Source: Halococcus salifodinae DSM 8989 (lineage in GTDB: Archaea > Halobacteriota > Halobacteria > Halobacteriales > Halococcaceae). From it: a stretch of DNA of 64,000 nt. The notes beneath the pieces are model-generated. The model searched no databases. It saw nothing but the letters and a program-made list of their open reading frames with translations, and was not told where the DNA came from. This document shows, in pieces, positions 1 to 64,000 of the stretch (the first letter of the stretch is position 1; each line of letters opens with the position of its first letter). The position numbers and the translations under genes are program-made. The DNA lies in NCBI RefSeq assembly GCF_000336935.1, contig NZ_AOME01000050.1, positions 30,607-94,606 of the forward strand. Direction: 5' to 3'.

Positions 1-1208
1 GAGGCGCGGGCGACCGGTCCCGTCGTTCCGTACTGTTTGGCGGTTTCGGCGTCGAGCACGCCCGTGTCGACACACCGGAGCTGGAAGATCTCGTTCGAAG
101 TCAACAGGTCGTGGTACTCGTCGATCTTGCCAGGGAGATCGTCGAGGAACGCCTGGATCTTCTCGAAGAACGCCTCGCGAGGCTCGGGCAGGTCCCACGC
201 TACGCCACCGAGTCGGAGGTAGTTGAACATCAGGCGCTGGCCCGTGAGGTCTTCGAGGATGTTCTGGACGATCTCGCGGTCGCGGATCGCGTACATGAAC
301 ACCACAGTGAACTCGCCGATGATGTCGAGGGCGAACGTACCGATCGCGAGCAGATGGGCGAGGATCCGCGAAAGCTCGCCGCTCATCGTCCGGATGACCT
401 GGGCGTACTCCGGCACGTCGAGATCCGCGAGGTCCTCGGCGGTCCGGGCGTAACACCACTCGTTCAGGAGCTGGCCGCCGAGATAGTCCCAGCGGTCGGG
501 GTACGGCATGATCTCGTGGCGGTAGGTACCGTTCTGACAGCACTGTTCCTCACACCGGTGGAGGTAGCCCGGATCGGGCTCGACTCCCACCACCTGCTCG
601 CCGTCGAGCACCGCCTCGATGTGGAGCACGCCGTGGGTCGCGGGGTGGTGCGGCCCGATATTGAGAAACATCGTGTCCGAACCCCCCTCTTGATGATCGT
701 CTTCGAGCGGGTTGGCGTGTGATTCGAGCGTGACGACCTGGGGTTTGTCCTGGTTGTAGTCGCGCCCCATCGGATGGCCCTGCCACGTCTCAGGCAGCAG
801 AATCCGACGGAGATTGGGGTGGTCGTCGTACTCGATGCCCACGAGATCGTAGGCCTCGCGCTCGTGCCAGTCCGCCGTTCGATACACTGGCTCCGCGCTC
901 TGGCTCACCGGATCCGACCGCGGTGTCGGGACGACGACGCTCACCTCGTCGGTCGGATCGTCGTACTTCTTCAGGTGGTAGATCGACTCGAAGCGGTCCT
1001 CGTACTCCTCGGCGGTGACGCACGAGCAGTGATCGAACCCCGCTTCGTCGCGCAGCGCGAAGAGGACGTCTTGGACCTCGTCTGGGCGCACCACGAACCC
1101 CGGCGCATTGTGGTGGTTATCACGGGCGACGGTGTAGGGCGCGAGCAGTTCCGTGAGCGGTTCGTCGGTGGATCGATCCGGTGTTTCGACGGCTGACTGC
1201 GAGCTCAT
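1..1208 (-). CDS. nuoCD: NADH dehydrogenase-like complex subunit C/D (partial)
   Basis: Fused subunits C and D of the respiratory complex I-like enzyme, which sit in the peripheral arm and help form the quinone site. The ATG at 1208 gives MSSQSAVETPDR. An N-terminal NuoC-like part of about 170 residues contains ADWHEREAYDLVGIEYDDHP. The NuoD part begins near FLNIGPHHPATHGV and continues through EPDPGYLHR, then reaches a form of the conserved TGP-x-RA motif (GTTGPVARA) at the window edge. About 402 residues are visible and the last 150 or so of NuoD lie outside. C/D fusion is common in haloarchaea. The neighbour on the right is divergent, so any further nuo genes should lie to the left. Confidence 0.93.
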   Translation of the reverse strand, partial: MSSQSAVETPDRSTDEPLTELLAPYTVARDNHHNAPGFVVRPDEVQDVLFALRDEAGFDHCSCVTAEEYEDRFESIYHLKKYDDPTDEVSVVVPTPRSDPVSQSAEPVYRTADWHEREAYDLVGIEYDDHPNLRRILLPETWQGHPMGRDYNQDKPQVVTLESHANPLEDDHQEGGSDTMFLNIGPHHPATHGVLHIEAVLDGEQVVGVEPDPGYLHRCEEQCCQNGTYRHEIMPYPDRWDYLGGQLLNEWCYARTAEDLADLDVPEYAQVIRTMSGELSRILAHLLAIGTFALDIIGEFTVVFMYAIRDREIVQNILEDLTGQRLMFNYLRLGGVAWDLPEPREAFFEKIQAFLDDLPGKIDEYHDLLTSNEIFQLRCVDTGVLDAETAKQYGTTGPVARA

Positions 1209-1294
1209 GATGTGGGATGCCGGCGCGCTCGGCCGGTTTCTACAGACAGTTTGGCTTGCTCTACTGAGGTCGTTCTGCCTCGCTGGTGAGGGAG

Positions 1295-1302
1295 GTTTAT
1301 CA
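1295..1302 (+). promoter_or_regulatory. TATA-like element for the HTH-10 gene
   Basis: The A/T-rich run gtttatca is centred about 27 nt before the ATG at 1325 in otherwise GC-rich DNA. This is the spacing expected for a leaderless haloarchaeal transcript, and it supports 1325 over the earlier in-frame start at 1286. Confidence 0.5.
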
Positions 1303-1324
1303 GTGTCCGTCCGCGACGCCGGAC

Positions 1325-2017
1325 ATGAAATATCTCGAACTCCGCCTCCAGCAGAGCGAGGACGTCATCCACCCGATGCACGAGTTCGTCGCCGACCGGG
1401 AGGGGTACGGGTCGTACCGCCTGCTTCAGTGGAACCCCGCCGTCGGCGAAACCAACACGATGATTTTCTCGATCGAGGGAGACCCGGATCCGTATGCGGC
1501 GGCTCTCGAAACCGTCGAGACCGTTCTGGCGTTCGAGATCGTCCCGGGTGAGGGAGAGACGTTCTACGTGTACGTGCGCGAACGGCTCGATGCCGAGGCG
1601 CGTCAGCTGACCGAGGCGTTCACCCACGGCAACCTCGTCGTGATGCCGCCGCTCGAATACCGCAGCGACCGCACTATCGATCTCACCGTCGTCGGGAGCG
1701 CCGACGCCCTCCAGACCGCGATCGACGAGGCACCGCCAGGCGTCGATGCCGAGATCCGGAGCGTCGGCAGCTACAACGCCGGAACGATCGAGGCCGCGAG
1801 CGCGCTGAGCGATCGCCAGGCCGAAGCCGCGACGGCGGCGGTCGATTGCGGCTACTACGAAACTCCACGCGAGGGAAGCGTCGCCGACGTGGCCGACCGG
1901 CTCGGCTGCGCACCGGGGACCGCCGCCGAGCACCTCCGAAAGGCCGAAGCCACGCTCGTCGGTCGCGCCGTCGAGGGGGCGCGTGGTGATCCACACGATG
2001 CATCGAGGAGTGGGTGA
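1325..2017 (+). CDS. HTH-10 (Bat-type) transcriptional regulator
   Basis: A 230-residue protein starting MKYLELRLQQSED. It shows the two-part layout of haloarchaeal HTH-10 regulators: an N-terminal ligand- or partner-sensing half of about 150 residues and a C-terminal helix-turn-helix. The C-terminal part reads LSDRQAEAATAAVDCGYYE, then an acidic arm and DVADRLGCAPGTAAEHLRKAE, the usual HTH-10 signature. It is a cytoplasmic DNA-binding protein by family. The target is unknown. It is divergent from nuoCD and followed by a low-complexity gap, so context does not indicate a regulon. Confidence 0.85.
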   Translation: MKYLELRLQQSEDVIHPMHEFVADREGYGSYRLLQWNPAVGETNTMIFSIEGDPDPYAAALETVETVLAFEIVPGEGETFYVYVRERLDAEARQLTEAFTHGNLVVMPPLEYRSDRTIDLTVVGSADALQTAIDEAPPGVDAEIRSVGSYNAGTIEAASALSDRQAEAATAAVDCGYYETPREGSVADVADRLGCAPGTAAEHLRKAEATLVGRAVEGARGDPHDASRSG

Positions 2018-2182
2018 CGAAACACCGTCGTTCCGCTCACTCCGTTCGCTTCACGACGAGCCTTGCGCTCGCTCTCGCCGGTCGCTCACGCAAAACACCG
2101 CGCTGCGCTCGTGACGAGCATTGTACTCACGTCGTTCGCACAAAACCCCGAGACTAAACGTCAGGACCCGCAAATCATTGCA
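2018..2182. other. Low-complexity intergenic spacer
   Basis: The gap before dph2 is built from degenerate gctcact / ttcgc / gacgagc words (for example cgctcactccgttcgctt). An open frame continues through it into dph2, but its composition is unlike the neighbouring proteins, so I treat it as non-coding. No clear TATA element or hairpin was found. Confidence 0.5.
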
Positions 2183-3232
2183 ATGAGCCACCAATCGGAT
2201 GCTTCTGCGGGCGATCTCACCCGAACGGGGATGGCGCTCAAACACGACCGGGAGTGGGACTACGAGTTGGAACGGATCGTCGAGGCGGTCGAGGAGCGCG
2301 ACGCCGAGAAAGTCGGCCTCCAGTTCCCCGAGGGACTGAAACGCCGCGGCCCGGCCGTGACCGACGACCTCCGCGCGCTCCTGCCCGACGGTGTGCGGGT
2401 GCTGCTGTCGGGCCAGCCGTGTTACGGCGCGTGCGACCTCGACACCTACATGATGCGCCGCACGGACGTGTTCGTCCACTTCGGTCACTCACCAATGAAG
2501 GAGTCGGAGAAGATCATCTACGTCCCGCTCTTCTCGAACGTGGATGTCGAACCGATCATGGCCGACTCCTTGGACGAACTCGACGACCCCGAGACGAACC
2601 CCGATGTCGGCCTCGTCACCACCGCCCAGCACATGAACAAGTTCGAGGAGATGCGGACGTGGCTCGAATCGCGAGGGTTCGACGTTCACACCCGCAGAGG
2701 CGACGATCGGCTGACTCACGAGGGCCAGGTCCTCGGCTGTAACTACGCCTCCGCCGACATCGACGCCGACCAGGTGCTCTACGTCGGCGGCGGGAAGTTC
2801 CATCCCCTCGGCCTCGCGATGGAACACCCTGATAAAACGGTGGTGATCGCCGATCCCGTCAACAACGCCGTCTCGGTCGCCGACACCGAGAAGTTCCTGA
2901 AACAGCGCTACGGAGCCGTCCACCGCGCGATGGACGCCGAGAAGTGGGGCGTCATCTTCTGTACCAAGATCGGGCAGGGGCGCTACGACCAGGCCGAGAA
3001 GATCGTCGACGAGAACGAGAACGCTTACCTCATCACGATGGACGAAGTCACGCCCGACCGGCTGCGGAACTTCGACATGGACGCGTTCGTGAACACTGGC
3101 TGTCCGAGGATCACGACCGACGACGGCCCGCAGTTCCACAAGCCGATGCTCACACCCGGCGAGTACGAGATCGCAGTCGGCAACGAACCCTTGGAGAACC
3201 TCTCGTTCGACACGTTCCACGGCACGTGGTAG
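2183..3232 (+). CDS. dph2: 2-(3-amino-3-carboxypropyl)histidine synthase Dph2
   Basis: First enzyme of diphthamide synthesis. It uses a noncanonical radical-SAM [4Fe-4S] cluster to transfer the 3-amino-3-carboxypropyl group of SAM to a histidine of translation elongation factor 2. Archaeal Dph2 works as a homodimer. The 349-residue protein has the three family regions with cluster-type cysteines: SGQPCYGACDLD (C80, C84), VLGCNYASAD (C186) and FVNTGCPRIT (C307). The ATG at 2183 (MSHQSDASAG) was chosen because the 40 residues an upstream start would add come from the low-complexity spacer. It appears monocistronic. Confidence 0.93.
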   Translation: MSHQSDASAGDLTRTGMALKHDREWDYELERIVEAVEERDAEKVGLQFPEGLKRRGPAVTDDLRALLPDGVRVLLSGQPCYGACDLDTYMMRRTDVFVHFGHSPMKESEKIIYVPLFSNVDVEPIMADSLDELDDPETNPDVGLVTTAQHMNKFEEMRTWLESRGFDVHTRRGDDRLTHEGQVLGCNYASADIDADQVLYVGGGKFHPLGLAMEHPDKTVVIADPVNNAVSVADTEKFLKQRYGAVHRAMDAEKWGVIFCTKIGQGRYDQAEKIVDENENAYLITMDEVTPDRLRNFDMDAFVNTGCPRITTDDGPQFHKPMLTPGEYEIAVGNEPLENLSFDTFHGTW

Positions 3233-3346
3233 GGCTCTGAGTTGCGGTGGCTCGGATGACCTGGATGGCCACGGGCGACGAGCAAGAGTTGCACCAGCAC
3301 GAAAGATAATTATAGTCTGGCGTGGAATCGCACCTGGGGCCAACCC

Positions 3347-3493
3347 ATGTACAAGATCGTCTGCGAAACGTGCGGTGAGTTCGGGTTCCACCCGTCGCGG
3401 CTCGGGGCAGAATCACGAGCTGAGAGGCACAGCGACGAAACAGACCACACCTCCCGAATCGAGCCGATGCGTGAAACGACGCTGTCGCAGTAA
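3347..3493 (+). CDS. Small CxxC zinc-finger-like protein
   Basis: A 48-residue frame starting MYKIVCETCGEFGFHPSR and ending at TAA 3491. It has a CxxC knuckle (C6, C9) and two later histidines (H28, H33), the layout of a one-knuckle mini zinc finger of the kind haloarchaea encode in large numbers. The A/T-rich gataattatag about 38 nt upstream could be its promoter. No function can be assigned. It lies alone between dph2 and a convergent aldo/keto reductase. Confidence is limited by its small size. Confidence 0.6.
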   Translation: MYKIVCETCGEFGFHPSRLGAESRAERHSDETDHTSRIEPMRETTLSQ

Positions 3494-3561
3494 GTGACAG
3501 TATCGAACGCATCCATCCGGGCGGTGGACGCTCGTTTTTGAAAGCAGTTCGTGAACTCGTC

Positions 3562-4398
3562 TCAGCCCTCGATCGTTGCGATCTCGTCGTCGGTGAGGTC
3601 GATCTCGCTGGCGGCGACGTTCTCCTCCAAGTGATCGACGCTCGACGTGCCTGGGATCGGCAACATCACAGGAGAGTGCTGGAGCAGCCACGCGAGGCCG
3701 ACCTGGTACTCGGTGGCGTCGTGGTTGGCGGCGACCTCGTCGAGCCCGTCGAGCTCGCCCGAGCCGAGCGGGGCCCACGGGATGAAGCCGATGTCGTGGT
3801 CCTCGCAGTATTCGAGGACTGCCTCGTGCTCACGATCGCCGATGTTGTACTGGTTCTGGACGGTGGCGATCTCGACCACGTCGCGGGCGGTTTCGAGCTG
3901 CTCGACCGAGACGTTCGAGACGCCGACGTGGTTGACCTTCCCCTCGTCTTTGAACTCCGCGAAGGTGTTGACGGACTCCTCGTAGTCGACCTCGGGGTCC
4001 GGGCGGTGGAACTGGTACAGATCGATCTCGTCGGTCCGGAGTCGATCGAGACTGCCGAGGATCGCGTTGCGGAGGTAGCCCGGTTCACCACACCGTGGCC
4101 ACGCGGCGTCACGATCGTCGCGCCAGAGCCCTCCCTTGGTGGCGACGAACGCGTCGTCGTAGGGCGCGAGCGCCTCGCCGATCAGGCGCTCGGAGACCGC
4201 CGGGCCGTAGGAGTCGGCGGTGTCGATGAAGTCGACGCCGAGGTCGGTCGCGCGCTGGAGGACGTCCCGTGCTTCGTCCTCGTCGTCGGGCGGACCGATG
4301 ATCTCCTCGCCGGTGAGTCGCATCGCGCCGAAGCCCAGTCGATGCACCGTGTCCTCGCCGCCGATGTCGAACGTGTCGCTCCGGTTTTCGGTTGCCAT
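3562..4398 (-). CDS. Aldo/keto reductase
   Basis: NAD(P)H-dependent reductase of carbonyl compounds with an (alpha/beta)8-barrel fold, presumably cytoplasmic. The 278-residue form from the ATG at 4398 (MATENRSDTF) carries the catalytic tetrad D59 (FIDTAD), Y64, K88 (VATKGG) and H131 (YQFHRPD). The C-terminal cofactor part includes IPGTSSVDHLEEN. An upstream in-frame start adds a non-conserved tail and was not used. Substrate is unknown. It is a single gene followed by a lipoprotein gene on the same strand. Confidence 0.88.
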   Translation of the reverse strand: MATENRSDTFDIGGEDTVHRLGFGAMRLTGEEIIGPPDDEDEARDVLQRATDLGVDFIDTADSYGPAVSERLIGEALAPYDDAFVATKGGLWRDDRDAAWPRCGEPGYLRNAILGSLDRLRTDEIDLYQFHRPDPEVDYEESVNTFAEFKDEGKVNHVGVSNVSVEQLETARDVVEIATVQNQYNIGDREHEAVLEYCEDHDIGFIPWAPLGSGELDGLDEVAANHDATEYQVGLAWLLQHSPVMLPIPGTSSVDHLEENVAASEIDLTDDEIATIEG

Positions 4399-4516
4399 CG
4401 TCGTCACCGACGGCCGACCGACAGTAGCCTCTTTCGGCCCCGGCAGTCGGTCGGGCGTTTCTCGGACTTGAAAAGGGCGAGAGAACGATCGAGACGCGGA
4501 CATCGACGCCGACAGT

Positions 4517-5299
4517 TCAGCCGGAGGAGGCGAGCTTCTCGGCTTGCTGTCGTGCCAACTCCACGAGTTCGGTCTGCCGGGCGTCGCGACCGGGCAGCGA
4601 GCTACTGCCCCCTTCTTCCTGTTCCGTAGACGGCATGTGGCTCATCCGGAACACGTGATCGGCCGCGACCACCTCGATGTCAGTTCTCGCGTCGTCCGAC
4701 GACCACCACGCGAACGCCGTCTCGCCGATCGTGGGACTGGCCGTCTCGATGTCGTCCCGCGACCGATACCGACTTGGAAGGGTTCCGAGCGAACACGTCC
4801 CGCCGAGTGCGTCGAGCGTCTGCCCCTCACATCGCCAGAGTCGTGTCCGGAGGGTCCGCGTGTACGCCTCCGTACCGCGATACAGCACCGTTATCGTGCC
4901 GTTATCTCGAACCCGGGGCGCGGAGCCGTCGGCATACCTCCAGCCCGCACCGAGCGCCGGCGCGAGCAACAGCCTGTCCGCGGGCGGCTCCGGCGTCGGG
5001 ACTGGCGTCGGCGTCGCCGTTGCCGTCGCTGTTGCTGTTGCTGTTGCCGTCGGTTGGGCCGTCGGGCTGTCGGTCGTTTGGTCGGCCGTCGCTCGGTCAG
5101 TCGTCGATTCGTCGGCCGTCCGGGCGATCACCGATCCCGTCGCAGTCCGTTCGGTTCGTGACTCGTCGGTCGCGTTTCCTGCTGGCTCTCCGGCCGTCGT
5201 TTCCGCGGCTGGTCCCTCGGAAGCGTTCGACGAACAGCCTGCGACGCCGACGATGCCGGCGATCGCGCCCAGCCCGCGAAGGTAGTCCCGTCTCCGCAT
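4517..5299 (-). CDS. Tat lipoprotein of unknown function
   Basis: A 260-residue exported protein. It begins MRRRDYLRGLG, a twin-arginine signal, followed by a short hydrophobic stretch and the lipobox GVAGC, so it should be Tat-exported and lipid-anchored outside the membrane. Residues 25-110 are a Thr/Ala/Glu-rich linker ending in an alternating Thr-Ala tract and TPTPVPTPEPP. The C-terminal 150 residues form the folded part. I recognise no family. The ATG at 5299 was preferred to the GTG one codon earlier. Confidence 0.75.
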   Translation of the reverse strand: MRRRDYLRGLGAIAGIVGVAGCSSNASEGPAAETTAGEPAGNATDESRTERTATGSVIARTADESTTDRATADQTTDSPTAQPTATATATATATATPTPVPTPEPPADRLLLAPALGAGWRYADGSAPRVRDNGTITVLYRGTEAYTRTLRTRLWRCEGQTLDALGGTCSLGTLPSRYRSRDDIETASPTIGETAFAWWSSDDARTDIEVVAADHVFRMSHMPSTEQEEGGSSSLPGRDARQTELVELARQQAEKLASSG

Positions 5300-5464
5300 C
5301 ACTCGACCGTCTCTCGGAGCGATGCGTGCCGACAGTAGCCCGAACTGGTTCCATTCATCGGCTGTGATGACCGTTCTCTGTCAATGGTTGTGAGCGTGAC
5401 GGTTTCGATCGGGAACCGTTCGGCGTCCCGACGTCGCTTCGTGTTCTGCTGTGGACCAAACCAC

Positions 5465-6562
5465 TCAGAATCCACGGCGGTACTGCAACGGCGGCTCGGC
5501 ATCCCCCGGACGATCGAGCGTCTCGGCGGCGTGGAGTGTGAAGTACGGGTCGCGGAGGTGTTCTCGTCCGAGGATCGCGAGGTCGGCCCGATCGTTGCGC
5601 ACGATCGCGTCGGCCTGTTCCGGACTCGTGATTCCGCCGACCGCCCCTACCGCGACCTCGCCGTCGTTCTCCTCGCGGATCCGCTGTGCGTACGGCACCT
5701 GATAGTTCGGCCCCGCCGATGGCAGCTCCTGCTCGGGGTGGAGCCCGCCCGCACTCACATCGATCAGATCCGCACCCACCGTCGAGAGGTCGTCGGCGAG
5801 CTGTACCGACTGCTCGACCGTCCAGGAGTCGCGATCGGGGAGCCAGTCGGTCGCGGAGATCCGGACGAACACCGGCTTGCCGTCGGGCCAGACCTCCCGC
5901 ACGGCGGCGGTCGCCTCGCGAACGATCCGTGTCCGGTCCTCGAACGAGCCACCGTAATCGTCCTCGCGGTGGTTGGTGACAGGCGAGAGGAACTCGTGGA
6001 GGAGGTAGCCGTGGGCGGCGTGAACCTCGGCGATCTCGAATCCTGCCTCACGGGCGCGTTCGGCCGCCGCTCCGAAGGAATCGATCACGTCCTCGATGTC
6101 CGCCTGCGTCATCTCGGCGGTCGCCGTCGCGCCGTCGTCGTAGGGCCACGGCTCGGCACTCGGCGCGACCGTCTCCCAGCCGCCGTTGTCGGGATGGAGG
6201 GGGGCGCTGCCGTCCCACGGACGGCTCTTCGACGCCTTCCGGCCGGCGTGGGCGAGCTGGATCGCCGGCACCGAGCCCTGCCCCTTGATGAACTCCGCCA
6301 CCGGCGCGAGCGCCGCTCCGTGTTCGTCGCTCCAGATCCCCAGGTCCTGTGGCGAGATCCGCCCCCGAGATTCGACCGCGGTCGCCTCGGTCATCACGAT
6401 TCCAGCCCCACCGGCCGCGCGGCTGCCGAGATGGACGAGATGCCAATCCGTCGCGAGACCGTCGCGATCCTCACAGGAGTACTGGCACATCGGTGAGACC
6501 ATCACTCGGTTCGGGACGCGAGTCTCGCGCAGTTCGAGCGGTGTAAACAGATCCTCCGACAT
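5465..6562 (-). CDS. NADH:flavin oxidoreductase, Old Yellow Enzyme family (YqjM-like)
   Basis: FMN-dependent ene-reductase that reduces activated C=C bonds with NAD(P)H. The 365-residue form from the ATG at 6562 (MSEDLFTPLE) has the YqjM-class redox cysteine C26 (SPMCQYSC), the FMN contact region LGSRAAGGAGIVMTE, the substrate histidine pair H181/H184 (EVHAAHGYLLHEFLSP) and YGGSFEDR. This marks the thermophilic-like (class III) OYE subgroup rather than the plant/yeast type. The physiological substrate is unknown. Its TIM barrel is complete and no neighbour is obviously linked. Confidence 0.92.
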   Translation of the reverse strand: MSEDLFTPLELRETRVPNRVMVSPMCQYSCEDRDGLATDWHLVHLGSRAAGGAGIVMTEATAVESRGRISPQDLGIWSDEHGAALAPVAEFIKGQGSVPAIQLAHAGRKASKSRPWDGSAPLHPDNGGWETVAPSAEPWPYDDGATATAEMTQADIEDVIDSFGAAAERAREAGFEIAEVHAAHGYLLHEFLSPVTNHREDDYGGSFEDRTRIVREATAAVREVWPDGKPVFVRISATDWLPDRDSWTVEQSVQLADDLSTVGADLIDVSAGGLHPEQELPSAGPNYQVPYAQRIREENDGEVAVGAVGGITSPEQADAIVRNDRADLAILGREHLRDPYFTLHAAETLDRPGDAEPPLQYRRGF

Positions 6563-6677
6563 CACCAGAAGTAGCGGTCTGCCGGGGAAGTCTGTGGCGA
6601 AAGCGGGGAAAAACCGGGTCGCCTCGGAGTACCGGCAATTCAGTGTCGATGGCGGTCGCAACCGCCGTTCGACCGAT

Positions 6678-7622
6678 CTACGCGTCGAACGCGTCCCGGA
6701 GACCGTCGGCGACCGTTTCGATCCCGTCGTGTGACCGATCGACCACGTCGAGCATGCTCACGAACCCGTGGATCATCCCCTCGAAGTGTTCGTGAGAGAC
6801 TGCAACGCCGGCGTCTTCGAGCCGGTCGGCGTAGGCGATCCCTTCGTCGCGGAGCGGATCGAACCCCGCCGTAATCACGGTCGCGGGCGGCAGCCCGGAG
6901 AGATCGCGCGCGAGCAGCGGTGCGGCGTACTCGTTTCGTGCGTCGAGGTCGTCTTGGATGTAGCGTTCGTCGTACCACTCCATGCTCTCGCGTTCGAGGA
7001 AGTAGCCCGAACCGTTCTCCTCGTAAGAGTCGAACTCCGGCCCCACTCTGGAGTTCACCGCCGGATAAATGAGTGATTGATGACACAGGTCGGGACCGCC
7101 GCGGTCGCGTGCGAGCAGTGTGATCGCCGCCGTGAGGTTCCCGCCCGCGCTGTCGCCGCCGACCGCCAGCCTCTCGGGATCGCCACCGAGGTGCGGTGCA
7201 TAGTCCGCAGCCCACTCGACGGCCGCATAGCAGTCCTTGACCGCCGCCGGGAACGGGTGCTCGGGCGCGCGGCGGTAGTCGACGGAGATCACGAGACAGT
7301 CCGCCGCGTTCGTCACCGCGCGACAGAACGGGTCGTGGGTGTCGAGATCGCCGAGCACCCACCCGCCGCCGTGGAACGTGACGAACACTCCCGGAGAGTC
7401 GTCAGGTTCGTCTTCGGGCGCGTACACCCGCACTGGGATCGGTCCTGCCGGTCCCGGAATGTCGAGGTCCTGCACGTCGCCGACGGGTTCGGGGTCGAGC
7501 ATCGAGAACAGCTCGTCGAGCTGGTCGCGCGCGGTTTCGACCGACACGCCGTAGGTCGGCGGCGCGCGCTGCTGGTCGAGCAGGTCGAGCAACTGCCGCA
7601 CCTGCGGATCGAGTTCTGCCAT
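6678..7622 (-). CDS. Alpha/beta hydrolase, hormone-sensitive-lipase-type esterase
   Basis: A 314-residue cytoplasmic esterase-like enzyme. It has the HSL oxyanion motif HGGGW (84-88), the nucleophile elbow GGDSAGG (S158), acid D255 (FDPLRDEG) and base H285 (MIHGF), so the triad is complete. An N-terminal cap of about 60 residues is typical of the family. The start at 7622 was chosen; an ATG at 7634 would add four residues. Longer readings run across the divergent methyltransferase gene and are not credible. Substrate is not predictable. Confidence 0.9.
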   Translation of the reverse strand: MAELDPQVRQLLDLLDQQRAPPTYGVSVETARDQLDELFSMLDPEPVGDVQDLDIPGPAGPIPVRVYAPEDEPDDSPGVFVTFHGGGWVLGDLDTHDPFCRAVTNAADCLVISVDYRRAPEHPFPAAVKDCYAAVEWAADYAPHLGGDPERLAVGGDSAGGNLTAAITLLARDRGGPDLCHQSLIYPAVNSRVGPEFDSYEENGSGYFLERESMEWYDERYIQDDLDARNEYAAPLLARDLSGLPPATVITAGFDPLRDEGIAYADRLEDAGVAVSHEHFEGMIHGFVSMLDVVDRSHDGIETVADGLRDAFDA

Positions 7623-7725
7623 CGTCACCGACATCGACGGCGGCGCGTGCCTTAGTCTTCGCTCCGAACCGATTACCGGAAAGAATAGCCAAACCTTTTC
7701 GTATGTCCGTTGGGTATCGACGACG

Positions 7726-8394
7726 ATGAGTTCCGTGAGCGCCCTGGCCCAGCGACTCGCGGTGGTCGCGGGGTTCGAGGATCCACAAGTCGGTCTCGAA
7801 CAGTACCCCACGCCGCCCGACCTCGCGGCCCACCTGATCCACGTCGCGGACCTGCAGGGCGACATCGAAGGCCGACCCGTGATCGATCTCGGCACCGGCA
7901 CCGGGATGCTCGCGCTCGGTGCAGCACTCCGTGGGCCGGAGTCGGTCGTCGGGATCGATATCGATCCCGATCCGCTCCGGACCGCGCGAGCCAACGAGCG
8001 CCGGGTCGGCACTACTGCCGACGTCTCGTGGGTCCGGGCTGACGCGACCGACGCACCGCTTCGCTCGCGAGCCGAGTCGAACGTCGGGACCGACGACCCT
8101 CCCCACGAGAGTGACACGCCCACGACGGTCGTGATGAACCCGCCGTTCGGCGCGCAGAACGACAACGAACACGCCGATCGGGCGTTCCTCGCGACGGCAG
8201 CCCGAGTTGCCACGGTCTCGTACTCCGTTCACAACGCCAATAGTTCTGAATTCGTCGAGGCGTTCGCCGACGACAACGGGGGCGAGGTGACCCGGGCCTA
8301 CGGAGCCGAACTCGATCTCCCACGACAGTTCGAGTTCCACGAGGCCGACTCCCGCACCGTGGACGCAGAGGTGTTCCGGATCACGTGGGAGTAA
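7726..8394 (+). CDS. METTL5-family adenine N6-methyltransferase
   Basis: SAM-dependent methyltransferase of 222 residues, class I Rossmann fold. It has the SAM loop DLGTGTGMLALG, the acidic ribose contact GIDIDPD and the amino-methylase catalytic motif NPPF. The N-terminal EQYPTPPDLAAHL is typical of METTL5-like archaeal proteins, whose eukaryotic relative methylates an adenosine of small-subunit rRNA. An rRNA target here is inferred from the family. The residues between the SAM domain and NPPF form an acidic insert. It is divergent from the esterase gene. Confidence 0.88.
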   Translation: MSSVSALAQRLAVVAGFEDPQVGLEQYPTPPDLAAHLIHVADLQGDIEGRPVIDLGTGTGMLALGAALRGPESVVGIDIDPDPLRTARANERRVGTTADVSWVRADATDAPLRSRAESNVGTDDPPHESDTPTTVVMNPPFGAQNDNEHADRAFLATAARVATVSYSVHNANSSEFVEAFADDNGGEVTRAYGAELDLPRQFEFHEADSRTVDAEVFRITWE

Positions 8395-8407
8395 TCTGCT
8401 CCGATAC

Positions 8408-10129
8408 TCACTCGTAAGATTCGTGGCTCGCGATCCGGACACGTGTCTGCCCGGCGACGGCGTACAGGTGCTTCCCGTTCCGGTCGAAGGTGACGTTCGC
8501 TACCGCCGCGCTCGTCCCCTTTTTCGGCAGCGGAACGGAGCCGAGCGTTTCGTTGTTCCGGCTGACGACGAGATCGAATCCCGTTTTCTGCGGCACGAGC
8601 GAGACGTTCTTTCCCGCGATGACCGGCTCCGCGGTTGCGGGTGCCGAGCGGTACGCGAGCTGTCGGCCCTCACCGGGTCCGTCGAGGAACACCTTGTAGG
8701 CGTGGCCGCCGCCGACGACCTGCCACCCGTTTCGTTTGGCGGCCACGGTTTCGGACCAGCCCAGTCCGCCGAGCTTGACCGCCGACCAGCCGTCGAACGC
8801 CAGCTCGCTGGATTGGATCGCGGTAGTCCAGACGTGGCGGTCCTCGCTCTCGACGATCACGCCGCTGGCTCGTACCTGGGTCGTCTCCCCGAACGCCGAG
8901 ATGTCGAACACCGACACCTTCCGGTTCGTGACGTTCTCGGCGTAGGTCACGGTGTAGTCCCGAACGGCGACATCGGCGTCGAGTCCCGGCTGGGGCCCGG
9001 CACCGGTCCCGGACGCGAACACTTCCTCGGCCGGCGTATCGACGGTCGTGAGGTTCACCGGAACGGCCGGCGCGGCGAGAACCGCAAGCGCGAGCACAAT
9101 AACGCCCGCCGAGGCTGCGCGGCGTCTGATGGTCCCGTTGCCACCGAAATCGCCGACGCGCTCGATAATTCCGAGGCGCGGCATGTCCGGCCGCGGGAGC
9201 GCCAGCCGATCGGGGGCGGCGACACTCGCCGCGACGACGAGTGCGAGCCCGAAGACGAGCACCGCGCCGATCGCCCGGAAGAGCACGTACTCGCCGTTGC
9301 CACGGAACCAGTAGACCGCCCAGAGTGACTGCCCCACCGCAAACAGGAGGGTGCCAAGCCAGAGCCGACTCGCGGTGGGCCGGACGTCCCGATGGCGACA
9401 GAGCGCGACCCCGATCAGGACTCCAATGAGGAGGCCAATGGCGTGAGCCTGGATCGCGATCCCGGCCCACCACGGCGTTCCGAACGAGGGTTCGGCGTTC
9501 GCCTGCACCACCGGGTTCCGCATGGCGCGATACACGAGCTGAACGACGCCGCCGGCCGAGAGCGCGATCACCGTCGTCACCGGATAGCGCACCAGCGCGA
9601 CCCCGGCGAACGCGAACACCACGCCCGAGAAGCCGATCACCGGCCCGATCGAGAACACACTGACCAGCAGTCCGACGACGATCGCTCCGGCGGGGATGGC
9701 GAGCGCACGAGCGTAGGGGTTGGTCCGGAGCGAGGAAAACGTCGCCGTACCGCGCTCGGTGGGGTAGTGTCCCCACGCGTACTCGACGATAACGCCGAAC
9801 GTGCAAACGCCGACGAGGTTGCCGACGAGATGGGATGGACCGACGTGGGCGAACGACGCGACGCCCATCCCGAGGGGGTAGAGATACGACCACGCCCGGA
9901 ACGGGACGACGACCGGCCAGTACCAGTTCGCCAGTCCGTTCTGGACGAACAGATACACCCAGAGCAGTCCTGCCACCGTGAGGAGCGTCCCCCACGGAAC
10001 GCCAGCCAGAAAGCGCGCGCGGAGCGCCGGCCCCCATTTCCCGCGCCCGTCGAGACGATAGACGGCCCCCAGCGAGATCGCGGCCGCGAGGAGCACCGCG
10101 ATCCGTGCGAGTGTCTGCCACGGGGCCAT
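8408..10129 (-). CDS. Rhomboid-family intramembrane serine protease with large C-terminal domain
   Basis: A 573-residue membrane protein. The N-terminal 300 residues hold at least six transmembrane helices with the rhomboid catalytic dyad: S168 in the GFSG motif and H229 in IQAHAIGLLIG. The HVGPSHLVGN motif (H95, H100, N104) supplies the oxyanion side. A further helix near 340-358 leads into about 215 C-terminal residues that look like an extracytoplasmic beta-rich domain (YTVTYAENVTNRKVSV). Rhomboids cleave other membrane proteins inside the bilayer. The long soluble tail is unusual and may bind substrate. Confidence 0.9.
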   Translation of the reverse strand: MAPWQTLARIAVLLAAAISLGAVYRLDGRGKWGPALRARFLAGVPWGTLLTVAGLLWVYLFVQNGLANWYWPVVVPFRAWSYLYPLGMGVASFAHVGPSHLVGNLVGVCTFGVIVEYAWGHYPTERGTATFSSLRTNPYARALAIPAGAIVVGLLVSVFSIGPVIGFSGVVFAFAGVALVRYPVTTVIALSAGGVVQLVYRAMRNPVVQANAEPSFGTPWWAGIAIQAHAIGLLIGVLIGVALCRHRDVRPTASRLWLGTLLFAVGQSLWAVYWFRGNGEYVLFRAIGAVLVFGLALVVAASVAAPDRLALPRPDMPRLGIIERVGDFGGNGTIRRRAASAGVIVLALAVLAAPAVPVNLTTVDTPAEEVFASGTGAGPQPGLDADVAVRDYTVTYAENVTNRKVSVFDISAFGETTQVRASGVIVESEDRHVWTTAIQSSELAFDGWSAVKLGGLGWSETVAAKRNGWQVVGGGHAYKVFLDGPGEGRQLAYRSAPATAEPVIAGKNVSLVPQKTGFDLVVSRNNETLGSVPLPKKGTSAAVANVTFDRNGKHLYAVAGQTRVRIASHESYE

Positions 10130-10249
10130 GACGACTCGAAGGACTGCGACGGTTTCACTCTGTCGCGTGCATATGTCGGACGATCGGTCCGATCACGGTC
10201 CGCCAGTCGTCAGTCGTCAGGTTGAAGCGCGCGACGCCGAAGAGAAGGT

Positions 10250-10531
10250 ATGGATCTACGGGTCATCGAGAGCGAGGACGACGAGCTGTCGATCGAGATC
10301 GAAGGCGAGGATCACACGTTCATGAACGTACTCAAGGGCGCGTTGCTCGAAACGTCGGGTGTCATCGCCGCCACGTACGACGTGAACCCCGAGCAGTCGG
10401 GCGGCCAGACCGATCCCATTCTCACGATCCGGACCGAGACCGGCACCGAGCCGCTCGACGCGCTCGAAACCGGGGCCGATCGAGTCAGCGAGATGACGAC
10501 GACGTTCCGCGACGCGTTCCAGGCGGCCTGA
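10250..10531 (+). CDS. rpoL: DNA-directed RNA polymerase subunit Rpo11 (L)
   Basis: A 93-residue subunit equivalent to eukaryotic Rpb11, which dimerises with subunit D as the assembly platform of RNA polymerase. Typical features are the short N-terminal strand MDLRVIE, the motif [16 protein letters not shown], the YDVNP loop and the LTIRTETG strand, followed by one long helix. Length matches the family. It is a single gene with a short leader, facing a small membrane-protein gene. Confidence 0.95.
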
Positions 10532-10556
10532 GACGGCGACTGCCTGCGGCGGCGAG

Positions 10557-10802
10557 TCAGTTCGCCGGCTGGCGCTTCGCTCGCAGCAGATCGATCGCGT
10601 CGCTCGCGAGGATATACCCGATGACGAGCAGCAGGCAGCCGAGTGCCGTCATCCAGACACCGACGATGCCGACGCTCGTATCGAGCGTCTGGAGGCCGTT
10701 CAGTTCGACCACGACACCGAGGGCGGCCGCACACACCGCACCGATCGCACGGACGGCAGCCGCACCGAACTCCGTTCCGAGTTCTAAAAGCGTCTCCTTC
10801 AT
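10557..10802 (-). CDS. Small two-helix membrane protein
   Basis: An 81-residue frame from the ATG at 10802 (MKETLLELGTEFG). It has two hydrophobic segments, about residues 18-33 and 42-66, and a basic C-terminus (LLRAKRQPAN), which suggests the C-terminus is cytoplasmic. A longer reading to 11030 passes through sequence antisense to the next gene and was rejected. Function is unknown. It is convergent with rpoL and divergent from the next small membrane protein. Confidence 0.6.
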   Translation of the reverse strand: MKETLLELGTEFGAAAVRAIGAVCAAALGVVVELNGLQTLDTSVGIVGVWMTALGCLLLVIGYILASDAIDLLRAKRQPAN

Positions 10803-10892
10803 CGACGCCGCTACTCGTCGTGGCCCGAAAGCAGTTGCGTTTCGAGCGGCCGAATCGAAACCGGTTTGATCGTCACCCGCTCGAACCACGTT

Positions 10893-11120
10893 ATGGGTCG
10901 ATACGGCGATCTGAACCACGAACGACTGACGAAATACGGCTTCGCACTGGGCGTCGCGCTGTTCGTTCTCGGAGCTGCTGGCTCCGCGTTCGGCCCTGCG
11001 GTGGCCGGACCGCTTCCCGGCTGGGAGCAAACCCTGCTTTTCGATAGCGAGGTGGCCGGTATTCTCGTCGCCTTTGTCTCGGTGTTCGGCTTCGGGATCG
11101 TCCTCCCGCTGACCGAGTGA
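10893..11120 (+). CDS. Small two-helix membrane protein, haloarchaeal
   Basis: A 75-residue protein starting MGRYGDLNHERLTKYGF. Two hydrophobic segments (about residues 16-33 and 53-72) flank a loop containing PLPGWEQTLLFDSE. The charged, conserved-looking N-terminus and even codon use suggest a real gene of a haloarchaeal family. No function is known to me. A start 27 nt upstream is possible but adds unrelated residues. Confidence 0.65.
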   Translation: MGRYGDLNHERLTKYGFALGVALFVLGAAGSAFGPAVAGPLPGWEQTLLFDSEVAGILVAFVSVFGFGIVLPLTE

Positions 11121-11158
11121 GCTGCTGGACGGACATCCGAGTGAGGGGGTCGCACTGA

Positions 11159-11355
11159 GTTATAGGGGCTCTCACATCACAGGGTGCCGACCTGTTGGAG
11201 TCGCCGTGTGAGAGACATGACGCGTATCTCGCAGATCAGTTCGAGATCTTCGCTGACAACTATGACCATGGATTTCAGGATGTTCTGGAAAGCGTCAAAG
11301 TTCCTGCTTCAAATCCTATTGTGACACAGAATCGAGGAACTTCATCAGCAGCTCA
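11159..11355 (+). pseudogene. Possible gene remnant of unknown family
   Basis: In a long gap, one plus-strand frame without a start codon reads with protein-like composition: LLESPCERHDAYLADQF followed by EIFADNYDHGFQDVLESVK. The acidic, helical look is like a genuine haloarchaeal protein, but the frame opens just after a stop codon and closes quickly. It could be a fragment left by deletion. I do not recognise the family, and its right end overlaps the opposite-strand hydrolase remnant. Confidence 0.3.
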
Positions 11356-11760
11356 TTGAAATACTCTGGATCGTCGTCGTTTGCGTTGTGCCCCGCGTTT
11401 GGAATCACTCCGTATCGGCAGTTTTTGGTTCTCGCTCAGCCCACGAAGGGGCATCCCGAGCTACTGTTCCCGTTCGGTCGCTGTCTCCATGCGTTAGTAG
11501 GAGTGGTTTTTCAATGACGTAGCCTGGTTCTGAATGAAGCGCATTCGCGACCGCCTTCCACACCGTTATGAACTCTTGTTTCGAAAGCTGACTTGTCGCA
11601 CGATAGGCTACCGCTTCGCACGCTCGGTCTCTGTCGTACGCTCGGCGATGACTTCCTTGAGGTGGTGATACGGCCAGATTTTGAACAGATAGGGTGAGAG
11701 TCCGAGAGCGAGAGGCTCCAGCCGTGGCGGAATACTCGTGATATCCGTCGCTCCGATCAT
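11316..11760 (-). pseudogene. Decayed alpha/beta hydrolase (C-terminal half)
   Basis: Reading leftwards from 11760, a frame gives MIGATDITSIPPRLEP and LSPYLFKIWPYHHLKEVIAE and ends at a stop after TERAKR (11608). Past that stop the same frame continues as coding-like sequence (QEFITVWKAVANALHSEP, then PLLLTHGDSD). After one frameshift it ends NAGHNANDDDPEYFNELLMKFLD, the classic C-terminal His region of alpha/beta hydrolases. The N-terminal half with the nucleophile is missing. At least one nonsense change and one frameshift make it a pseudogene. It lies beside hisF. Confidence 0.7.
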
Positions 11761-11780
11761 CGCTCGACGAGCCGCGGCCC

Positions 11781-12593
11781 TCACAGCCGCACCGGAACGC
11801 TGCGGTCGGCGAGATACTCCTTTACCTCCCGGATCGAGTATTCGTCGAAGTGGAAGATCGACGCGGCGAGCGCCGCGTCCGCGCCCGCGTCCGTGAACAC
11901 CTCGTGGGCGTCCGCGGGACCGCCACAGCCCGACGAGGCGATGACCGGCGTCGAGACCGCCTCGCAGACCGCCCGCGTCAGTGGGATGTCGTAGCCGTCC
12001 TTCGTCCCGTCGGCGTCGATCGAGTTGACGAACAGCTCGCCCGCACCGCGGGATTCGGCCTCGCGCACCCACTCGACGACGTCCCGGCCCGTGCCCTCGC
12101 GCCCGCCTTTCACCGTGCATTCGAACCAGCAGGACTCGCCGTCGACAGTGAAGAAGTGCTCGCCGGCCTCGTCGTACCGCCGGCGCGCGTCGACCGAGAT
12201 CACGATGCACTGGCTGCCGAAAGCTGTCGCACCCTCGGTGATGAGATCGGGATTCTGGAGCGCGGCGGTGTTGATCGAGACCTTGTCAGCCCCGGCTCGG
12301 AGCGTCTCCCGGATGTCCTCGCGGGTGCGAATCCCGCCACCGACAGTCAGGGGAATGAACACCTCGTCGGCCACGCTCGACACCACGTCGAGCATCGTCT
12401 CGCGGCCGTCGGCCGAGGCGGTGATGTCGAGGAACACGAACTCGTCCGCGCCGGCCTCGTTGTACCGCCGCGCCATTTCGACCGGATCGCCGGTGTGTTC
12501 GAGGTCCTCGAAGTTCACACCGGTGTAGACCGCCGGCTCGCCGTCCTCGTCGAGATCGACATCGATACAGGGAATGATGCGCTTTGTCAGCAT
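11781..12593 (-). CDS. hisF: Imidazole glycerol phosphate synthase cyclase subunit HisF
   Basis: Cyclase subunit of the HisFH complex. It uses ammonia delivered by HisH to convert PRFAR into imidazole glycerol phosphate and AICAR in histidine synthesis. The 270-residue TIM barrel begins [13 protein letters not shown], with catalytic D11 and D135 (VISVDARRR). The phosphate-binding loops TVGGGIR and SGCGG are present. A short acidic insertion (DEDGEP) near the start is usual in haloarchaea. The AICAR it releases feeds the purine route, for which the PurN-PurH fusion lies 38 kb away in this window. Confidence 0.96.
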
Positions 12594-12676
12594 CCGATAC
12601 CCGCTCTCGGACGGGCCGGGTGTTGACGGTTTCGACTGACTCGCTCGGTGACTTGGCCGACGATCATCGGTGTGAT

Positions 12677-12684
12677 TTTAATAG
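12677..12684 (+). promoter_or_regulatory. TATA element of the 12705 gene
   Basis: ttttaata stands out in GC-rich DNA, centred about 25 nt before the ATG at 12705, fitting a leaderless start there. Confidence 0.6.
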
Positions 12685-12704
12685 CGCGGCTCCGTCGAGT
12701 CGGT

Positions 12705-12986
12705 ATGAGCGACAACGACGACGCACCCACCGAACCTCGCGAGTCCGAACTCGGCCAGGAACAGGCGACCGACACCGAAGACGAAACGATGGCCGAGAGC
12801 GAGCGCGAGGAGCGCGATTCCCATCCCGACGCGACGGGCGACGGCACCCACGGCAGCGTCGAGCCGGTTGCGACCCGTGAAACCGCCCCGATGAGTGCGT
12901 TCACCGCCCGTCAGGTCGGTATCGGGGCCGTCGTGCTCGTCGTCGGCTTGGTCGTCACGTTCGCGATCCCGCTCGCGCTGGTCTGA
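12705..12986 (+). CDS. Small acidic single-pass membrane protein
   Basis: A 93-residue protein starting MSDNDDAPTEPRE. The first 68 residues are very acidic and disordered-looking (Glu, Asp, Thr, Ser-rich). Residues about 70-92 form one transmembrane helix (GIGAVVLVVGLVVTFAIPL) at the extreme C-terminus, so it is a tail-anchored protein with a cytoplasmic N-terminus. A well-placed TATA element sets the start. Function is unknown. It is divergent from hisF. Confidence 0.7.
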   Translation: MSDNDDAPTEPRESELGQEQATDTEDETMAESEREERDSHPDATGDGTHGSVEPVATRETAPMSAFTARQVGIGAVVLVVGLVVTFAIPLALV

Positions 12987-13080
12987 CGTCGAAACGCTTC
13001 TTTTCCCAGGCGGTGGCTATACACTACGAAACGGTCGAGAACGGCTGTAAAACGAGTTCGGATCACCCACCGAGTGGCGT

Positions 13081-13908
13081 TCAGTCGTCGGTCGCGAGCA
13101 TGTCCTGGGCGACGTCCGCGAGTTCGTCGATATCGGCCGCTTGGAGCCGTTCGTTGCCGAGCAGCAGGCGGAGCCGCGGTCGACCCACATCGATCGGAAC
13201 CTTCGTGGTGTCGATCAGCCCTTCGTCTTCGAGCCTGGTCTTCGTCCGGGAGAAGGTAGCCTTGCTCGCGACGCCGGTGTCCTCGCCCCATCGGCTGATG
13301 TCGTAGAGCTGGAGTTCGTGTTTCGCCGCGATCAGCAGGCTGATAGTCACCTCGTCGAGCCCGTCGCCGTTGCCGCGAGCGGCGTCGAGCGAGTCGAGCA
13401 CGCGCCCGAAGTCCGCATCGACCTCGTCGCTGAACGTCTCGGCGAGCGTCTCGTGAACCCGCGAGATCGGTGGTGTCCGGAGCGAGAACGGTTCGGCCTC
13501 CTCGAACGCCGCCGCGTGTTTCTCCCGCGCGCTCCCAACGAAGTCGTCTTCGACGGTTCCGAGTCCCGCGACCAGCTCGCCGGCGGCCACGAGCGTGACC
13601 ACCGTCTCGTCGGTCACGATCAGCGAGTTCATCCCGGTGGATTCGGTCGTTCGCAGCGAGAGCGTCTCGTCGGCGATGAGATCCGCGGTGATGCTAGCAA
13701 CGATGAAATCCTCCATGACGCTCTTGAGTGTGGCCTCGACCGCGAGCAACCGAACCGTCGGCGGATCGTCGAGTTCGTCCAGCGTGTCGACGAGTTTCTC
13801 GACAGCACCTGCCGAGGGGAAGACCACGAACACCTCACCGGACGCCTCCGAGAGGACGGTACGATAGATCTCCGCATAGTCCATCTCGACACTCTTCAGT
13901 GATTTCAT
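13081..13908 (-). CDS. tbsP: TbsP-like transcriptional regulator
   Basis: A 275-residue protein from the ATG at 13908 (MKSLKSVEMDYAEIYR). The N-terminal 170 residues look like an effector or dimerisation domain (GEVFVVFPSAGAVEKL, SLIVTDETVVTLVAAGELV). A C-terminal winged helix-turn-helix follows (LYDISRWGEDTGVASKATF, SRTKTRLEDEGLIDTTKV). This matches the haloarchaeal DUF5821/TbsP family, one member of which works with TrmB on the gluconeogenic gapII promoter. Family assignment is from memory. A target in sugar metabolism is plausible given the sugar genes further right, but it is not adjacent to them. Confidence 0.7.
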   Translation of the reverse strand: MKSLKSVEMDYAEIYRTVLSEASGEVFVVFPSAGAVEKLVDTLDELDDPPTVRLLAVEATLKSVMEDFIVASITADLIADETLSLRTTESTGMNSLIVTDETVVTLVAAGELVAGLGTVEDDFVGSAREKHAAAFEEAEPFSLRTPPISRVHETLAETFSDEVDADFGRVLDSLDAARGNGDGLDEVTISLLIAAKHELQLYDISRWGEDTGVASKATFSRTKTRLEDEGLIDTTKVPIDVGRPRLRLLLGNERLQAADIDELADVAQDMLATDD

Positions 13909-13933
13909 TGTACGTGAACCAAGGCACTCGCAG

Positions 13934-13940
13934 TATTTAA
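13934..13940 (-). promoter_or_regulatory. TATA element of the TbsP-like gene
   Basis: On the minus strand ttaaata lies 26-32 nt before the ATG at 13908, with purine-rich bases upstream (gtgaaa) as in a BRE. It supports a leaderless mRNA starting at 13908. Confidence 0.55.
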
Positions 13941-14070
13941 TTTCACTGGCTTTGGACGCCCGAAACACCAAAAATCGAACGGCTCCGGTGACTTATCGGA
14001 AAACCAACAATTTTTGGATCGGTAACGACGATCGACCGCCTCCAAAACCGATCCGTACGATACGCCGGAG

Positions 14071-14439
14071 TTACAGGAGCGCCCCGAGCACGGCACCGGT
14101 GAGCAAGGAGAGAGCCAACACGCCGCTGGCGGTCGCGAGCGGCACCCGGCTACTGCGGACAGCGCGAGCGCCCCGGCGGGTGTCGGTTTCTGTCGAGAGC
14201 AGGAAGACGACGCCAGCGGTGGCGAACGCCAGCCCGATGACGAGTCCCCAGAGGAAGGTGAGCGCGGAGGCGTCGGCGATGGCGATCGCGACCATCCGGC
14301 TGAGGACGAACCCGGTGCCGGCGATGATCGGTGCGCTCCCGACGACGTTGGCTCGGTCGACGTCCCCCTGTGCACTGGGGACGAGCTTGCCCAGTAGCGA
14401 CTGCCACGAGGATTGTAGTCGACGGCGACGACGCGACAT
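14071..14439 (-). CDS. Three-helix membrane protein of unknown function
   Basis: A 122-residue protein starting MSRRRRRLQSSWQSLLG. The basic N-terminus is followed by three hydrophobic segments: VVGSAPIIAGTGFVLSRMVA, ALTFLWGLVIGLAFATAG and the C-terminal ATASGVLALSLLTGAVLGAL. Between the second and third helices lies a basic loop (TRRGARAVRSSR), so the N-terminus and that loop are probably cytoplasmic. An ATG at 14484 is also in frame, but a TATA element at 14464-14471 points to 14439. No family recognised. Confidence 0.6.
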   Translation of the reverse strand: MSRRRRRLQSSWQSLLGKLVPSAQGDVDRANVVGSAPIIAGTGFVLSRMVAIAIADASALTFLWGLVIGLAFATAGVVFLLSTETDTRRGARAVRSSRVPLATASGVLALSLLTGAVLGALL

Positions 14440-14463
14440 ATCTCCCTCGTCTGGCGGCCTCCG

Positions 14464-14471
14464 GTATAATT
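14464..14471 (-). promoter_or_regulatory. TATA element of the 14439 gene
   Basis: On the minus strand gaattata is centred about 28 nt before the ATG at 14439. A second A/T-rich run (aaatatata, about 14490-14500) lies further upstream. Both favour the shorter start. Confidence 0.45.
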
Positions 14472-14548
14472 CTTTGTCAGACATATTTCTATATATTTAC
14501 GTTTCTGAAGCCGGCACGCCCCGGTGGTTCCCAGTCGCTATCGTCTGC

Positions 14549-15652
14549 TTAGTCGAGCGGATCCTCGAGATCGCCGGTGATCGCTTCGAACGCGTCGGTC
14601 GCGGTCACGAGCCCGACCACCGACTCGTCGTCGGGGTCGACCACCATCGCGACCTCCTGGTGTTCGGCCTGGAAGCGGTCGATGAGGTCGCTGACCGGGA
14701 GATCCGCGGGGACAGTCACCGACGGGGTGGCGACGGATGCGATGTCGACCTCGCCATCCCGGAGGGCGTCGACGTTCGTGAGCACCTCCGGTGTGTAGAC
14801 GACGCCCACGAACTCCTCCAAGGATTCGCCGACCAGCGGGAATCGGGTGTGCTGGCGTTTGGTCATGAGCTCGAGGTTGGCCCCGATCGACTCTTCGGTC
14901 GAGAGCGCGACGATCCCCTCGCGCTCGACCATCACCTCCGCGACCGAGACGTCGCCGATTTCGAGTGCGTTGATCACCTCCTGTTCGCGCTCGTCGGAGA
15001 GCTCGCCCCGGCTCAGCAACGTCCCCATCCGGCTCCGGATCTCGCCCCGCGAGGCGGGACGCTCCGCGCCGTCTTCGCCCTCCTCCATCTCCTCTTCGGC
15101 CCACGAGCGTGAGATCTCGACGCCGAAGACACCCAGAATCGCCTTCGCCACCCAGTCGGCCAGCCGGATGATCGGGCCCAGCGCCCGCGTCCACCAGTAG
15201 AGCAGCGGCGCGCCGTATCGCGCGACGGTCTTCGTCCGCTCGATGCCGAGGTAGGTGGGGGCCTGCTCACCAACGATCACGTGGAGCAGGTTGATCACGA
15301 GCAGCGCGAGCGCGACCGAGAGGGCAGTGTGGCCGGCCTCGCCCCCGCCGCCGAGCAGGCTCCCGAGGCCGGCCGCGCGGACTGCCGGGTCGAGCACCGC
15401 CGCGAGTGCAGGTTCGGCCACGAAGCCGAGCCCTACGCTCGAGATCGTGATTCCGATCTGACACCCCGAAAGGTAGATCTCGAGCTGTTCAGTCATCTCC
15501 CACGCGCGCCGCAGACCACGGTGCTCCTGGAACTCGGCCTCGTCGAACTGCCGAACGCGGGTCATGGCGAACTCGGTAGTGACGAAAAATCCGTTCGAGA
15601 ACAGCAGCGTCAGCCCCGCGAACAACTGAAGCAACGTCGTGGACTCGACCAT
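14549..15652 (-). CDS. CNNM/HlyC-CorC-type membrane protein with CBS pair
   Basis: A 367-residue DUF21 (CNNM) protein. The N-terminal 190 residues form the membrane domain (LLQLFAGLTLLFSNGFFV, the conserved GCQIGITISSVGLGFVAEPA, and EQAPTYLGIERTK). A CBS-domain pair follows (EVMVEREGIVALSTEES and TATDAFEAITGDLEDPLD). Family members are linked to Mg2+ transport or other divalent-ion export, with CBS domains sensing adenine nucleotides. The start at 15652 (MVESTTLLQ) matches the length of its two paralogues at 39480-41686; the GTG at 15673 adds seven residues. The exact substrate is unknown. Confidence 0.88.
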   Translation of the reverse strand: MVESTTLLQLFAGLTLLFSNGFFVTTEFAMTRVRQFDEAEFQEHRGLRRAWEMTEQLEIYLSGCQIGITISSVGLGFVAEPALAAVLDPAVRAAGLGSLLGGGGEAGHTALSVALALLVINLLHVIVGEQAPTYLGIERTKTVARYGAPLLYWWTRALGPIIRLADWVAKAILGVFGVEISRSWAEEEMEEGEDGAERPASRGEIRSRMGTLLSRGELSDEREQEVINALEIGDVSVAEVMVEREGIVALSTEESIGANLELMTKRQHTRFPLVGESLEEFVGVVYTPEVLTNVDALRDGEVDIASVATPSVTVPADLPVSDLIDRFQAEHQEVAMVVDPDDESVVGLVTATDAFEAITGDLEDPLD

Positions 15653-15723
15653 CTGCCACGCGTTCTCCGCCACGAGTGGTAAACACGGTGGTGTCGCAGT
15701 GAACGGTCGCCGCCGACCCGACC

Positions 15724-15731
15724 ATTTTTAT
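15724..15731 (+). promoter_or_regulatory. TATA-like element of the 15764 gene
   Basis: atttttat lies about 36 nt before the ATG at 15764, so the mRNA would carry a leader of roughly 10 nt. Confidence 0.4.
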
Positions 15732-15763
15732 CCAATGGGACCGCTTCACACACCAAGTCCTCC

Positions 15764-16402
15764 ATGCGATCCACGAAAGTTGCCGCGGTGCTCGTTGTCG
15801 CCCTCTGTGTGGCCGGGACGGCCGCCGCACTCCCGACGGAGTCCGTCCGATCACAGCAGCCTCAGCAGGCCCAACAGGGAGTTTCGAATCCGAACGCGAC
15901 CCTGGTGTTCTCCGAACAGACCACGAACGGGTCGGTGGTGCGACTCAACACGGCCACCCTCTCGCAGGGTGGGTTCGTCGCGATCCACGACACGAGCCTC
16001 ACTGCGAACAACAGCACCGTCGGTAGCGTCATCGCGGTCTCACAGCGACTCAGCCCCGGACCGCACCAGGACGTCGTCGTCCCGCTCTACGCGGTCGACG
16101 GACGGAACTTCAACGAGTCGCGACTCGCCGCAAACGGCACGCTGGTCGCGATGGCACATTTCGATTCGAACGACAACGGCGAGTTCGATTTCGTCGCCAC
16201 CAACGGGAGCACCGACGGCCCCTACGTCGAGGGAGTGCGGGCCGTGACCGACAACGCCTCGATCTCGGTCCGTCCGGCGGCGGACGACACGACGGATGGT
16301 GGAATCCTCGGTGGGGTGGGTCCCATCGCCGTCACTCTGGCGTTGGTCGTCGTCCTCGCACTCCTCGGCGGTGCGGCCGTCGTAGCGCGCCGGCGTCAGT
16401 GA
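15764..16402 (+). CDS. Exported DUF7282/BGTF-like surface protein
   Basis: A 212-residue secreted protein. A Sec-type signal peptide (MRSTKVAAVLVVALCVAGT) is followed by a single beta-rich domain with the haloarchaeal surface motif TLSQGGFVAIHDTSL, then SVIAVSQRLSPGPHQDVVV and DSNDNGEFDF. This is the DUF7282-type domain often found in S-layer-like proteins. A Thr/Asp/Gly linker leads to a C-terminal transmembrane helix (PIAVTLALVVVLALLGG) with a short basic tail (ARRRQ), so it is anchored with the domain outside. Several N-x-S/T sites (NNST, NGST, NES) could be glycosylated. Role unknown. Confidence 0.75.
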   Translation: MRSTKVAAVLVVALCVAGTAAALPTESVRSQQPQQAQQGVSNPNATLVFSEQTTNGSVVRLNTATLSQGGFVAIHDTSLTANNSTVGSVIAVSQRLSPGPHQDVVVPLYAVDGRNFNESRLAANGTLVAMAHFDSNDNGEFDFVATNGSTDGPYVEGVRAVTDNASISVRPAADDTTDGGILGGVGPIAVTLALVVVLALLGGAAVVARRRQ

Positions 16403-16432
16403 GATCGACTCCCGGTGGAGGACGAGAACGGG

Positions 16433-16993
16433 TTACTGCTCTGCGGCCCGCTCGCGCCACGTGACGACCCATCCACGCACCGCCGCAAGGCCGGGACGGC
16501 CGTCACGAACCCAGACCACGAATGCGACCGCGACGAGTGCGATCTGGAGGGCGAAAAACGGCGTGAACTCCACGCCCAGAACGCGCGCCACAAACCCGGC
16601 GCTGGTGTCGTACGGTGGCAGATCGAGCAGCGGCCAGCCGAGATACGCGAGATACTGGTAGTCGCCGGAGACGAAGGAGAGAACGCCGTCGGCGAACGGG
16701 TGCGAGAGGTAGCCCACCGCGAACGCGATACCGACCGTGGAGTGGTCGTGTCGGCGGGCGTACCACACCACGAGGCCACAGATCACGACGGCGGTGAGCA
16801 GCGAGTGTGTGAGCGACCGGCCGCTCGCCAGCACACCGAACGTCCACGCCAGCGGCTTGTCGACGAGATCGGGAAACTGCGTCCCGAACGCGACGGCGAG
16901 CGTCGCCACACTGCCAGGCACCCGGTCGAACTGCCATCGACTCAGTCCGGAGTACAACAGATAGCCGACGGCGAGATGTCCCCACGGCCACAT
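16433..16993 (-). CDS. DUF457 (YdjM-type) integral membrane protein
   Basis: A 186-residue membrane protein starting MWPWGHLAVGYLLYSG. It has about five transmembrane helices and the histidine/aspartate motifs of the family: the N-terminal WGHLAVGYL, FGTQFPDLVDKPLAW and SLTHSLL, then YLSHPFADGVLSF. These motifs gave the family its metal-dependent hydrolase label, although no reaction is established here. The ATG at 16993 was preferred to a GTG two codons upstream. It is convergent with the surface-protein gene. Confidence 0.75.
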   Translation of the reverse strand: MWPWGHLAVGYLLYSGLSRWQFDRVPGSVATLAVAFGTQFPDLVDKPLAWTFGVLASGRSLTHSLLTAVVICGLVVWYARRHDHSTVGIAFAVGYLSHPFADGVLSFVSGDYQYLAYLGWPLLDLPPYDTSAGFVARVLGVEFTPFFALQIALVAVAFVVWVRDGRPGLAAVRGWVVTWRERAAEQ

Positions 16994-17083
16994 ACTCACC
17001 GATAGCGACGGCGGGGGTTTACCCGCTTCGAAGCCGGCGCGGCCAAAGCTGAGACGCCGGCAAACGTTGGGAGACGGAAGATC

Positions 17084-18328
17084 TCACCGAACAGGGATCA
17101 CGTTCTCGTCGAGCGAGCGTGGGAAATAGGTCAGCTGTTCGGTGCCTTCCTCGGTGACGACGATCGTATCCGAGTGGCGATAGCCCGCCTCGCCCGGGAT
17201 GTAGATGCCCGGTTCGATCGTGTAGACGTGACCGGGCTGCATCACCTCGTCGCTGCCGCGATCGATGAATCCGCGTTCGTGACCTTCGAGACCGATGTTG
17301 TGGCCGGTGTGGTGCTGGGCGTGCTCCGCGAAGCCGCGATCGGCGAGCACGTCGTGAACCGCACCGTCGACGTGCGCACAGGCGACGCCCGGTCCCGACT
17401 CCTCGATCGCGGTGGTCTGGGCCGCGAGCATGGCCTCGAAGCGCTCCCGATCTTCGGGACTAGGTTCACCGAGGAACATCGTGCGTTCGAGCTCGCTCAC
17501 GTAGCCGCCGACGTTCGCGGTCGCGCCCGTGACGAGGACGTCGCCTTCCTCCAGTCGGCGATTCTCGGTGAGGCCGTGTGGGAGCGCGGTGTTCGGCCCC
17601 GAGAGGAAGCCACACGAGGCGGGGAACCCCCCGCGGAGGCGCGAGTCGTAGCGCTCGCCGAGCGTGTCGAGCATCGCCATCGAGGCGTCGAGGCTGGCGC
17701 GCTTGGCCACCCAGAGCTCGTGTTTTCCCGGCTCAGCGTATTCCGCGAGCTTCCGGTGTGCGAGATTCCCCCACTTCGCCGATCGCCGCAGAAGGCCGAT
17801 CTCTCCAGCCGATTTCGTCTTCCGCCAGTCGGTGACCCACTCGACGGTTTCGACGTCGACGCCCGCGAGCTCACCGAGTGACGGCCCACTGTACCCCCAG
17901 TGGCCTGGCGCACCGTCCGAATCGGCCGCGATGCGCTCCGCACCGAGGTCGTCGAGCATCGTTCGGATCGTCGCTTCGGGGGTCCGTGATCGGTGTTCGT
18001 GGTACGTCTCGTGGGGAGTGGCGTTCTCCGCGTCGTCTGCGTCACCGATTCCCGGATAGTCGTAGTACCCATGAACGCGCTCGATCAGCGGGAAGTCGTC
18101 GCTCTCGGCGCGGTCGCGTTCGAGCCGCGGCACGGTGATTGCGACTGTCTCGTCGGTGACGGCGAGACACACCGGACGCTCGGTCTGGAGGTGGTGAAAC
18201 CCCGACACCCATTCGATGGCGGTCGCCGAGAACAGACAGAGCGTGTCGCGGTCGGTCGTCGCGAGTTTCTCACGAACACGTTCGATCCGGCGCTCGAACT
18301 CGGCGGGTGGGACTGTCGTCGGTGCCAT
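17084..18328 (-). CDS. M24 (Xaa-Pro peptidase/creatinase) family protein with altered metal ligands
   Basis: A 414-residue cytoplasmic pita-bread-fold protein: an N-terminal creatinase_N-like domain to about 165 and a C-terminal M24 domain. In metal-dependent members the ligands are D, D, H, E, E. Here the aligned positions read T267 (VLVTGA), E279 (YVSELERT), H343 (TGHNIGLEGHE), E372 (TIEPGIY) and S386 (YRHSDT), so three of five differ. H251 (ALPHG), the catalytic histidine position in creatinase and aminopeptidase P, is kept. It may be metal-independent or use a changed site. It neighbours a peptide-transport operon, which suggests a peptide-like substrate. Confidence 0.82.
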   Translation of the reverse strand: MAPTTVPPAEFERRIERVREKLATTDRDTLCLFSATAIEWVSGFHHLQTERPVCLAVTDETVAITVPRLERDRAESDDFPLIERVHGYYDYPGIGDADDAENATPHETYHEHRSRTPEATIRTMLDDLGAERIAADSDGAPGHWGYSGPSLGELAGVDVETVEWVTDWRKTKSAGEIGLLRRSAKWGNLAHRKLAEYAEPGKHELWVAKRASLDASMAMLDTLGERYDSRLRGGFPASCGFLSGPNTALPHGLTENRRLEEGDVLVTGATANVGGYVSELERTMFLGEPSPEDRERFEAMLAAQTTAIEESGPGVACAHVDGAVHDVLADRGFAEHAQHHTGHNIGLEGHERGFIDRGSDEVMQPGHVYTIEPGIYIPGEAGYRHSDTIVVTEEGTEQLTYFPRSLDENVIPVR

Positions 18329-18472
18329 ACACTCTGGACCGACGGCGACACCATGAGTGTTCTCCCGTTTCGCTCCACGACGACGATCCGAGCGCTGTCG
18401 ACCAGCAGAGCGAAGTTCGTGCGTGGAAGACGGGGAAGCGATGACGGGTCGACGACGAACGAACGCCGAATC

Positions 18473-18979
18473 ATGCTTGCCCGGAACGGGCGTCCACTGA
18501 TCGTGCCCGTTAGTGATCGCGAGGACCGCCACGGACTCGACGAGACGCGCAACTACCTCGCTGCGGCGCTCGGACGGTTCGTCCCGCAGCGCCTTGCGCG
18601 CGCGGCGTTACACGTCTCGATCGAGACCGGCCGAGAGCGCTACGCTCGGGGGGAGCCGATCGCGATCACCGCCACGTTCACCAACCGGCTCCCCGTCCCG
18701 ATCACGGTCCGAACGCCGCGCCAGCGGCGCTGGGGATGGAGCGTCGACGGCGAGCTCGAAGCGAGCGACGAAGCCCGCTACACCCGTTCGAAACCGAGCA
18801 GCTTCGGGTTTCGCCCCCGCGAGCGAAAGCGTTTCGAGTGGGAGTGGAACGGCCGGTTCGAACGAACCACCGAACGTCAGTGGGTGACGGCCGAGCCCCG
18901 CGAGTACGAGATTTCCGCGTTCGTCGCGCTCGACGGCGACACGCGGCCGTCGGCGACGACGACTGTGCGGATCGAGTGA
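18473..18979 (+). CDS. Beta-sandwich-like protein of unknown function
   Basis: A 168-residue protein starting MLARNGRPLIVPVSDRED. After a helical N-terminus the sequence has an Ig-like alternation: ALHVSIETGRERYARGEPI, ITATFTNRLPVPITVRTP, then RWGWSVDGELEAS and ERKRFEWEWNGRF. This order of strand, asymmetric Asn/Pro turn, RWGWS and aromatic E-x-W resembles the BsuPI intracellular proteinase-inhibitor fold, but that is inference from layout. There is no signal peptide. It is convergent with the oligopeptide ABC operon. Confidence 0.6.
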   Translation: MLARNGRPLIVPVSDREDRHGLDETRNYLAAALGRFVPQRLARAALHVSIETGRERYARGEPIAITATFTNRLPVPITVRTPRQRRWGWSVDGELEASDEARYTRSKPSSFGFRPRERKRFEWEWNGRFERTTERQWVTAEPREYEISAFVALDGDTRPSATTTVRIE

Positions 18980-18997
18980 CGGAAGCGAACTCGCGAG

Positions 18998-20296
18998 CTA
19001 CTCGCGATGGAGATGACAGGCTGCGAAGTGAGCCCCGGAGCCGTGCTCGGGCTCGATCTCGTAGGTCGGTTCCTCCTGCGCGCAGATGCTCTGCTGGGCG
19101 AAGTTCTCGTCGAGCAAGCGGTCGGCTTCCGCCCAGTCGTCCGAGAGCACGTTTTCGACCGCCCGGTCGACGATCGTGGCCGCCTCGCCCGCAAGCGACA
19201 CGTCCTCGAAGAAGCGGTGGCGAAGCGACCGTTCGCCTTCCGGTTCGAACGTTCGACGGTCGACCGCACGCATGAACGCCCGCACGGCCTCCCACTGGGA
19301 ATCGGTGAGATCGTACTCAGGCGGGCGGATGAGCTCGGGACAGCGCGTCCGGAATCGACACCCGGAGGGCGGGTTGATCGGGCTCGGAACGTCGCCTTCG
19401 AGCACGCCGCGGGTCCCCTCTGCACGCGGATCGGGGACCGGGATCGACGACAGCAGCGCCCGCGTGTAGGGGTGTTGTGGGTTCTCGAACAGCTCCTTTT
19501 TTTCGGCGAGCTCGACGAGCTGACCCAGATACATCACCGCGACCCGATCCGAGATGTACCGGATCACGGAGAGATCGTGGGCGATGAACAGGTACGTGAG
19601 TCCGAACTCCTCTTGGAGGGCGTTCATCGTGTTGAGCACCTGGGCCTGGATCGAGACGTCGAGCGCGCTCACGGGCTCGTCACACACGATGAAGTCGGGG
19701 TTGACCGACAGCGCCCGCGCGAGGTTGATCCGCTGGCGCTGTCCGCCCGAGAAGGCGTGCGGGTGGCGATTGTAGTGCTGGGGATCGAGTCCGACCTTTT
19801 CGAGCAGTTCGTGCGCACGGTCCTCCCGGCCTTCGGCGTCGAGCATCCCGTGGGCTTTCATCGGCTCCTCGACGATGGAGCCGACCTTCATCCGGGGGTC
19901 GAGGCTCGACTGGGGATCCTGGAAGATCATCTGCATGTCCTGGCGCTGCGCGCGCAGCTCCTCGCCACTCATCTCGGCGAGGTTCGATCCCTTGAAGTAG
20001 ACGTCACCATCGGTCGGGTTGAGCAGTCGAAGGATGGTTCGTGCGAGCGTGCTCTTGCCACAGCCGGATTCGCCGACGAGTCCGAGGGTTTCGCCCTCCC
20101 TGATTTCGAAGGAGACATCTTCGACCGCGCGCACCTCCTCCGAATCGAAAAACCCGGAGAGGAACCCGCTCCCTTGGTCGAAGTGTTTGGTCAGTCCGTC
20201 GACTTCGAGCAGCGCGTCGGTGCCGGACGTCCGGTCGGTCGCGCCGCCGACCTCGGTCCCGTCGTCGGTTTCGGCCGGTGATCGGGCGTCACTCAT
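18998..20296 (-). CDS. Oligopeptide ABC transporter ATP-binding protein (DppF/OppF type)
   Basis: A 432-residue ATPase, last gene of the five-gene peptide importer operon. It has Walker [10 protein letters not shown], a Q-loop in [13 protein letters not shown], the signature FSGGQRQR and Walker [13 protein letters not shown]. The oligopeptide-specific C-terminal part contains [14 protein letters not shown] and a later cysteine in AACHLHRE, which can hold an iron-sulfur cluster in some members. A charged insertion of about 90 residues (about 325-410) separates these parts. It overlaps the upstream ATPase gene by 8 nt, so translation is coupled. Confidence 0.92.
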
Positions 20297-21428
20297 CGGT
20301 CTCACCCCTGCGACGCCCACCGTCGGCAGTGAGGTCCGCACCGAACCCGGCCTTGGCGTCGCTGGCGATCGGGTCGCTGTCCCAGTAACCGACGTCGAAC
20401 GCATCGTGCATCAGACACGCGGCGCGGTGGGGCGGATCACCCGGCTCGGTGACGTCGCGCGCGTCCGGATGTGCTCGAACGCACACCTCGCGCGCGTCCG
20501 GACACCGAGTGTGGAACCGACAGCCGGAGGGCGGATTGATCGCCTCGGGCATGACGCCCTCGATGGGCGAGAGTTCGCCGACCGTTTCGTCGGGGCGAGG
20601 GATGGATTCGAGCAGCGCCTGCGTGTAGGGGTGTTTGGTGTCGTAGAACAGCTGCTCGACATCGGCCTGTTCGACGATCTCGCCGAGATACATCACGTTC
20701 ACGCGGTCGCAGATCTCCGCGATCACGCCCATGTCGTGGGTGACCCAGACGAAACTGGTGTCGTACTTGTCCTGGAGATCGTCGACGAGATCGAGGATCT
20801 GGCCCTCGACCGTGACGTCCAGCGCGGTGGTTGGCTCGTCGGCGATGATGAGGCTCGGCTCACACGACAGTGCCATTGCGATCAGCACCCGCTGGCGCAT
20901 CCCGCCGGAGAACTGGTGTGGGTAGTCGTCGTAGCGGTTCTCGGGTTCGGGGATGCCGACCTCCCGGAGCATGTCGATCGCCTCTCGTTTCGCGGCGTCC
21001 GCCCCGAGATCGCGGTTGATCTCGATGAACTCCCGGAGCTGGCCGCCGACGGTGAACACGGGGTTCAAACTCTCCATCGGATCTTGGAAGATGATCGCGA
21101 TCTCCCGGCCCCGGATGCGTTCGCGCATCGTGGCGTTCGAGAGCATCTCGTCGCGCTGGACGAGTTCGCCATCCGATCGCTCCTCGACGCCGAACAGCGT
21201 CTCGCCGCGAAACGTGACTTCGCCACCGACGATCTCGCCGGGACTCTCGACCAGCCGGAGCAGGCTCGACGCGGCGACGCTCTTGCCCGCCCCGCTCTCG
21301 CCGACCAGCCCCACGATCTCGCCCTCGTTCACCGTAAAGGAGATACCGTCGACGGCACGAACGACGCCTTCCTCGGTGAAGAAGTGGGTCGTCAACTCTT
21401 CGACGCGTAGTAGTGGTTCCTGACTCAT
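20289..21428 (-). CDS. Oligopeptide ABC transporter ATP-binding protein (DppD/OppD type)
   Basis: A 379-residue ATPase that pairs with the DppF-type protein to drive import. Walker A is GESGAGKS, the Q-loop is [12 protein letters not shown], the signature is FSGGMRQR and Walker B is [12 protein letters not shown]. The C-terminal motif [19 protein letters not shown] has the cysteines typical of oligopeptide ATPases. The tail (residues 345-379) is acidic and not conserved. It is preceded by permease gene dppC-type with a gap of 99 nt, still on one strand. Confidence 0.93.
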
Positions 21429-21527
21429 GATGTCGTCCTGTTTCGTCTCGTGATCGCGACTGTCTCTCCGACGGTCGATCGCTGCCGGTGTTGCGACCGG
21501 TCTCCAGTGGTTGCTGTCCGATGCATC

Positions 21528-22526
21528 TCAGTTGTTGAGCCGCGGATCGAGCGCGTCCCGGAGCCCGTCGCCGAAGAGGTTGAACCCCACGACGGTGATC
21601 AGAATGGCGAGCCCCGGCCAGAGGCTGAACCAGATGCTCTGGAGCATGTAGTTGCGCGACTGGGCGAGCATCTGTCCCCACGAGGGTGTCGGTGGCTGGA
21701 CCCCGAACCCCAGGAAGGAGAGTCCGGCCACGATGATGATGCTCACGCCGACCTGGAGGGTGGCCTGCACCAGCACGGGTGCGAAGCTGTTCGGCACGAC
21801 GTGCCGGAAGATGATGTTGCGGTCCCTGACTCCCGCCGCGCGGGCGGCTTCGACGTAATCCTCCTCGCGCACGCTGAGTACGCGCGAGCGTATCAGCCGC
21901 GCGAACACCGGTATCGAACCGATGCCGACCCCGATCATCGCGAAGAGGAGATCACGCCCGAACACCGACATGAACGTGATCACGAGGATCAGGAAGGGGA
22001 TGGCGTACAGCGTCTCGACGCCGCGCATCAACACGTCGTCGACCCACCCGCCGTAGTAGCCTGCCACCGCGCCCACGACCACGCCGCCGAACAGCCCGAA
22101 CGCGGTCGCGATGAACCCGACCTGGATCGCGATCCGTGTCCCGTAAAACAGGCGCGCGAGGATGTCGCGGCCACGGTTGTCGGTGCCGAGTGGGTGTTCC
22201 CACGTCCCGGTACCAAGTCCGTTCTCGACCCCGACAGGAGGCAACAGCGCCTCGACGGTCACTGGGTCGGTCGCGGGGTTGACCCAGAACGTGCTCGCGA
22301 ACCAGTAGTCGAGCAGCTTCGCGTCGACGTACGCGAACACCGCGACCGCGGTCATGAAGCCGATGATGAACAACCCCGCGAGCGCGGTCGGGTCGCTTCG
22401 GACTTGAGTGAGGGTGTAGCGCCACCCCACCCGAGATTCGACCGCGCGTTCGCTCTCGTCGGCTCCACTCTCCTCGGTCTGACCCGAGGAAAGCATCTCG
22501 TCGGATTGGGTATCACTCGTTGCCAT
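21528..22526 (-). CDS. Oligopeptide ABC transporter permease (DppC/OppC type)
   Basis: A 332-residue inner-membrane permease with a hydrophilic N-terminus (MATSDTQSDEMLSSG), one helix, a large external loop (TGTWEHPLGTDNRGRDILAR, the DppC hallmark) and five more helices. The ATPase-coupling EAA loop is EAARAAGVRDRNIIFRHVVP. The ATG at 22526 lies directly after the stop of the partner permease, indicating coupled translation. Confidence 0.93.
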   Translation of the reverse strand: MATSDTQSDEMLSSGQTEESGADESERAVESRVGWRYTLTQVRSDPTALAGLFIIGFMTAVAVFAYVDAKLLDYWFASTFWVNPATDPVTVEALLPPVGVENGLGTGTWEHPLGTDNRGRDILARLFYGTRIAIQVGFIATAFGLFGGVVVGAVAGYYGGWVDDVLMRGVETLYAIPFLILVITFMSVFGRDLLFAMIGVGIGSIPVFARLIRSRVLSVREEDYVEAARAAGVRDRNIIFRHVVPNSFAPVLVQATLQVGVSIIIVAGLSFLGFGVQPPTPSWGQMLAQSRNYMLQSIWFSLWPGLAILITVVGFNLFGDGLRDALDPRLNN

Positions 22527-22527
22527 G

Positions 22528-23526
22528 TCAGTCCCGTTCACCGTAGGAGACGCGCGGGTCGACGTACGCGTAGGAGAGATCGGTGATGATCACTCCGATC
22601 ACGAACGCCAGCCCGAAGACGATCGTCGTTCCCATTATCAGTTGGTAGTCCTGGTTGTAGACGCCGGTCAGGATGAGCGTCCCCATCCCGTTGATGCTGA
22701 ACACCGTCTCGGTCAGCACCGCACCGCCGAGCGCGGTCGAGAGATTCAATCCGAGCACCGTCAACACCGGCAGCTGTGCGTTGCGGAACGCGTGTTTCCT
22801 GAGGATCGTGGTCTCGGAGACGCCGTAGGCCCGCGCGAGTCTGACGTACTCCTCCGAGAGGGTTTCGAGCATCGAGGAGCGTTCGATCCGCGTGATCGCC
22901 GCCATCTGGAGCGTCCCGAGCGAGAGCGTCGGCAGGATGAGGTGTCTCGCCGACGTGACCACCACGTCGAGACGCGTCGACGCCCCCTCGACCCGGAGCG
23001 GATGCGCCCACGGCAGTATCAGGTTCGTCGCGGGGAGCCACCCGAGCTTGAACGCGAAGACGATGATGAGCATCAGCCCGATCCAGAAGGAGGGCGTGCT
23101 CACGCCGATCAGCGCGACGACCCGCGAGATGTGGTCGGTCGGCTTGTTCCGTCGCTGCGCCGAGAGGACGCCGAGCGGGATCGACGCCACGATAGCGAAC
23201 GTGAAACTCGACAGCAACAACAGCAGCGTCACCGGCAGCCGCTCCATGATCTTCTGAGTGACGGGCACCCCATAGTAGAGGCTCTGGCCGAGGTCTCCCT
23301 GGACGACGCCCGCGAGGTAGTTGAAGTACCGGACGTACAGCGGCTGATCGAGACCGTATTTCGCCTGGATCGCCGCGACTTGTCCCGGTGTCGGCGACGG
23401 ACCGAGCATGATGCGTGCCGGATTGCCGGGGATGGCGTTCGAGAGGAGGAACGTGATCGTCACGATACCGATCAACACCGGTATCGCCTGGAGTAGCCGT
23501 CGGGCGGTGTAGCGAGCTAGCCCCAC
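22528..23526 (-). CDS. Oligopeptide ABC transporter permease (DppB/OppB type)
   Basis: A 332-residue permease beginning with GTG. The N-terminal helix (RRLLQAIPVLIGIVTITF) and the motif AIPGNPARIMLG are typical of DppB. The external loop ends LGQSLYYGVPV, and the EAA motif is LARAYGVSETTILRKHAFRN. The C-terminal YAYVDPRVSYG is the usual DppB ending. It forms the heterodimeric channel with the DppC-type gene downstream. A 97 nt gap separates it from the binding-protein gene, room for transcript processing that raises binding-protein yield. Confidence 0.93.
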   Translation of the reverse strand: MGLARYTARRLLQAIPVLIGIVTITFLLSNAIPGNPARIMLGPSPTPGQVAAIQAKYGLDQPLYVRYFNYLAGVVQGDLGQSLYYGVPVTQKIMERLPVTLLLLLSSFTFAIVASIPLGVLSAQRRNKPTDHISRVVALIGVSTPSFWIGLMLIIVFAFKLGWLPATNLILPWAHPLRVEGASTRLDVVVTSARHLILPTLSLGTLQMAAITRIERSSMLETLSEEYVRLARAYGVSETTILRKHAFRNAQLPVLTVLGLNLSTALGGAVLTETVFSINGMGTLILTGVYNQDYQLIMGTTIVFGLAFVIGVIITDLSYAYVDPRVSYGERD

Positions 23527-23623
23527 GGCTCACCCCCGTAGCGGCGGTACGTGGGTACCGTTCGTGTGGTTGTCGTGTCAGTCATGATGGGATACGAACG
23601 AAATCGAAACGCTTCGGCCGGAA

Positions 23624-25312
23624 CTACTTCTCGACCGAGACGTTGTTGTAGCCGGTGGCGATGCTGAAGCTGCCGACCGGGTGTGACGTGAAATCCTTGA
23701 CGTAGTTTTTCACGCCGAAGCTGTTCTTGAGGTTGTACGCCGGCAGGTTCACCCGGTCTTCGAGGAGGGTCGTGATGGCCTGCTGGTACAGTTTTTTTCG
23801 CTCTCCTCTGTCGGTCGACTTCCGGGCGTTCACGATCGCAGAGTTGACCTCGTCGTTCTGGTAGAACACGCCCTGGCCGACACCCGCCTGGGATTGGGCG
23901 AACAGGAAGTACATGAACGAGTCGGGATCGGGCGTGCCCGACCACCCGAGCGTGTACATGTTGTAGTCGTTGGGGTCGCCCGTGACGTACCTGTCGAGGA
24001 ACGTCCCCCAGTCGAGTCGCTGGACGGTCGCGCCGTAGCCCGCCTCTTTCAGCCCGTTGGCGACGCTGGTGCCGATCTGTTCGCGCTTGTCGTCCGGCGG
24101 GACGATGATCTTCGCGTTCCAGTTGTCCGGGACGTTGTCGTTGTCGTCGAGCATCGACTTCGCCTTGTCGACGTCCTTGTCGTGGGGGATCTTCTTCCAC
24201 TCCTCGATCGGCATGTCCCAGTCGTCGACGAGGACCTTCGGCAGCGGGCTGTACTGGCGGAGCCCGGTCGGTTCGACGAAGTTCGAGACGGCCTGATCCA
24301 TCGAGACCGCGTAGTCGATCGCCTCGCGGACCTTCGGATCCGCGGTCGGCCCCTTCTTGCAGTTGAACGCGAGATAGAAGTAGCCGACGCCCGGGACGGC
24401 GTCGATCGACGCGTTGCCCATGTTCTTCACGGTGTTCCACGACTTCGGCGGGATCTCCTCGATGACGTCGTTCTCGCCCGATTTGAGGGTGGTGACCCGG
24501 GTGGTCCCCTCCTCGACCGGCACGAACTCGATCCCCGAGAGGTTCGGCGTGGGATCGCCCCAGTAGTCGTCCCACCGCTTCACCCGTGCGAAGTCGCCTT
24601 CCTGCCACCCCTCGAAGGTGAACGGCCCGGCCCCGACCGGGTTTTTGGTGTTGAACGCCTGCTTGTTCTGCTCGCGGACCGACTTCGGCACGACGTTGGC
24701 CGCGAGATAGCTGTTGAACGCCCCGAAGGGGTACTTCAGATCGAACTGGACCGTCTTCTCGTCGACGGCCTCGGCAGTGTCGATCATGTTGAAGTTGGCG
24801 GCGTTCTCGGTCTCCTCCTTCACCGGGGCGGTGAAGGTGTACGCCACGTCCTCCGCGGTCACCGGGTCACCGTTGTGGAACGTCGCGTCCTCGTTGAGCG
24901 GGACGACGTAGCGTTGGCCCCCGTTCTCGACTTCGGGCTGCTTCGCTGCGATCTGCGGAACGATCTTCTTGCCCGCCTCGTTCCACTCGTACAACGGATC
25001 GAACACCAGTGAGGCGACCTGATCCGAGGGAACGTCGTTCAGGACGATCGGATCGAACTCGATCGGACTCTTGACCTGGGCGAACGTGAGCTGTCCGCCG
25101 CTACCGCCACCACCACCGCCGCTTTCGTTGGCGCTACCGTTTCCGCCACCGCTACCGTTTCCACCGCCCCCGCCACTGCCGTTTCCGCTACCGTTCCCTT
25201 CGTCAGGGGCGGTGGCGCTCTGACAACCGGCCAAACCGGCGATGCCGATCGCGCCGGTCCCCTGTAGGAGGCGGCGTCTGGTCACGTCGTATGTCGTCTG
25301 TTTGTCCGTCAT
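23624..25312 (-). CDS. Oligopeptide ABC transporter substrate-binding lipoprotein (family 5)
   Basis: A 562-residue extracellular binding protein, first gene of the importer operon. It has a Tat signal (DVTRRRLLQGTG), lipobox GLAGC and then a Gly/Asn/Ser-rich tether of about 50 residues that keeps the domain off the membrane. The SBP_bac_5 domain follows, with family motifs DATFHNGDPVTAEDVAYTF and GAGPFTFEGW. The fold binds peptides, nickel or glycosides; the M24-like and amidohydrolase neighbours favour peptides. A possible promoter (ataaaac...tttacaata) lies within 60 nt upstream. Confidence 0.92.
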   Translation of the reverse strand: MTDKQTTYDVTRRRLLQGTGAIGIAGLAGCQSATAPDEGNGSGNGSGGGGGNGSGGGNGSANESGGGGGGSGGQLTFAQVKSPIEFDPIVLNDVPSDQVASLVFDPLYEWNEAGKKIVPQIAAKQPEVENGGQRYVVPLNEDATFHNGDPVTAEDVAYTFTAPVKEETENAANFNMIDTAEAVDEKTVQFDLKYPFGAFNSYLAANVVPKSVREQNKQAFNTKNPVGAGPFTFEGWQEGDFARVKRWDDYWGDPTPNLSGIEFVPVEEGTTRVTTLKSGENDVIEEIPPKSWNTVKNMGNASIDAVPGVGYFYLAFNCKKGPTADPKVREAIDYAVSMDQAVSNFVEPTGLRQYSPLPKVLVDDWDMPIEEWKKIPHDKDVDKAKSMLDDNDNVPDNWNAKIIVPPDDKREQIGTSVANGLKEAGYGATVQRLDWGTFLDRYVTGDPNDYNMYTLGWSGTPDPDSFMYFLFAQSQAGVGQGVFYQNDEVNSAIVNARKSTDRGERKKLYQQAITTLLEDRVNLPAYNLKNSFGVKNYVKDFTSHPVGSFSIATGYNNVSVEK

Positions 25313-25455
25313 GAGCTGGTTTGTTCCTCGGTAACGCGTTCTTCCCGGAGCTATTGTAAATGTTTTATGGCCGGGGTCGTCCCAGGAACTGTCGACACAA
25401 CGGATAGAACGGACGATCGGGCCGGCGAACGTCGGTGTGGAGCTGGTTCGGCGAC

Positions 25456-26646
25456 CTACCGCTCCCACTCCTCGCGGAGATCCGTGGCGTCGCGCTCGTG
25501 ATCGAAGACGTGCTCACCGTCGACGAACACGTGTTGGGCGGTCGAGTCGAACGCGTAGAACTCGTCGTCCCACACCGCGAGGTCGGCGTCAGTGCCTTCT
25601 TCGAGCGTCCCGACGCGATCCCCGATCCCGAGAATTGCGGCCGGATTCTTGGTCACGGTGTCGAGCGCGGCGTCGGCGGGGAGTCCCTCCCGAACCGCGA
25701 GACCCACACAGACATCGAGATGTTGCTGGGGCAGGACGGGCGCGTCGGTCTGGATCGCGACGGTCACGCCCGCCTCGTGGAGCAGGCCTGGCGTCTCGAA
25801 GGTGATGTTCGACAGCTCGTACTTGGTTGCGCTCGACGCGCTCGGCCCCACCACGGCAGGAACGTCGCGTTCGGCGAACTCCTCGGCGATCAGGTGGCCC
25901 TCGGTCGCGTGCTCGATCGAGAGGTTCTCGATCCCGAACTCTTCGGTTATTCGGAACACCGTCATGATGTCGTCGGCCCGGTGGGCGTGGACTCTGAACG
26001 GGAGATCGCCCTCCAAGACTCGCACGAGATGTTCCATTCCGAGATCGCGCTCGAACGGGTCGCCCTCCTCGGCGGCGTGATCACGCCGGTTCTGGTAATC
26101 CTCGGCGCTCATCAGTGCCTCTCGGAGTGTAGCCGCGACACCCGAGCGGGTCGCGGGCTCGCGGTCGTACTCCTCGCCGTGGACGCGCTTGGGATTCTCG
26201 CCCATCGCGGCCTTCATCCCGTCCTCACGGAGGAACATCTCGTCGGCGAGGTTCCCGTGGGTCTTCATCGAGCAGATCACGCCGCCGATCACGTTCGCAC
26301 TCCCCATCCGGGCGCTCACGGTCGTCACGCCACTCCGGACGGCGTGATCGAGCTCCTCGTCGTGGGGATGAAACCCGTCGAGCGCCGAGACGTGCGGCGT
26401 CACTGGATCGGTCAACTCGTTGATGTCGCCGTCCTCGGGCTCGCCCCACTCGGCCATCCCGGCGTGGCTGTGAGCGTCGATCAGGCCCGGTGTGACGTGG
26501 TTCCCATCGCAGTCGAGGACGTTCGCCCCGTCGGGAACGTCGATATCGCCCACTGCGCTGATCTCGCTGCCCTCGACGAGCACGCCGCCCTCGACTGTCC
26601 CGCGATCGGTCGCCGTGTGAACGATTGCATTGGTGAGTGCGTACAC
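25456..26646 (-). CDS. Amidohydrolase (imidazolonepropionase-like)
   Basis: A 396-residue metal-dependent hydrolase of the amidohydrolase superfamily, starting with GTG. The metal site is formed by DAHSHAG near residue 58 (H-x-H), HAHRADD mid-barrel, a further His in SIEHATEG and the late Asp in IQTDAPVLP. A small N-terminal and C-terminal beta-sandwich (LVEGSEISAVGDI and VFVDGEHVF) completes the fold. Such proteins often cleave cyclic amides or prolidase-type dipeptides. Lying upstream of the peptide-importer operon on the same strand, it may process an imported peptide, but substrate is not predictable. Confidence 0.85.
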   Translation of the reverse strand: MYALTNAIVHTATDRGTVEGGVLVEGSEISAVGDIDVPDGANVLDCDGNHVTPGLIDAHSHAGMAEWGEPEDGDINELTDPVTPHVSALDGFHPHDEELDHAVRSGVTTVSARMGSANVIGGVICSMKTHGNLADEMFLREDGMKAAMGENPKRVHGEEYDREPATRSGVAATLREALMSAEDYQNRRDHAAEEGDPFERDLGMEHLVRVLEGDLPFRVHAHRADDIMTVFRITEEFGIENLSIEHATEGHLIAEEFAERDVPAVVGPSASSATKYELSNITFETPGLLHEAGVTVAIQTDAPVLPQQHLDVCVGLAVREGLPADAALDTVTKNPAAILGIGDRVGTLEEGTDADLAVWDDEFYAFDSTAQHVFVDGEHVFDHERDATDLREEWER

Positions 26647-26707
26647 GACGTGGACGAGGCAAGATTCACACTAAAGCGCTCGGATCACCCGCCCGAATCT
26701 CCGGCGA

Positions 26708-26977
26708 TCAGATCGTGTCGTCGGGATCGTGCTCGTCGGCCATCCGGCGTACTTCGTCCGCATACCGTTCCTGAACGTCGGTCTCCGTTACGGCTTCGAG
26801 GTTGTCCGGCGAGACGTCCTTGGCGGCAGTCACTCCGTCCATATCGATCGCCTGGGCCGCGAGCTCCCGCCGGAAAATCTGATCGCCCTCGGTCGTCGCG
26901 TACTTGAGGACGATGAGATCGCGGTTGTTGTAGCCGCGCTCGACGAGCCACACGCGGACGTCGTCTGCCGATGGCAT
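26708..26977 (-). CDS. Small conserved-looking protein of unknown function
   Basis: An 89-residue soluble protein starting MPSADDVRVWLVERGYNNRD. The composition is acidic and evenly coding-like (LIVLKYATTEGDQIFRRE, LAAQAIDMDGVTAAKD), with a helical C-terminus rich in Asp and Glu ending HDPDDTI. I recognise no family. The ATG at 26977 was taken over a GTG two codons earlier. It stands between the amidohydrolase and the divergent dgcN gene, so it may share a control region with either. Confidence 0.65.
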   Translation of the reverse strand: MPSADDVRVWLVERGYNNRDLIVLKYATTEGDQIFRRELAAQAIDMDGVTAAKDVSPDNLEAVTETDVQERYADEVRRMADEHDPDDTI

Positions 26978-27068
26978 GAGCACACGAACGGGAACCGCGA
27001 TGTTAGTCGTTCGGTCTCGACGACCCGAATCGTGGATCGGTCGGATCGCCTGCTGGCACCGAACGAGG

Positions 27069-27076
27069 ATTTTAAG
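27069..27076 (+). promoter_or_regulatory. TATA element of the dgcN-dgcA operon
   Basis: attttaag is centred about 28 nt upstream of the ATG at 27100 and is the only A/T-rich run in the interval, fitting a leaderless dgcN-dgcA transcript. Confidence 0.6.
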
Positions 27077-27099
27077 CCGTCAGTTCGCGTCGCCGTACC

Positions 27100-28113
27100 A
27101 TGAGCGTCGTTTTGCTCGCCCACGAGCAGTTCCCCGATCGAGCGAAGACCGCGGTAAGCATTCTCCGGTACGGCGACACCGAGATCACCGCCGTTCTCGA
27201 CCGCGACAACGCCGGCAAGCGCGTCGGCGACTTCCTTCCCGACGTGCAGGACGCACCGATCGTCGCCGGGATGGACGACGTCCCGGCGTGTGACGAACTG
27301 ATCGTCGGCATCGCACCCATCGGCGGCGGGTTCGAGGACTCGTGGCGGCCCGACGTCCGGCAAGCCCTCGAACGCGGCTGTGACGTCACTGCCGGCCTTC
27401 ACTACTTCCTCGAAGACGACGAGGAGTTCCGCCGCCTCGCCGACGAACACGACTCTGAGCTCTGGGACGTCCGCAAACCGCCCGCCGACCTCACGGTGAG
27501 CGATGGAGTCGCCGCCGACGTCGACGCCGAGATCGTGCTGACTGTGGGCACCGATTGCTCGGTGGGCAAGATGACCGCGACGCGCGAACTCTACGAGGCC
27601 GCACGCGACCGCGGCGTGGACTGCGGGTTCATCCCCACCGGCCAGACCGGGATCATGATCGAACGGTGGGGACTGCCGATCGACCGCGTGATAAGCGACT
27701 TCGCCGCCGGCGCGGTCGAGAAGATGATCCGTGAACGAGGTGACGATCACGATTACCTCTTTGTCGAGGGCCAGGGCTCGATCATCCATCCTGCCTATTC
27801 GGGCGTCACCTGTTCGATTCTCCACGGCGCGATGGCTGATAAGCTAGTCCTCTGCCACGAGGCCGGTCGCGAGGCGATCCACGGCTACGAGGACGTTTCG
27901 CTCCCTTCGCTCCCGACGTACGTCGACCTCTACGAGGATCTCGCGGAGCCGGTCCACGAAACGAACGTGGTCGCGGGCGCGCTCAACACCCGCAACGTCG
28001 AGACCGACGACGCGGCCCGTACTGCAGTCGCCGACTACGCCGACGTGATCGACGTGCCAGCGACCGACCCGGTCCGGTTCGATATCGACGACGTCCTGGA
28101 GGCGATCCTGTGA
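27100..28113 (+). CDS. dgcN: DUF1611 protein, D-glutamate N-acetyltransferase DgcN
   Basis: A 337-residue DUF1611 protein. In bacteria DgcN acetylates D-glutamate with acetyl-CoA, the first step of a D-glutamate catabolic route. The N-terminal half is a Rossmann-like domain (RYGDTEITAVLDRDNAGKRV, IGIAPIGGGF). The C-terminal half has a P-loop, GTDCSVGKMTA, and the motif FVEGQGSIIHPAYSGVTCS, both characteristic of the family. It overlaps dgcA by 4 nt (GTGA), so the two are coupled. The acetyltransferase role is transferred from the bacterial family; archaeal activity is inferred. Confidence 0.82.
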   Translation: MSVVLLAHEQFPDRAKTAVSILRYGDTEITAVLDRDNAGKRVGDFLPDVQDAPIVAGMDDVPACDELIVGIAPIGGGFEDSWRPDVRQALERGCDVTAGLHYFLEDDEEFRRLADEHDSELWDVRKPPADLTVSDGVAADVDAEIVLTVGTDCSVGKMTATRELYEAARDRGVDCGFIPTGQTGIMIERWGLPIDRVISDFAAGAVEKMIRERGDDHDYLFVEGQGSIIHPAYSGVTCSILHGAMADKLVLCHEAGREAIHGYEDVSLPSLPTYVDLYEDLAEPVHETNVVAGALNTRNVETDDAARTAVADYADVIDVPATDPVRFDIDDVLEAIL

Positions 28114-29153
28114 CGCTCGACACCGAGTTCGAGCGGGTGACGCTCGATCTCGACGACCCGTTCACCATCTCACGTGAGACGCAGACGGTCGCCGAGAACG
28201 TCGTGGTGCGCATCACCGACGCCGACGGAACGACCGGGATCGGGGCCGCCGCCCCCTCCTCACATTACGGCGAGACTGCGGACACCGTCGAAGCGGTGCT
28301 CCCGGATCTCCTCGCGGTCGTCGAGGATGTCGACGATCCCCACAGTCTGGATCGGATCGAGCGCCGGTTGCGGGAGACGGTTCGAGCGAACCCCGCCGCG
28401 CGGTGTGCGATATCGATCGCGCTCCACGACCTCGTGGGCAAGCGCCTCGATCTCCCGCTCTATCGCTACTGGGGGCTCGATGCCGACGAGACGGTATCGA
28501 CCTCCTACACCATCGGGCTCGACAGTATCGAACGGATGCGCGAGAAGACGGCTACGGCAGTCGACGCCGGCCACTCGGTTCTGAAGGTCAAACTCGGCAC
28601 CGAGCGTGACCGCGAGATCGTCGACACGGTACGAACGGCGGCCCCCGACGCCCGGATCCGGGTCGACGCGAACGAGGCGTGGACGCCCCACGAGGCGGTC
28701 GACATGATCGACACCCTCGCCGCTTTCGATGTGGAGTTCGTCGAACAGCCCGTTCCCGCCGAGAATTCAGAGGGGCTCGAATACGTCCACGAGCGCTCGA
28801 CGCTCCCGATCGCGGCCGACGAGTCGTGCGTGACGCTCGCGGACGTTCCCCGGATCGCCGAGCGCGCGGACATCGCGAACATCAAACTCATGAAATGCGG
28901 TGGGCTCCGCGAGGCGAAACGGATGATCCACACCGCCCGCGCACACGGACTGGAAGTCATGCTTGGCTGCATGATCGAGTCGAACGCCGCGATCGCGGCC
29001 GGCTGTCATCTCGCGCCGCTGCTCGATTACGCCGACCTCGACGGCTCCCTACTGCTCGCCGACGACCCGTACGACGGCGTCCCGATCTCCGGCGGCGAGA
29101 TCGATCTCGCCGGGACGGACCGTCCGGGAACGGGCGCGCGAGCGGCAGAGTAG
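28110..29153 (+). CDS. dgcA: Enolase-superfamily epimerase, N-acetyl-glutamate racemase DgcA type
   Basis: A 347-residue muconate-lactonizing-subgroup enzyme starting with GTG. Catalytic and metal residues are all present: K159/K161 (VLKVKLG), D186 (RVDANEAW), E212 (EFVEQP), D237 (IAADES) and the second catalytic lysine K259 (NIKLMKCGG). Relatives are L-Ala-D/L-Glu epimerases. Next to a DUF1611 gene, the DgcA role, interconverting N-acetyl-D- and L-glutamate, fits best, particularly as archaea have no murein whose peptides would need recycling. It ends 9 bp from the convergent M20 peptidase gene. Confidence 0.85.
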   Translation: MTLDTEFERVTLDLDDPFTISRETQTVAENVVVRITDADGTTGIGAAAPSSHYGETADTVEAVLPDLLAVVEDVDDPHSLDRIERRLRETVRANPAARCAISIALHDLVGKRLDLPLYRYWGLDADETVSTSYTIGLDSIERMREKTATAVDAGHSVLKVKLGTERDREIVDTVRTAAPDARIRVDANEAWTPHEAVDMIDTLAAFDVEFVEQPVPAENSEGLEYVHERSTLPIAADESCVTLADVPRIAERADIANIKLMKCGGLREAKRMIHTARAHGLEVMLGCMIESNAAIAAGCHLAPLLDYADLDGSLLLADDPYDGVPISGGEIDLAGTDRPGTGARAAE

Positions 29154-29162
29154 CCGCGAGCG

Positions 29163-30416
29163 TCAGGCGAGCAGCGCGACACAGCCGGCGGCGACGATGC
29201 GCGCCACGCCGACGACCTCGTCGGTGTGGACGAACTCGCCGGCCCCGTGGATGTTCGCGCCGTCGGGGCCGACGATCACGGTCGGAAGGCCGGCGCGATG
29301 GCCGAAGTAGTTGAAATCGCCGACGCTCGAAAAGTACCCGATGGCCGGGTCGTCGCCGGTGACAGCCTCGACGCCGGCCCGCAGCGCACCCACGAGCGGA
29401 TCGTCGGCGTCGGTGACGTACGGCCCGTAGCGAACGTCCGGCGCGGGCGCTTCCCGAAAGTCGATCTCGACGCCGGAATCGAGGTTGAGGTCAGCGACGA
29501 CTGCCTCGGCGTCGGCTCGAACCACGTCCTCGGTTTCGCCGACGACGACGTGCCGATCGACCAGCAGACGACAGGCTTCGGGGACCGAGAGCGTTTCACC
29601 CCCGCCTTCGATCTTGAGCGGGCAGACCGACCCATCGCCGAGCTGTTCGTGCGACCCGACCTCGATGCCGGTGAGGGCGTCGGCCAAACGACCCGCATCG
29701 ACCACCGCGTTCGTCCCCTTGTGTGGCTGTGAGCCGTGTGCAGCCTCGCCGGTCACGGTGATGTCGTAGAGAAATCGTCCACGCGCGCCGAGCAGCAGTG
29801 CGGGGTTTTCGATGTCCCGCTGGGCGAGAATCGGCCCGGGCTCGGTGACGATGGCGGCGTCACAGTCGTCGGTGACAGAGTCACGAATGAGCTGGTTCGC
29901 GCCCAGCCCGTAGGGGCCCTCCTCGTCGACGACGGCGGTAAAGAGGACGTCGCCCGCAAGGTCGATGCCGGCCGCGGCGAGGGCGTCGAACGCGACCATG
30001 ATGCCCGCGAGCCCGCCTTTCATGTCACAAGCCCCCTGGCCGTAGAGCTTGCCGTCCTCGATGCGCCCCGAGAGCGGGTCCTCCTCCCACGCCTCGACGA
30101 GTTCGACGGTGTCCATGTGAGCGTTCAACAGCAGCGTCGGCGCGTCGGGGTCCGTGCCCGTCAGGCGCGCGAGGACGTTGTTGCCCTCGAAGCCCGTGAT
30201 GTCGGGTTCGCTCACCGCGTGATACTCGGGATCGAGTTCGCGTTCGTCGAGCCAGTCGTAGACGAACTCGGTGATCGCCTCCTCCTCGAAGTACGGGCTC
30301 CGGATGCGGACGAGCTCCTGAAGGAGTTCGATGGTTTCGTCGTGGTCGATCCGCTCCGCGATCGCATCTGGGTCGGTCGTCGCGGTGTCGGGCGCGTCGG
30401 CGGGAGCGTCAGTCAT
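29163..30416 (-). CDS. M20-family deacylase/peptidase (ArgE/DapE-like)
   Basis: A 417-residue zinc hydrolase. The co-catalytic site is complete: HMDTVE, the bridging Asp in GACDMKGG, the catalytic pair in VVDEEGPYG, then VTEPGP and the C-terminal FVHTDE. The dimerisation domain has the usual GEAAHGSQPHKG. This subfamily removes acyl groups from amino acids. Its position against dgcN-dgcA suggests it deacetylates N-acetyl-L-glutamate (inference). It overlaps the permease gene by 8 nt. A second M20 protein at 58405 belongs to the lysine operon, so this one is probably not DapE. Confidence 0.87.
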   Translation of the reverse strand: MTDAPADAPDTATTDPDAIAERIDHDETIELLQELVRIRSPYFEEEAITEFVYDWLDERELDPEYHAVSEPDITGFEGNNVLARLTGTDPDAPTLLLNAHMDTVELVEAWEEDPLSGRIEDGKLYGQGACDMKGGLAGIMVAFDALAAAGIDLAGDVLFTAVVDEEGPYGLGANQLIRDSVTDDCDAAIVTEPGPILAQRDIENPALLLGARGRFLYDITVTGEAAHGSQPHKGTNAVVDAGRLADALTGIEVGSHEQLGDGSVCPLKIEGGGETLSVPEACRLLVDRHVVVGETEDVVRADAEAVVADLNLDSGVEIDFREAPAPDVRYGPYVTDADDPLVGALRAGVEAVTGDDPAIGYFSSVGDFNYFGHRAGLPTVIVGPDGANIHGAGEFVHTDEVVGVARIVAAGCVALLA

Positions 30417-31827
30417 CCGCAGTCACGTCCTGAATGTCGGGGTCGTACTCGTCGGATGGCACACCTGGCAGCGTGTCGAGGATCGCCTCGACGTCGGTGC
30501 CGGCCTGCTGCCCGCGATACCAGTAGACGCCGAACACGATCAGGCCGACGACGATCCACGGGACGTACACCGTGAGCGACCCCTGGTAGGCCTGGGTGAG
30601 CAACAAGAATGCACCGAGCGTGCCGACCACGCCCGAGACGAGGAGCCCGCCACCGAGATCGAACCCGGCCTGGTCGACCACGTCCGGCCTCGCGTAGCGG
30701 GCGTAGAGCAGCGTCACCGAGACGGCGAAGTACGCGATGAGGTAGCTGAACGTGGCGATCTTGATCGCCTGATTGAGTCCCGTGGTGTAGAAGGTCAGCG
30801 CCGAGGAGACGACGTAGAGCGTGAGCAGCGACCAGTGGGGCGACCCGAACCGATCGCCGACCGCCGAGAACCACTGCGGGAACACCTCGTCCCACGACCA
30901 CGAGTACGGCATCTTGATCCCCGCCGCCATGACCGCGTTCACGCTGGAGGCGGTCGCAAGGAGGCCGCCGATGGCGACGATGGCCGAGGCGTCCGCGCCC
31001 AAAAACGCCTCGGCGGCATCGGACAGCGGGCGGGCCGACTCGGCGAGCACGGTGTAATCCGCTACGACACCGTAGATGACCGCCGCCGTCCACATGTACA
31101 AAACTGTGAGAATCAACGTCCCACCGACCATCGACAGCGGGAGGTTTCGGGAGGGGTTTTTCACCTCCGCACCCATCTGGCCCGCGACCGCGATGCCGAT
31201 ATAGGCGTAAAAGAGCGGAACGGCGGCGGCGAGGAACCCGCTCGATCCGCCGGTGAAGAAGGGCTGGTAGTTCGCCGTCTCGATGGCGAACGATCCCGGC
31301 ACGACGAGGACGAGAATCGAGAGCACGAGCAGGCCGAAGATGGCGTTCTGGACGAGGCTGTACCCGCGCGACCCGACGAGGTTGACGAGGAAAAGCACGG
31401 TGAGAAGCCCGAACCCGACGAGCGCCACCTCGCTCTGGCCGGCGATGAGGTCGGGAAAGAACACCTGCAGATAACTCCCGAACCCGATGGCGAGCACCGC
31501 GTCGGCGGCCATGTAGCCGAGCCACTTCGACCACGTGACGAGGAATCCGGGCAGCCGGCTGTTGAACGTGCGCGAGACGTAGGCGTACGAGCCGGCCGCA
31601 CCCGGAAAGACGGTCGCCATCCACGAGTAGTTGATCGCGATCGCCGTCGCGAGCGTTCCCGCCACTGCCACCACGAGGATGACGCTCGGCCCGGTCGTCG
31701 CGCTTGCGGTCCCGAGCGTGACGAACAGGCCAGCCCCGAGCGTGCCGGCGACGACGGTGCTCATCGCCCCGAGCGGACCGATGTCACGTTGGAGACTCCG
31801 ATCGTCCTTCGACGTCGATCGTGCCAT
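30409..31827 (-). CDS. APC-family amino-acid permease
   Basis: A 472-residue secondary transporter of the amino acid-polyamine-organocation superfamily with about 12 transmembrane helices. The first helix shows the typical unwound motif GTLGAGLFVTLG, and conserved GAAGSYAYVSRTF follows in helix 3. The C-terminus is hydrophilic and acidic. It is coupled to the M20 gene by overlap and preceded 69 nt upstream by an HTH-10 regulator on the same strand. Context suggests uptake of an amino acid, possibly D-glutamate. The start at 31827 (MARSTSKDDR) fits the family. Confidence 0.9.
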   Translation of the reverse strand: MARSTSKDDRSLQRDIGPLGAMSTVVAGTLGAGLFVTLGTASATTGPSVILVVAVAGTLATAIAINYSWMATVFPGAAGSYAYVSRTFNSRLPGFLVTWSKWLGYMAADAVLAIGFGSYLQVFFPDLIAGQSEVALVGFGLLTVLFLVNLVGSRGYSLVQNAIFGLLVLSILVLVVPGSFAIETANYQPFFTGGSSGFLAAAVPLFYAYIGIAVAGQMGAEVKNPSRNLPLSMVGGTLILTVLYMWTAAVIYGVVADYTVLAESARPLSDAAEAFLGADASAIVAIGGLLATASSVNAVMAAGIKMPYSWSWDEVFPQWFSAVGDRFGSPHWSLLTLYVVSSALTFYTTGLNQAIKIATFSYLIAYFAVSVTLLYARYARPDVVDQAGFDLGGGLLVSGVVGTLGAFLLLTQAYQGSLTVYVPWIVVGLIVFGVYWYRGQQAGTDVEAILDTLPGVPSDEYDPDIQDVTADD

Positions 31828-31896
31828 GCGGTAGCACACGAGAGCGGAGGAATAACACCCCTCCCTCTCATGAACGGCTCGCACGGCGCAGGCGGT

Positions 31897-32595
31897 TCAG
31901 TCGCCTCCGAGGAGTTTCGCCTCGGCCTTCCGGAGGTGTTCGAGCAGGGTCGCCTTCGAGACGCCGAGTTCGTCGGCCAGTTCGACGGCGTTCACCTCCC
32001 GTGGCCACGCGTAGTAGTCCCGTTTCCTGGCGAGCTCGAAGGCCTCGCGCTGGCGCTCGGAGAGGTCGTCGGTCGGCAGGACGCCGGGACCGCCCTGCGC
32101 GACCGCGATGTCTTCGACGCGGATCTCGGCGTCCTTCGTCTCACGAATGGCGTCGAGGCGCTCGCCGAGCGTCTCGCGATCCGTATCGACGATGACCGTC
32201 CAGTACTCCCTCCCACCGTGCATCCGGACCGGCTCGTCGGGGATGAACCCGCGCGAGACGAGCGCGTCGTTGATCGAGTTCTCGATCTCGTAGCGCACGA
32301 CGAGTGCGCGACTCGCGCTCCCGGGGACCGTCGTGTCGGTCGCGTGCGGGCGATCGGTCTCCCAGACCGAGTCGGTCAGGGACGAGGCCCGGATCGCGGC
32401 GATCAGCTCCTCGATCGCGGCGTTCGTCTCGCCGTAGGCGGTGAACCGGCCGGTGGCCGCCCCGTCGATCGTGTAGACGCCGTGACCGAGCAATCCCCCG
32501 TCACGCTCCTCGGTCACCGACAGCGTCCAGCAGTCGGGATGCCAGATGTCGAGCGTCACCCGCAGGCCCGTCCCGGGCCGTTGCGGCGAATCCAT
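31897..32595 (-). CDS. HTH-10 (Bat-type) transcriptional regulator
   Basis: A 232-residue regulator from the ATG at 32595 (MDSPQRPGTGLRV). The N-terminal 150 residues are the variable sensing domain (TLDIWHPDCWTLSVTEE). The C-terminal helix-turn-helix follows the family pattern: LSERQREAFELARKRDYYA, WPREVNAVELADELGVSKA, then LLEHLRKAE. A longer frame upstream lacks conservation. It sits immediately before the permease-M20 pair on the same strand and may control that pair and the convergent dgcNA operon (inference). Confidence 0.85.
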   Translation of the reverse strand: MDSPQRPGTGLRVTLDIWHPDCWTLSVTEERDGGLLGHGVYTIDGAATGRFTAYGETNAAIEELIAAIRASSLTDSVWETDRPHATDTTVPGSASRALVVRYEIENSINDALVSRGFIPDEPVRMHGGREYWTVIVDTDRETLGERLDAIRETKDAEIRVEDIAVAQGGPGVLPTDDLSERQREAFELARKRDYYAWPREVNAVELADELGVSKATLLEHLRKAEAKLLGGD

Positions 32596-32755
32596 CGCTG
32601 CCAATAGAATCAATGGGGAGAAAAACCGTTCGACCATCCGCCCGCCCGACAGAATTTGTCCGTCGCGACTCTTGCCCCATATCCAGTGCCGTCGAGTCGC
32701 GGGGTTCGTCTCTGTGATTCTGAACGGGAGCTGCCGAAACACGGTCGACCGCCCG

Positions 32756-32766
32756 TAGTATTATGT
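32756..32766 (+). promoter_or_regulatory. TATA element of the universal stress protein gene
   Basis: tagtattatgt is centred about 28-30 nt before the ATG at 32790. A perfect GGAGGTGA also occurs at 32781-32788, but with only one base between it and the ATG it is too close for a normal ribosome binding site, so leaderless initiation is more likely. Confidence 0.5.
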
Positions 32767-32789
32767 AGAGGTGTCGAAAAGGAGGTGAC

Positions 32790-33248
32790 ATGGCACTCGA
32801 TACCGTCGTGCTGGCGGTGGGACCGGGCGACGCAGACCGGGTCGATCGGTTGGCCGAAGAGACCATCGATATCGCCGGACCATCGGCGGCGACCGTCGTG
32901 CTGGGCCACGTCTTCACCGACGACGAGTACGCCGAATCACTCGATCACCTCGGGTTCGATACCACGTCCGGGGAGGTGTCGCCGGACGATGTCGCCCGCC
33001 GCCATGCCACCATCCGCGAGCTCGCCGAGCGGCTCGACGATGCCGGCGTCGATCACGCCGTCGGCGGTGCGGTCGGCGATCACGGCGACAGCATCGTGGG
33101 GTTGGCCGAGGAGGCCGACGCCGACCTCGTCATCGTCGGCGGCCGACGGCGCTCACCCGCCGGCAAGGCGGTGTTCGGCTCGACGGCCCAGAAAGTGATG
33201 CTCTCCGCGCCGTGTCCCGTGACCTTCGTCCGCGCAGATACGAAGTGA
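32790..33248 (+). CDS. Universal stress protein UspA family
   Basis: A 152-residue single-domain Usp with the HUP alpha/beta fold, cytoplasmic. It starts ALDTVVLAVGPGD and ends with the nucleotide-binding segment LVIVGGRRRSPAGKAVFGST and APCPVTFVRAD, matching G-x2-G-x9-G-(S/T) with small changes, so ATP binding is likely. It is divergent from the HTH-10 regulator gene and monocistronic. A second Usp is at 55825. Confidence 0.9.
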   Translation: MALDTVVLAVGPGDADRVDRLAEETIDIAGPSAATVVLGHVFTDDEYAESLDHLGFDTTSGEVSPDDVARRHATIRELAERLDDAGVDHAVGGAVGDHGDSIVGLAEEADADLVIVGGRRRSPAGKAVFGSTAQKVMLSAPCPVTFVRADTK

Positions 33249-33430
33249 CGCAAGCGGGTGACTGTCCACTCCGGCAGACCCCGACGCCGAGGGGTCACAG
33301 CTGCCACTCGATCGCCCCGAGCCGCCGGCCCCAGCGTGTGTGCGGTATTCTCAGCAGATACCGTGCTAATCGCTGAAGAATCCCTCCTCAGCAATTAAAT
33401 CCAAATTTGTCGAGATAGTATAAAAGCCGC

Positions 33431-33440
33431 AGTTATAAGT
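33431..33440 (+). promoter_or_regulatory. Promoter region of the sugar ABC operon
   Basis: Two A/T-rich elements lie in tandem: agtataaaag at 33417-33426 and agttataagt at 33431-33440. The second is centred about 30 nt before the ATG at 33467. The first would give a leader of about 15 nt. The 218-nt gap upstream contains no gene. Confidence 0.5.
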
Positions 33441-33466
33441 GCATCAGTTGTTTCCGATTAAAGGTG

Positions 33467-34918
33467 ATGCATGGTGGTAACACACGCTCAGACACAGCAG
33501 AAAGGGGTGTTACCCGCCGCGACTTCGTGAAAGCGGCGGGTGCATCCGGAGCCGCGACGGCGCTTGCCGGCTGTACGGTCGGCGGGAACGAGGCGGGGTC
33601 GAACTCCATCCGGTGGATAACCAGCACGGACATGGCCGGCGAGAGCACCGCGATAAAAAAGGCACTCCGCAATGCGGGGATGTCGAATGACGTCAACCTC
33701 GAAATGGTCGCCGGTCCCGCCAGCACTGACCAGCGCCAATCACAGTACACGCGGTGGCTTTCGGCCGATCTCGACGAGCCAGCTCTCCTCGACATGGACA
33801 GCGGATGGACGCTGAACTACATCAACCGCGGCCAACTGCTCGACCTCAGCAACGAACTGCCCGAAAAGCTGCTCAACCGGATCAACAACAAGTATTTCCA
33901 GGCCAGCGTCAACACAGCGAAGAGCCCGAACGGGAACCTGTATGCGGTCCCGATGTACGTGGATTTCGGGAGTATGCTCTATCGCAAGGACCTGGTGAAA
34001 AACGCCGGCTACAGCCCCGAAAAGGAGAACTGGGCGACCGAATCGATGCGCTGGAAGCGGTTCTCGAAGATCGTCGCCGACACGAAGGAAAAGTCGGGCG
34101 TCAACTACGGCTTTGGCTGGCAGGGGAACATCTACGAGGGGCTTTCGTGCTGTAACTTCAACGAGTTCATGAGCAGCTGGGGCGGCGCGTACTTCGGTGG
34201 CCGCGACACCCTGCTCGGCCCCGTCGGCAATCGGCCCGTGACGGTCAACAAACAGCCCGTCGTCGACGCGGTCAAAATGCTCAAGACGTTCATCTTCGGG
34301 TCGAACGCTCCCAACACGCTCGATGGGTACGAGCAGATCTCCCCGAACGCGGTGCTCAGTTGGATCGAGGACTCCTCGCTGAGTCCCTTTACTGCCGGGA
34401 ACATGGTCGCGTTGCGTCAGTGGCCGTACGCGATCGCCGCCGCCGGAGCAGAGGACGCGCTCGGGGACAAGCTCGGCGTCATGCCGATGCCCTACGCCAC
34501 CCCGGAGCAGAACTCCAAGTACAAGAACATCGGCGGCCCGATGGCGGCACTCGGTGGATGGCACATCGGCGTGAATCCGAACACTTCCAAGAAAGAACAG
34601 GCCATGGAAGTAGTCGGGGCACTGACACAGCCGTCCTTCCAGATCAAACTGTTCGAGATACTCGGTCTTCTGCCACCGAACCAACAGCTCCTCGCCACAC
34701 GAGAGGCGAAGCAGATCCCCACCGTCGGCAAGTACATCGACACGCTTCAGGTCGCCGGGAAGAACTCGATTCCCCGTCCTGCCAGCGTGGTCTGGCCGCA
34801 GGAATCGGGCAAAATCGCCCAACAGGTCCACGCCGGCATGGACGGGTCCGCGCCGCCGAAGCAGGCGATGAGCACGCTACAGAGTCAACTCGAACAGATC
34901 GAGGACTACAACAACTGA
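33467..34918 (+). CDS. Sugar ABC transporter substrate-binding lipoprotein (CUT1 type)
   Basis: A 483-residue extracellular binding protein opening the sugar-import operon. A Tat signal (GVTRRDFVKAAGAS) and lipobox ALAGC anchor it outside the membrane. The mature part follows the family 1 sugar-binding pattern: IRWITSTDMAGEST, LLDMDSGWTLNYINRGQLLD, YAVPMYVDFGSMLYRKDLV and GGWHIGVNPNTSKKEQA. It has a cysteine pair (LSCCNF) in the middle. The sugar is unknown. Four transport genes follow with 1-4 nt spacing. Confidence 0.92.
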   Translation: MHGGNTRSDTAERGVTRRDFVKAAGASGAATALAGCTVGGNEAGSNSIRWITSTDMAGESTAIKKALRNAGMSNDVNLEMVAGPASTDQRQSQYTRWLSADLDEPALLDMDSGWTLNYINRGQLLDLSNELPEKLLNRINNKYFQASVNTAKSPNGNLYAVPMYVDFGSMLYRKDLVKNAGYSPEKENWATESMRWKRFSKIVADTKEKSGVNYGFGWQGNIYEGLSCCNFNEFMSSWGGAYFGGRDTLLGPVGNRPVTVNKQPVVDAVKMLKTFIFGSNAPNTLDGYEQISPNAVLSWIEDSSLSPFTAGNMVALRQWPYAIAAAGAEDALGDKLGVMPMPYATPEQNSKYKNIGGPMAALGGWHIGVNPNTSKKEQAMEVVGALTQPSFQIKLFEILGLLPPNQQLLATREAKQIPTVGKYIDTLQVAGKNSIPRPASVVWPQESGKIAQQVHAGMDGSAPPKQAMSTLQSQLEQIEDYNN

Positions 34919-34921
34919 ACC

Positions 34922-35908
34922 ATGGCAACGGAACAACCCACCGAACGCGGAGCACAGGGGCGATCGGGAGTATACGCGAGCGCGGTGCGCTGGCTGGAGA
35001 ACCTGAGCGAGGCGGCGTTCGCCTACTTGCTGCTCACCCCGGCGTTCCTGTTGCTCGCGGTGATCGCGATCTGGCCGCTCATGAGCACCTTCGAGATGTC
35101 GCTGCACGCAGACAGCATCCGTGGTGCGGACCAACTCGGGGAGTTCGTCGGTTTCGAGAACTACGTGAACCTGCTGACCGGGCAACTCGATACCGTGGCG
35201 CTGCCACAGCCGTTCTTCGACCCGTCAGCGCCGTTCCAGAGCGCGCTGGTCGTCACGTTCATCTTCACCATCGTCAGCGTGCTCTTCGAGACGCTGATCG
35301 GGTTCGGGCAGGCACTCGTGCTCGATCAGGACTTCCGGGGTCGGCGCTGGGTCCGCGTGGCCATCATCATCCCGTGGGCGGTGCCCATCGTCATCCAGGG
35401 GATGATCTTCTTCCTGCTCTTTCAGCCCGGTATCGGTTTCGGCGTCGACGTCGTCCAGGCGCTCGGCATGTCGGGAACGCCGCTGGTCAACAGCGCCGAG
35501 GCGCTTCCCATCATCATTCTCGCTGACGTCTGGAAGACGACAGCATTCATGGCGCTGTTGATTCTCGCCGGTCTCCAGAGCGTCGACAGGAGCCTCTACG
35601 ACGTGGCGAAGGTTTCGGGCGCGACGAAGTGGCAGCAGTTCAAGATGATAACCTTCCCGCTGATACTGCCCACCGTCCTGGTTGCCATGCTCTTCCGAAC
35701 GATCGCAGCGATGCGGATTTACGGGTTGATCGAGACGACGTCGAGCTGTACGACAGTACCCTCTCTCTCGTGTCTGGTCGTTACGACGTTCAGCACCCGT
35801 CGGTACGGCACGGCCTCGGCGGTGGCGTTCGTGACGGCGGCGATCATCGGCATCGTGGTCTCGGTGTACATCGTCAGATACTGGCGTGGCTCGCAGGGGA
35901 GTGTCTGA
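34922..35908 (+). CDS. Sugar ABC transporter permease (MalF/UgpA type)
   Basis: A 328-residue permease with six helices after a hydrophilic N-terminus. The first helix is FAYLLLTPAFLLLAVIAIWP, and the ATPase-coupling EAA motif is DVAKVSGATKWQQFKMITFP. It starts 3 nt after the binding-protein stop. It forms the membrane channel with the next gene. A Cys/Thr/Ser-rich stretch (TTSSCTTVPSLSC) near residue 277 replaces a usually more hydrophobic loop. Confidence 0.92.
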   Translation: MATEQPTERGAQGRSGVYASAVRWLENLSEAAFAYLLLTPAFLLLAVIAIWPLMSTFEMSLHADSIRGADQLGEFVGFENYVNLLTGQLDTVALPQPFFDPSAPFQSALVVTFIFTIVSVLFETLIGFGQALVLDQDFRGRRWVRVAIIIPWAVPIVIQGMIFFLLFQPGIGFGVDVVQALGMSGTPLVNSAEALPIIILADVWKTTAFMALLILAGLQSVDRSLYDVAKVSGATKWQQFKMITFPLILPTVLVAMLFRTIAAMRIYGLIETTSSCTTVPSLSCLVVTTFSTRRYGTASAVAFVTAAIIGIVVSVYIVRYWRGSQGSV

Positions 35909-35909
35909 G

Positions 35910-36848
35910 ATGGCGGGCGCACAAACCAGCGAACAGCAGTCCAGCGAGGACGAAGGCGGTCCGTTCACCCGCTGGGTGCAGAGTTCGATATCCAACCCCG
36001 AGCGGACCTACCGGGCGATGTTCTACATCGTGACGATTTTCTTCCTCATCACGACGCTGTTCCCTTTCTACTGGCTGTTGGTGCTCGCGCTCACGCCCGA
36101 GGCCGCCATCGTCGACATGGGGTTGCTCCCGAAGGGGTTCAATCCCGGCGCATTCGTCGAAATCTTCCAGCGCCTGCCGTTCCACGTCTACCTCTTCAAC
36201 AGCCTCGTGCTCGCGGTGGCGACGACGATCATCGTCCTCGTGTTGGCAAGTCTCGCTGGCTACGTCTTCGGACGACTCGATTTCCCGGGCCGGGGTGTGT
36301 TGATGATCCTCGTGCTCGCCATCTCGTATTTCCCACCGGCGGCGTTTCTCCTGCCGCTGTTTCGGTTGTTCACCGGGAACATCGAGATACTCGGAGTGAG
36401 TAGTCCGATGTTGTTCAACACGCCGGGAGCGATGATACTGCCGTTCAGCGCGCTGTTCATGCCGCTGTCGATATTCATCCTCACCACGTTCTACGGGCAG
36501 ATTCCGGATGGACTGGAGGACGCCGCCCGGGTCGAGGGTACCACCAGGCTCGGGGCGCTCTTTCGGGTCATCATCCCGTTGTCGGCACCCGGCGTGGCGA
36601 CCGCGGGCGTGCTCACCTTCATCAACGTGTACAACGAGTTCTTCTTTTCGTTCCTGATGACGGACGGACAGGCGAAGAACTGGGCCCCCATCGTGTGGGG
36701 GATTCTGGGGTATCAAACCCAGTACACCGCATCGTACAACCTGATGGCGGCCGCGAGCATCGTCGGCGTGTTGCCGGTCGCGATCCTCGTGGTCATCGCC
36801 CAAGAACGCATCGTCAGCGGCCTCACCAGTGGCGCACTCAAGGAGTAA
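35910..36848 (+). CDS. Sugar ABC transporter permease (MalG/UgpE type)
   Basis: A 312-residue partner permease starting one base after the previous stop (TGAGATG). Helix 1 is TIFFLITTLFPFYWLLVLAL; the EAA motif is EDAARVEGTTRLGALFRVIIP; the C-terminal QERIVSGLTSGALKE is the hallmark ending of MalG-type permeases. The first 35 residues are hydrophilic and acidic. Confidence 0.93.
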   Translation: MAGAQTSEQQSSEDEGGPFTRWVQSSISNPERTYRAMFYIVTIFFLITTLFPFYWLLVLALTPEAAIVDMGLLPKGFNPGAFVEIFQRLPFHVYLFNSLVLAVATTIIVLVLASLAGYVFGRLDFPGRGVLMILVLAISYFPPAAFLLPLFRLFTGNIEILGVSSPMLFNTPGAMILPFSALFMPLSIFILTTFYGQIPDGLEDAARVEGTTRLGALFRVIIPLSAPGVATAGVLTFINVYNEFFFSFLMTDGQAKNWAPIVWGILGYQTQYTASYNLMAAASIVGVLPVAILVVIAQERIVSGLTSGALKE

Positions 36849-36852
36849 CAAA

Positions 36853-38034
36853 ATGGCAAAAGTCACGCTCGAAAACGTCTCGAAACGCTACGACGACGTC
36901 GTCGCGGTCGACGACATGAACCTCGAAATCCCGGATGGCGAGTTCGTCACGCTCGTCGGGCCGTCGGGCTGTGGGAAATCGACGACGATGGAGACCGTCG
37001 CCGGACTGACCAAACCAACCGAGGGCACCATCCACATCGGCGACCGGGAGGTGACGACTCTTCCCCCGAAGGACCGCGGGGTCGCGATGGTGTTCCAGAA
37101 CATCGCGCTGTTCCCCCACATGGACGTCTACGACAACATCTCCTTCGGGCTCCGGCTCCGGGACTTCGACAAGGACGAAACCGACCGTCGGGTCGACAAC
37201 GCGGCCGAGACCGTCCAGATGGGCGGGATGCTCGATCGGATGCCGAGCGAGATGAGTGGGGGCCAGCGCCAGCGCGTCGCGATCGCACGGGCGCTGGTAC
37301 GCGAACCCGACGTGTTCCTGATGGACGAGCCGCTCGCGAACCTCGACGCGAAGCTCCGAGTCCACATGCGGACCGAACTCCAGCGCATCCACCGCGAGCT
37401 CGGGACGACGGTGATCTACGTCACCCACGACCAGGCCGAAGCGATGACGATGTCCGACCGGATCGCGGTGATCGACGGCGGGAAGCTCCAGCAGATCGAT
37501 CCGCCCCTCGTGTGTTACAACGAGCCGTCGAACCTGTTCGTCGCGGGGTTCATCGGCTCGCCGAGCATGAACTTCGCGGAAGGGACGATCGGCGTGAACG
37601 GGTTCGAATCCGAACACATCGACGTGGAGTTCGATCCCGGAACGATCGGGGTGAGCGAGGGCGATGCGGTCACGCTCGGGATCCGACCCGAGGACGTCTA
37701 TCCAACCGACACCGCGGGATCGGTGTCACACGCGACCGCCGAGATCGAGACCACGACCGACGTCCTCGAGCCGATGGGCGACGAGATCTTCGTCTATCTC
37801 CTGCTCGCCGAGGACGCCGACACCGATCTCGAAGACCCCGAGGCGGGCGATCAGCTCCTGATGAGCGTCGACCCCACCTCGGACATCGAGGAGGATCAGG
37901 TGATGCAGGTGGTGCTCGATCGCAAGAAGATCCACCTCTTCGATACGGCGTCGGGTAAGGCGATCGCCCACGGTCTCGTCCAGCCGACTCGTGCCGAGGG
38001 TGCGACCGGGACGGAAGCGGAGGGCGACGACTGA
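36853..38034 (+). CDS. Sugar ABC transporter ATP-binding protein (UgpC/MsmK/MalK type)
   Basis: A 393-residue ATPase. Walker A GPSGCGKST, Q-loop VFQNIALFPHM, signature MSGGQRQR, Walker B VFLMDEPLANLD and the switch VTHDQAEAM are intact. The C-terminal TOBE region (ITLGIRPEDVYP-type LGIRPEDVYP) matches carbohydrate importers, where it can receive regulatory partners. The last 15 residues are acidic. It starts 4 nt after the permease stop and is followed 2 nt later by a small membrane-protein gene. Confidence 0.93.
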   Translation: MAKVTLENVSKRYDDVVAVDDMNLEIPDGEFVTLVGPSGCGKSTTMETVAGLTKPTEGTIHIGDREVTTLPPKDRGVAMVFQNIALFPHMDVYDNISFGLRLRDFDKDETDRRVDNAAETVQMGGMLDRMPSEMSGGQRQRVAIARALVREPDVFLMDEPLANLDAKLRVHMRTELQRIHRELGTTVIYVTHDQAEAMTMSDRIAVIDGGKLQQIDPPLVCYNEPSNLFVAGFIGSPSMNFAEGTIGVNGFESEHIDVEFDPGTIGVSEGDAVTLGIRPEDVYPTDTAGSVSHATAEIETTTDVLEPMGDEIFVYLLLAEDADTDLEDPEAGDQLLMSVDPTSDIEEDQVMQVVLDRKKIHLFDTASGKAIAHGLVQPTRAEGATGTEAEGDD

Positions 38035-38036
38035 GC

Positions 38037-38240
38037 ATGGTCTCGGAGATCGGTCTGTTCTACATCGGCGGGATGTCGTTGCTGTTCGTCTTCTGGGCGT
38101 ACGGGCTCGTCTCGTTCGTGCTCGATGTCAAAAACAAGCTCATCCCCCTCGTCCGTCAGTACTGGCGCGGGCGACGACGCCAGAAGGAGGAGGCTGAACG
38201 CGAGGCCGAGCGCGAGGAACGCGAGCGCCAACTGTACTGA
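38037..38240 (+). CDS. Small membrane protein in the sugar ABC operon
   Basis: A 67-residue protein starting MVSEIGLFYIGGMSLLF. One hydrophobic segment spans about residues 5-29. The rest is a strongly charged helix (RRRQKEEAEREAEREER) that should be cytoplasmic and could form a coiled coil. The ATG lies 2 nt after the ATPase stop, so it is translated with the transporter. I do not know a named family. An accessory or assembly subunit of the importer is a reasonable guess from position only. Confidence 0.75.
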   Translation: MVSEIGLFYIGGMSLLFVFWAYGLVSFVLDVKNKLIPLVRQYWRGRRRQKEEAEREAEREERERQLY

Positions 38241-38303
38241 ATTCTGATCCGAACCGACCACAGAACGGTATTCTTACAACCCAGGACACCCTAGACGGCG
38301 TTC

Positions 38304-39401
38304 GTGTCCTCTTCTTCCCCTCCAAAAGTCGGGATCGTCGGTCTCGGGAACATCGGGCGGTTCCACGCCGACCGGCTGGTCGATCATGGGGTCGATCTCG
38401 TCGGTGGCGTCGATGTCGACCCCGACGTTCGCGCGCGCTTTGCGGACGCGTATGCGACCACCACCTACGAGACGGCAGACGAACTGTTCGCGGTCGCCGA
38501 CGCGGTGATCGTCGCGACGCCGAATCGCTTTCACGAGGAGTACGCCGTCGGCGCGCTCGAACACGACGTCGACGTTCTCCTCGAAAAACCCCTCGCACAC
38601 TCGATCGAGAGCGCCGAAGGGATCGCTGCCGCCGCCGCCGACAGTGACGGGTTCGTGATGACGGGGTTCAAGAACCGCTTCACCAACCCCGTCGAGGTGC
38701 TGAAACGCTTCCAGGAACAGGGACGGTTCGGCACCACGCGCCACGTCGAGGCGAACTACATCCGACGACGCGGGATTCCTGGTCGGGGGTCGTGGTTCAC
38801 GAGCCGTGACACCTCCGGCGGCGGATCGCTGATCGACATCGGGGTGCACGCGATCGATCTCTCGCTTCACTTCCTCGATTTCCCCGAGGTCGTCGAGGTG
38901 TCGGCGACCACACGATCGGCCTTCGGTACGCGCGAGGACTACGCCTATATCGACATGTGGGGCGAGGACCTCGGGCCGGACGGGTTCGATGTCGACGACT
39001 CGGTGAGCGCGTTCATTCGGTGTGCCGACGGCTCGACGGTGAGTCTCGAAGCGGCGTGGGCGACCAATCGCCCGATCAACCAGGAGTTCCTCGTGCGTGG
39101 CACCGACGCGGGAGCGTGTTTCGACCAGAACGAGGACAGTCTGAAGCTCTACGAGAGCAGCAAAGAGGGGGCCGACCATCTCGCCGATACGGACATCACG
39201 ACCCGTTCGAACGACGCCATGATGGCCGAACAGCGCTCGTTCCTCGATGCGGTCGAGCACGGCGAACCGCCAGAGCGCAACACGATCGAGCAGGGGATCA
39301 CCGTCCAGCGCGTGATCGACGCGATCTACCGCTCCTCCGAGGCCGGCCGTGCGATCCGGCTCGATGACACGACACAGGAAGCTCCCGTCGAGCTCGACTG
39401 A
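38304..39401 (+). CDS. Gfo/Idh/MocA-family sugar oxidoreductase
   Basis: A 365-residue NAD(P)-dependent dehydrogenase starting with GTG. The Rossmann motif is GIVGLGNIGRFHADRL, the catalytic lysine lies in LLEKPLAH and the substrate-side Asp/His in LIDIGVHAIDLSLHF. The family oxidises or reduces sugars and inositols, including C3 oxidation of glycosides. It lies 63 nt after the sugar-importer operon on the same strand, with a weak TATA-like element (tattcttaca, 38269-38278), and so probably acts on the imported sugar. Two relatives occur at 43441 and 44571. Confidence 0.9.
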   Translation: MSSSSPPKVGIVGLGNIGRFHADRLVDHGVDLVGGVDVDPDVRARFADAYATTTYETADELFAVADAVIVATPNRFHEEYAVGALEHDVDVLLEKPLAHSIESAEGIAAAAADSDGFVMTGFKNRFTNPVEVLKRFQEQGRFGTTRHVEANYIRRRGIPGRGSWFTSRDTSGGGSLIDIGVHAIDLSLHFLDFPEVVEVSATTRSAFGTREDYAYIDMWGEDLGPDGFDVDDSVSAFIRCADGSTVSLEAAWATNRPINQEFLVRGTDAGACFDQNEDSLKLYESSKEGADHLADTDITTRSNDAMMAEQRSFLDAVEHGEPPERNTIEQGITVQRVIDAIYRSSEAGRAIRLDDTTQEAPVELD

Positions 39402-39479
39402 ACCGACCGCTTCCGTCCCGAATCACCGGAAAGACCCAGCTTTTTTGCTCCGCCGACGACACAACGAAACCAGTAGCCA

Positions 39480-40586
39480 ATGCAACTGCTCGAAATCGTC
39501 GGTAGACTCATCGCGGGGGCCGCACTCATCCTCGCGAACGGGTTCTTCGTCGCGATCGAGTTCGCGCTGACCCGCGCCCGGCAGTACCCCGAATCCGAGT
39601 TCGTGGAGCCGGGCAACACCGGACTCGAACGTGCCTGGGCGATGACCGAGGAGCTCGAGATCTACCTCACGGGGTGTCAGGTCGGCATCACCGCCGCCAG
39701 CATCTCGCTTGGTATCATCGCCGAGCCAGCGCTTGCGGCCATCCTCAAGCCGCTGTTCGGTGGGACGGTTCTCGCGTCGATTGGCGCGGGCGTGTTCTTG
39801 GCGTTCCTCATCGTGAGCCTGGTACACAAGGTCTATGGAGAGCAGACCCCCACCTACCTCGGCGTCGAGCGCTCGAAGCAGGTCTGTCGGTACGGCGCGA
39901 CGCCGCTGTACTGGTTCACGCGAGTCATCCGACCGATCCTCGACCTCGGCGACGTGGTGGCGAAGTGGACGCTCAGGCTGTTCGGCGTGGAGATGACCGG
40001 CGCGTGGCTCGAATCGGAGGTCGACGTTATCGAGGGACGGGCTGACCTCCACCGCAAGCTCGGCTCGGTGCTCGACGAGGGCGACCTCCCCGAGGAACGC
40101 TACGAGGAGGTGATGAACGCGCTCGCGGTCGGCGAGATGCCCATCAGCAACGTCATGGTCGACAGAGAAGACATCGCCGCACTCTCGACGGCGAACACAC
40201 CGGAAGCAAACCTCGCGGTCGTCGAGGACAGTCCTCATCTGCGCTTCCCGCTGTTCGGCGGTGACGGGAATCTTCTGGGTATCGTCTATCTCGCCACGCT
40301 CACCAACCGCTTCGAGGAGTTTCGGGACGGTGACGTCGCCATCGCCGACCTCGCCACCGAGCCGATGACGCTGCCGGTAGATGAAGAGGTCAGCGACGCC
40401 GTCGACCGCTTTCAGGAGGAGAACCAGGAACTCGCGCTCGTTCTGGATGGTGAGGAGATCGTCGGCCTGCTCACCGCCACCGACGCCTTCGAGGAAGTCA
40501 TGGGCGAGCTCGAAGACCCCCTCGACGTCTATCAACGGGCCAGAGAGCGCGAGGACACGCCCGATTCGGGCGGTGAGCCGGCATGA
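39480..40586 (+). CDS. CNNM/CorC-type membrane protein with CBS pair (copy 1)
   Basis: A 368-residue DUF21 membrane protein starting MQLLEIVGRLIAGAALI. The membrane domain has the family motifs NGFFVAIEFALTRARQY, GCQVGITAASISLGIIAEPA and EQTPTYLGVERSK. CBS motifs follow (NVMVDREDIAALST and TATDAFEEVMGELEDPLD). CNNM relatives are tied to Mg2+ or other divalent-cation export. It overlaps its paralogue by 4 nt (ATGA). Two exact DNA tracts are shared with that copy. Nothing ties it to sugar use beyond position. Confidence 0.88.
   Translation: MQLLEIVGRLIAGAALILANGFFVAIEFALTRARQYPESEFVEPGNTGLERAWAMTEELEIYLTGCQVGITAASISLGIIAEPALAAILKPLFGGTVLASIGAGVFLAFLIVSLVHKVYGEQTPTYLGVERSKQVCRYGATPLYWFTRVIRPILDLGDVVAKWTLRLFGVEMTGAWLESEVDVIEGRADLHRKLGSVLDEGDLPEERYEEVMNALAVGEMPISNVMVDREDIAALSTANTPEANLAVVEDSPHLRFPLFGGDGNLLGIVYLATLTNRFEEFRDGDVAIADLATEPMTLPVDEEVSDAVDRFQEENQELALVLDGEEIVGLLTATDAFEEVMGELEDPLDVYQRAREREDTPDSGGEPA
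39858..39919 (+). repeat. 62-nt direct repeat, copy 1 (partner 40961-41022)
   Basis: An exact 62-nt match between the tandem CNNM genes, encoding LGVERSKQVCRYGATPLYWF. Adjacent sequence, including synonymous sites, differs, so the tract looks like recent gene conversion rather than selection alone. Confidence 0.8.
40470..40527 (+). repeat. 58-nt direct repeat, copy 1 (partner 41576-41633)
   Basis: An exact 58-nt match at the C-terminal CBS region of the tandem CNNM genes, encoding LTATDAFEEVMGELEDPLD. The repeat also spans the end of the homologous region of both genes. Confidence 0.8.
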
Positions 40587-41686
40587 ACGGTCTCGAAATC
40601 ACCGTTCGGCTGCTCGCCGGTCTCGCGCTCATCCTCGCCAACGGCTTTTTCGTCGCCATCGAGTTCGGCCTGACGCGCGCCCAGCAGTACACCGAATCGG
40701 AGTTCGTCGAGCCGGGGGTTGCCGGTCTCGAACGCGCGTGGGAGATGACCCAGGACTTGGAGATTTACCTGACCAGTTGCCAGGTCGGGATTACCTCTTC
40801 GAGCATCGCGGTCGGTATCGTGGCCGAACCGGCGCTGGCGGCCATCTTCGAGCCGCTGTTCGGTGGGACAATCCTCGCATCGGTCGGTGCGGGGGCGATT
40901 CTCGCGTTTCTCCTCATTAACCTCCTCCATCTCACCCACGGCGAGCAGGCTCCAACCTATCTCGGCGTCGAGCGCTCGAAGCAGGTCTGTCGGTACGGCG
41001 CGACGCCGCTGTACTGGTTCACACGGATCACCTGGCCGGTCATCACGTTCGGGGATGGGGCAGCGAAGTGGACGCTTTCGCTGTTCGGTGTGGAGATGAC
41101 CGGTGCGTGGCTCGAATCCGGGGCCGAAGACGTCGAGAGCCGTGCCGACCTCCACAAACGATTCGAGTCGGTGCTCGACGAGAGCGATATCTCCGGGGAA
41201 CGACGCGAAGAGGTGATGAACGCGCTGGTCGCCGGCGACGTACCCATCCGCAACGTCATGGTGGCGCGCGAGGAGATCGCCGCGCTCTCGACCGAGAACT
41301 CGCCCGCGGAGAACCTCGCGGTCATGAACGACCACTCTCACTCCCGGTATCCGTTGCTCGGGGGCGACTTCGACGAGTTCCGGGGGATCGTCTACCTGCC
41401 GGCGATCACGAGCCGGTACGACGACCTCACGAACGGCGAGATCGGCATCGAGGAGCTCGCTACGCCGCCGATGACGATTCCGGCCGACGAGGAGGTCAGC
41501 GACGCGGTCGACCGGTTCCAAACAGAACGTCAAGAGCTCGCACTCGTGGAGGACGACGGCGAGATCGTCGGCCTCCTCACCGCCACCGACGCCTTCGAGG
41601 AAGTCATGGGCGAGCTCGAAGACCCCCTCGACGAGGGGGCAGAGCGCGACCACCGGTCTGGGCGAGGATCACCCACCGGGGACTAA
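40583..41686 (+). CDS. CNNM/CorC-type membrane protein with CBS pair (copy 2)
   Basis: A 367-residue tandem paralogue of the preceding gene, starting MNGLEITVRLLAGLALI inside the previous stop codon. Same order: DUF21 membrane domain (NGFFVAIEFGLTRAQQY, SCQVGITSSSIAVGIVAEPA), then CBS pair (NVMVAREEIAALSTEN, TATDAFEEVMGELEDPLD). Translational coupling implies equal amounts, perhaps a heterodimer, since CNNM proteins are dimeric. The C-terminus diverges (EGAERDHRSGRGSPTGD). Confidence 0.88.
   Translation: MNGLEITVRLLAGLALILANGFFVAIEFGLTRAQQYTESEFVEPGVAGLERAWEMTQDLEIYLTSCQVGITSSSIAVGIVAEPALAAIFEPLFGGTILASVGAGAILAFLLINLLHLTHGEQAPTYLGVERSKQVCRYGATPLYWFTRITWPVITFGDGAAKWTLSLFGVEMTGAWLESGAEDVESRADLHKRFESVLDESDISGERREEVMNALVAGDVPIRNVMVAREEIAALSTENSPAENLAVMNDHSHSRYPLLGGDFDEFRGIVYLPAITSRYDDLTNGEIGIEELATPPMTIPADEEVSDAVDRFQTERQELALVEDDGEIVGLLTATDAFEEVMGELEDPLDEGAERDHRSGRGSPTGD
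40961..41022 (+). repeat. 62-nt direct repeat, copy 2
   Basis: Partner of the tract at 39858-39919; identical over all 62 nt, 1,103 nt apart. Confidence 0.8.
41576..41633 (+). repeat. 58-nt direct repeat, copy 2
   Basis: Partner of the tract at 40470-40527; identical over 58 nt, 1,106 nt apart. Confidence 0.8.
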
Positions 41687-41745
41687 CCGGAGACCGAGCC
41701 GGGATCGGCGGGGACGAACGCGGGCGTCGCCGCCTCGACCTGAAC

Positions 41746-41753
41746 CTTTATTC
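41746..41753 (+). promoter_or_regulatory. TATA element of the TIM-barrel isomerase gene
   Basis: ctttattc is centred about 27 nt before the ATG at 41777, giving an independent leaderless start after the CNNM pair. Confidence 0.5.
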
Positions 41754-41776
41754 GTTCACCCGTAGCAACCGTTCGT

Positions 41777-42739
41777 ATGGACATAGGCGTACTCACCGTG
41801 CCGTTCGGCGATCAGCCGCTCGACGAGACTTGCGAGTCCCTCGCCGGCCTCGGGGTCGATGCGGTCGAACTCGGCTGCGGCGGGAGTCCCGGCGACGACC
41901 ACCTCCCGCGCGCGGAGTATCTCGACGACGAGGACGCCCAGGCCGATCTCCACGCGCTCCTCGACGAGCACGACCTCCGGATCTCGGCGCTCGCGACCCA
42001 CAACAACCCGATCCACCCCGACGACGAACACGCCGAGACGGCCGACACCGAGCTCCGGGAGGCGATCGAACTGGCGGCCCAGCTCGATGTGGATACCGTC
42101 ACCACTTTCTCGGGGCTGCCCGGCGGCGGCCCGAACGACGAGGTCCCGAACTGGATCACTGCGCCGTGGCCGACCGAGCACAAGGAGGCTCACGACTACC
42201 AGTGGGAGGTCGCCGAAGAGTACTGGGCCGACCTCGCCGAGTTCGCCGACGCACAGGGAGTAAACGTCGCGATCGAGATGCACCCCAACATGTTGGTGTA
42301 CGAGCCGACAGGGATGGAGCGACTCCGCGAGGCCACGAACGACCGCATCGGCGCGAACTTCGATCCCTCACACCTCTACTGGCAGGGGATCGATATCCCC
42401 GCGGCGATCCGCCATCTCGGCGACGCGATCCACCACACTCACGCGAAGGATACAGGATTGTACGAGTCGAACGCGCGGGTCAAGGGTCACCTCGACACGA
42501 CGCCGTACACCGAGGAGGAAGACCGATCGTGGCTCTTCCGGACTGTGGGCTACGGCCACGGCGAATCACACTGGAAGGAGGTCGTCTCTACCCTCCGGAT
42601 GGTGGGCTACGACGGCGCGCTCTCGATCGAACACGAGGATTCGCTCACGAGTTCGCGCGAGGGGCTGGAGAAGGCGGTCGACGTGCTCGACAGGGCGGTG
42701 TTCGAGACGACGCCCGGCGACGCCTACTGGGCGGAGTAG
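41777..42739 (+). CDS. Sugar phosphate isomerase/epimerase-like TIM barrel
   Basis: A 320-residue xylose-isomerase-like (AP-endonuclease 2 fold) protein. Metal-site motifs are visible: CGGSPGDDHLP near the start, SALATHNNPIHP, VAIEMHPNM (Glu), GANFDPSHLYWQG (Asp, His), HTHAKDT and the final ALSIEHED (Glu). This is the pattern of IolE/IolI-like dehydratases and isomerases, and of enzymes working with Gfo/Idh/MocA dehydrogenases on keto-sugars. Placed among three such dehydrogenases, it probably shares their pathway. The exact reaction is unknown. Confidence 0.87.
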   Translation: MDIGVLTVPFGDQPLDETCESLAGLGVDAVELGCGGSPGDDHLPRAEYLDDEDAQADLHALLDEHDLRISALATHNNPIHPDDEHAETADTELREAIELAAQLDVDTVTTFSGLPGGGPNDEVPNWITAPWPTEHKEAHDYQWEVAEEYWADLAEFADAQGVNVAIEMHPNMLVYEPTGMERLREATNDRIGANFDPSHLYWQGIDIPAAIRHLGDAIHHTHAKDTGLYESNARVKGHLDTTPYTEEEDRSWLFRTVGYGHGESHWKEVVSTLRMVGYDGALSIEHEDSLTSSREGLEKAVDVLDRAVFETTPGDAYWAE

Positions 42740-42758
42740 CCACACTCCACTGACGAGA

Positions 42759-42767
42759 TTTTAAATA
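42759..42767 (+). promoter_or_regulatory. TATA element of the toxin-antitoxin pair
   Basis: ttttaaata is centred 28 nt before the ATG at 42791, a strong archaeal promoter match with a leaderless start. Confidence 0.65.
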
Positions 42768-42790
42768 CGATTCCGTGCATAGGGAGTGTG

Positions 42791-43078
42791 ATGCGAGCCA
42801 TCGTCACGGACGCGGACGTGCTCGGCGGCGATCCGCGACTCGACGGAACGCGCATCGGCGTCGCGCACGTTCACCGCCGGTACGAAGACGGCGAGACACC
42901 CGAGGCGATCGCCGCCGGATACGACGGCGTCTCCGTCGCGGACGTTCACGCCGCGCTCGCCTACGCGTTCGACAATCCCGAGACGCTGCGGGAGATCGAG
43001 CGTCGTGCTCGGGATGCGATCGAGCACGTCCGCGAGGAGCGCCCGGTCGATCCAGAGGAGTTCGTCGAGCGCGCCTGA
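42791..43078 (+). CDS. DUF433 antitoxin-like protein
   Basis: A 95-residue DUF433 protein starting MRAIVTDADVLGGDPRLDGT. The motif GDPRLDGTRIGVAHVHRRYEDGETPEAIA is the family core, a small winged-helix-like domain thought to bind DNA and its toxin. The C-terminal helix (EIERRARDAIEHVREE) is probably the toxin-neutralising part. It stops directly before the PIN-like gene with no spacing, the classic antitoxin-first arrangement. Confidence 0.85.
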   Translation: MRAIVTDADVLGGDPRLDGTRIGVAHVHRRYEDGETPEAIAAGYDGVSVADVHAALAYAFDNPETLREIERRARDAIEHVREERPVDPEEFVERA

Positions 43079-43396
43079 ATGCGGATTTTAGCCGACGAGA
43101 ACACCAGGCCGGCCCACGTGTCGGCGCTCGATTCCGCCGGACATGACGTAGTGCGGGCCGGGGACGTTCTGGAGAAGGGTGCGTCCGATCCGGTGGTGAT
43201 CGCTGCGGGGCGGGACACGGATCGGGTCATCCTGACGTACGATCGCAAGGATTTCGCCGACGTCTCCGATCACGCCGGCGTGTTCATCGCCGAGGAAACG
43301 ATGGCTCCGCGGGCGGTGCGCCGCACCGTCGAGCGAGTCGAGCGCGCGTACCCCACCCTCGACGATGTCGTCGAGTTCCTCGCCGATTGGCGCTGA
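43079..43396 (+). CDS. DUF5615 PIN-like toxin
   Basis: A 105-residue PIN-like protein. It begins MRILADENTRPAHVSALDSAG, with the conserved D-E-N in strand 1 that takes part in metal binding, and later has VILTYDRKDFAD, the second acidic site with the usual T-x-D-x-D/K pattern. Family members are predicted ribonucleases neutralised by a DUF433 partner. The ATG directly follows the antitoxin TGA. RNase activity is inferred from family. Confidence 0.85.
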   Translation: MRILADENTRPAHVSALDSAGHDVVRAGDVLEKGASDPVVIAAGRDTDRVILTYDRKDFADVSDHAGVFIAEETMAPRAVRRTVERVERAYPTLDDVVEFLADWR

Positions 43397-43440
43397 GTCC
43401 CGACCCGGAGAACTAAGACGACATCGCCTGTGATTCGGAT

Positions 43441-44574
43441 ATGGCACTCCGAATCGGCGTTCTCGGCTATCGCTTCATGGGCAGAGCCCACTCGAACGCG
43501 TTCGCACGACTCCCGATGTTCTTCCCGGACGCGCCCGAGATCGAACGCCACACGCTCGTCGGCCGCGACGAGGACGCGCTCGCGGACGCTGCGGATCGAC
43601 TGGGCTTCGCTAACACCGCGACAGACTGGGAATCGGCGATCGACGACGTGGACGTCTTCTACAACCTCGGGCCGAACTTCGTCCATCCAGAACCGTCGAT
43701 CGAGGCGCTCGAAGCGGATGTCCCCGTCTTCTGTGAGAAACCGCTCGCACCAACCCTCGACGACGCCGAGCGGATGGCCGACGCCGCCGACGCGAGCGAC
43801 GCGATCGCGGGCTGTGCGTTCAACTATCGGTTCGTACCGGCGATCCAGTACGCGAAGAACCTGATCGAGGCGGGCGAGCTCGGCGAAGTTCGTCAGGTCC
43901 GCGGGAAGTATCTTCAAGATTGGGGCGTCGACCCCGAAGAGCCGTGGTCGTGGCGGATGGACGGTGAGCTCGCCGGCAGCGGCGCGCTCGGCGACCTCGG
44001 CGCGCACACGATCGATCTCGCGCGGTTCCTCGTCGGTGAGCACGCGGGCAGCATCGAACGGGTCAGCGGTCACCTCCGGACGTTCGTCGACGAGCGGCCA
44101 GTGGAGGGGGGCGAGGAGAGCGGGGAGAGCGAGGACGCACGCGAGGTGACCGTCGACGACGCCTACTCCGCCCAGGCCGAGTTCGCGAACGGCGCGATGG
44201 GCACCTTCGAGGCCTCACGGGTCGCCGACGGCCACAAGAACGACCACACCATCGCGGTCCACGGTACTGACGGGAGTCTCCGGTTCTCGCTCGAACGTCT
44301 CAACGAACTCGAACTGCTCCGCGACGGTGACCGGGGCTACGAGACGGTGCTCGTGACCGACGCCGACGACCCCTACGTCGAGCACTGGTGGCCACCGGGA
44401 CACGTCCTCGGCTGGGAACACACGTTCGTCCACGAGGACTCCGAGTTCCTCTCGGCGGTCGATCAGGACGGGGCGTTCCAGCCCTCGTTCGCCGACGGCC
44501 TCGCAGTACAGCGCGTCCTCGACGCCATCGAGCGCAGTGACGACCGCGGTGAGTGGACGGGGGTCGGAGAATGA
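43441..44574 (+). CDS. Gfo/Idh/MocA-family sugar oxidoreductase
   Basis: A 377-residue dehydrogenase. Cofactor motif GVLGYRFMGRAHSNAF, catalytic lysine in FCEKPLAPT, and LGDLGAHTIDLARFLVG as the Asp/His site. The insertion WGVDPEEPWSWRMDGELAGSG is typical of glycoside- or inositol-type members. It overlaps the next Gfo/Idh/MocA gene by 4 nt (ATGA), so the two are co-translated. The two proteins differ substantially, so this is not a fresh duplication. Confidence 0.9.
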   Translation: MALRIGVLGYRFMGRAHSNAFARLPMFFPDAPEIERHTLVGRDEDALADAADRLGFANTATDWESAIDDVDVFYNLGPNFVHPEPSIEALEADVPVFCEKPLAPTLDDAERMADAADASDAIAGCAFNYRFVPAIQYAKNLIEAGELGEVRQVRGKYLQDWGVDPEEPWSWRMDGELAGSGALGDLGAHTIDLARFLVGEHAGSIERVSGHLRTFVDERPVEGGEESGESEDAREVTVDDAYSAQAEFANGAMGTFEASRVADGHKNDHTIAVHGTDGSLRFSLERLNELELLRDGDRGYETVLVTDADDPYVEHWWPPGHVLGWEHTFVHEDSEFLSAVDQDGAFQPSFADGLAVQRVLDAIERSDDRGEWTGVGE

Positions 44575-45572
44575 CATCCGATTCCCTTCGCGTCGGCGTC
44601 ATCGGCACCGGCTACATCGGCACGACGGTCGGCGGACAGTTCCACCACCACCCGAGAGCGGCGGTGACCGCGATCACCGACATCGCCCCCGAACCGCGCG
44701 CCGCAGCCGCGGCCACGTTCGGTGTCGACGAGGGGTCACTGTACGACGACTTCCGGGCGATGATCGAAGACGAACCGCTCGATGCGATCCTCGTCGGGAC
44801 GCCGCACACCCTCCACTACGACCAGGTGATGGCGGGGTTCGACCACGACCTCCACGTGTTCTGTGACAAACCCCTGGCGACCGATCTCGAACACGCCCAA
44901 GAGATCACCGACCGGGCCGAAACGAGCGACCGGACGCTGATGGTGGGGTATCAGCGCCACCTCAATCCGGCGTTCGTGGCGGCACGCGAACGGTTCCGTG
45001 AGAGCGAACCGCAGTGGATCACCGCGGAGATCACCCAGAACTGGCTGTCGAACTTCACGGAGACGTGGCGGACTGACCCCGATCTCTCGGGCGGCGGGAT
45101 GCTCTACGACACCGGCAGCCACCTGCTCGACGCGGTGCTCTGGACCACGGGGATGACGCCGACGGCAGTCTCCTCGCGGATGCGCTTTGCGGACGACGAG
45201 CAGCGAGTCGACGCCGAGGCCGTAGTACTAATCGAGTTCGCGAACGGTGCGACCGCGAACGTCTCGGTCTCGGGCGACTCGCCCTGCGTCCGCGAACATA
45301 TCCACCTCTGGGACGACGACGGCGCAATGTATCTCGACGGTCGGGAGTGGGAGCCACGCACGGTCACGGAGATCGACGCCGAGAGCACCGAACATATCCC
45401 GTACATCGACCGGAGCGATCAGGTGAACAAGGCCGAGGCGTTCATCACGGCGATCGACGAAGGGAGCGAACCACCGGCCACGGCCCGCGACGCACTACGC
45501 GTGACCGCCGTGACCGAGGCAGCCTACGAGGCCGCGCGATCGGATGAGTGGGTCGATGTCGACCTGAAGTAA
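44571..45572 (+). CDS. Gfo/Idh/MocA-family sugar oxidoreductase
   Basis: A 333-residue dehydrogenase starting MTSDSLRVGVIGTGYIGTTV. The usual E-K-P motif reads FCDKPLAT (Asp for Glu), with the catalytic lysine kept. The other active-site segment is GGGMLYDTGSHLLDAVLW. Coupled by ATGA overlap to the previous dehydrogenase and followed 47 nt later by a PfkB kinase. The set (two dehydrogenases plus kinase) suggests oxidation or epimerisation followed by phosphorylation of one sugar. Confidence 0.9.
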   Translation: MTSDSLRVGVIGTGYIGTTVGGQFHHHPRAAVTAITDIAPEPRAAAAATFGVDEGSLYDDFRAMIEDEPLDAILVGTPHTLHYDQVMAGFDHDLHVFCDKPLATDLEHAQEITDRAETSDRTLMVGYQRHLNPAFVAARERFRESEPQWITAEITQNWLSNFTETWRTDPDLSGGGMLYDTGSHLLDAVLWTTGMTPTAVSSRMRFADDEQRVDAEAVVLIEFANGATANVSVSGDSPCVREHIHLWDDDGAMYLDGREWEPRTVTEIDAESTEHIPYIDRSDQVNKAEAFITAIDEGSEPPATARDALRVTAVTEAAYEAARSDEWVDVDLK

Positions 45573-45619
45573 GACGGGCGAGCCTCCAAACCTTTCCCGG
45601 CGGACCGCGAGCAGTCGGT

Positions 45620-46585
45620 ATGGACGATCCAGCGATCCTCGTCGCCGGTGAGACGCTGATCGATTTCTTGCCCGCACAGCCAGGACCGCTTTCCGAAGTC
45701 GAATCGTTCTCACGGCGAGCGGGTGGTGCAGCGGCGAACGTCGCGATCGCGCTCTCCCGCCTCGACACACCGCCATGGTTTCTGACGAACGTTTCGACCG
45801 ACGGGTTCGGCGATTTTCTTGGTGAGACGCTGACGGAAAACGGGATTCCCGATCGGATCGTGACGCGCTCGGCTCACCCGACGACGCTCGCGTTCGTTGC
45901 CCACGACGCCGACGCCGACCGGAGTTTCACGTTCTATGGGGCGGACAGCGCCGGCGGGCATCTCGATGCGGGCGTCGTTTCGGATGACACGCTCGATCGC
46001 ATCGAGTGGCTCTGCGTCGACGCGCCGGTGGCGCTCGCGGCCGAACCCGCCCGTTCCGCACTCCTCACTCTCTGCGAGCGCGCCCGCGACCACGGCTGCC
46101 GGGTGGCGTTCGATCCGAACACGAGACGCGAGCTCTGGCCCGACGATGCAACCCTCCACGAAACGCTCGACGCCATGCTCGATCGAACGGACGTGGTCAA
46201 GACCTCGATCGAGGACCTCGACGGAACGTCGTTCGCGGGCGACGATCCCGCCGACCTCGCCGCGAACCTGTTCGCCGCCGGGCCACACACCGTGTTCCTG
46301 ACCCGGGGAGCCGACGGGTCGCGCGCGATCGCCGCCGACCGTGCGCCGTGGGGGACCGTCGACGTCTCCCATTCGGGCTACGACGTCGATCCCGTCGACG
46401 CAACCGGCGCGGGCGACGCCTTCCTCGCGGGCGTCCTCCACGGACTCGCTGGCGACGAATCGCTCGACGAAGTCCTCGCGTTCGCCAATGCGGTCGCCGC
46501 ACTCACCACGACCGAGACAGGGGCGATCGACGCGTTGCCCGATCACGAGGCCGTGACGGCGCTTCGAAAGTCCCGTTCCGAGTGA
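45620..46585 (+). CDS. PfkB-family carbohydrate kinase
   Basis: A 321-residue ribokinase-fold kinase from the ATG at 45620 (MDDPAILVAGETLIDFLP). The N-terminal substrate motif SRRAGGAAANVAIALSRL and the C-terminal catalytic signature DATGAGDAFLAG with its general-base Asp are intact. It most resembles fructokinase/ribokinase-type members. The sugar is unknown. It is the last plus-strand gene of the sugar block. Confidence 0.88.
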   Translation: MDDPAILVAGETLIDFLPAQPGPLSEVESFSRRAGGAAANVAIALSRLDTPPWFLTNVSTDGFGDFLGETLTENGIPDRIVTRSAHPTTLAFVAHDADADRSFTFYGADSAGGHLDAGVVSDDTLDRIEWLCVDAPVALAAEPARSALLTLCERARDHGCRVAFDPNTRRELWPDDATLHETLDAMLDRTDVVKTSIEDLDGTSFAGDDPADLAANLFAAGPHTVFLTRGADGSRAIAADRAPWGTVDVSHSGYDVDPVDATGAGDAFLAGVLHGLAGDESLDEVLAFANAVAALTTTETGAIDALPDHEAVTALRKSRSE

Positions 46586-46641
46586 TCACGTCCGGCGTCG
46601 AGACCGTCCGACGAAACGAGACGCCGAACGCCGGTCGGCGG

Positions 46642-46977
46642 CTACCGTGTCCGGCGACCGCCGTCGACGTCGTGATCGTGAACGTGTGCGTGCTTGCCGA
46701 CCCGCGCACCCTCGTCGACCCGAGCGTTTTCGTGAACGTGGACGTGCTTTCCTACACGCGCGTTTGTTCCGACTGACGCGTCCGCGTGGACGTGTGCATG
46801 TTTGTCGATCCGAGCGCCAGTCTCGACCTGCGCGTTCTCGTGGATCTCGACGTGTTTGCCGATGCGGGCGTCGGCACCGACGTGTGCGCCGTCGTGGATC
46901 GTGGCGTGTTTGCCGATCTTGGCACCGTCGGCGACGTGTGCACTCCCCGCGACCCGAGCCTGCTTTCCGATGTTCAT
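46642..46977 (-). CDS. Histidine-rich hexapeptide-repeat (left-handed beta-helix) protein
   Basis: A 111-residue protein starting MNIGKQARVAGSAHVADG. From residue 8 on it is a run of hexapeptides of the form [IV]-x-x-x-[AH]-x, for example VADGAK-IGKHAT-IHDGAH-VGADAR. Three hexapeptides make an 18-residue super-repeat with consensus AR-[IV]-GKH-x-x-[IV]-H-x-x-A, seen about four times, so two to three histidines recur at the same turn. The fold is expected to be a small prism with stacked His columns, possibly metal-binding. It lacks the extra domains of acyltransferases. The C-terminus (HDHDVDGGRRTR) is charged. Confidence 0.75.
   Translation of the reverse strand: MNIGKQARVAGSAHVADGAKIGKHATIHDGAHVGADARIGKHVEIHENAQVETGARIDKHAHVHADASVGTNARVGKHVHVHENARVDEGARVGKHAHVHDHDVDGGRRTR
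46690..46930 (-). repeat. Degenerate 54-nt tandem repeat inside the hexapeptide gene
   Basis: About four units of 54 nt, each encoding one 18-residue turn (KH-x-x-[IV]-H pattern). Words such as cgtgtttgccgat and ctcgtggat recur. Units differ at many synonymous positions, so the array is old rather than freshly expanded. Boundaries are approximate. Confidence 0.5.
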
Positions 46978-47431
46978 CACCCGAGCATGAAGACACTCGA
47001 TTTACATAACTGTTGTCCGGGTGTGTGGTGGCGGAGCAACGAATCGGCCTTCGATCGGGAAGTCGAACCGAACGCGGTGGCTCGGCTGGTCGAGGCGGGC
47101 ACGGCCTTCTGTGTCCAAATCCCCGGCTACGGCTCGTCAGAGCTGTTCATTCGAGAACAGTCCCATCGGCGACAGAAACGCGTGTTCTCAGGCCCCGGGA
47201 ACTGCGGCTGCGATGAACGACCATCGGGTACCCGAGCGTGGTTCGTCGGCTTTCCGCTCCGCTTTCGTTCGGTCTCTGCGATGTTGCCAGTCCATGCTCG
47301 AACGAACGGTTCACTCGTATTTGAATACTGTGTTTCAGTGATGGTTCTGTCGTGGACGATCACCAGTGATCGTCGATCGAAAGCCATCACAACCACGAAC
47401 GCCACGACCACGGGATCGAGTGCTGCGTTCG
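46978..47431. other. Gap without a convincing gene
   Basis: 454 nt between two minus-strand genes. Short frames exist on both strands but none has the acidic haloarchaeal composition or a plausible start. The left part holds the promoter of the hexapeptide gene. A small RNA or a gene remnant cannot be excluded. No tRNA-like fold or long hairpin was found. Confidence 0.4.
47000..47010 (-). promoter_or_regulatory. TATA element of the hexapeptide-repeat gene
   Basis: On the minus strand gttatgtaaat is centred 28 nt before the ATG at 46977, fitting leaderless transcription and supporting that ATG over the GTG just before it. Confidence 0.55.
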
Positions 47432-48388
47432 TTACCGATACACTGCGTCGCGCTCACCACGGAAGACCTCGAGCTCCTCGCTGGTGGGCAGGCCCTCGAT
47501 GTCGCCAGCGACGGTCGTGGCAAACGCGCCGATCGCGTTTGCGCGTTCCGTCGCCTCGACCGGGTCGAGACCTCGCAAACGACCCGCGAGAAAGCCCGCA
47601 GCGAACCCGTCGCCCGCCCCGACCGGGTCGACCACCCGTTCGACGTCGTAGCCTGCGACGCGTTCGGTCGTCGCATGGTCGGCGACGAGCGCGCCCGCCG
47701 CGCCGAGTTTGACCGCGGCGAGGTCGGCCCCACGATCGAGACACGCCGCCGCGATGGCCTCGGGATCGTCGGCGTCGAACAGCGTTCGACCCTCCTCGAT
47801 GCCGGGCAGCACGATATCGGCCGCCCCCACCAGATCGAGGAGCGTCGATCGCATTTCCTCCGTACTGTCCCAGAGTTTCTCCCGGAGATTTGGGTCGAAG
47901 GAGATCGTCACGTCTGCCTCGCGAGCGCGTTCGACAGCGGCGAAGACGGTCTCGCGACACGAATCGCTGAGAGCTGGCGTGATCCCCGTGAGATGGAGAT
48001 ACTCGGCGTCTGTGAGGAACGCTTCGGGGAGATCGGCGGGCGTCATGGTGGACGCGGCCGAACCGTGGCGGTAGTAGTACACCGAACTCTCACCGAGCGC
48101 GCGGCGCTCTTTGAACATGATCCCGGTCGGTGCGTCCGGGGTGGTCGTCACGTGGCTCGTATCGACGCCCTCGCCACGGACGAACGAGCGGAGATACTCG
48201 CCGTGGGGGTCCGCGCCGAGTTTACTGATCCAGCCGACGTCGTGACCGAGCCGTGCGAGGCCGATGGCGACGTTGCTCTCCGCGCCGCCGAGACTCTTTT
48301 TGAACTCGGTGGTGTACTTCATCGGCCCCGATTCGGCGGGGTTGATCAACACCATCGTCTCTCCGAGCGTGACGACACGCGGTGACAT
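47432..48388 (-). CDS. kdgK: 2-keto-3-deoxygluconate kinase (PfkB family)
   Basis: A 318-residue ribokinase-fold kinase. It has SLGGAESNVAIGLARLG at the sugar site, YYYRHGSAASTM (a typical KDG-kinase segment with Tyr and Arg contacting the carboxylate) and the catalytic signature DPVGAGDGFAAG. It would phosphorylate KDG to KDPG in the semiphosphorylative Entner-Doudoroff route. The aldolase that splits KDPG is at 55116 in this window. It is transcribed alone, away from the sugar block. Family is clear; activity on KDG versus KD-galactonate is not decided. Confidence 0.87.
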   Translation of the reverse strand: MSPRVVTLGETMVLINPAESGPMKYTTEFKKSLGGAESNVAIGLARLGHDVGWISKLGADPHGEYLRSFVRGEGVDTSHVTTTPDAPTGIMFKERRALGESSVYYYRHGSAASTMTPADLPEAFLTDAEYLHLTGITPALSDSCRETVFAAVERAREADVTISFDPNLREKLWDSTEEMRSTLLDLVGAADIVLPGIEEGRTLFDADDPEAIAAACLDRGADLAAVKLGAAGALVADHATTERVAGYDVERVVDPVGAGDGFAAGFLAGRLRGLDPVEATERANAIGAFATTVAGDIEGLPTSEELEVFRGERDAVYR

Positions 48389-48505
48389 GCTCGTTCGTGT
48401 CCCGCCCGCGGCCCTAACCGTTCCGGAATCGGCTCTCGACGAACGATCCTGTGAACGGGACGCACCCCCGACAATCGAGAAACAGCCAGCGAGCGACGAG
48501 AACCG

Positions 48506-50686
48506 TCAGTCGTCGCGTCCGGACAGCAGCCGCGCCGCACCGATCGTGAGCCCCGAAAGTGCCGCGAGTACACCGAATCCCGGACCGGAGCCACTCGATC
48601 CCGCGGCGTCGCCCGTGCTATCGTTCCCGCCGCCGGCCGTCGTCTCGTTGCCGGCGCGTTCGGTGGCGGTCGTTTCGGTCGTGGTCGCTGCGGTGCCGCC
48701 TGTTTCAGTCACGGTGGTCGCGGCCGGGGTCGCCGACGTAGTGGCGTTTGCTGGCGTGGCGTTCGTCGTCGCAGTCGCGTTGGCGGTCGTCGCGTTCGTC
48801 GTCGATCCAGCCATCTCCGTCGTGTTCGCTACTGTGGCGTTCGACGGTGTGGCGTTGGCTGCCGTCGCGTTGCCAGCGGAGCCGTTGTTTGGCGTCGCGG
48901 TAGTGCGCTGTGCCGCGTTCTGCGGCGGTCGGATGCGGTGGACCGCACCCGTCCGTCCTTCGGAGGTCTCCGCGCTCGTCAGCACGTAGAGGCCGCCGTC
49001 GTTGTCCCGCCCGATGGCGAGGACGTACGCGCCCACAGTCCCGCTGTCGGTGTTCTCGATCGTGAGCTCTTCGAGTTCCCAGAGCCCCTCGTCGGTCGGA
49101 GTGGCGGCCAACAGCGAGCCGGTTGGGGTCTCGGTCTCGGCGGTCTTTCGGAAGTCGCCAAAGACGTACTTCCCTCCCAAAGACTCGATCGCGTCGTTCT
49201 CGTAGACGTAGCCGCCGATGGCCGCCGAGCCGACGCCCTGGCCCTGGTAGCTGTGCGGGTACTCGACGACGGGATCGATGAGTTGCTCGCCGCCACGGAC
49301 GTCTGCCGGGAGCTGGCTCGGGCACTCTTCGGGCGGATTGCGGCTCCCCTCGGGCCCGGGTTTGAAACAGTGGGTTCCCTCGCGGACGTTCCAGCCGTAG
49401 TTTTTGTCCTTCTCGACGATGCTGACTTCCTCGAACCCGTTCTGTCCGACGTCGGCCACGAACAGCCGTCCATCGGAAAATCCCATCCGCCACGGGTTGC
49501 GAAAGCCCCACGCGAACTGCTCGTTCAATCCGGGGTCGCCCACGAGCGGGTTGCCGTCCGGAATCGCATACGGTTTGTCCTCGCTTTCGCCGTCGACATC
49601 GATCCGGAGGATCGATCCCAGCAGGTTCTCCCTGACGTCCTGTCCGTTGCCACCCTCGTTGCGCTCGTACCAGTCCTCGACGTGGCCAGGGTTGTTGTCG
49701 TGTGCGCCGCCGCCGTCGCCGACTCCTATGTAGAGATATCCGTCGGGCCCGAACGCGATCGCTCCCGCGTTGTGGGTGTCCTGGGGCTGGGGCAGTTCGA
49801 GGAGTCGGCGTTCGAAGCTCGCGCCGGTCGCCGACCCGTCGCTCGCCCGAAACTCCGCGAGCACCTCGGTGTGGGAGTACGAATCGGGCGCACTTTCGAT
49901 CAACGGCGCGCTGTAGCGCAGGAAAAATCGGCCGTTCGACTGAAACCCGGGATGGAACGCCATCCCCAGCAGCCCTTTCTCGCCGCCGACTTCCGCCATT
50001 CGATCGCTCACGTCGATGTAGGGTTCCTCGCGAAGCCCATCGTCGGTGTGGAGATACACCTGTCCGAGTCGGTCCGCGATGAACCGTCGGCTCGACGTGC
50101 CCGGTGGCACCTCGAAATCGACGGGGGCCACGAGACCACCATCGACGATCGTTTCGAGCCGGACCGACGCACCCGATGGAATATACGGTTCGGACTCGCC
50201 ATCCTCGGTCGGTGTCGGCGTGGCCGTTCCGCCGCCCGACCCGTCGCCGAAGGAGATCGTCCCTTGCATCGAGGTGATGTGTGGCTCGCAGACGTACTCG
50301 GCCATCGCCTCGCGCGCGGTGAACTCGATGGACTGTGTCGCGCCCTCCTCGCTCATCACTTCGGTGCGTTCAAGCACGTTGCCGTCGCCGTCGAGCAGCG
50401 CGAAGTTGTGGCCCATCCCGTCCAAGTTCTCCCAGACCACCCGATAGGTGGTGCCGGCTTCGAGCTGCAGCGTGGGGTTCGATTCGTCGGCGATCGAGTC
50501 GGGCGCACGGCCCTGCCAGCCGGCGATTTCGCCGCCGAGCCGGATGATCTCGGGCTCCGACTGGGCTGCAACGCTGCCGAGCCCGCCGATGCTCGCGAGC
50601 GTACCGGCTGCGGCGACCGAGAGGAATCGACGGCGTGAGGAAGTGGAAGACCGATCGATGGCGTCGGTGTGGTTCGTTCCGTTCAT
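48506..50686 (-). CDS. Surface PQQ-type sugar dehydrogenase fused to a cupredoxin domain, PGF-CTERM
   Basis: A 726-residue exported protein in four parts. (1) Tat signal SSRRRFLSVAAAG. (2) Blue-copper domain, about residues 45-147, with ligands H93 (GMGHNFAL), C133, H136 and M140 (VCEPHITSM). (3) GSDH/aldose-sugar-dehydrogenase six-bladed beta-propeller, about 165-580, with DTHNAGAIAFGPDGYLYIG and GDGGGAHDNN. (4) Thr/Asn/Ala-rich stalk of about 110 residues with many N-A-T sequons, ending in GSGPGFGVLAALSG and a basic tail, a PGF-CTERM signal for archaeosortase. It should sit on the cell surface and pass electrons from sugar oxidation through its own copper site. Confidence 0.87.
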   Translation of the reverse strand: MNGTNHTDAIDRSSTSSRRRFLSVAAAGTLASIGGLGSVAAQSEPEIIRLGGEIAGWQGRAPDSIADESNPTLQLEAGTTYRVVWENLDGMGHNFALLDGDGNVLERTEVMSEEGATQSIEFTAREAMAEYVCEPHITSMQGTISFGDGSGGGTATPTPTEDGESEPYIPSGASVRLETIVDGGLVAPVDFEVPPGTSSRRFIADRLGQVYLHTDDGLREEPYIDVSDRMAEVGGEKGLLGMAFHPGFQSNGRFFLRYSAPLIESAPDSYSHTEVLAEFRASDGSATGASFERRLLELPQPQDTHNAGAIAFGPDGYLYIGVGDGGGAHDNNPGHVEDWYERNEGGNGQDVRENLLGSILRIDVDGESEDKPYAIPDGNPLVGDPGLNEQFAWGFRNPWRMGFSDGRLFVADVGQNGFEEVSIVEKDKNYGWNVREGTHCFKPGPEGSRNPPEECPSQLPADVRGGEQLIDPVVEYPHSYQGQGVGSAAIGGYVYENDAIESLGGKYVFGDFRKTAETETPTGSLLAATPTDEGLWELEELTIENTDSGTVGAYVLAIGRDNDGGLYVLTSAETSEGRTGAVHRIRPPQNAAQRTTATPNNGSAGNATAANATPSNATVANTTEMAGSTTNATTANATATTNATPANATTSATPAATTVTETGGTAATTTETTATERAGNETTAGGGNDSTGDAAGSSGSGPGFGVLAALSGLTIGAARLLSGRDD

Positions 50687-50873
50687 GATAACAGTTGAGA
50701 CACCCCGTAGCGATCGAGCGGCGTTTCGGAGTGGATGTATCTCATAGACCGATCGGCGTCCCTTTAGCGATTGTGATACCCGAAGAAAAACACGAACGGG
50801 GGCTGACCGGTGGTCGCTGGCCGGTCTGACGGCCGAGTGACTGAAGACGCTGTGAGCGAAGCGGGACGGTCAA

Positions 50874-52505
50874 TCAGTCGTGACGGAACGCGCGCTGGCC
50901 GGTGAACGCCATCGAGAGTCCGAGATCGTCGGCGGCAGCGATCACGTCGTCGTCGTTCACCGAGCCGCCGGGCTGGACGACCGCCTCCACGCCCGCCTCG
51001 GCCGCCGCCTCGATCCCGTCGGGGAACGGGAAGAAGGCGTCGGAGGCCATCACCGACCCCGCTGCGTCGGTCCCTTCGGCATGCTCGTCGGCCTTCATCG
51101 CCGCGAGCCGCACCGCGTCGACTCTGGAGACCTGTCCCATCCCGACACCAGTAGTTTCGGTGCCGTCGGCGAGGACGATGGCGTTCGATTTCACGTGTTT
51201 GATGACCTGCCACGCGAAGCACATCGTCTCCACCTGCTCGGCGGTCGGCTCGCGCTCGGTCACGACCTCCAGCCCATCCGGCGAGAGCGCCTGTGTGTCG
51301 CGCTCCTGAACGAGCCGTCCTCCGGTGATGGGTGTCTCGACGAACCGGCCCGCCTCGGGGCCGAATCCGTCGGTATCGAGCACCCGGAGGTTGTCCTCGC
51401 CCGTGAGCACCGCGAGCGCGTCGTCGGTGTAGCCCGGTGCGATCACGACCTCCTTGAACGATTCGACGATCAACTCGGCGGTCGCGGCGTCGCACTCTCG
51501 GTTCAGCGCGACGATCCCCCCAAAGGCGCTCATCGGATCGGTGGCGAGCGCGCGGTCGTAGGCGGTCGCGAGGTCGCCGGCGGTGGCACACCCCGCGGGG
51601 TTGGTGTGTTTGATGACCGCGGCCGCCGGCTCGTCGAACTCCCGGACGAGGCCGAGTGCGGCGTCGGTGTCGTTGTAGTTGTTGTACGAGAGCCCCTTCG
51701 CGCCCGCGTTTACCTGTTCGGCGTCGACCACGCTCGCCGCGTCAGTAGTGCGATCGGCGTACACCGCCGCCGCCTGATGTGGGTTCTCGCCGTACCGGAG
51801 TTCGGCGGCGCGCTCGGTGCTCGTCACGCGCCGCGAGGGGAACGCGCTCCCCGTGTCGCTTCTGTCATCCTCACCATCGCCGCCGATCCCGCCGGTGTCA
51901 CCCTCGACGCGAACCCGACGACCGTCGCCTGCACCCTCGATCGTGAGTCGATTCTCGGCGAACCATTGGACTGCACGCGGGTAGGCCGCGAACTCCGCCT
52001 CGGTGAGCACGCGCTGCTTGAGCGAGCCGGTGTCGTCGTCGCCGTACACCGGGACTGTCTCCTGGGTCACGATCGGGCCGCCGTCGACCGTCTCGGTGAC
52101 GACGTGGACCGTGCAGCCAGTCACGCTCACACCCGACGCAAGCACCTGCTCGTGGGCGTTCGCTCCCGGAAACGCCGGGAGCAGCGACGGATGGATGTTG
52201 AACGTGAGCGGCGCGTCGTCGATAAACTCGCTCGTGAGAACGCGCATGTAGCCGTCGAGACAGACCAGATCGATATCGTACCCGTCGAGCCGGTCGAGAA
52301 GCCGCTGTTCGTGGGCCGCGTCGGACTCGTCGTCGCCACGTTCGACGATTTCGGTCGGAATCCCGCGCTCGGCCGCGGCATCGAGTGCGGGGGCAGCGGG
52401 GTCGGTCGCGAGCATCACTGCGAGGGTCGCACCGCCCGGCTCCCGGTCGGCGATCCGGCAGAGGTTGCGTCCGCGATTGCCCGCTACGCCGGCGATCCGT
52501 GTCAT
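50874..52505 (-). CDS. purNH: Bifunctional PurN-PurH: GAR formyltransferase fused to AICAR formyltransferase
   Basis: A 543-residue fusion for the two formyl-transfer steps of purine synthesis. Residues 1-190 are PurN-like: N103/H105 (FNIHPSLLPAFPG) and D141 (TETVDGGPIV) form the catalytic triad. An acidic linker (about 192-224) joins the AICAR transformylase domain, with RYGENPHQAAAVY, KHTNPAGCATAG and DPMSAFGGIVALN. The N-terminal IMP cyclohydrolase domain of bacterial PurH is absent, so IMP closure must be done by another protein, usually PurO in archaea. The start at 52505 (MTRIAGVAGN) follows family alignment. Confidence 0.92.
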   Translation of the reverse strand: MTRIAGVAGNRGRNLCRIADREPGGATLAVMLATDPAAPALDAAAERGIPTEIVERGDDESDAAHEQRLLDRLDGYDIDLVCLDGYMRVLTSEFIDDAPLTFNIHPSLLPAFPGANAHEQVLASGVSVTGCTVHVVTETVDGGPIVTQETVPVYGDDDTGSLKQRVLTEAEFAAYPRAVQWFAENRLTIEGAGDGRRVRVEGDTGGIGGDGEDDRSDTGSAFPSRRVTSTERAAELRYGENPHQAAAVYADRTTDAASVVDAEQVNAGAKGLSYNNYNDTDAALGLVREFDEPAAAVIKHTNPAGCATAGDLATAYDRALATDPMSAFGGIVALNRECDAATAELIVESFKEVVIAPGYTDDALAVLTGEDNLRVLDTDGFGPEAGRFVETPITGGRLVQERDTQALSPDGLEVVTEREPTAEQVETMCFAWQVIKHVKSNAIVLADGTETTGVGMGQVSRVDAVRLAAMKADEHAEGTDAAGSVMASDAFFPFPDGIEAAAEAGVEAVVQPGGSVNDDDVIAAADDLGLSMAFTGQRAFRHD

Positions 52506-52544
52506 GATCGGAGGCGTGCGCGCCGCGCGCAAAGGCGTTCGGAT

Positions 52545-53480
52545 TCATCCTGTTCGTGTGTGATCTCGTCCCGAACTGACGGCCGAGACGACGCGCTCAC
52601 CGAGATCCGGTGCGGCAACGATCGCGGCGGCAGCGACCGCACTGCCGATCGCCGTCACCGGTGTCGGCGGCACCGAAACGTACAGCGCGAGAAAGAGCAC
52701 GCCAGCGAGCGCCAGCGTCACCACGCTGACGGCAGCCATCGCCGAGGTCCGGGGCGTCGCCGGTGCTCGATCGACCAGCGCATACCACGCGAACCACGCT
52801 CCGGCCGCGACGCCGAACGCTGCGACGCTATCGAAACTGATCCCATTGAGTACACCGACGAGCCCGATCGCGACTGCGACGAGGAGCGCCCGCCCGGGAT
52901 CAGTGCCGCGGTCGGCGAACCAGTACAGAGCCAGCAGAAGTACCGCACCGATCGCCACCCCCGCGATCACGTCGACGAGGTAGTGGACGCCGAGCGCGAG
53001 CCGGGAGAACGACACCGCCACGACGGCCGCACCCGCGACGCCCAGCCGGAAGCGCCAGGTTCGATAGTCCGTCGCGAGCGCCACGCCGCCCCAGACCAGC
53101 GTCGTCCCGAGAGCGTGGCCGCTCGGAAAGCCGTACCCCTCGGCGGTGGCGGCGTTCTCGAAGACGGGGGTGAGAAGCGATGGGAGCCACGAGATCGTCG
53201 CTGCAACGCCGGCATCGGGCGGTCGCGGAAGCGCGAAGACACCCTTCAGCGCCGGGACCGTTACGACGTACACGATCGGCAGCGCGAGGACGAACGCCCC
53301 GCGCCGCCGGGCAAGCGGATTGCCGGGCCGGGTCGATGCGAGATAGAGGCCGCCGGCGAGAACGGACATGAACCAGACGTCGCCGAGCTGGGTCAGCGCC
53401 GCGAGCACGACGACGCCGACCTCGTCGAACAGCCCACCGAGCGCGTCGGGAACTCCGAGCCCGCGACCAGGCTGCGCCAC
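52545..53480 (-). CDS. PAP2-family membrane phosphatase
   Basis: A 311-residue integral membrane phosphatase with about eight helices, starting with GTG. The three phosphatase motifs are complete: K79-x6-RP (KGVFALPRP), PSGH at 119-122 and S159-R-x5-H166-x3-D170 (SFSRLALGVHYLVDV). Such enzymes dephosphorylate lipid phosphates, for example prenyl diphosphates, at the membrane surface. It lies between the purine genes purNH and purB, convergent with neither, and its link to them is unknown. Confidence 0.88.
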   Translation of the reverse strand: MAQPGRGLGVPDALGGLFDEVGVVVLAALTQLGDVWFMSVLAGGLYLASTRPGNPLARRRGAFVLALPIVYVVTVPALKGVFALPRPPDAGVAATISWLPSLLTPVFENAATAEGYGFPSGHALGTTLVWGGVALATDYRTWRFRLGVAGAAVVAVSFSRLALGVHYLVDVIAGVAIGAVLLLALYWFADRGTDPGRALLVAVAIGLVGVLNGISFDSVAAFGVAAGAWFAWYALVDRAPATPRTSAMAAVSVVTLALAGVLFLALYVSVPPTPVTAIGSAVAAAAIVAAPDLGERVVSAVSSGRDHTRTG

Positions 53481-53677
53481 GCTACCGGCCTCCCCGCCCC
53501 AGCAGTGCGGTTCCGTCGACGACCATTCGAACGGAGCGCTGTCGGGTCATCGATACCGGTCGTCGAGAAGCGGGCCACGACCTTCGGTGCTGTGGTCTGT
53601 CGCTTCGATAGCGTGCTTCGGGGCCGTGGATCGAGCCAACCGGCACGCTTTTTCGAGCGCTCGTCCCATCCGCGCCC

Positions 53678-55063
53678 ATGACCGATCGCGGCCCGCTCTC
53701 GACTGTGTCGCCCCTCGATGGCCGGTACGCACGCTACACCGAGCCGCTCGTTCCCTACGTCAGCGAGGGCGCACTGTTGCGCGCTCGCGTCCGCGTCGAA
53801 GTCGAATACCTCCTCGCGCTCGCTGATCTCGACGCGACACCGCTCGCGATCGACGCCGACGACCGCACGACGCTCCGGGCGGCCTACGAGGAGTTCGACG
53901 ACGAGGACGCGAGACGGATCAAACGAATCGAGGTCGATGGAACCGACGAGTACCCGGCGACCAACCACGACGTGAAGGCCGTCGAGTACTTCGTCCGCGA
54001 CGCCCTTCCAGAGAATCTCGACGCCGACCAGTGGATCCACTTCGGGCTCACGAGCGAGGACGTCAACAACCTCGCCCATCGCCTCCTGATCGGTCCCGCC
54101 ATCGAGGACGTGCTGATTCCTGCGCTCGAAGCGGTGCGGGATGCGCTTGGCGAACTCGCCGACGAAAATCGGGACGTGCCGATGCTCGCACGGACCCACG
54201 GCCAGCCCGCCACGCCCACCACGTTCGGCAAAGAAATGGCGGTCTTCGTGGGACGGCTCGACCGCGCGATCGACCGGGTCGAAACTGCGGCTGACGGCCT
54301 CGCGGGCAAGCTCGCAGGCGCGAGCGGGACCTACGCCGCCCACCACGCCGCCTACTCCGAGGTCGACTGGCGGGCGTTCGCGCGCGAGTTCGTCGAATCC
54401 CTCGATCTGGAGTTCGTCGAGCCCGTCACCCAGGTCAACCCGTGTGACGACCTCGCGGCGCTGTTCGACGCTCTCAGCGGTGCCAACGCCGTCCTCCTCG
54501 ATCTCGATCGCGACGTGTGGCGCTACGTCAGCCAGCGTTATCTCGGCCAGCGCGCCGATGCGGACGAAACCGGCTCGTCGACGATGCCCCACAAGGTGAA
54601 CCCCATCGACTTCGAGAACTCGGAGGGCAACCTCTCGAAGGCGAATTCGGACCTCGAGTTTCTCGGGGGGTACATCACCACCTCACGGCTCCAGCGCGAC
54701 CTCTCGGATTCGACGGTGAAGCGTAATATCGGTGCGGCGCTCGCGCACTGTTGCATCGGCTACCGGAAGACCGAGGCCGGACTCTCGAAAGTCGTCCCGA
54801 ACGAGCAAGTGATGCGCGATGACCTCGAAGCGAACCCCGAGGTCATCGGCGAGGCCGTCCAGACGATCCTCCGCCGGGAGGGCCACACTGACGCCTACGA
54901 ACGAGTCAAAGAGCTCACCAGAGGACGACGCACCAGCCTGGAGGACTTCTATGACCTCTTCGACGATCTCGACGTGAGCGAGGCGACTCGCGAGGAACTC
55001 CACGCTCTCACGCCCGCCGGCTACACCGGCGTGGCGAGCGATCTGGTCGACGGAACTGAGTGA
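53678..55063 (+). CDS. purB: Adenylosuccinate lyase
   Basis: A 461-residue fumarase/aspartase-superfamily enzyme that releases fumarate from SAICAR and adenylosuccinate in purine synthesis. It starts MTDRGPLSTVSPLDGRYARY. Conserved regions are TSEDVNNLAHRL, ARTHGQPATPTTFGKE (catalytic His) and the signature GSSTMPHKVNPIDFEN (mobile Ser loop). Length is normal. It is divergent from the PAP2/purNH side, so the purine genes here form a loose cluster. Confidence 0.95.
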   Translation: MTDRGPLSTVSPLDGRYARYTEPLVPYVSEGALLRARVRVEVEYLLALADLDATPLAIDADDRTTLRAAYEEFDDEDARRIKRIEVDGTDEYPATNHDVKAVEYFVRDALPENLDADQWIHFGLTSEDVNNLAHRLLIGPAIEDVLIPALEAVRDALGELADENRDVPMLARTHGQPATPTTFGKEMAVFVGRLDRAIDRVETAADGLAGKLAGASGTYAAHHAAYSEVDWRAFAREFVESLDLEFVEPVTQVNPCDDLAALFDALSGANAVLLDLDRDVWRYVSQRYLGQRADADETGSSTMPHKVNPIDFENSEGNLSKANSDLEFLGGYITTSRLQRDLSDSTVKRNIGAALAHCCIGYRKTEAGLSKVVPNEQVMRDDLEANPEVIGEAVQTILRREGHTDAYERVKELTRGRRTSLEDFYDLFDDLDVSEATREELHALTPAGYTGVASDLVDGTE

Positions 55064-55115
55064 ACATCTGACGGCGAACAGGAACTCACCGTTGGCGGAA
55101 CGATCGCGGCCGACC

Positions 55116-55766
55116 TCAGGACCGCGCGTCCTCGACGGCCGCGACGAACTCCGCGGCGGACTCGCGCACCGCGTCCCAGTTCTCGCGTTCGATGGCGTCG
55201 TAATCCACCAGCGCCGACCCCGCACCCACCGCGACCGCGCCGGCGTCGAAGTACTCCGCGACGTTGTCGGCCGACACCCCGCCCGTGGGCATCACCGGCA
55301 CGTCGCCGAGCGGGCCCTGTATCGCGCCGATGTGATCCGGCCCGACCGTGGATGCGGGGAACAGTTTCAGAATGTCCGCCCCGGCCGCCATCGCGCGATC
55401 CGCTTCGGTCGGCGTCATCACGCCAGGGATACAGAGCACGTTCTCGCGGTTGCAGACCCGAATGACCTCTTCGTTGAGATTCGGGGCGAGCACGAACTCC
55501 GCGCCGGCCTCGATGACGTTGCGCGCGGCAGCGGCGTCCATCACGGTCCCGGCCCCCACGACGGCGTCGGTGTCAGCGAGCGCGCGGTCGACTGCGGCGA
55601 TCATCTCGGTACATCGCTTCGCGTCGGCGGTCACTTCGATCGCGGTCACGCCGCCCGCGTGGATCGCTTCGGCGACCGGAACGATGTCCTCCTCGTCGAT
55701 GCCCCGGAGGACGGCCGTCACGCCGCTGTCGACGATCCGCTTGCGGACTGCCTGTTTTCGTGCCAT
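55116..55766 (-). CDS. kdgA: KDPG aldolase (2-dehydro-3-deoxyphosphogluconate aldolase)
   Basis: A 216-residue class I aldolase from the ATG at 55766 (MARKQAVRKRIVDSG). It splits KDPG to pyruvate and glyceraldehyde 3-phosphate. The family motifs are TAVLRGIDEED, the catalytic Glu in AIEVTADAK, VVGAGTVMDAAAA, and the Schiff-base lysine in ADILKLFPASTVGP. The phosphate loop is PTGGVSADNV. It functions downstream of the KDG kinase at 47432. It could also act on the galactose analogue. Convergent with purB. Confidence 0.92.
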   Translation of the reverse strand: MARKQAVRKRIVDSGVTAVLRGIDEEDIVPVAEAIHAGGVTAIEVTADAKRCTEMIAAVDRALADTDAVVGAGTVMDAAAARNVIEAGAEFVLAPNLNEEVIRVCNRENVLCIPGVMTPTEADRAMAAGADILKLFPASTVGPDHIGAIQGPLGDVPVMPTGGVSADNVAEYFDAGAVAVGAGSALVDYDAIERENWDAVRESAAEFVAAVEDARS

Positions 55767-55824
55767 GCGGCGGTCTCCGACGGCCGAGAACAAAAAGGGG
55801 TGCTACTCGGCGGCCGGCACTGAT

Positions 55825-56283
55825 TCACCGAACGACGGTCACATTCACCGGCGAGCGACGCACCACCGACTCGGCGGTATTGCCGAGCAGGACGTGGGGG
55901 AACTCCTCGCGGCTGTGGTTGCCGATGACGATATGATCGACGTCGTTCTCGTCGGCGTACGCGACGATGCGGCGCGCGGGCCGGCCGAAGACGATCTCAG
56001 TAGTTAGGGACCGGTCGTGCTCTGTGGCACGCTCGCGGGCGTCGTCGTGGAGTTCCTCGGCGTCGGCTTTCGCGCCCTCGTACCACTCCTCGGAGTAGCC
56101 GGGCATCCCTGGCACTCCAGTCGGCGACTGGAGGCCCGGCGCGAGCGGATCGACGTCGAACGGGTCGATCACGGTGAGAACGGTGATCGCGACATCGGGC
56201 ATGTCGAGGGCGTGATCGAGCGCGCGCTCGGATCGTGGCGACCCGTCGAGCGGGACGAGGACCTGCGTCGTGGACTCGCTCAT
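55825..56283 (-). CDS. Universal stress protein UspA family
   Basis: A 152-residue Usp: VLVPLDGSPRSERALDHAL opens the HUP fold and DHIVIGNHSREEFPHVLLGN with SPVNVTVVR closes it. The nucleotide loop departs from G-x2-G-x9-G-S (His-Ser at the second glycine region, GNTAE at the end), so ATP binding is less certain than for the Usp at 32790. A proline/glycine loop (GLQSPTGVPGMPGYSEEW) is inserted. It lies 85 nt downstream of the phosphate transporter on the same strand. Confidence 0.88.
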   Translation of the reverse strand: MSESTTQVLVPLDGSPRSERALDHALDMPDVAITVLTVIDPFDVDPLAPGLQSPTGVPGMPGYSEEWYEGAKADAEELHDDARERATEHDRSLTTEIVFGRPARRIVAYADENDVDHIVIGNHSREEFPHVLLGNTAESVVRRSPVNVTVVR

Positions 56284-56368
56284 GCGGAGCTATTGCACGC
56301 GGACGAGCAAAGCGATTTCCGTTCGACCTGACGGACCGGGCGGGTCGTGGCTCGGATCGCCGTCGGCG

Positions 56369-57691
56369 TCACAGCACGAACGCGAACACGAGATACGAGC
56401 CGATCGCGGAGATCGTCGGCGTGAGAAGCCACATCGTGACGATACGCCCCGTGGCTGCGCGGTCGAACAGATCCGCCGCCGCGAGTTCCTCAGGGTCTTC
56501 CGTGCCGATCTTCGGGACAGGGTCGACCGGTGTGTCGCCCGTGGCGCTACCAGGGTTCGTGGCCTCAGCGGGCTTCTCACCGGCCGCGAGGTCGCCGACC
56601 GTCGGACCCTGAGCAGGTCCCTCGGGCGTGCCGTCGGCAGTTGGTCGCTCTCGTGCATCCGATCCATCCCGTGCTTCGCTCGTCCGCGCGGGAACGAGCG
56701 CACCCGCCGAGACGTCCGGGCGACCCTCGCCCTCGATCGCAGTCTCGGCGGCATCGGCCAGCGTGACCGCACGTGAGGCCCGGCCCCATCCGAGGCCGAT
56801 GATACACGAGGTCATGCTGACTGCGAGGCTCGCCGGAATGCCGAGGTTTGAGAGCACGGTGATGATGGTCGCGCCGATCAGCGAGACGAGGATTGCGGCG
56901 AGGATCGGGAGGTCGGTGATCCCGTCGCCCACCGTGTCGAGGGTGCGCCGGGCGATCGTGAACGCGCCGATCCCCATCGCACCGACCGCGAGCAGCGTGC
57001 CCGCGCCGACTCCGATCTCGCCGCTGCCCACCAGCGGCGCGACCGCGTTCGCGGTGTTCGACGCGCCCGCCGAGAACGCGTTGTAGCACGCAACGATCAG
57101 GACGACCGCCGCACCCACGATGTCTCGCCTGGTCGCGCCCTCCCGAAGTCGGGGTCGGGGGATCGTCCCCGAACGATCCACGTCGAACAGTCCGTCCTCG
57201 ATCCGACCGAACGAGATCCTGGCATCGAGGTGTGGATAGATGTACCGACCGAGGAGGACACCGATCCAGAACGCGACGAGTGGAGCGACGATCCACGCCG
57301 AGACGATCCCGAACATCACGTCCTGGTTGAGCGTGCCGTTCGCAACGCCCAGTCCGGCGATCGCGCCGACGGCGGTCATCGAGGTCGAGGCAGGTACGCC
57401 GAAGAGGTTCGAGATGAGGAGGGAGCCGCCGGTAAAAAAGAGCAACACGGCGCTCGCCGCGAGCGTGAACTCCTCGGCGACGATCTCGGAGCCCATCGTC
57501 GTGATGACCTCCTGTCCGACCGTCCAGCCACCGAGCAGTGCAAAGGCGGTAAAGAGCACCGCCGCGAGGGTCTTGCCGGTGATCCGACTTCCCACTGCGG
57601 GGCCGAACGCGACCCCGGTCGAGGAGCCTCCGATGTTGTAGCCCACGAACACCGCGACGAGCACTCCCGCGACGAGCAATGCGGAAACCAT
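56369..57691 (-). CDS. PiT-family inorganic phosphate transporter
   Basis: A 440-residue cation-coupled phosphate permease. Both halves of the inverted repeat carry the PiT signature: GYNIGGSSTGVAFGPAVGSR near the N-terminus and CYNAFSAGASNTANAVAPLV in the middle. About ten transmembrane helices. A hydrophilic insert of about 85 residues (roughly 318-405, Gly/Pro/Glu/Thr-rich) precedes the last helix and is much longer than in compact members. In haloarchaea such genes often have a Usp or PhoU neighbour; here it is the Usp gene downstream. Confidence 0.92.
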   Translation of the reverse strand: MVSALLVAGVLVAVFVGYNIGGSSTGVAFGPAVGSRITGKTLAAVLFTAFALLGGWTVGQEVITTMGSEIVAEEFTLAASAVLLFFTGGSLLISNLFGVPASTSMTAVGAIAGLGVANGTLNQDVMFGIVSAWIVAPLVAFWIGVLLGRYIYPHLDARISFGRIEDGLFDVDRSGTIPRPRLREGATRRDIVGAAVVLIVACYNAFSAGASNTANAVAPLVGSGEIGVGAGTLLAVGAMGIGAFTIARRTLDTVGDGITDLPILAAILVSLIGATIITVLSNLGIPASLAVSMTSCIIGLGWGRASRAVTLADAAETAIEGEGRPDVSAGALVPARTSEARDGSDARERPTADGTPEGPAQGPTVGDLAAGEKPAEATNPGSATGDTPVDPVPKIGTEDPEELAAADLFDRAATGRIVTMWLLTPTISAIGSYLVFAFVL

Positions 57692-57917
57692 GTGCTATGT
57701 CTCGCGTTGCCGAAAGAAATGTCGGTTTCGCTTCGGTGCTGCGGGTCGTCGAGGCGAGAGCCGAGCGTAGCCTGCCATCCGACACGACAGCCCGCCGATC
57801 GTCGCTTTGCCCGCAACGCTCTTTCACGAACCACTCTGGAACAGTCGACAGCGGCAGCGAACGACGGCCCGTGATCGGCGGAACTCCCCTACCGAGTCCG
57901 GCGATCGGGAAGGGAAA

Positions 57918-58379
57918 CTACCCCTCGTACTCCTTCCGGTAGCCCTCGAACTCCGCGAGGTGTTCTTCCTCGTCGGCGAGCAGCTCCGTCGCGAAGTCCT
58001 CGGTCACGGGATCGCCGGCTTCCTCGGCGACCTCGATGAGTTCGCGGTAGGTCTCGACGGCACCCTTCTCGGCGGCGATCACGCCGTCGATCACCGAGAG
58101 CACGTCCGTTGGGTCCTCGGGCGGTTGAAGGGCGTCTTGTCCCATTTCGAGGTCGAACGAACCCTTCGGCTGGCCGCCGAGTTGGGAGATGCGTTCGCCG
58201 ATCTCCTCGGCGTGGCCGAGCTCCTCCTGGACGTCGGCACTGAGGCTGTCGGCGATCTCTTCGGCCGCGACCCCTGCGAGCGCGGCGGCGTTGGTCTGGT
58301 AGTTGATGACGGTCTCGAACTCGTCGTTTCTGGCCTGTGCGAGCAGTTCGAGCACGCGGTCGTCGCCTTCGACACTCAT
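57918..58379 (-). CDS. Ferritin-like (bacterioferritin-type) protein
   Basis: A 153-residue four-helix-bundle protein starting MSVEGDDRVLELLAQARND. Iron ligands are arranged as in bacterioferritin-like proteins: an early Glu (DEFETVINYQT), EELGHAEEIG (E-x-x-H), EKGAVETYREL and EEEHLAEFEG (E-x-x-H). It probably oxidises or stores iron, or protects against peroxide. The sequence is highly acidic. It is monocistronic and lies between the phosphate transporter and the lysine operon. Confidence 0.87.
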   Translation of the reverse strand: MSVEGDDRVLELLAQARNDEFETVINYQTNAAALAGVAAEEIADSLSADVQEELGHAEEIGERISQLGGQPKGSFDLEMGQDALQPPEDPTDVLSVIDGVIAAEKGAVETYRELIEVAEEAGDPVTEDFATELLADEEEHLAEFEGYRKEYEG

Positions 58380-58404
58380 GGATCAACCGTCGAGCGCCGT
58401 GTCC

Positions 58405-59520
58405 TTAAACGTCCGTCTCGCGGAGACGTTCGGCGAGTGCGTCCCCGAGGATCGTGGCGGCGCGCTTGACGTCGGGGAGTCGGACGTACTCGCGATCCGC
58501 GTGAGCGACAGGCCCCGATTCGTCCGCGAGATCGCCAGGACCGAACACGACTGTCGGGGCCTCGCGCGCGAAATACGACGCCTCGGTTGCGGCGGTGAAC
58601 GGCCGGACCGCACCACCCGACGCCTCTTGGAGCACGCTGACCACGCGATTCTCGTCGGACGTCTCGAACGCTTCGAGAAACGGCGTTTCGCGCTCGGTCA
58701 GCGCGAACGACACCGCGTCGGGCGCTGGTGCGTGCTGGGTGAGATACTCGTTCAGCGCGGTCTCGAAGCCCGTTGCGGTCTCGGGCGGGACGCTTCGGCG
58801 ATCGAGAACGATCGCACACTCGGCGGGCACCTGATTCGTCGCGTCGCCGCCGTCGACGATCGTCGGGGTGAGCGTCGGCGCGCCGAGATCGGGGTGGGCG
58901 GCGAGTCCTTCGGGTCGGTCGTCGAACCCGGAGAGCGCGTCGATCACCGGCGCGGCCATCGTGATCGCGTTCTGTCCCGTGTGCGGCTCGGCGGCGTGGG
59001 CACGCTCGCCAGCGATCGTGATGCGCCCCTCGAAGCGCCCCTTCGCGGCGTTACAGACGTCGAGACCGGTAGGCTCGCCAACGATCACCCAATCCCCGCG
59101 TTCGGGATCGAGGTCGAGCGACGGCACGAGTGCCGCCGCGCCGATCGAACGGGTTTCCTCGTCGGGCGTCACGGCGAGCGTGAGCCGACCTCGGTCGGGC
59201 TCGATACTCGAAAACGCGGCGAGCATTGCGGCCAGCGGCCCCTTGGCGTCGCAGGCCCCGCGCCCGTGGAGAATCGCTCCGTCGCGTTCGGCGGGAACGT
59301 GTGGCGAAACGGTGTCAAGGTGGGTGTTCAACACGACGTGTGGGCCGTCGGTGGCGTCCCCACTGGCCTCGCGCGTCGCTATCACGTTGCCCGCATCGTC
59401 GACAGTCGGTTCGATACCTGCCTCGCGGAGCGTTTCACAGAGGAGGGCTCGCATCGCCCCAACGTCGTCGTGGGAGGGCGTTCGGACTGCGTGTTCGAGG
59501 AATTCGAGCGGATCGATCAT
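58405..59520 (-). CDS. dapE: Succinyl-diaminopimelate desuccinylase (DapE-type, M20)
   Basis: A 371-residue zinc enzyme that removes succinate from N-succinyl-LL-DAP. Metal and catalytic motifs: NTHLDTVSP, GRGACDAKGP, TPDEETRS, VGEPTGLD and the C-terminal VAHADREYV. The lid domain is marked by GERAHAAEPHTGQN. Last gene of the lysine operon, 3 nt after dapF, which fixes its role among M20 proteins. Confidence 0.92.
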   Translation of the reverse strand: MIDPLEFLEHAVRTPSHDDVGAMRALLCETLREAGIEPTVDDAGNVIATREASGDATDGPHVVLNTHLDTVSPHVPAERDGAILHGRGACDAKGPLAAMLAAFSSIEPDRGRLTLAVTPDEETRSIGAAALVPSLDLDPERGDWVIVGEPTGLDVCNAAKGRFEGRITIAGERAHAAEPHTGQNAITMAAPVIDALSGFDDRPEGLAAHPDLGAPTLTPTIVDGGDATNQVPAECAIVLDRRSVPPETATGFETALNEYLTQHAPAPDAVSFALTERETPFLEAFETSDENRVVSVLQEASGGAVRPFTAATEASYFAREAPTVVFGPGDLADESGPVAHADREYVRLPDVKRAATILGDALAERLRETDV

Positions 59521-59523
59521 CGA

Positions 59524-60483
59524 TCAGTCGCCGGCTGCCTCGGCGCTCTGTGGGTTGTCGATCTGAATCTCGGCTGTGCCCTCGCGTTCGGTCGGTCCGG
59601 CGAGCACTGCACCGCGTTCGTCGAGTCGGATATCGAGGCGACCACCGGGCGGCCGCACCGCGATAGCTTCGGCGTCGGTGTGGCCGAGTTCGCGCGCGAC
59701 CGCCGCGATTGCCACCGCACCAGTCCCACACGAGCGCGTTTCGCCTTCGACACCGCGCTCGTAGGTGCGCTGGTCGAACGCCCCGGCCGACCAATCGGGT
59801 CCGTCGTCTGTGCTGGGACTAGCGACTGTGACGTTCGCGCCGCGGGGGAAGGCGTCGGCGTGGCGCACCGCCGGGGCGACGGCGTCGAGGTCCACGGTCG
59901 AGACGTCGTCGACGAACGCGACCGCGTGGGGAACGTCGGTGTTCACCGCCGTTACGGTGAGCCCCTCGACGGGTTCCTCGACGAGCGGTTCGTCGCGCAC
60001 CACCGGGACCGCCGCGGGCGCGAAGCTCGGCGCCCCCATCTCGATCGTCACGCTGTCGCCGTCGACCGTCGCGCGGCGCGTGCCCGCTTGAGTGTCGACC
60101 ATCACGGTCGTCTCGTCGTCGCTCGCGTCGTCAGAAGCCGATCCGCGCCGTCCCCCATCGCTCGCGGGCGTCGCCCGCTCGCTCTCTTCGCGACGGCAAA
60201 GCCGTCGCGCGGCCCACGCTGCGGCACACCGCGCACCGTTACCACACATCGGAGCGGTCGAACCGTCGGGCTGGACCAGCGTCATCACGACCCGGGGCGA
60301 GGCGTAGCCGTCTTCGAGCGCGAGAAAGAGCACACCATCCGCGCCGATCGACCCGCCGATCGCGAGGCCGTCCTCGCGATCACAGAGCCTCGTCGCAATC
60401 TCTCGTCGATCGGCGACGGGTTCGGCCGCGTCCACCACGAAGAAGTCGTTGCCCGTACCATGATACTTCTCGATCGGGATCAT
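59524..60483 (-). CDS. dapF: Diaminopimelate epimerase
   Basis: A 319-residue cofactor-free epimerase converting LL- to meso-diaminopimelate. It starts MIPIEKYHGTGNDFFVVD. The two catalytic cysteines are in PMCGNGARCAAAW and ETRSCGTGAVAIA. A charged insert of about 30 residues after the first cysteine (ESERATPASDGGRRGSASDD) lengthens it beyond typical bacterial forms and looks like a surface loop. Coupled by ATGA overlap to lysA upstream. Confidence 0.94.
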   Translation of the reverse strand: MIPIEKYHGTGNDFFVVDAAEPVADRREIATRLCDREDGLAIGGSIGADGVLFLALEDGYASPRVVMTLVQPDGSTAPMCGNGARCAAAWAARRLCRREESERATPASDGGRRGSASDDASDDETTVMVDTQAGTRRATVDGDSVTIEMGAPSFAPAAVPVVRDEPLVEEPVEGLTVTAVNTDVPHAVAFVDDVSTVDLDAVAPAVRHADAFPRGANVTVASPSTDDGPDWSAGAFDQRTYERGVEGETRSCGTGAVAIAAVARELGHTDAEAIAVRPPGGRLDIRLDERGAVLAGPTEREGTAEIQIDNPQSAEAAGD

Positions 60484-61772
60484 CGATCGACCTCCAAACG
60501 CGTGAGATCGTCGATCGTCTCACGATGCACGCAGACTCGCGACTCGCCGTCGTCGAGCGCGATCACTGCTGGACGTGGCCGGGAGTTGTACGTGCTCGCC
60601 ATCTCGTAGCCGTACGCGCCGGCGTTCCCGACCGCGAGGAGGTCGTCACGTGCTGGCGCAGGAAGCTCACGATCCCGCGCGAGCGCATCGGCGGACTCAC
60701 AGACCGGCCCCACGACCGTCGTCGACACCGTCCCGCGCTCGGCAGCGTCCGGTGCGAGCAACCGGATCGCGTGGTGGGCGTCGTACAGCGCGGGCCGGAG
60801 GAGATCGGTCATCCCACAATCGACGCCGACGATGGTGGTTTCGGGTGTCGACTTCACGGTGTTGGCGCGGGTCACCAGTACACCGGCGTCGGCGACGAGG
60901 TATCGGCCCGGTTCGATCCCGAGTGCAGGGTCGCGGTCGTCCGAGCCGTCGACACTGTCGAGCGCCTCGTGGGTGGCCGCAGCGAGCGAGTCGAGATCGA
61001 GCGGTGATTCGCTCTCACGGTAGGGAACGCCGAACCCGCCGCCGACGTTCACCGTATCGAGGACGACGCCCGCGTCGGCTACTTCGCTCACGAGTTCGCC
61101 CATTCGGGCGACCAGCGCACGATGAGAATCGAGATCGTCGTCGTTGAGGATGCCACTCCCGGCGTGGGCGTGGAGGCCGCGAACGTCGAACCCGCGTTCT
61201 GCGGCCTCGCTCACGACCGCCGCAGCTCGCTCGTCGGGAACCCCGAACTTCGGATCGGTGCCCGTCCGTACCTTCTCGTGGTGGCCCGCACCGACGCCGG
61301 GGTTCACCCGGACGAACAGCTCTCCCGTCCAGCCGCGTTCGGCGAGGCGATCGAGGGTGTCGCTCGCGCCGATCGTGATGGCGACCTCGTGATCCGCGGC
61401 GAGATCGACCACCCGATCGAGATCCCGGGCGGGTGGGTTGACGGCAGTGTAGCGGACGCGGTCGAACCCTGCCTCCAACGCACGGACGACCTCGCCAGCG
61501 GAGGCGCACTCGGCCCCGAGGCCAGCATCGGCGATCGTTTCCAGCACGCTCCCGATGGCGTTCGCCTTGACTGCGTAGCTGATTTCGGCGTCGAGGAACG
61601 CCTGCCGAAGGCGAACAGCGTTCTCTCGAACGCGATCCAGGTCTACGACGTACAGTGGCGTCCCGTGCTCGGTGGCGAGATCGCGCAGGTCGGCCGCCGG
61701 CCAGTCAGCAAGCCGTCTGACGGGCGGGTTCACGGCCGCCACCGACGAAGTGCTGGCAGCCTCGGTGGTCAT
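60480..61772 (-). CDS. lysA: Diaminopimelate decarboxylase
   Basis: A 430-residue PLP enzyme of the alanine-racemase fold that makes lysine from meso-DAP. The PLP lysine is in ISYAVKANAIGS, then HAHAGSGI, the phosphate loop NVGGGFGVPY, EPGRYLVADAG and the second-subunit cysteine in VGPVCESADAL. The ATG at 61772 overlaps the dapD stop by 4 nt. About 30 extra N-terminal residues precede the barrel. Confidence 0.95.
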   Translation of the reverse strand: MTTEAASTSSVAAVNPPVRRLADWPAADLRDLATEHGTPLYVVDLDRVRENAVRLRQAFLDAEISYAVKANAIGSVLETIADAGLGAECASAGEVVRALEAGFDRVRYTAVNPPARDLDRVVDLAADHEVAITIGASDTLDRLAERGWTGELFVRVNPGVGAGHHEKVRTGTDPKFGVPDERAAAVVSEAAERGFDVRGLHAHAGSGILNDDDLDSHRALVARMGELVSEVADAGVVLDTVNVGGGFGVPYRESESPLDLDSLAAATHEALDSVDGSDDRDPALGIEPGRYLVADAGVLVTRANTVKSTPETTIVGVDCGMTDLLRPALYDAHHAIRLLAPDAAERGTVSTTVVGPVCESADALARDRELPAPARDDLLAVGNAGAYGYEMASTYNSRPRPAVIALDDGESRVCVHRETIDDLTRLEVDR

Positions 61773-62596
61773 CGGAGCGCTTCCTCGCGTTCGGTCGCTT
61801 CGAGCGTTCGATCCTCGACGTCGGTCGCCACCACGGCGGGCTTGTACGCCCCGCCGTCGAACAGGTCGTGATCGCCGACCGACGACTCGACGAATCTGGT
61901 GAACGCCCGGCGCTCGGGTAGCAGGCGACCGTAGATGATTTCCTCGTCGACCAGATCGTACACCGGAATCCGCGGCGTGAGCAGCGTGTTCTCGCCGACT
62001 ACCGAGTCGTGGCCGACCACGAATCCCGAGGTGACGCGACAGCCCGCGCCGAGCGAGACGCCGTCCTCGATCACGACCGGCGCGTCCTCGACCGGTTCGA
62101 GCACGCCACCAATGAGGGTGTTCGCGCCGAGCTTGACGTCCGCACCGACCTGTGCGCACGAGCCCACGGTGTCACACGAGTCGACGAGGGTGCCGTCGCC
62201 GACGTGAGCGCCGGCGTTGACGAAACTCGGACTCATCAGGATCGCGTCGCTGCCGACGTGTGCGCCCCGCCGGATCACGGTTCCGTCTGGCGTGTTTCGG
62301 GTGCCCCGCTCGCCGAGGTCGTTGGTCCGACGCAGCGGAAGCACGTCGTGGTAGTCGACGCCACCGTACTCTCGGCTCTGTGTCTCGCGGAGACTGAAAT
62401 TGAGCAGCACGCCCCGCTTGACCCATTCGTTTGCCTGCCAGTCGCCGTCTCGCTTCTCGGCGGCGCGCACGTCGCCGGCTTCGAGCGCGTCGAGGAACGT
62501 GTCGAGCAGATCGCGTTCCTCGCTGCCGGCGTCGCCCGCGGTCAGTCCGTCGTCAGTACGTTGCCACAGCGTGTCGATCTCGGATTCGAGACTCAT
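61769..62596 (-). CDS. dapD: Tetrahydrodipicolinate N-succinyltransferase
   Basis: A 275-residue trimeric left-handed beta-helix enzyme that succinylates tetrahydrodipicolinate with succinyl-CoA. A helical N-terminal domain is followed by hexapeptide turns (IRRGAHVGSDAILMSPSFVN, AGAHVGDGTLVDSCDTVGSC, GANTLIGGVLEPVEDAPVV). ATGA overlaps link it to dapB and lysA. It shows that this organism uses the succinylase branch of the DAP pathway. The aminotransferase (DapC) is not in this window. Confidence 0.94.
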   Translation of the reverse strand: MSLESEIDTLWQRTDDGLTAGDAGSEERDLLDTFLDALEAGDVRAAEKRDGDWQANEWVKRGVLLNFSLRETQSREYGGVDYHDVLPLRRTNDLGERGTRNTPDGTVIRRGAHVGSDAILMSPSFVNAGAHVGDGTLVDSCDTVGSCAQVGADVKLGANTLIGGVLEPVEDAPVVIEDGVSLGAGCRVTSGFVVGHDSVVGENTLLTPRIPVYDLVDEEIIYGRLLPERRAFTRFVESSVGDHDLFDGGAYKPAVVATDVEDRTLEATEREEALR

Positions 62597-63396
62597 GATG
62601 ATCCCTCGATAACGTCGTCGAACGCATACCAGCCGGCCTCGTGGCCGGCGAGCCATCCCGCCGCGTCGAGCGCGCCCGCCGCAAAGACCCCACGGCTCTC
62701 CGCGCGATAGGCGAGCGTGAGCACCTCGTCGTTGTCCGCGAGGAGTACCTCGTGTTCGCCCCGCACGCCGCCGGCGCGCCGGACGTGAACCCCGATCTCG
62801 CCGTCGGTCCGGGACTGTTCGCCCTCGCGGCCGTATGTTCGCTTCCCAGTACCCCCACCGCTCTCGTCCTGCCTCGCGTCGTCCCGCGCCGCGTCGATGT
62901 CGTCGAGCAGCGTCGTCGCCGTGCCGCTCGGCGCGTCGCGCTTGCGGTTGTGGTGGGTTTCGGTCAGTTCGATGTCGTACTCCGGCAGCGCCGCGACGGC
63001 TTCGGCGAGCGCCGATCGAAGCGCGTTGATTCCTCGCGAGAAGTTCGTCGCCCACAATACGGGGACCGCTTTGGCGGCCTCGCGGAGCGCCGACTGCTCC
63101 GGGTCGTCCAACCCTGTCGTGCCGGTGACGAACCCGACGCCGGCTTCGGCACAGGCCGCCGCGTACTCGATCGACGACTCGGGACCAGTGAAGTCCACGA
63201 CGACCTCGGGCTGCTGCTCGGCGAGGAGATCGGGGAGGGCGACCGCGTCGTGGACCGCGTGACCGGCGACGCGTTCATCGTCCGCAGGATCGCGGTTGAC
63301 CGCGAACGCCACCGCCACATCGTCGCGGTCGGCGGCCGATTCGAGCACCGCGCGCCCCATCGCGCCCGTCGCGCCCGTGACCCCGACGACCGTCAC
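62593..63396 (-). CDS. dapB: 4-hydroxy-tetrahydrodipicolinate reductase
   Basis: A 267-residue NAD(P)H-dependent reductase starting with GTG. Rossmann motif GVTGATGAMGRAVLES, then DFTGPESSIEYA, and the family signature ETHHNRKRDAPSGTA containing the catalytic His and Lys. A Gly/Arg/Glu-rich loop after the signature (RQDESGGGTGKRTYGREGE) is close to the usual one. Overlaps dapA and dapD by 4 nt each. Confidence 0.95.
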   Translation of the reverse strand: MTVVGVTGATGAMGRAVLESAADRDDVAVAFAVNRDPADDERVAGHAVHDAVALPDLLAEQQPEVVVDFTGPESSIEYAAACAEAGVGFVTGTTGLDDPEQSALREAAKAVPVLWATNFSRGINALRSALAEAVAALPEYDIELTETHHNRKRDAPSGTATTLLDDIDAARDDARQDESGGGTGKRTYGREGEQSRTDGEIGVHVRRAGGVRGEHEVLLADNDEVLTLAYRAESRGVFAAGALDAAGWLAGHEAGWYAFDDVIEGSS

Positions 63397-64000
63397 CGTT
63401 CGGCCTCCGGCGCGACGGGTTGTTCGCGGTCGTCGGTGCTCGCGTCGTCGAGATCGGCGAGGACGGTTTCGAGCGAAGCGCGATGCTCGGTCCCGAGCCG
63501 CGAGAGCGGTGCGCGCAGGTTGCCCGCGACGTGGCCGCGGATCGCCAGCGCTTCCTTCAGCGGGATCGGGTTGGTCTCCCAGAACAGCGCGCGAAAGAGC
63601 GGCCCGAGTTCGTGGTGGCGCTCGCGTGCCCGATCGAAATCGCCGTCGAGCCCCGCGTGAACCATTTCGCTCATTCTTCGGGGTTCGACGTTCGCAGCGA
63701 CGCTGATCGTTCCGCGAGCGCCCACGGCGAGTAGCGGGAGCGTGAGCGCGTCTTCGCCCGAGAGCACGGTGAAATCCTCGTCGCGGGTGCGCTCGACGAG
63801 TTCGCTCGCCCGCCCCACGTCGCCGCTCGCGGACTTGTAGCCCGCGACGTTTTCGTGGTCGGCGAGCGCGACCGCGGTGTCGATTTCGATGGATCGTCCC
63901 GTGCGGCCGGGCACGTTGTAGACGATCTGGGGCAGATCGATTGCGTCGGCGAGCGCCCGGAAATGAGCCTCCATCCCGGCGGGTTCGGGCCGGTTGTAGT
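63393..64000 (-). CDS. dapA: 4-hydroxy-tetrahydrodipicolinate synthase (partial)
   Basis: The C-terminal 200 or so residues of DapA, which condenses pyruvate with aspartate semialdehyde. The visible part starts YNRPEPAGMEAHFRALAD, with the Tyr of the YYNRP motif cut by the window edge, followed by VYNVPGRTG (pyruvate site) and the Schiff-base lysine in VAGYKSASGD. Position first in the dap operon fits. The N-terminal 100 or so residues lie beyond the window. Confidence 0.93.
   Translation of the reverse strand, partial: YNRPEPAGMEAHFRALADAIDLPQIVYNVPGRTGRSIEIDTAVALADHENVAGYKSASGDVGRASELVERTRDEDFTVLSGEDALTLPLLAVGARGTISVAANVEPRRMSEMVHAGLDGDFDRARERHHELGPLFRALFWETNPIPLKEALAIRGHVAGNLRAPLSRLGTEHRASLETVLADLDDASTDDREQPVAPEAER

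Follow-up and report, generated by a model that had tools for sequence, protein, structure and literature searches.

The window, a 64,000-nt stretch of Halococcus salifodinae DSM 8989 DNA, carries a dgcN-dgcA (dgcNA) pair that faces a three-gene cassette encoding an HTH-10 (HTH10) regulator, an APC-superfamily permease and an M20-family deacylase. We give about an even chance to the reading that dgcNA is the haloarchaeal DgcN-DgcA route for D-glutamate (D-Glu), and that a separate uptake and deacylation cassette has repeatedly become the neighbor of dgcN/dgcA-type genes. For the dgcNA of the window, the cassette probably provides uptake and the last step. That haloarchaea break down D-Glu with DgcN-DgcA, the core of the finding, is already known; what is new is that the HTH10-APC-M20 cassette recurs and that it is associated with DgcN/DgcA pairs of two classes. 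The first-pass annotation had called the use of environmental D-amino acids by haloarchaea ecologically notable; the title of Yu et al. (2023, ISME J 17:537-548) reports DgcN-DgcA D-Glu catabolism and already names halophilic archaea. Shewanella turns D-Glu into L-Glu via the DgcN-DgcA pathway (PMC10845958), and members of the epimerase family in archaea without peptidoglycan have been remarked on earlier (PMC3605383). Our search of the accessible literature on haloarchaeal D-Glu use found nothing further.

Gene organization of the dgcNA locus

A Pfam domain search of the window confirmed the five genes of the first-pass annotation at or very near the positions given there (Table 1). The dgcA gene starts with GTG and overlaps the stop codon of dgcN by 4 bases (GTGA), and the proposed translational coupling of the two genes is therefore plausible. 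The dgcA and M20 genes are convergent with a 9-base gap, and the permease gene overlaps the M20 gene by 8 bases; the start codon of the permease may lie further in than position 31884. To the left of dgcN, the minus strand carries a run of genes (17084-26983) missing from the first-pass annotation, which consists of a 91-aa ORF and of genes for an amidohydrolase, a full set of oligopeptide ABC transporter components and an M24 peptidase. The amidohydrolase and the 91-aa ORF are retained next to dgcN in two close relatives (loci L041 and L042). Nothing else of the operon-like run at 17084-26646 is kept at dgcN in both of them.

Table 1. Features of the dgcNA locus, in positions of the window
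Feature	Position	Strand	Evidence
M24 (Xaa-Pro type) peptidase, end of the transporter run	17084-18532	-	Pfam Peptidase_M24, 154 bits
Oligopeptide/dipeptide ABC transporter	18998-25468	-	Pfam oligo_HPY, BPD_transp_1, SBP_bac_5
ABC transporter ATPases	18998-20404, 20289-21428	-	Pfam
ABC transporter permeases	21528-22541, 22528-23526	-	Pfam
ABC transporter binding protein	23624-25468	-	Pfam
Amidohydrolase, divergent from dgcN	25456-26646	-	Pfam Amidohydro_3/1; nearest solved structure PDB 3ooq, 297 bits
91-aa ORF between amidohydrolase and dgcN	26708-26983	-	No Pfam/NCBIfam match
dgcN, DUF1611 protein	27100-28113	+	Pfam DUF1611_N, 101 bits; DUF1611_C, 252 bits
dgcA, enolase-superfamily racemase/epimerase	28110-29153	+	Pfam MR_MLE N and C domains
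Inserted cassette	29154-32783	.	blastn, locus L042 versus window
M20-family deacylase/peptidase	29163-30416	-	Pfam Peptidase_M20 and M20_dimer
APC-superfamily amino-acid permease	30409-31884	-	Pfam AA_permease_2, 149 bits
HTH-10 regulator, first gene of the cassette	31897-about 32595	-	Pfam HTH_10, 62 bits

Identity and active sites of DgcN and DgcA

The DgcN of the window scores 254 bits against the NCBIfam DgcN model NF041892 and the DgcA scores 258 bits against the DgcA model NF042940, below the curated cut-offs of 480 (equivalog) and 400, while full-length Rhodobacterales proteins reach 549 and 501 bits on the same models. Judged by their sequences, the haloarchaeal DgcN and DgcA are homologues and not proven equivalogs. 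The window DgcN has the DUF1611_N and DUF1611_C architecture with the GTDCxVGK motif; it is 34-38% identical to Rhodobacterales DgcN, and the Walker-A-like GTDCSVGK is unchanged between the window and the bacterial proteins. Its structural relatives are PDB 2obn and 7xrj, and its AlphaFold model is poor (mean pLDDT 59.5). In the alignment of DgcA, the KxK motif, the D/E/D metal ligands and the second catalytic lysine are intact. In domains, motifs and catalytic residues, dgcNA is homologous to the DgcN-DgcA pair of bacteria and intact. Compared to the published DgcN-DgcA pathway (Yu et al., 2023), the window shows dgcN and dgcA homologues in the same tandem order with intact catalytic residues, but its proteins fall under the equivalog cut-offs, and it has a local HTH10-APC-M20 cassette where Rhodobacterales have a D-amino-acid transaminase.

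DgcA was also compared with the L-Ala-D/L-Glu epimerases (E. coli YcjG, PDB 3iji, PDB 3jva and the T. maritima type). They share the enolase superfamily, KxK, D/E/D and DxD, but the window DgcA prefers the NCBIfam DgcA model over the two epimerase models (199 and 187 bits, under their curated cut-offs of 343 or 500) and is strictly paired with DUF1611. Within the N-terminal '20s' loop, each of the 41 core haloarchaeal DgcA has an arginine, at the position which in the B. subtilis epimerase binds the side chain of glutamate. YcjG and the bacterial DgcA share this arginine, and one of these bacterial proteins was confirmed to pass the NCBIfam cut-off. The DxD motif binds the free amino end in dipeptide epimerases. 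It is present in all core DgcA (DLD in the window, after the last barrel strand) and in bacterial DgcA as well, and it therefore cannot separate a dipeptide epimerase from an N-acetyl-Glu racemase; we rejected it for this use. No Asp/Glu racemase above the Pfam cut-off was found in the window's genome, which fits a need for the DgcN-DgcA route. The same genome carries an enolase-superfamily gene with four internal stops, apparently a pseudogene (G000:C29:6393-7046; L040).

The first-pass annotation held that murein recycling does not apply in an archaeon. This was too strong, because the DxD motif is kept, an oligopeptide ABC transporter adjoins dgcNA, and haloarchaea could eat bacterial muropeptides. 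With its DxD, DgcA may also epimerize dipeptides, which counts against the D-Glu reading, as do the scores of the window DgcN and DgcA well below the NCBIfam equivalog cut-offs. In a peptide-scavenging scheme, the substrates would be peptides with D-residues, such as murein peptides from dead bacteria; the ABC transporter would import them, DgcA would epimerize dipeptides of the L-Ala-D-Glu type, and the M20, M24 and amidohydrolase enzymes would cleave them. The oligopeptide transporter, the M24 peptidase and the amidohydrolase next to dgcNA and the DxD motif are consistent with such a scheme, as are an oligopeptide transporter near the paralogous DgcN2 (see below) in 5 of 20 loci and the best PDB relative of DgcA, 3iji, a dipeptide epimerase. 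However, the transporter is found at core dgcNA in only one of the 40 other loci, DxD does not discriminate, and the strict DgcA-DgcN pairing is left unexplained. We consider peptide scavenging rather improbable.

Distribution of dgcNA

A DgcN homologue is present in 313 of the 342 Halobacteria genomes, and dgcA directly follows dgcN in 40 of 40 Halobacteria loci (59-93% identity; eight families of the sample). The same order is visible in 78 of the 80 Rhodobacterales loci, where neither the M20 nor the APC protein of the window has a relative near dgcNA. The D-amino-acid transaminase lies behind dgcNA in 58 of the 64 long Rhodobacterales loci; it is a D-amino-acid context for dgcNA and counts for the D-Glu route. 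A protein of the N-formylglutamate-amidohydrolase family, which may carry out the last step in bacteria, is found near dgcNA in 25 of these 64 loci. In 21 of 40 Halobacteria loci (within L049-L080), dgcN has a VLRF1-like (release-factor family) gene on its own strand at a distance of about 1 kb upstream, and that gene is often preceded by a DUF5802 gene. These two neighbors were rejected as a functional hint for core dgcNA because they yielded no metabolic link.

HTH10-APC-M20 as a separate cassette

APC orthologues (66-94% identity) are present in 40 of the 342 Halobacteria genomes. Among the 20 cassette loci that were read, HTH10 stands in front of APC in all 20 and M20 behind it in 19. M20 orthologues occur in 43 genomes, 39 of which also have APC, and M20 adjoins APC in 39 of the 40 APC genomes. 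HTH10-APC-M20 is a separate, conserved three-gene cassette with a patchy distribution.

At core dgcNA, the cassette is found only in the window and in genome G044, that is, in 2 of the 41 core loci examined (window included). In the sister genome G073, whose DgcN is 92% identical, the gap between dgcA and usp is about 60 bases by blastn, compared to 3.6 kb in the window, and searches of G073 at the thresholds applied gave no APC and no M20. Six other genus members have the permease, but at a different genomic site. The empty site in the sister species and the cassette's presence in 2 of 41 core loci indicate that the five-gene arrangement is recent and local, formed by insertion between dgcA and usp. 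The first-pass annotation had named the lack of a conserved neighborhood of the two operons in relatives as refuting its proposal, and no such conservation was seen among the core loci. The 39 of 41 core loci without the cassette also weigh against a D-Glu route that includes it: in most haloarchaea the route must run with other enzymes or with none in place of the cassette.

The M20 protein resembles the ArgE/DapE-type M20 deacylases in its M20 and dimerization domains and its dinuclear metal site, the metal ligands of which are intact by inspection. It differs from them in scoring 197.8 bits on the ArgE/DapE subfamily model TIGR01910, under the cut-off of 217.6, and far below all single-function models. 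M20 as a feature unique to the dgcNA locus was rejected, since the window's genome has nine M20 proteins; the presence of an M20 gene alone therefore proves nothing. The APC permease scores best on general and branched-chain amino-acid transporter models.

Linkage of the cassette to a second DgcN/DgcA pair

A second, divergent DUF1611/enolase pair, DgcN2-DgcA2, is present in 51 of the 342 Halobacteria genomes, with 54 copies of DgcN2; loci L193-L212, L100, L102, L103, L107 and L111 are among those that carry it. DgcN2, at 41-45% identity to the window DgcN, stands back to back with HTH10 in 5 of the 20 cassette loci, and in a sixth case (G325) DgcN2-DgcA2 and the cassette genes lie within about 6 kb. 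Ten genomes have both DgcN2 and APC, and the two genes are within 5 kb of each other in six of them versus 0.03 expected by chance. An HTH10 of the window's subfamily lies within 5 kb of DgcN2 in 29 of 54 cases versus 0.2 expected; both counts take genomes to be independent, although they are not. The linkage cases come from a number of families and lie on scattered branches of the DgcN2 tree, and the idea that the APC-linked DgcN2 genes form one clade was rejected on this ground. The cassette-dgcN-type link NEVERTHELESS is real and recurrent in genomes, and it looks functional. Only two sampled loci have the arrangement of the window, and by one insertion, as would be expected if cassette and dgcNA were chance neighbors in this lineage. 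However, the cassette and its regulator subfamily adjoin the paralogous DgcN2 far above chance, and because of this association pure chance is unlikely.

DgcA2 follows DgcN2 in 17 of 20 further loci. Its 20s loop reads ALGT or SLGT, with no arginine, and its best model is the T. maritima type epimerase, which suggests, at the level of sequence, that its substrates are non-acidic. A relative of D-aminoacylase / N-acyl-D-glutamate deacylase is encoded in four DgcN2 loci (L197, L198, L203 and L207). The DgcN2 linkage, DgcA2 and these relatives make D-amino-acid chemistry at the DgcN2 loci well supported. Three loci (L197, L198 and L203) encode an additional, third enolase-superfamily protein without DxD and without the GCM motif. 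A transporter-like protein of roughly 420 aa with multiple helices and no Pfam/NCBIfam match lies near HTH10 and DgcN2 in four loci (L193, L195, L196 and L205) and is perhaps a substitute for APC.

Because the cassette adjoins both glutamate-type and non-glutamate-type pairs, its permease and M20 enzyme may be broad or unrelated to glutamate. The cassette is thus not necessarily glutamate-specific and may serve other D-amino acids. The most serious rival explanation takes this further: the cassette would act on substrates other than D-Glu, for instance neutral D-amino acids or N-acyl-amino acids, and what it has in common with dgcNA would be the use of DgcN/DgcA-type chemistry, not D-Glu as such. 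The six genomes in which it adjoins DgcN2-type genes, the missing arginine and the epimerase-type best score of DgcA2, and the model preference of APC all fit this explanation. However, in the window and in G044 the cassette adjoins core dgcNA, with the arginine retained in DgcA, and the window's genome (G000) has no DgcN2 that passes the threshold. We regard this explanation as rather doubtful. The earlier proposal of a complete D-Glu module survives in part: dgcNA is intact and the cassette is truly linked to dgcN-type genes, but the word "complete" relies on assumed substrates of M20 and the permease.

Discussion

Under the D-Glu reading, the substrate taken up by the APC permease would be D-Glu or a D- or N-acyl-amino acid related to it. 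By homology to the bacterial route, DgcN would acetylate D-Glu and DgcA would racemize N-acetyl-D-Glu to N-acetyl-L-Glu, and the M20 enzyme would then deacetylate N-acetyl-L-Glu to free L-Glu. The acetylation of D-Glu by DgcN and the racemization of N-acetyl-D-Glu by DgcA reportedly have biochemical support in bacteria. M20 is a candidate N-acetyl-L-Glu deacetylase and APC a candidate D-Glu importer. The cassette would be under the control of its own HTH10, the ligand and targets of which we can only infer. It would have joined dgcN/dgcA-type genes repeatedly, here by insertion between dgcA and usp and elsewhere beside DgcN2-DgcA2.

A wider and more tentative hypothesis, which we hold possible but would not favor, is that one HTH10 subfamily controls interchangeable DgcN/DgcA modules and, with them, a mobile APC-M20 cassette; the core pair would be for D-Glu and DgcN2-DgcA2 for D-amino acids that are not acidic. 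Acetylation, racemization and deacetylation would then have been extended from D-Glu to various D-amino acids in Halobacteria.

Should the D-Glu reading hold, a D-Glu pathway with two known core enzymes gains candidate genes for uptake, the last step and regulation. It would also suggest that archaea apply the same N-acetyl racemization chemistry to D-amino acids besides D-Glu. Bacterial walls supply D-amino acids that make up a large pool of organic matter with slow turnover, and the core dgcNA pair is carried by nearly all Halobacteria.
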